Shown here: positions 1 to 20,212 of the stretch, piece by piece | How the letters are laid out: each line of letters opens with the position of its first letter | Position numbering within the stretch: position 1 is the first letter of the stretch | Origin: Boothiomyces macroporosus | Lineage: Eukaryota; Chytridiomycota; Chytridiomycetes; Rhizophydiales; Terramycetaceae | Direction: 5' to 3' | DNA: 20,212 bases | Assembly (NCBI GenBank): GCA_027604185.1 | Contig: JADGKB010000179.1 | Coordinates: 1 to 20,212 of the forward strand | Notes under the pieces: generated by a model | Databases searched by the model: none | What the model saw: only the letters and a program-made list of their open reading frames with translations | Told to the model about the DNA's origin: nothing | Position numbers and translations under genes: made by a program

Positions 1-49
1 CGACCTCAGCATCTTCAGTGCCGCGCTCTCCCAGCTGAGCTAAAGAAGC
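1..49 (-). tRNA. tRNA-Phe(GAA), truncated by the window edge
   Basis: Positions 1-55 are identical to 7131-7185, where a complete tRNA-Phe gene lies on the minus strand. This copy holds the 5' part of the tRNA: acceptor 5' strand, D arm, the anticodon stem-loop with GAA, and the variable loop. The T arm and acceptor 3' strand would lie left of base 1. Identity continues 6 bases past the tRNA 5' end and then stops, so the copies share the gene but little flank. Confidence 0.85.
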
Positions 50-268
50 AGATGCCTCTCATTTTCAACTGAGAGGTATATACTTTACTTTAAATGTATT
101 CAAAATATACCTTTGGATGCACTCATTCAGTTTTCAACAGAAACGCACTCTATTTTATATTCGTATTTTAAATTAAATTTCAAAATTTCCATATTAATCG
201 ATGATTCATTAGAGATGGGAGATGAAGCAAGAGATAAAGAGCCAAGAAAATCTTTTCAAAGAAAAACA

Positions 269-1435
269 ATGACCCACCTTTGGTTGAGAGCTGAAACTAA
301 GAAGAACGAAGAACGATCCGCATTGACTCCATCTGTAGCCAAAACATTGATGGAAAATGGTGATTCATTACTTACTCAGGATTTAAAATCACTGTTGAAA
401 AGTGTAACCAACGCATTTTCAACATTTCTGAATTTGAAGAGTAAGAGAAATTTAATTCAGGATTGGATGTACAATTGCTGAGTCTGGAAGCTGGAGATCT
501 GCTCCATTGGATGCATATATTATTGGATTGAAGGAATTACCTGAAAATGATGACTCTCCTCTACCCCACACACATATTATGTTTGCTCACTGTTACAAGA
601 ATCAAGAAGGTTGGAAAGATGTTTTGTCTCGGTTCGTTCGTGGAAAAGGTTTACTGTTGGACCTTGAATTCCTAATGTTGAACGGAAGAAGAGTCGCCGC
701 ATATGGTTACTATGCCGGTTTTGCAGGTTCTGCTGTTGCTTTGGATGTATGGGCCCATCAAATATTGAATCCTGGTGAAAGGTATCCTAAAATCAACTCG
801 TATCCAAACGAACCTGCATTAATTGAACACACAAAGGAGTTGCTTCACAAGGCTTGTAATATATATTAATATTAGCTGCTCAAATTGGAAGAACACCAAA
901 GGTAATGGTTATGGGAGCTAAAGGTCGTTGCGGAACTGGTGCTGGTGATTTTGCACGTCGAGTTGGAATTAACAAGTAATTATATTTTGACATTAGAAAG
1001 GACATTATTGAATGGGATATGGAGGAAACCAAGAAAGGCGGTCCATTCTATGAGATTTTAGAAAGCGACATTTTTGTCAACTGCATCTATTTATCGTCAA
1101 AGATCCCACCTTTTTTGACCAAGGAGATGTTGGATCAACCAAAGAAGCTTACTGTCATATCAGATGTCAGCTGTGATGCAACTAATCCAAACAACCCTAT
1201 CCCAGTGTACTTTGGCGCAACTACATTTGATGACCCATTAATCAACATAAAGACCAAGACTCAGGACGTCGATGTGATAGCCATTGATCATTTGCCATCC
1301 CTTCTACCTCGAGAAGCCAGCGACATGTTTGCCAAAGATTTGCTAAACACTTTGCTTCAATTACCAAAAAGACAAGAAAGTGTTGTTTGGAGCGACGCTG
1401 AAAAGTTGTTTAACGAAAAAGTTAAATTATTATAA
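269..1435 (+). CDS. LYS1: Saccharopine dehydrogenase (NAD+, L-lysine-forming)
   Basis: Last step of the fungal alpha-aminoadipate pathway: saccharopine + NAD+ gives lysine + 2-oxoglutarate. The spliced product is 361 aa (yeast Lys1 is 373). It opens with HLWLRAETKK, and IIGLKELPEND and FAHCYKNQ carry the lysine (K75) and histidine (H94) that match the catalytic Lys77 and His96 of yeast Lys1. It continues with GRRVAAYGYYAGFAG, the Rossmann loop VMVMGAKGRCGTGAG, IFVNCIYLS, ATNPNNPIPVY and IDHLPSLLPREAS. Four introns were placed by restoring these blocks: 360-379, 441-460 and 856-875 (20 nt each) and 976-996 (21 nt). Start 269 fits the family's short N-terminus; in-frame ATGs at 215 and 113 would add 18 or 52 residues. 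The C-terminus is KLL, not the peroxisomal SRL of yeast Lys1. LSM6 follows 56 bp downstream on the same strand. Confidence 0.95.
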
Positions 1436-1491
1436 AGTTATTTGACTTAGTAATCACATGATCTGAGAATCATTTTTTTAAAATCAATCTC

Positions 1492-1814
1492 ATGGAAGCC
1501 AAGAAACCCTCAGAATTTTTACAGAACGTAATAGGAAAGGATGTTACAGTTAAACTTAATTCTGGGATCGAATATAAAGGTACCAGATCGCTAATCCAGG
1601 GACAATGACTTGCTTGGATGGATACATGAATATTGCGTTGGAAAACACTGTCGAATACGTTGATGGGGAGCAGAAAAACGAATATGGAGATTGCTTTATT
1701 CGTGGTAATAATGGTAATAGAGTACTAACAGAGTATTATATATCAGCCAATAAAATAGTTTTATTATGGAATTTCTTTGAGGGGAGAATTTCTCAAGCTC
1801 CATACGTTAGCTGA
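1492..1814 (+). CDS. LSM6: U6 snRNA-associated Sm-like protein LSm6
   Basis: Subunit of the LSm1-7 (mRNA decay) and LSm2-8 (U6 snRNP) rings. The spliced product is 94 aa. The Sm1 motif reads EFLQNVIGKDVTVKLNSG, GIEYKG, then TMTCLDGYMNIALE. The Sm2 motif reads NEYGDCFIRGNN and then YYISANK, very close to animal LSm6. Introns are 1580-1599 (20 nt, CTAAT before CCAG) and 1714-1731 (18 nt, ending TACTAACAG). The 18-nt intron is a multiple of 3 without an in-frame stop, so retention would insert six residues (GNRVLT). Removing it restores the usual spacing between RGNN and YIS. The tail after SANK is about 19 residues longer than normal for the family, and its last 22 bp overlap the end of the convergent EMI1-like gene, so the exact 3' end is less certain. 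Confidence 0.9.
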
Positions 1815-2090
1815 GCTTCTTTCTTCTCGTTTCCTTGTTCGATTACTTTCCTCTCTTTCTACAATCGCATTCTACATTAACTATTCGTACATGTGCATCC
1901 TCGTCTGTCATTCGCTTGGTCTTTATACAAAACAAAAACTCGTCAATCACTGATTGGCAGTCTTTGAATTTCCCGTACCTGTAATATTGCTTCATTTGCG
2001 GAATAACAGCTACCATTAAAGCAAATTACTAAGGCATAACTGCACGGAATCAAATGATTTCACTATACTACAGCTTTTCTGTTCTTGCAT
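1793..2090 (-). CDS. EMI1: EMI1-like DUF3128 protein
   Basis: Small twin-cysteine protein of the DUF3128 family; yeast Emi1 is linked to early meiotic gene induction and the family has CHCH-like cysteine spacing. Exon 1 (2090-2030) encodes MQEQKSCSIVKSFDSVQLCL. After a 20-nt intron (2010-2029) it reads QMKQYYRYGKFKDC and DEFLFCIKTK, the family core of C...F...C...YYRYG..+DC....D.F.FC...K. A second intron, 1859-1881 (23 nt, starting GTTAAT), is inferred because removal gives a charged helix RIKERKVIEQGNEKKEAQL ending at 1793, 84 aa in all. Without it the frame ends at 1843 with a cysteine-containing tail, 75 aa. The family call is firm; the C-terminal structure is not. The start is the first ATG upstream of the conserved block. 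Confidence 0.75.
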
Positions 2091-2673
2091 AATTTTCAAA
2101 GAAAAATTTGGAAACCGCAATACACATACTGAGAGATATTTGGTTAAGCTTTTCGTTTCCAGTTTCATGGTTTCTTTGTGAAAGGGAATAGCTGGTGTGA
2201 TATCTTGGTTGATGAGGGAATGGTTGACAGCAGTAAATTACAACAAAGATGAGTTCATTTGTGCTTAGCTAAGGGGTATTATCCAATAGGTGCGCAACAG
2301 TATTCGGCCTGAAGATGTGTTTAAAAGGTACAGTACAAGCGTGGATGATATTGAGCGTTTGGTACAATCCAAACTGTTTCGATATATAGTGTAATATAGG
2401 AGGCTTCACTCCTCATTACATGGGACATGGGACCCATCTAGTAGACGCGGAATGAATATTAAATAAAGAGCAGGGATAGTGACCTTTAAAACTTGCAATA
2501 ATCACTGGAATCCCATGTAAACAGCGACTTGAATATACAATTATGTACTCTGACCGCAATTACTGTAGGCCTACTCAATAAGTATCTTAAAAGAACAAAT
2601 AAATATTCTTCAGCACAGCTGGCTACACCAGGAGCGGCAGACAAGATAGATTCAATGTCTAGTAAGACTTTTA
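2091..2673. other. Intergenic stretch between EMI1-like and UBX5-like genes
   Basis: No recognisable gene. On the + strand 2290-2394 holds a 34-codon open frame whose translation includes EDVFKRYSTSVDDIERLVQS. It looks protein-like, but I could not connect it to an upstream exon with a start codon because in-frame stops flank it. A short tandem repeat of ACATGGG lies near 2418-2431. No tRNA-like fold was found. Confidence 0.4.
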
Positions 2674-4004
2674 TTAAATATAATCAAGAGCAAGAGAAGA
2701 ATTAAGCGCACCTACTTGTTCAATGGTCTGGTCCAGTTTAAGTAAAAGAGAATCTCGCACTAATTTCAAATCAAACGGCTTTTCAGCAACATCGGTAAAG
2801 TTACCTTTGATGAATGCAAATATTTCTTCTACTTTATCGTCCTTGTTAAACTTGCGAACACTTTTTTGGCCATCTATGATTAATAATATATACTTGGAAA
2901 CCGTAGTTGAATGCGAGTTGTTTCATTTGCAGGTCGTACAGTCTCTGGTTGTTGGTTGGGAATAATATTATTGAAAACTAGAATAAGAATTGAATTACTG
3001 GATACTGGATCCGAAGATTCAATTTTGACCTTTTTGGGCTGGCTGGATTCCAACTTTGGTTCTTGCCCCATTGAAGCGGCGATTGCCAGCTCTAATTGCT
3101 CTTCCTCGCTTAACATTACAACGTCTTTTTCCGTAGGTTTATCCTTTGGTTTTGGTTTTTGAATCGACTCAAGGTAGTCGTGCACTATAGTCAACAATTA
3201 CTTTACACTCTATTAAAAATTCAGTAGGAGTGATTGAATAATTCCAATATTTTACTCTTTCCGCTAATTGAGAAAAAACTTACAGGTTAAAGGATCCAAA
3301 AGTGCGATATATGGATAATTGTCAAACGGATAAAAGTTTCGATGCTGCAAACCAGCAGGACTATTACTTCCTAGTTGTAGAAATATGAATTTTTCTTTTA
3401 TGAGCTCCTTTACATTTTGGTTTTTCCACAAATCTCGGTTTAAAGCCTGGCACACGAATTCAGAACTATCATGAATAGTAACAATCAAGCTTTTGTCCGA
3501 CTTTAAAGCTTCTTGACACGCCATTTCAAATGAACCTTTATAAATGAGGTCTACTGGAGGCTGAAATAACTTTGCTAGTCTGTCATTATCTTCCCAAGGA
3601 CTAGGCCCTGAGATTAAAGTGTGAATACCTGTATCAGCTCCTACATCCCCAGTATCGTGCATGCCCTGTTGAAATGGCTCTGGTGTTGATGAATAACTAC
3701 GAGCATGTCTGGCGAACGTGGGATGTTCAAATGGATCAATAGGATTTAGAATCTGACGTGAGGCAGGGATAACTTCTCTAACTTGGTTTCTTGACACAGA
3801 AGTGGAGCTTACAAACTGAACATCATCGTCAACTTCAATCGGATTATGTTGTGCTCCTCTTTCTAACGAGGCGTTTCCCCCTGATTCCAAATACAGCATA
3901 ATCGCTTGCTGAATATCTCCACCTCCAAAAGTCAAATAATTTTCTGCCGTCGCTGGATCACTGCATCCAGTTATATTCATGAATTCCGCGAGATCGTCGT
4001 CCAT
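2674..4004 (-). CDS. UBX5: UBX5/UBXN7-type Cdc48 (p97) cofactor: UBA-UAS-UIM-UBX protein
   Basis: Adaptor linking ubiquitylated substrates to the Cdc48/p97 ATPase. The spliced product is 422 aa. A UBA-like domain covers residues 1-42 (start DDDLAEFMNITGC, then DIQQAIMLYLESGG). A UAS thioredoxin-like domain spans about 125-268, with KEKFIFLQLGSNSP, PYIALLDPLTSERVK and ITPTEFLIELHDYL. A ubiquitin-interacting motif is SEEEQLELAIAASMG (285-299). The C-terminal UBX domain (about 345-422) has TTRIQLRFPNGQKSVRKFN and ends in NSSLALDYI. Introns: 3264-3283 (20 nt), 3185-3206 (22 nt) and 2874-2893 (20 nt), the last inside the UBX domain. Start 4004 gives the canonical acidic UBA N-terminus; an in-frame ATG 33 bp upstream lacks family support. 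Divergent from PRP28. Confidence 0.93.
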
Positions 4005-4517
4005 TTTACTAAAAAATTGAAACAAAGCAAGGGGCAAATTTAGTATACACGATTAAATATATTGCAAGCCGAAATGCTTGCTAATCGCTAAATCACTTAC
4101 TATGGTAAATTATAAACAAGGTTTTGAATAATTTCTCTAGCTATTCGTGGTAATGCAGACTCTAATAGTTATAGTATCATTTTCTATTCAATCCATCCAG
4201 GAACTAGATCAAAAGTGGCGAATATTTTCTTTTTTCTTTCCGTTTTTTTCTAGCATCTCCAACCGAAACTGAAAAAATCACTTTCTAGTAGGAGACTGTA
4301 CCGCTTTGAAATCCTGTATACTTTCTATTCAATGAATACTGTACGTGGAAACGAAGCGAATAATAACGTATCGCAGTCCATTTGAAAGTTGCTACTACAA
4401 CTAACAACTGGAGCTGAAAGTGTGTGCTGTAAGCCTCCACTGTAATACTACATCTCTAACATTCCCACTTTGTAGAAATTTTTTGATTTTTTAAATTATT
4501 CTTTGTGATCTTAAAAC
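4005..4517. promoter_or_regulatory. Divergent intergenic region between UBX5-like and PRP28
   Basis: About 510 bp shared upstream region of two divergently transcribed genes. It contains a strongly pyrimidine-rich run on the + strand at about 4226-4252 (mostly T with interspersed C). No ORF of note, RNA gene or convincing repeat was seen. The promoter role is inferred only from gene orientation. Confidence 0.4.
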
Positions 4518-6471
4518 ATGAGCTCAGTTCCATCACTTCAAGATCTTTTATCCAAAAAAGCGGGGAATGAAGCGGTCCAAAAGCCGGTATTTCTATCAAA
4601 AGCTGAAAGAGCAAAATTAGCATTGGAAAGGAGAAAGAAGGAAGTTGAAGAGAGTAAAAAGCTTGGAAAGCCTCTGTTTTCTCACACAAACAAGGATATG
4701 GTAAAAGATAATTCAGGCAAACGAAAAGCGGATGATCTAGAGTTGGGAGACGAGGAGTTGAAATCAATTAAAAGCAGATATTTGGGAGGAGAAAAACGAG
4801 AACGAGCTCTAAGGAAACCTGGGGATAAAAAGTTTGTGTTTGATTGGGACTCAAAGGAAGACACGTCTAATGATATCAATCCTTTATATCAAAATAAGCA
4901 TTCTGCTCAATTGTTTGGTAGGGGACATTTTGCCGGAATGGATGACTTTGACAAGAAAGACAATGGAAAGAAGAAAGGTTTCGATGATAGGCATTGGAGT
5001 GAAAAGACTTTGGATGAAATGACTCAACGTGATTGGAGAATATTCAAAGAAGATCATTCCATAACTGTCAAAGGTAGTAATATTCCAAACCCTTTGAGAA
5101 GTTGGAAAGAATCAGATATCCCTCTGGATATATTGAAGGCTATCAAGTTCAAAGAGCCTACTGCAATTCAAAGACAAGCAATTCCAATTGGTTTGCAAAG
5201 TAGAGATATGATTGGGTTGGCAGAGACTGGCTCCGGTAAAACTGCTTCGTTTGTCATTCCAATGCTGGCATTCATCAGGCAACTGCCACCGCTGGACCAT
5301 CTGAACTCGCACTTGGGTCCTTATGGGTTAATCCTTGCACCAACAAGGGAACTAGCCCAGCAAATAGAAGCTGAAACAAATAAATTTGCAAAGGAACTTG
5401 GATTTCATGTGGTTTCAATGGTGGGAGGCCACAGTAAAGAATCACAGACTGCAAGAATGTTGAATGGAGCCCATATTATTATAGCCACTCCAGGTAGACT
5501 TCGAGATGTATTGGACAGTCGAATCTTGTCTCTAGCTCAATGCACGTTTTTGGTTTTGGACGAAGCTGATCGGATGGTAGAAGAAGGATTCAAAAATGAC
5601 CTAACGTACATTCTAGATTCCATGCCTGTATCCAATTTGAAGCCTGATACTGATGAAGCTGAAAGTATTGGTTGGTTAAAAGAAAAAATCAAGTCAAAAA
5701 ATCCTTATAGGCAAACCCTATTATTCTCTGCGACTATGCCACCGGAAATTGAAAAGCTGGCAAAAGAGTAACGGAATTCTAACATAGCTATTTAAGAAGA
5801 CCAGTAACTGTAATTGTCGGCCAAGTGGGTCAGGTGGTGGATCGTATTGAGCAACGCGTAGAAATGATTACTGAGGAAGGAATGAAATTAAACAGACTTT
5901 CTAGTATTTTCCGCTCAAAGGAATTTTCTGCCCCTATTATTATATTTGTAAACCACAAGAAAACCTGTGATGTTGTCGGAAGAGCCTTGGAGAAAATTGG
6001 GGTAAAGTATACAACATATCACAGTGGTAAATCTCAAGATCAACGTGAAGCCGCGGTTGCAAATGTTAAATCAGGCGCTAGAGATGTTTTGATTGTATTT
6101 TTATTATTAACATTAGGCTACAGATGTCGGAGCTCGAGGAATGGATATCAAAAATGTGTCGTTGGTTATTAACTTTGACATGGCAAAAAATATTCAAGGT
6201 ATATATATATTAATGTAGATTATACCCAGTAATTTCATTATTAATGTAGTCGTATTGGGAGAACTGGAAGGGCAGGTAAGAATGGTGTGGCAATTACTTT
6301 TCTGGCGAGCTATGATACAGACTTGTACTATGATCTGAAGCAACTACTAAAGGCCTCTCCTATATCCAGCATTCCTCCGGAGCTAGCCCGACACGAGGTA
6401 ATCATTTATAACACTAGGCATCTATGCAGAGACCTTCAGATAAAAAGAAGGAAAGGCCTTTAACCATGTAA
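4518..6471 (+). CDS. PRP28: Pre-mRNA-splicing DEAD-box ATP-dependent RNA helicase Prp28
   Basis: Helicase that helps exchange U1 for U6 at the 5' splice site when the tri-snRNP joins (human DDX23). Spliced 616 aa, near yeast Prp28 (588). A charged N-terminus holds [14 protein letters not shown] and [15 protein letters not shown]. The helicase core has the Q motif (FKEPTAIQ, 211-218), motif I AETGSGKT (235-242), PTRELA (275-280), TPGR (324-327), DEAD (348-351), SAT (404-406) and motif [12 protein letters not shown] (from 550). The Prp28-type insertion DADEAE-like stretch follows the DEAD box, then [20 protein letters not shown]. Introns: 5768-5787 (20), 6095-6116 (22), 6199-6218 (20), 6229-6249 (21) and 6398-6417 (20). 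The third and fourth flank an exon of only 10 nt (6219-6228) that supplies most of DYTH. The frame ends in a short basic tail after IPPELARHE. Confidence 0.96.
6219..6228 (+). other. PRP28: 10-nt microexon of PRP28
   Basis: The ten bases ATTATACCCA lie between a 20-nt intron (6199-6218) and a 21-nt intron (6229-6249). With the flanking G and T they encode D-Y-T-H, joining NIQ to RIGRTGRAG. This is exactly the conserved DYxHRIGR block of DEAD-box helicases, so the exon is required for motif VI. Confidence 0.9.
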
Positions 6472-7106
6472 ACTCAATAAATCATTTATTTCTAAACAGG
6501 AACTGTCCTCTATGAACGCTCGGTCTCATATGTACGTTTTTCTCAATCAAATCCAGAGGACTAAAGTGAGTGCAAGTTTTACGTTTTCAATATTTCATCC
6601 GTAGCATCAATTTTATACAAATCCGGAGAGTTGAACACAAATCCAAACATAGAAATTATTAAACTTGCGAGGGTTTCGAATATGATATCACTAGGTAAGG
6701 GAATTGGGTGCGACACTGATTTCGCAATTTGGAAATCTTTTGTTAATAAATTGTACGTTCAACCACCGAGTATCCGGCATGTACCAGCATTGTAACTCCA
6801 ATCTGTCTGTTAAGTTGAGATTTACAATAGTAAGTAATTTCCCAAGCATTTTTGTGATGCAAAAAACTCAAAAAGTGAGAACGAGAAATGTGGAGGAAAT
6901 ACCACAAAAGTATTATCAGCTCAAGTTTTGAACGATACATTATGTCTGGGATATCCCCAAACCCTAATAAGAAATACTATTGAAATGTTTTGAAAAAAAG
7001 GCTGCATGATCGAGATTGCACAATAATGCGGACGGGAAGTCATTGCTACGTATTTATGAAGCCCTTACAAAACAATACTTCAACTATGAAAGGCAAAAAC
7101 AAAAAA
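6472..7106. other. Intergenic stretch between PRP28 and tRNA-Phe
   Basis: No assigned gene. On the + strand an open frame without a starting ATG runs from about 6564 to 6798 and includes SILYKSGELNTNPN and IEIIKLARVSNMISL, which looks protein-like. A short open frame from ATG 6512 (MNARSHMYVFLNQIQ) lies just upstream in another phase; joining them would need a 39-nt intron, outside the size class seen here. I considered a Mediator Med4-like C-terminus but the match is too weak. Bases 7095-7106 are the T-run downstream of the tRNA gene. Confidence 0.4.
7095..7106 (-). terminator. RNA polymerase III terminator of tRNA-Phe
   Basis: Read on the minus strand, the tRNA's last base is followed at once by T6, then G, then T5. 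This is a standard pol III termination signal. Confidence 0.85.
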
Positions 7107-7179
7107 TGCTCCTTGTGTGGATTGAACACACGACCTCAGCATCTTCAGTGCCGCGCTCTCCCAGCTGAGCTAAAGAAGC
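7107..7179 (-). tRNA. tRNA-Phe(GAA)
   Basis: A 73-nt intronless gene folding as a full cloverleaf. The acceptor pairs GCTTCTT with AAGGAGC (one G-T pair), with discriminator A. The D stem is GCTC/GAGC with loop AGCTGGGA. The anticodon stem is CGGCA/TGCTG with loop CTGAAGA (anticodon GAA). The variable loop is AGGTC, and the T arm is GTGTG-TTCAATC-CACAC. The A box (TAGCTCAGCTGG) and B box (GTTCAATCC) are present. It sits alone between PRP28 and the RING/TPR gene. Confidence 0.97.
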
Positions 7180-7822
7180 AGATGCTCAGCAATTCATAGA
7201 AACCCGAATCAATCTATTTGACAATTTCAGTTGGTTCAAAATGCGTACAGGCGCAAAACTGAGTCTAATTATACAATTCATTTATCAGCAACTATAAATT
7301 TTATAACAATATGATGAACCAATTACCTCCTGCTTTCGCTAGTTATTGGAATCGTTAAATCAATACCATCAATGATGTTGAAAAATATTAGTATACTTCA
7401 TCTCCTAATATTCAGCTTACTTGATTTAAACCCAATTAATACCAAGTTGATTCTTTGAGCTGGCTCATTGGATCAGAAAATTGAGAATACACCATTAGAT
7501 ATTTTCAAAAAATTCGATAACATAGATAAGCAGCCAAAAAGCGATTAGCTGCCCTCCCTAATCTATACGATATTCATTTAAATATTATCTAATTAGAAAA
7601 TGAATCTAAAATTACTCTTCCTCAAAGTACAGGTGAATTTTGACTCAGTCTATGCACTATTATAAAACAATTAATATTATGGCAAAGTTGAACAAAAAGA
7701 CAGGTAGAAAAATGCTGTCTGACCAATTATTTATTTCAACTACTTCAGATATTCTCATGCCATGATTAATAAATACTAATGGGTTAGATCATACTTTTCC
7801 AAACTGAATAGATTTACTATGA
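7180..7822. other. Intergenic stretch between tRNA-Phe and the RING/TPR gene
   Basis: About 640 bp of AT-rich sequence with stops in all frames. I see no gene, structured RNA or notable repeat here. Confidence 0.4.
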
Positions 7823-10800
7823 TTAAACCCAAAATTTGGATTTGAAAAAATTGACCATATCTGAGTCGGTTTCACTCTTTCCACTAACAGAAGCATAGAG
7901 TTTCATTAAAATCTTGTATTCACCAGCAGCATCCAAAGCATCAACGTAATTTGACAAGCTTTTGATTCCAGAAGCTTTCCCCTCCATAATTAAACTGTCC
8001 AACAATTTTGGATGCTTAAATTTCTTGTGTTTTATAAGTAATCTATTAATTTCTGAGTGTAAATAAAGTTCATCCTGATTAACATCTTGTTGGAAAGGGT
8101 AACTGATGTACACCTCTAAAGCTCGCTCTTCATCTTTTAGTTTCATTAGAAGGTTTGCCAATTCAATATAAGCATCGAGAAAGTGAGTATCTAAGTCAAT
8201 GACTTCCTTATAGTATGTAACCGCTTTCTCCAGATAGTTCTGTTGTAATTCAGAGGTGTGCAGGAGTTCTGGGTTATGATGGGCGACTAAATAAGTATGC
8301 ACTTTGGCAAGGCCATATCTTGCTAGAGCCCTTTTTGAACTTGGAATGGAATTATTTTCAGAAATATCTTTTTTCTCCAAGATATTGTCTAACCGTGTAT
8401 TTTCAATAATCTTATCCACTTCCTCAGCTTTCTGTGCAGGTAAATCTTTTGAAGAATTTTTACCAATTACCTTTGAAGAATTTACAACCTTGTCCCCACT
8501 TTTGTTTGAGGATTTAGCTGCATTTTTTGTACCTGCACTTAATTTCAGATTTCCCTTTTCAACTTTAGTACTTTTTGCAACGACAGGTACTTTACTTGAA
8601 CTGCTTACTTTCCCCACAGGAATCTTTTTTCCACTAGATACATCTGAACTTTTTTGCTGTGAGTCTTGTTTGAATTTCGGGTTATTTTGAATGTTGTTCA
8701 CTTTTTTAAATTCCGAAATTCGGTTGTTTAAACTTACCCACCAAGGTTGCGACTTTACATCACTAGGAAGTAATCCATTTTCCAAACCTATTACAGATTG
8801 GAAAGTTTGTTGTGCAAAGTTAAGCATTTGTTGGTCATTTGTTGACTCGTACAATTGCAGTTGGCTGTTCGCTAAGTTCAACAAATTTGTTATGCTTTCA
8901 AATTTATACAACAAGTACAATTGGGATATTTGATACAGAATCTCTGGATTAGAGTCTTTCAATAAATGGCTGGAAATACTAAATAGTGCTGTTTCTAATA
9001 GTGCTTTTACTGGATTTGATTCATTATTTTTTGTAAGATAGAGTAATTCATATGTGTTGGCGAGTGCCTTACATAATGTGGAGCATAAAATATCGAACCT
9101 TTGAGTATTTCTTGAGCAGTTAAAAAGAATGGGTGGTAGGACATAGAGAAGATTTAACATAGTATTTACACCATTAGTTATTTCTCCTTTCAAGGCATAA
9201 CCTTTCGCTAATGCAAAGAAAGTGTCAGTGAAAAGATTATCAAATGCACAAAATTGGATTAGCATTCCAATATTTTGCGGATTTTCTTCGCCTAATCTAT
9301 GAAGTAATATTATTGAATACTTTGACAAGTGATCAATTGCACAATCTAACTTCAATATGTCATTTTGCGATATTTGGTTAATTGATAAAATATATGAAAC
9401 TGCCCAAACAGCAGCTATTTTCGTACAATTGGGAAGAATGCTACTTCCTAATGATGCATATTGGTGTGCCATGATATAATTCTCACATTTCAAGAAGTAA
9501 GTTGCAGTGGCAAGGCTATAGTTATTTTCTACTTACCATCCTTCATAAGAATCCTTGTGATAACTTGAAAGATAATAGCAAGCATCATACAGTAACTCTT
9601 GATATTTCGAATGATTCACCTTCTTGCCTTCATTTGAACTTGCAGCATTACTTGCATCAACTTTTAGTTTCCAGGTAATTAATTCCTGAATTTCACTTGC
9701 CTATAACATATGACTAAATTTACCTCGTTTATTTTACCATCATTTTTGAGACGATGATATTCTGCATCCATAGCTTTTATTTTGGTAGCATTATCTGCTG
9801 ATGGAGGAATTCCCAGTTGAAGCAGTAACCCTGCTACTTCGTCTTGAATGAAACTTTCTTTTGCAAGCGCATTTTCATTATCTACCATAACCTTGTCTAA
9901 ATGTTCAGGAAACATACTTTCAACAAGTTCTAGCTCACGGAGAATCATTTCAAAACTTAACATCAATTTTACACTTGGAGCTTTGCTGGTCAATGAAAAC
10001 TGCTCTACTTCATATGCAATCATAGTTGCTAATACTTCTAATGCCTCAAGTAACAGAGAAATTTTAGGTGGTGTATATTTCTTTCCCTGGTTTGACAAAT
10101 TTGTAGACCATGTATCCTTTAAACTGCGAGTATATTTCTGGAGCAATGACGACAATAGCATTTCTGATTGTTCTACATTGTAGCTATACTTCCTCTTATT
10201 TACTAATGTGGATTCAATTATATTGGGATCCTTCAACTTGATAATTTCTGTTAGAGTGAAATTGCAGTTATAGTTGTGCAAATGGAGTGCACCATTTGGT
10301 ATCGATTTTGAGCATTTTGAACATGTACTATGACATTTAGAACTGTGCTTGGAGCCATCGAGATTCTTCTTGCTATCAAGCCATCCACATTCCGAGCAGA
10401 TCACAGGAAATTGAGAACAGTTCAATTTTAAATGAGCTTTCAAAGATCGCAGAGCGATTGCTGTTTTGCATGCTAACGGACAATTAAATTGAATGGAGAG
10501 AAATTCATTTTCTTTTTCCTTGTTGGAACTCTTTAGTACATCATCCTTAGTAACTGTACCGCAAATCGTACACTTTACTTGCACTTCCTTTTCATTCCAA
10601 TACTCTCTTAATAAAAGCAGATTTGCACAGGGTCGGCAATAAATATGTCCACATGTCAATGATTTACGGGGTTGGAACAGTGGGCAAACACATGCAGAGC
10701 ACATTAAATCTATCCTGGAGATATCTGGTCTGAATGTAAGTTTTTCTGGTCAAGAAAATATTACCTTTTCGAAGTGTTATAGTATAGGTCGCTTCGTTTG

Positions 10801-11380
10801 ACTTGTTCTCCGCAATTACTTTATATTGGATTTGAGTTTCCCCAAGAAATAGCTTTTCAGGATTTCCAATTTTCTCGATTACTGTTTGGCTATTTATAGG
10901 AACTAATTTGCATTCGAAGTTTTCCATTTCTGTTGCTACATCCACAAAGTATTCCGTTTCGGTGTTGCTGAATGGAGGTACTAGACTCAATCCTTCAGGA
11001 ATGATTAATTCTTTTAATGTTACATCTGATTCTAATTATGCATTAATTTTAGGATTCTTACCAGTGGGACGATATACATTTATCTGATATGTCGATTTCG
11101 AACCATCAGGTGCATCAACAGCAATTTCAATCAAGTTGCTCCCATAAATTATTTGAACTAGACCGTCCTTATTCATTTTTTGCACCTGAGCGAATGCATC
11201 TGCCTCTGAACAGGTCGTTTTTACTGTTACATCTATTTTTAAAAATTGTTCACTTTCCACTTTAGATTCGACCACAGCATTGTACACTTTTGTCCCTTTT
11301 ACGAATGAAGGAGTGAGAGTTATGGGCTTTGTAGAAAGCTTGGAGCTAATCGCCAATGACTTTAGTGAAGAATCGTTCAT
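7823..11380 (-). CDS. Cadherin-like beta-sandwich / RING / TRAF-type zinc finger / TPR protein
   Basis: Spliced product 1154 aa, function unknown. Residues 1-106 and 107-195 each match the pattern of the cadherin-like beta-sandwich family (Pfam Cadherin-like, PF12733): SLKSLAISS ... GSNLIEIAVDAPDGS..YQINV and VTLKELIIPEGLSLVPPF ... TEYFVDV ... ATYTITLRK. A RING finger follows at 211-257: C-x2-C (211, 214), C227, H229, C232, C235, C254, C257. Cys/His-rich TRAF-like fingers span about 280-355. A helical region leads to TPR-like repeats, interrupted by a Ser/Lys-rich linker (about 870-963). The C-terminal block has YYKEVIDLDTHFLDAYIELA and ends FFKSKFWV. Introns: 11032-11061 (30 nt), 10746-10764 (19), 9701-9723 (23) and 9516-9536 (21). 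The RING suggests E3 ubiquitin ligase activity (inference). No signal peptide or membrane helix is obvious, so it is probably intracellular. Start 11380 follows an in-frame stop. Confidence 0.85.
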
Positions 11381-11501
11381 TTATATTTTGGAAACAATAG
11401 GTTCGCCTCTCAACAAAGTTGACATATATCCAGTCAAAACTATTCGAAATAAAGTAACTCAATTATAATTGATAAATGAAAACGTTTAAAATTTAGAAAA
11501 A

Positions 11502-13249
11502 TTATAATAATTGTTTTTCGAGCCCATCACATATTCTCATCAATTCCTCATTCTCAGCAATTTTCCCTGCTAAATTTCGTTCGAGAGTAGTGTTTTGGCA
11601 CTCCAATCTGGAGACTTTTGATCTTGTTGCAATTAGTTCTTTCTCATATGTTGCTCTAACCCTTGCTATTTCAACATTTGCCCTATATATTAACAAAGAA
11701 ATTCACTCTTCCAATTTTGATTCAGCATGCTGACGGAGTTTGTCAAAACGGGCATTGGCAATTGCAAGTTCCTCTTTCATTTTTTCTGAAGTATTTTTTT
11801 GATTATCGCTTAACTAGATCAACCCTACACTTACCTCTCTTAAATCAGTGAAATCCAATCTCAACTGCTTATATTTAAGTTGCTGCTCTTCCAGATCCTT
11901 CTTTTGGGTTTCAATTATCTTCAAAAATTCTGCCTTTTCATTGTGCAATTGGAGTATTTGAGTGTTTAACACTTCCTGCTCCTTTTCTTTATCAGCTACG
12001 ATAAGAATATCATTAACCTATCATAGATTTTACAGCTTTTTCCCATTCTAATAACGTCGCCTTCATGGAGCTATTCTCTTCAACCAAAATTTCATTTTTC
12101 CTATTCATATCATTCAATTCCTCCTGAGCTAAGGCAAACTCCTTTTCAAACTATATTAACTACCGAGGTTACTTTAAAAGTTAAATCTTTTTCAAGTCTG
12201 TCCAAATCGTGCTTATTATATCTGAATGCTGAGTTAGGAGATGACATTGGTTCAAAAGAGTCAAGAAGAGACATTTTTTGTTCAGTAGCAGTTGAATTGG
12301 AGGATAGCGTAATGTCTTTTGCCTTATTTACTGGATTTGGAGAGTCAAAGGACATCATCCAGTCTTTTGGGATTAGAGGATCAAACTCCAGTGTAAGTTT
12401 AGACTGCAATACGTTTTCATTCAATCCTAACCCTTCAACTGCCACAGTGACACCCTCCGATTTCGCAGAGGAATCATCCGCAGTGGTTGAAATGTCTTGC
12501 AACTTTGACAAGAATGTTTTTCGCTGTGATGGAGTGCCTACTGGTGAAACATGGGTTGAGTCTTCAGGAGAATTGTCATTTTCTTCTGTAAATGGTAATC
12601 CAACGTTTTCCAAATCTTCAATTGTTTCGTTTAGCAATTCCTCCATAAAGAAAGACCGCTCCTCCACTTCAAACGTTTTCGGTGGGGTAATTTCCTCAGC
12701 TTGAAGTGAAAATTTTGAGGTAACCATTCCGCCGATAGATAATCTGGGGGTTTTCATAATTTCATCCAGTGATGGTTGTTTTTTTGGCGTAAATCTCTTT
12801 ATGATAGGCTCTTTGCCTCCTATCTGTTCGGCGCTTAATGCAATATCATTTAAAGGTTCCTTTTGCTTGTTTCTACTTTCCTTTGGGGTTGATAAAACCA
12901 TAGACGACGCTGATCTATGTATAACCGTTTTTGGTGCGTCTTCTAGACCTGAAAACGAATTTGTCCTTTTCTTTGGTGTATTCTACGCATAAATATGAAT
13001 TAACCTTCTTGGGAGTAGTCCATGATGGCAGTATACCCCACAAACCGGACGACTGGGTCTCTTCAATCTCTTCCTTTGATTCCATGTTGTTAGAACTTGC
13101 GCTAAAATTAGTCAGAGGAATTACCCTTTGGTTGGCGTACTAATTTGCCAGCTTTTAGAATCCAACTTGAAGGATTCGGGTTCTTTTTTGTTTCTGATTT
13201 CTTTCCCAACTGATCGGAAAAGCAAAGTCCGCCTGTCCAGACTTGAGAT
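11502..13249 (-). CDS. TACC-family (Alp7-like) coiled-coil protein, 5' end unresolved
   Basis: TACC proteins bind TOG/XMAP215 microtubule polymerases and act at spindle poles and microtubule ends (S. pombe Alp7). The C-terminal 180 or so residues are continuous coiled coil. It runs from FEKEFALAQEELND to RVRATYEKELIATRSKVSRL and ends NEELMRICDGLEKQL, the TACC-domain signature. The N-terminal half is Ser/Pro-rich and low in order, with repeated TPKK/STPK basic sites. Introns: 13102-13124 (23), 12983-13004 (22), 12151-12172 (22), 11996-12017 (22), 11814-11834 (21) and 11683-11706 (24). At least 537 codons remain. The frame is open from 13249. An ATG at 13376 lies in the same frame but is separated by a TGA and a TAA that no plausible GT-AG intron removes. 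Divergent from PMT2, with about 220 bp between. Confidence 0.85.
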
Positions 13250-13467
13250 TTAAGATGAAAATAAGCGCAATCTAGGAATCTGATTTTCAAGAATCTTTCA
13301 AATTTGAGCTTTGTTCTCTAGTTGTCCAGTTTCATTCATACTTTTTTGAAATAAATAACCAAGTGGTATACTCATGCTAAAAAAGTCCTGATGACTAGCG
13401 CTGACAGACATAGAACTAGAGCTGGTTTTGTAGGACAAGTAGAGCCGTCAAAGAATTTGCTTTTTGC

Positions 13468-15966
13468 ATGTCATCTGTAAAGCACCGCAAAAAAGACAAG
13501 AATCACTCTAAAAGGGATTCATCAGTAGCATCTAGAGAACAAAGTCCTGTAAAGGAAGATTCACCAACTCCAAGACTTCTCACCCCGCCTCCAAAGTTAT
13601 CAACGCAGGATCAATCCAAGGAAAAGATTGCACCAGAAAAGGAGGTTCCAAAAGCGATAGAACCAACCAAAAGTAACGAGTTTGCGTACAAAATTGCATT
13701 TTATATTGTAACACTGCTAGCAATTATTACACGTTCTTGGATGATTCACCATCCTGGGGAAGTTGTTTTTGACGAAGTTCATTTTGGAAAGTTTGCCTCC
13801 TATTACTTACGAGGAGAGTACTATTTTGATGTTCATCCACCGCTTGGAAAGTTATTGATCGCTTTAATTGGAAAGTTAGTTGGCTATAATGGACATTTCT
13901 TGTTTGAAAATATTGGTGATAATTATTCAGAAAATAATGTTCCATATATCGCTTTACGCTTATGGTGCGCTATCTGCGGTGCAGCAGTTGTACCTGTGGC
14001 ATTCTTGATTATGAAAGAACTTGGAGTTTCAGTAGCTGGTTGTGTCTTGGGATCGGTAATGCTAGTGTTTGGTAAATTCTAGTTAATGTAGACACTGCTT
14101 TGACAACCCAATCGAGACTAATCCTCTTGGACAGCATGCTTATGCTATTTTGTATCACTGCAATTTACTTTTGGGTAAAGTTCCAAACTGTCCGTCACAA
14201 GTATTTATTTCTAACGGTAGACCATTTACATTACAGTGGTGGTTCTGGCTATCTATGACTGGATTTGGGCTTGCACTGGTCTTGGGGTATTTTGTCTTAA
14301 CCAAAGTGTAAAATTAGTTGGTCTATTCACTGTCGCTACTGTCGGAGTGGCCACTTTATTTGATTTATGGGAAATTCTTGATATCAAAAGGAACCAGGAT
14401 GTGGTAACTTGTCATTTAGATAGAAAATCTTTTTCAAGCATTTCGCTGCTAGGGCATTGTGCTTGATTGTATTACCTCTGGTTCTGTATTTAGTTCCATT
14501 TTACATCCACTTTGCTTTATTGACTACCAGTGGACCTGGTGATGCATTCATGAGTTTAGAATTCCAAGAAACCCTCGCTGGAAATGTCAAAACCGCCGGC
14601 GCTACAGGTAATATCGATTAATCGTTAGATGTATTGTATTATTCAAATATTACAATTGCACACTCAGGTACAAATCATTTCTTGCACTCACATGAACACG
14701 TATATCCCTTGCGATATGACAACGGTCGAGTCTCGTCGAATGGACAGCAAGTTAATGCTTATGCTCATTTTGATAACAATTCTTATTGGCAAATTCTTCC
14801 AGTTGATCCTGAATATTTCCCAGAAGCAGTGGAATTGACCGATGAAGAAAAGAATAGAGATATTCGTTACCTGAGACATGAAAGTTATGTTCGCTTAAGA
14901 CATCTCACGACTGATACATATTTGACCACTCATGATGTTGCATCACCACTTACAACTACAAATATGGAGATTACCACACTAAGTTATGATAAAGCAGCTG
15001 CTCGTTACAATGACACAGTTTGGAAAATCTACATCAGCGAAGGAAAGGATAAGAAAAAGAAAATCAAGAGCAAGAAGAGCACTATAATTATTCAAAGTGC
15101 CCAATACAATGTTGCTTTGTTCACCTCAAAGGATAAATTACCAGATTGGGGCTTCAAAATGCAAGAGGTGAACGGAAATAAGAAATTGACTCAAAAGGCA
15201 AACCACTGGACGATTCAAGATGTACAGCATGAAAAGATTGTCCCTGGTAATCCAAATCTAACGCATAGAAAAAGAAAAACCAAAGACCAAACACACCATG
15301 CCATTTTTGAAAAAGTTCTTTGAACTTCAAGGACTCATGATTCATCACAATAATGCTCTCACTTCTTCCCATCCATATTCATCTTCTCCAATTACTTGGC
15401 CTTTTGTTATTCGAGGCATTTCGTTCTGGGAGAAGAAAGAAGGGGTAAAGCAAATCTATTTAATTGGTAATCCGATTGCATGGTGGTTGTCCATAATTGG
15501 CCCTCTGTTCTATTTCGCCATGTGGTTGGTGGATCGAATTTTGCTAAGAAGAGGAATTGATGATTTTGGCCCCGCTGTTAGGCAATGGTGGGACAAATCA
15601 ATTGGGTTTATGTGTATTGCATGGCTCTTGCACTGGATTCCATTTTTCTTGATGGGAAGACAATTGTTTTTGCATCACTACATGCCTGCTTACATATTTT
15701 CCACAATTGCCTTTGCTACCTTGTTTGACTTTTTGGGACGCACATTTATGAAGCCATTGTCATACATACCAAAGACCACACCTATGCTTAAATGGCACGG
15801 GGGCCAAGGTGGCACAAAGTATATGATTACTGTTATGGTGGTGATTCTTATTATAATGGGATCTTTCTACTACTTTATGCCATTTTGCTACGGAACCGGC
15901 TTCCCAGATGTTCCAACTCTAAGAACCAGAAAGTGGTTTTCTACCTGGGATTTCCAATACGCCTGA
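13468..15966 (+). CDS. PMT2: Dolichyl-phosphate-mannose-protein mannosyltransferase, PMT2 subfamily
   Basis: ER membrane enzyme moving mannose from dolichyl-phosphate-mannose to Ser/Thr of secretory proteins, usually as a heterodimer with a PMT1-type partner. Spliced 791 aa. A basic, Ser/Pro-rich cytosolic tail (1-70) precedes the first membrane helix (about 75-89). Luminal loop 1 carries the conserved Asp-Glu pair D102-E103 in [17 protein letters not shown], then [13 protein letters not shown] and FENIGDNY. Membrane helices and the loop [18 protein letters not shown] follow. A MIR domain (about 355-520) has [30 protein letters not shown] and C-terminal helices with HYMPAYIF close the protein. 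PYY-like DEVHFGKF and HPPLGK place it in PMT2, not PMT1 or PMT4. Introns: 14072-14091, 14201-14220, 14287-14306 and 14404-14423 (20 each), 14608-14628 (21) and 15247-15268 (22). Confidence 0.95.
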
Positions 15967-16040
15967 ATAAGCAATAAATCTTTATGATTGGAATTTGGCT
16001 GTTTTAAGATTGCAATTTTTTAACTTGATTTTTTCCGTTC

Positions 16041-17519
16041 ATGGCGAAACGCAACCACAGACACTCAGAAGAGGAACCGCTATTACCAACCACTAACGGA
16101 GGAACAATTACATCCAACTCTCCCGTGCAGAAGAAAGAACAACAAAGACTACCGAAAAGAACAACAAAAACTTCTCAGAAGCTAACTCTATTCCCAGAAG
16201 GATTAACAGATCCCACAGATTTTGATCCAGCACTTGAAGATGAATCGCAATTACCGCATGTAACGGCCAAGACTCAAAAGGAGCAATGGTATTGTTTTTA
16301 TTAATTTAGGTTGAGTAAGTTGGAAAGGAAATGGCTTCCTCGTGTTACCGCATATTGCACTGCAAAGTATATTATTTTTAACAAGTTCATACAAGATGGA
16401 TAAGATTATGGAGCATTTGCGGATGAAAAATCACATTCATAGAGTAGCGCCAAAGAGATTTGATGAAGGTAGGTGGAATTAACCTAGTGATTTATACACC
16501 ATTTACATTTGATCCAATTATTGAGTTGGACGCCCAGCAAGCAATAATTCCCGATCTAATATCTGTTTCTGCCAGCCATGAACATTCCCATCCAGCATCC
16601 ATCCAGGAAACTGACAATTTCTTTGACCAAAACATAGATGCTTCAGGAAAGTCAATCCCGGGCGACGTATCTTATGGGGACTTGGCGAAACGAATTGCAC
16701 CAATTGGAGAAGTGCTAATATTTGATTATGGAGTCGTGGTGTTATGGGGATTTACGGAAGGTAGCTTGTTTTAATTTCAGAGGAAGAAATTAGAATATTG
16801 GAAGATATATCGCAGTTTCAAGAAGATGTTATCGGTAATTTTGCTTTTTATGTAGAAAAGGATTCTGTAGAGACGGAGCAGTTCTACTTCCATTACAACT
16901 GTATTTATTACTAACCGTAGCCTTTTACCAGCCTAGAATCTACAACGATATCATTACACTAAAGAATCCAGCAAACTTTATGCTTAAAATCACCATATCT
17001 CACGCGATTGCACAATCTGTGAAGCTTACCCTATTTGAAGGTTTAATAGAAGAAACCATTGAATCTACCAAGCACATCCCAAGAAAAATGGCGAAGGATG
17101 GTAAAATCCACATGTCTAGGATGGCCATAAATCAAAAGATTGGACAGCTGTTCATTATGAGGATTAATGTGAACTTGGTGTCTAATGTACTGGATACTCC
17201 TGAGATATTTTGGAGCGAGCCAGCACTTGAACCGCTCTATAGGGCAATAAGGGGATACTTGGAGATATCGCAAAGGTATTCGTTGTGGTTAAATTAGGGT
17301 GGAATTGCTGAATCAAAGAGTTGGAGTAATTTCAGATTTACTTGACATGCTGAAAGAGCATTTGAACTCTTCTCACGGAGAGCAGTTGGAGTGGATTGTA
17401 ATTATTCTTATCGGTAAAGAATAACTGACAAAGCCTTTGAAATTATTATTGGTATTATAACAATAGCAATCGACCTCACGTCCTACTACCAGCAAAAAGA
17501 TAAAATACCATTGCAATAA
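16041..17519 (+). CDS. RMD1: RMD1/Sif2-family DUF155 protein
   Basis: Member of the RMD1/RMND1 family (DUF155): yeast Rmd1 is needed for meiotic division, and human RMND1 supports mitochondrial translation. Spliced 438 aa, near yeast Rmd1 (402). After a hydrophilic N-terminus of about 85 residues come LERKWLPRVTAYCTA, VAPKRFDE, FDYGVVVLWGFTE, EQFYFHYN, PRIYNDIITLK, ISHAIAQSVKLTLFEGLI, INQKIGQLFIMRINVN and DTPEIFWSEPALEPLYRAIR. A coiled segment follows, then one C-terminal membrane helix (IVIILIAFEIIIGIITIAID). Eight introns: 16289-16309 (21), 16367-16385 (19), 16469-16487 (19), 16761-16780 (20), 16835-16855 (21), 16901-16920 (20), 17276-17297 (22) and 17414-17433 (20). The smallest internal exons are 45 and 54 nt. 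Only 74 bp separate it from PMT2. Assignment to RMD1 over RMD8 rests on length. Confidence 0.93.
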
Positions 17520-17571
17520 ATTGTGAATGAAGTTTAATGTTGCATGGACAAGAATTGTGGTCTTTTAAAGA

Positions 17572-17797
17572 ATGTACGTAGAGAAATTGTCACTGGATAT
17601 AATCGAAACCAAAGGTCTCTTATTAATGACACCCGATTCTCTGCAAATAATCTTCACTAAGCCTCTGGACGAAATGCTACTTCATCAATGTATTACGCCC
17701 ATATGGACTACACCTAGTAGCAAGTGCTTTTAAAGAGGGTGTTGATCTTCCTAAGTTTTTTTTCTTTTCTCAAGGTTTATATATTGATGAGGCTTAG
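17572..17797 (+). CDS. Unassigned small ORF with a possible 19-nt intron
   Basis: An open frame from ATG 17572 (MYVEKLSLDIIETKGLLL, then MTPDSLQIIFTKPLDEM) reaches a stop at 17731-17733. A GT-AG segment at 17717-17735 is 19 nt, the size class of introns here; removing it extends the frame to 17797 and 68 residues. No family is recognised. The open length is modest for AT-rich DNA and the intron lacks a clear TAAC/TAAT motif, so this is a candidate only. Confidence 0.25.
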
Positions 17798-17885
17798 CCA
17801 GCCCTAACCCTTAAAAATACTAATGTTTGTCCAATAAGAATAAGGATGTGAGTAATGAGTAATCGCGATTCAGGTAGTGGGCGGT

Positions 17886-17915
17886 ATATCGCTCACTGAT
17901 TTTGGTGAGCGATAT
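17886..17915. repeat. Perfect 11-bp inverted repeat (hairpin)
   Basis: ATATCGCTCAC at 17886-17896 and its exact reverse complement at 17905-17915 are separated by an 8-nt spacer (TGATTTTG). It lies about 370 bp downstream of the RMD1-like stop codon, in the gene-poor region. The role is unknown. Confidence 0.8.
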
Positions 17916-18369
17916 TTCACTCCCTCAAAGACTGAACGAAGAATTAGAAAAAAGGGACTTGTTACCACAATGCAGTAAACTTGAACACGTGAAGCAAATC
18001 AAAGTAAAGAGCAGCCTCCTTGACACTCTAATGTAATAAGCAACTGAAACCAAACTTCTCACTGTTGTAGATTCCAGTTGATACTGGATTCCAAGCAATA
18101 AGAGAGTACTATTTCCAAAACCGCTCTATACTCGTTCAGACAATTTCTAGGAATCGATCGCATCCAATCTGATCGACAAACATAAGTGTAATATGGTGTT
18201 TTCATGACCTCATTCTCTTTTCTTAATATATCGGGTAGATTTTACTGGCTAATATTCTTCTATTTTAACTGTTCCAACAATTCTTCATCTGATGGGCCAT
18301 CTTATATAACAATAGTTTCTTTAAATTCCCTCAACTCTTTGTTTTTCAGTTTCACACACTAAATGTCCA

Positions 18370-18549
18370 CTATGATAAGGGCAACAACAAATACAGAGAA
18401 TGCAGAGAAAAGGCGGATAAATTACCCATATATATCACCAATTTACCTTTGACAACTCTAGTTATCCGGCTAATAGTCAAGCGAACTTGATTCTGTTCTG
18501 TAACAATAAAGTCTGAATAAACATTACCTTTGGAGTCTAACTTGGTCAT
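18370..18549 (-). pseudogene. Unassigned 59-codon ORF, possibly a decayed membrane-protein gene
   Basis: ATG 18549 opens MTKLDSKGNVYSDFIV, then TEQNQVRLTISRITRVVKG, and ends at 18370. In the next frame the same strand encodes a membrane-helix-like stretch (RLFSAFSVFVVALIIVDI) followed, after a stop, by CVKLKNKELREF. A GT donor (GTAAATTGG) sits between the two parts but no AG follows within about 70 nt, so they cannot be joined by a short intron. This resembles a frameshifted remnant of a small single-span protein. It could also be chance; no family is recognised. Confidence 0.25.
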
Positions 18550-19221
18550 TGTGGGTACTGTTAGCTTGAAAAAGAATAATGTCTCTCATTCTTTTCAACC
18601 AGCTTCCGAATCACCATTACCGTGCAACTGCTTATAACAAGACCAAATCATTCCTCTTCAAACAAGATACTACATCAAGTGCTTCAATTAAAGCTGGATT
18701 CCGAAAAGATTATAATAAGAGTAATCATTGACGGTGCATCAAGCCATTTTAAACGCCATGAGAGATATTGCTAATTCCAGTTCAAACGCATACCAGCCCC
18801 ATTAATTCTTATAATTATTCAGTGGAACCATTTGCAAAGCTAAATTGCAATTAATTTCTGGAACAAATACTGCTCAAGCAGGGTGCTGTGTCGAAAACAT
18901 AGCCAAAAGATAAAACAGCACCAGGGATACGTGATTGACGACAATTTAGCTTACGCAGGTAGAAGATTATCTAAAACAATAAAGCTGCTACTTAAGAAAT
19001 CTACCACAGTATAATCGTAGCTTACAGCTTTACAATGATTGTCATTAAAGATAACCAATATCTTTTCACTTGCCTTGGTAGTTCAAATCACTCCTTGCAT
19101 TACTTGATAAACTAATATTAAAACCCAGCAATGTTTATGGATATATGATTTACGAATTAGAGTAGTCAACATCACTGCTATCCGAAATACCATTTTTGAA
19201 GTTTATAGATTTTTCAATTCT

Positions 19222-19392
19222 TTAATTTCGTTTGTCAATAGAGACTGGCGCAGCACTATCCTCTGAGACAGCGGATGGTTTATTCATAATCGCAATATGC
19301 GCATTTCGTATCACTGCATGAATTATGCAGTGGACTGCATCTATAACTCGCAAGAGACAGTCGGCAGCAGGGCTCAGGTGCTTATTGCCTTT
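19222..19392 (-). other. Open frame without ATG, possible exon
   Basis: Fifty-six codons open on the minus strand, ending at TAA 19224-19222, with segments AADCLLRVIDAVHC and IRNAHIAIMNKPSAV. It begins right after an 18-nt GT-AG segment (19393-19410) whose removal would join it to a few more open codons upstream. No start codon or family is identified; a choline-transporter-like (PNS1) resemblance was considered but is too weak to call. Confidence 0.2.
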
Positions 19393-19867
19393 CTAGTGAT
19401 TTCCCAATACGCTAGCCCATGGATTGGAATGTGATGGATCAATGCCGGTCTCGCTTCAACCAAACACCGTGATTGTCATTCGTTTGCAGGACAAATACCC
19501 GCAATCAAACAGCAACCAGGATCTCTGGATTTTTCATATTTTTAATAAATATTATTCCAATTCTATTCACCTCATTGTTGCATTGCCACATTGTAGGGCA
19601 TTGTCTAGCACGTATTGTTTGCGAAAAGTTTATTCAAATAAGCTTTGCAAAATTCGAACCTTAATAGCTCTTGCTTTATTTTTGATTATTGCTTGATCCA
19701 GAGTAAAGGAGGAGCTTGGTTATGGCTGTCTGGCTGTTTAGTCAAACCAACTGCAAGAACGTGCGAGAGGTGTATGGATCTTTATTAAATCCTTATTTAA
19801 TATCAGCAGAATCTGCAATGGCGCAGCACAGTATAAATATTGATTTCGTGCCAAGTATTTTTTCCAA

Positions 19868-20212
19868 ATGATCTACGTGCTAATTGACAAGATTTCAAGA
19901 AAGGTTCCTCTCCAAGAACCAAACACTATTGCCTATGCAATCTTGAAGCTCGCAGTCTCTGCTGCATACTTTATGTTCAAACAAGTGAAGAAAGTTGTTG
20001 GGATTTGTGGGGAAATGCTGCCAGGCTCTAAACCCTTGCGAGCCGGTCGAAGCCGCCAAACGAGAGGTAGCTACCAACATATAACTTTAGAACCGTCCCA
20101 ATCAAATAGATCTGGTATGGTCAACCGTCCCGGCATTTCCGAAGCTGAACTCCAAAGATTTCCTGGCAAAGCAAGAACCACACCAAAAGGTAACAGTTTA
20201 GTAACAGCAGAT
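19868..20212 (+). CDS. Unassigned ORF running off the right edge (3' partial)
   Basis: From ATG 19868 (preceded by an in-frame TGA at 19841-19843) the frame stays open for 115 codons to the window end. It begins MIYVLIDKISRKVP and includes NTIAYAILKLAVSAAYFMFK, a hydrophobic helix, then KPLRAGRSRQTRG, a basic Ser-rich stretch, and ISEAELQRFPGKARTTPKG. A 24-nt GT-AG segment at 20067-20090 could be an intron in the same phase; both readings are open. It looks like a real N-terminus with a hydrophobic helix and a basic linker, but I recognise no family. An upstream exon cannot be excluded. Confidence 0.45.
   Translation, partial: MIYVLIDKISRKVPLQEPNTIAYAILKLAVSAAYFMFKQVKKVVGICGEMLPGSKPLRAGRSRQTRGSYQHITLEPSQSNRSGMVNRPGISEAELQRFPGKARTTPKGNSLVTAD

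What the first reader, a model, noticed from the sequence alone, without database searches (positions are those of the whole stretch)
269..17519. Near-uniform 18-24 nt spliceosomal introns across all nine multi-exon genes
Forty introns were placed by requiring conserved protein blocks to read through. All are GT-AG; 39 of 40 are 18-24 nt and 17 are exactly 20 nt. Most have TAAC, TAAT, TTGAC or CTTAC-like branch motifs 3-8 nt before the AG (e.g. GTAACGGAATTCTAACATAG, GTACCAGATCGCTAATCCAG). Introns this short are known from chlorarachniophyte nucleomorphs and Stentor; as far as I know, typical fungal introns are several-fold longer. Here they sit in a host-type gene set with fungal pathways, which makes spliceosome adaptation (how U1, U2 and the branch-binding factors fit in 20 nt) an interesting question. 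The window also encodes two splicing factors, LSM6 and PRP28.
Basis: partly seen in the sequence, partly recalled or inferred. Interest (0 to 1): 0.92.

Follow-up and report, generated by a model that had tools for sequence, protein, structure and literature searches.

The report
Twenty-base introns in a chytrid fungus
The genes of a chytrid fungus are interrupted by predicted introns only about 20 bases long, whose predicted branch point almost never lies closer than 13 bases to the intron's start, a wall that likely marks the tightest fit a standard splicing machine can handle.

Summary
Confirmed and extended. The window is a contig of Boothiomyces macroporosus (Chytridiomycota, Rhizophydiales). 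I place 39 introns in nine genes: 38 are 19-23 nt, 18 are exactly 20 nt, one is 30 nt. Of 25 junctions checked against relatives' proteins, 23 read through without a gap. The pattern is genome-wide. On 20 other contigs plus the window, a gene finder with a flat length prior and bare GT-AG peaks at 19-23 nt, while five decoy dinucleotide pairs show no peak. A pattern search of the whole 15.2 Mb genome peaks at 19-21 nt.

New result: the tight quantity is not total length but the distance from the first intron base to the predicted branch A. It starts abruptly at 13 (0 cases at 12) whether the branch-to-3' splice site distance is 5, 6 or 7, also in a count that uses no gene models.

U1, U2 and U6 recognition sequences are canonical; SF1, U2AF65 and SMU1 are present. 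The branching factor Isy1 lacks its usual N-terminus, as reported for Stentor; Cwc25 keeps its plug, unlike Stentor. Splicing itself is untested: no RNA was available. Tiny introns are known in ciliates, nucleomorphs and mikrocytids; my literature searches found none reported for a free-living fungus.

The parts
269..1435 (+). LYS1 (saccharopine dehydrogenase) gene, 4 introns
   Evidence: model; aligned to solved saccharopine dehydrogenase
360..379 (+). LYS1 intron 1, 20 nt
441..460 (+). LYS1 intron 2, 20 nt
856..875 (+). LYS1 intron 3, 20 nt
976..996 (+). LYS1 intron 4, 21 nt
1492..1753 (+). LSM6 gene, 2 introns
   Evidence: aligned to solved LSm6
1580..1599 (+). LSM6 intron 1, 20 nt
1714..1733 (+). 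LSM6 intron 2, 20 nt (CTAACAGAG end: the AG nearest the branch A is passed over, required by the conserved VLYIS)
1764..2090 (-). PANTS-like (PF11326) gene, 2 introns; start uncertain
1872..1890 (-). PANTS-like intron, 19 nt
2010..2029 (-). PANTS-like intron, 20 nt
2674..4004 (-). UBA/thioredoxin/UBX protein gene, 4 introns (+2 ambiguous stop-free 21-nt candidates)
3264..3283 (-). UBX intron, 20 nt
3185..3206 (-). UBX intron, 22 nt
2978..2998 (-). UBX intron, 21 nt
2874..2893 (-). UBX intron, 20 nt
4518..6471 (+). PRP28/DDX23 gene, 5 introns
   Evidence: aligned to solved DDX23
5768..5787 (+). PRP28 intron 1, 20 nt
6095..6116 (+). PRP28 intron 2, 22 nt
6199..6218 (+). PRP28 intron 3, 20 nt
6219..6228 (+). 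10-nt microexon between two tiny introns, codes for part of D-Y-T-H before helicase motif VI; missing from the deposited protein
6229..6249 (+). PRP28 intron 4, 21 nt
6398..6417 (+). PRP28 intron 5, 20 nt
7823..11380 (-). RING/TPR-repeat protein gene, 4 introns (30, 19, 23, 21 nt); RING named by eye, TPR by Pfam
11032..11061 (-). the one longer intron, 30 nt
10746..10764 (-). RING-TPR intron, 19 nt (placed by hand; joins the two open frames)
9701..9723 (-). RING-TPR intron, 23 nt (no clear branch motif)
9516..9536 (-). RING-TPR intron, 21 nt
11703..13085 (-). coiled-coil protein gene, 4 introns; 5' end uncertain
12983..13004 (-). coiled-coil intron, 22 nt
12151..12172 (-). coiled-coil intron, 22 nt
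11996..12017 (-). coiled-coil intron, 22 nt
11814..11834 (-). coiled-coil intron, 21 nt
13468..15966 (+). protein O-mannosyltransferase (PMT) gene, 6 introns
14072..14091 (+). PMT intron, 20 nt
14201..14220 (+). PMT intron, 20 nt
14287..14306 (+). PMT intron, 20 nt
14404..14423 (+). PMT intron, 20 nt (3-residue alignment gap at the junction)
14608..14628 (+). PMT intron, 21 nt
15247..15268 (+). PMT intron, 22 nt (1-residue gap beside the junction)
16041..17519 (+). DUF155/RMD1-like gene, 8 introns
16289..16309 (+). DUF155 intron 1, 21 nt
16367..16385 (+). DUF155 intron 2, 19 nt
16469..16487 (+). DUF155 intron 3, 19 nt
16761..16780 (+). DUF155 intron 4, 20 nt
16835..16855 (+). DUF155 intron 5, 21 nt
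16901..16920 (+). DUF155 intron 6, 20 nt
17276..17297 (+). DUF155 intron 7, 22 nt
17414..17433 (+). DUF155 intron 8, 20 nt

Best explanation
The 19-23-base gaps that interrupt the genes of this chytrid are predicted to be ordinary major-spliceosome introns that likely shrank until their predicted branch A hit a wall 13 bases from the first intron base, the point where the U6-5' splice site helix and the U2-branch helix would lie end to end with no linker between them. Shown here: gap lengths, GT-AG ends, the YTAAY motif, the wall at 13 (the same for 5, 6 and 7 nt from branch to 3' splice site), and canonical U1, U2 and U6 recognition sequences. Inferred: that the gaps are spliced from RNA, that the motif's A is the branch point, and that the wall comes from helix packing in the activated spliceosome. 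The shortening would then have been absorbed by proteins around the branch helix (a candidate is the changed N-terminus of Isy1) rather than by changed snRNA pairing. Deletion bias pushing introns against a fixed physical minimum would explain both the sharp lower edge and the quick decay above it. My separate estimates: tiny introns 0.97, a real wall 0.93, the helix-packing cause 0.45.
For: Homology-checked junctions. Flat-prior gene finder against decoys and with learned signals and lengths: 277 of 295 introns are 18-24 nt. Whole-genome pattern (branch-to-3' distance fixed at 5), 100 of 110 matches listed: lengths 17: 1, 18: 0, 19: 41, 20: 29, 21: 11, then 18 spread over 22-45 nt. Wall: of 277 introns, 272 have the predicted branch A 13-17 nt after G1, none at 12, five assigned to 6-11 with poor or competing motifs. 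The minimum length rises with the branch-to-3'SS distance (5: 19, 6: 20, 7: 21; the six introns with 4 start at 19 and do not reach the wall). After dropping those five, shuffling that distance among introns puts 29.2 on average (minimum 15 in 5000 shuffles) below 13, against 0 observed. Gene-free count in 266 kb: 23 in all at distances 6-11, 0 at 12, then 13: 78, 14: 58, 15: 25, 16: 9, 17: 4, background about 3 per position; a control donor shows no step. snRNAs: U1 AUACUUACCUG, U2 GUGUAGUAUCUGUUC, U6 UACAGAGAAGAU. Isy1 lacks the MARN-EKA-SML start kept by Spizellomyces, Fimicolochytrium and Chytriomyces.
Against: No RNA evidence from this species. The branch A is a motif call. A floor set by early-recognition proteins (U1, SF1-U2AF) would look the same. 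Stentor introns, with a 10-11 nt lariat circle (PMC9505925, passages read), break this wall, so it is not universal; one of the 100 listed whole-genome matches here is 17 nt (distance 11). Cwc25 keeps its MGGG plug, unlike Stentor. Isy1 is also altered in Globomyces, Kappamyces and Gorgonomyces, whose intron lengths I could not see. Of the 295 introns in the sample, 18 fall outside 18-24 nt, and some 54-103 nt ones carry good signals. With no distance prior, 35 of 277 best-scoring motifs fell at 7-11. The gene-free count covers the same sample as the gene models, so it is not an independent sample; the whole-genome pattern is.
Confidence: 0.6

Rival explanations
1. The introns are real, but the 13-nt wall is set during early recognition: the footprints of U1 on the 5' splice site and of SF1/U2AF65 on the branch region must fit side by side before U2 joins, and the active site itself would tolerate less.
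For: SF1 with its helix-hairpin, KH and zinc-knuckle domains and U2AF65 with its RNA-binding domains and UHM (in the six-frame search it stayed under the family cut-off, 230.7 of 310.3 bits) are present. In human cells 46 nt is given as the minimal productive donor-to-branch length, ascribed to assembly of the U1/U2 complex (PMC11291888, passages read). Stentor shows that a catalytic core can work with a 10-11 nt circle (PMC9505925, passages).
Against: The whole 20-nt intron is smaller than a usual SF1-U2AF footprint (recalled), so simultaneous binding with U1 is doubtful. The 5' splice site signal is short (G at +5 in 55 of 277), which argues for loose rather than extended U1 contact.
Confidence: 0.3
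2. The narrow size reflects recent shared origin (introner-like copies of one element) rather than a physical limit.
For: Very uniform length and shared end motifs.
Against: All 277 sample introns differ, and similar pairs are no commoner than in column-shuffled sets (80% identity or more: 123 pairs against a mean of 102 and maximum of 127; 90% or more: 6 against 3 and 6). Copies would not explain a floor on one distance only.
Confidence: 0.03
3. The gaps are not spliced at all: ribosomes bypass them, or they are removed from DNA, as with translational bypassing elements or ciliate internal eliminated sequences.
For: Lengths of 19-23 nt suit small hop elements (recalled), and no RNA was seen.
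Against: GT-YTAAY-AG with a branch-distance rule matches U1/U2 pairing. A relative's protein P0242 (445 aa, 80% identical, source without organism name) reads through all eight DUF155 junctions on a contig of only 1407 nt, as spliced cDNA would, though an intronless gene there is not excluded.
Confidence: 0.01
4. Assembly or sequencing errors broke the frames.
For: None found.
Against: The same motif and lengths recur in stretches of 20 other contigs and in a whole-genome pattern count.
Confidence: 0.003

Closest known systems
Heterotrich ciliate introns (Stentor 15-16 nt; Blepharisma 15-16 bp, PMC9942806 passage)
   Same: Tiny and narrow in length; 5-nt tail after the branch A in Stentor (PMC9505925 passages) against 5 or 6 in 243 of 277 here; altered Isy1 N-terminus in both.
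   Different: Here 19-23 nt with a predicted lariat circle of 14-18 nt against 10-11; Cwc25 plug kept; the organism is a fungus. In Stentor 18% of genes have introns (PMC9505925 passage); in my sample 90 of 126 gene models do.
Chlorarachniophyte nucleomorph introns (18-21 bp)
   Same: Closest in length and in narrowness (PMC10245619, section 7 read).
   Different: Those sit in a relict endosymbiont nucleus with approximately 300 genes carrying more than 800 introns (same section); here a 15.2 Mb fungal nuclear genome with SF1, U2AF65 and SMU1.
Mikrocytid introns (16-17 nt)
   Same: Uniform length, conserved signals.
   Different: Parasite with a reduced spliceosome and 224 introns annotated in Mikrocytos mackini (PMC10245619, section 7); here 295 predicted in 220 kb.
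Microsporidian and other fungal introns
   Same: Same kingdom in the broad sense; spliceosomal introns.
   Different: Microsporidia have few or none (PMC10245619, section 7); other fungi are several-fold longer (Cryptococcus, mean 63 bp, is called relatively short in PMC8476143, passages read).

Membership tests
U2-type (major) spliceosomal introns | GT-AG ends and 5' splice site consensus | tested here: met
   GTA in 92% of 277, then A, T, T preferred; GT-AG was required by the finder, with decoy pairs showing no peak
U2-type (major) spliceosomal introns | Branch motif pairing with U2 GUAGUA | tested here: met
   YTAAY motif; U2 region GUGUAGUAUCUG
U2-type (major) spliceosomal introns | U1, U2 and U6 snRNAs in the genome | tested here: met
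   the U1 score of 68.8 bits is just under the Rfam cut-off of 69.5, but its 5' end is exact; U4 and U5 were not searched
U2-type (major) spliceosomal introns | Excision from RNA as a lariat | not testable with these tools
   no reads available
Heterotrich (Stentor-type) tiny introns | Length 15-16 nt with a 10-11 nt lariat circle | tested here: not met
   19-23 nt; predicted circle 14 nt or more in 272 of 277
Heterotrich (Stentor-type) tiny introns | Isy1 N-terminus not conserved | tested here: met
   first junction of the Isy1 model uncertain, but no MARN-type start was found upstream
Heterotrich (Stentor-type) tiny introns | Cwc25 glycine plug lost | tested here: not met
   MGGGDLNLKKSWHP present; the model runs on upstream of this M, which I take as the start by analogy
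Nucleomorph tiny introns | 18-21 nt | tested here: inconclusive
   19-23 nt, overlapping range
Nucleomorph tiny introns | Located in a relict endosymbiont nucleus | tested here: not met
   chytrid contigs, 15.2 Mb assembly
Introner-type introns | Families of near-identical copies | tested here: not met
   277 sample introns
U12-type (minor) introns | Long conserved ATCC 5' site and TTCCTTAAC branch | not tested
   no U12 search made; the consensus found does not resemble it (motif recalled)

The most novel reading that the evidence does not exclude
Boothiomyces runs an otherwise standard fungal spliceosome at the physical limit of its RNA core: the 13-base wall is a genome-wide readout of the smallest spacing at which the U6-5' splice site and U2-branch helices can coexist. 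It has dropped the intermediate in which these helices are held far apart (about 21 nt to bridge 15 nm in the human B complex, PMC11291888 passage), and loss of the Isy1 N-terminal arm is a convergent change, shared with Stentor, that makes room for the tight lariat.
Probability: 0.3. Interest if true: 0.93.

Novelty: new variant of a known kind. Interest (0 to 1): 0.8.

Why it matters
In human extracts and cells the 5' splice site and branch point must be about 46-50 nt apart (PMC6692369 and PMC11291888, passages read); here the predicted distance is 13-16 nt in 271 of 277 introns with canonical snRNA recognition sequences. That makes a long-standing question, what sets minimal intron size, testable in a fungus: the wall is sharp to one nucleotide and separable from the 3' spacing. 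It also warns about data: the deposited PRP28 lacks helicase motif VI, and the deposited (partial) DUF155 protein misses two internal exons and its C-terminus, apparently because short exons between tiny introns were skipped. A pan-eukaryotic intron survey excluded introns under 30 bp (PMC10639083, passage read).

Tried and rejected
Considered and set aside: introner copies, bypassing or DNA-level elements, assembly error (see rivals). In-frame-stop avoidance in 3n introns was counted (21 nt: 57 of 64 with a stop) but is biased, because a stop-free 21-nt intron can be read through by the gene finder; not used. Skipped AGs near the branch (9 of the 272 introns examined) are frame-neutral in 7 of 9 and not used, except LSM6 intron 2, which homology fixes. 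The gene finder first returned 13-, 16- and 61-nt introns in the window that better readings replaced; the 19-nt RING-TPR intron was placed by hand, and the 61-nt one stays among the 295. Isy1's first junction has several readings, including a 1-nt exon; none restores the MARN start. RED_N gave no match but no control rang, so absence is not claimed; SMU1 is present. The 18S search did not complete; the organism was identified through P0001 instead. One search only repeated a control already printed. Literature: ten searches gave no listing of such introns in Boothiomyces or another free-living fungus; the library is open-licence papers only, and supplementary files and the Boothiomyces genome paper were not seen. 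Passages of PMC5364385, PMC8371127, PMC3569864 and PMC13391722 gave no intron lengths for relatives; passages of PMC5014332 (ciliates) were read for background.
Full report
Identity. The PRP28 protein read from the window has as best hit P0001, Boothiomyces macroporosus, on a contig of 20212 bases, the window's own length. DUF155 gives the same species and contig length. Taxonomy: Chytridiomycota, Rhizophydiales, Terramycetaceae. The assembly held as G000 has 15.2 Mb in 216 contigs.

The observation. Spliced models for nine genes contain 39 introns: LYS1 4, LSM6 2, PANTS-like 2, UBX 4, PRP28 5, RING-TPR 4, coiled-coil 4, PMT 6, DUF155 8. Thirty-eight are 19-23 nt, 18 are exactly 20 nt, one is 30 nt. 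Against homologues, 25 junctions were checked; 23 cross without a gap, and two PMT junctions have a 3- and a 1-residue gap at or beside them. PRP28 has a 10-nt exon (6219-6228) between a 20-nt and a 21-nt intron; including it restores DYTHRIGRTGR, helicase motif VI. The deposited protein P0001 lacks that stretch. In DUF155 splicing raises the Pfam match from profile positions 54-171 to the full 1-174, and all eight junctions align without a gap to P0242, a 445-residue protein on a 1407-nt contig: either a spliced transcript of a relative or an intronless gene.

Genome-wide. From 20 stretches of 10 kb on 20 other contigs plus the window, a semi-Markov gene finder with flat prior (10-150 nt) and only GT-AG required gave 125 introns, 62 of them 19-23 nt; five decoy pairs gave 117-124 introns each with no peak. 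With splice signals learned but length still flat (12-150), 138 of 175 are 19-23 nt. With the length distribution also learned, 277 of 295 are 18-24 nt in 126 gene models. That last figure is partly fed by its own prior. The 18 others include one that hand curation removed, three with a possible two-intron reading, and some 54-103 nt candidates with good signals, so a small longer class is possible. The whole-genome pattern GTAATN{2,32}CTAACNTAG has 110 matches against 37 reversed; of the 100 listed (92 distinct), 83 are 19-23 nt, one is 17 and none is 18. The 37 control matches, all listed, are spread over 19-43 nt.

The wall. Fitting only the branch-to-3' distance and leaving the 5' distance free, 272 of 277 introns have the predicted branch A 13 (93), 14 (125), 15 (42), 16 (11) or 17 (1) nt after the first G; none at 12; five were assigned to 6-11, with weak or competing motifs. 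Before that fit, picking the best motif alone, 35 of 277 fell at 7-11 and still none at 12. The joint table shows a floor on this distance, not on length: with 5 nt from branch A to the last G the shortest intron is 19, with 6 it is 20, with 7 it is 21 (with 4, six introns, it is 19, one short of the wall). After dropping the five, 0 are under 13 against a shuffled mean of 29.2 and minimum of 15 in 5000 shuffles. A count that uses no gene models, in 266 kb of fetched sequence (the sample included), gives 23 in all at distances 6-11, 0 at 12, then 78, 58, 25, 9 and 4 at 13-17, over a background of about 3 per position; a control donor shows no step. The branch-to-3' distance is 5 or 6 in 243 of 277. 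In the window's own 39 introns 37 lie at 13-16; the exceptions are the 30-nt one (18) and a 23-nt one without a clear motif (9).

Machinery. U1 (one gene found), U2 (two) and U6 (one) carry canonical recognition sequences. SF1, U2AF65, SMU1, a METTL16-like methyltransferase, Cwc25 and Isy1 are present; the models of SF1, U2AF65, SMU1, Cwc25 and the METTL16-like gene have introns of 19-24 nt only. Isy1's model also carries a 46-nt intron, a 1-nt exon reading and an uncertain first junction. SF3b, U2AF35, U4 and U5 were not searched. RED gave no match, with no positive control. The 5' site has T at +5 in 133 of 277 and G in 55.

Isy1. Thirteen Isy1 proteins that I picked from the 375 found (120 listed) were read. 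Seven start with the MARN/MARS-EKA-type sequence (Spizellomyces, Fimicolochytrium, Chytriomyces, an insect, a cnidarian, an ascomycete, a moss). Two deposited models begin later, at MLYRFREAQ (Geranomyces, Batrachochytrium salamandrivorans). Four lack it: Boothiomyces sp. JEL0838 (98% identical to this genome's), Globomyces (partly similar further on), Kappamyces and Gorgonomyces. In Stentor the Isy1 N-terminus is described as non-conserved and the Cwc25 plug as lacking (PMC9505925, passages read); Boothiomyces matches the first and not the second.

Mechanism. Human spliceosomes need about 46-50 nt between 5' splice site and branch point (PMC6692369, PMC11291888, passages read), and the latter cites about 21 nt to bridge 15 nm in the B complex. 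A 13-nt distance cannot span that, so assembly here must differ at or before activation (inference). The U6 contact on intron positions 1 to about 8 and a U2 helix from about five bases before the branch A to one after it (recalled) add up to about 13 with no linker; this is my preferred reading of the wall. A limit from early factors is the main rival. The shape of the distribution, a maximum at or next to the wall and a fast decay, fits deletion bias pressing on a functional minimum, the explanation offered for mikrocytids (PMC10245619, section 7 read).

Novelty. Tiny introns are known (15-16 nt heterotrichs, 16-17 mikrocytids, 18-21 nucleomorphs). Ten literature searches listed no report for a free-living fungus; the deposited proteins imply that the public annotation already contains some of these introns. 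The one-nucleotide wall on branch distance is, as far as those searches reach, not described.

Noticed in passing
window 7106-7180 (-) and 1-52: tRNA-Phe gene (GAA) on the minus strand; by eye, the first about 52 bases of the window repeat part of the same tRNA, cut off at the contig end.
   Followed up: partly
L034 and L035 (contigs C49 and C100): The Cwc25 loci on two contigs give identical gene models, and only 92 of the 100 listed whole-genome pattern matches are distinct, so the assembly probably holds duplicated or haplotype contigs.
   Followed up: no
L006 (one gene, 0-nt exon) and L032 1258-1300 (1-nt exon): Two tiny introns back to back with no or one base between them; either nested or stepwise splicing, or single introns of about 22-49 nt.
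   Followed up: partly
deposited proteins P0001 and P0241: Public proteins of this contig are damaged: PRP28 without helicase motif VI, DUF155 without two internal exons and its C-terminus.
   Followed up: yes
L030: METTL16-like gene (PF05971) present; with A at +4 in 162 and G at +5 in only 55 of 277 introns, U6 m6A-dependent 5' splice site choice may apply (recalled lead).
   Followed up: no
L001 and L002: Two U2 snRNA genes with identical branch-pairing region but diverged 3' parts.
   Followed up: no
window 3700-3680 and 3628-3608 (-): Two stop-free 21-nt stretches in the UBX gene with intron signals that may be coding or may be introns; only RNA can tell.
   Followed up: partly
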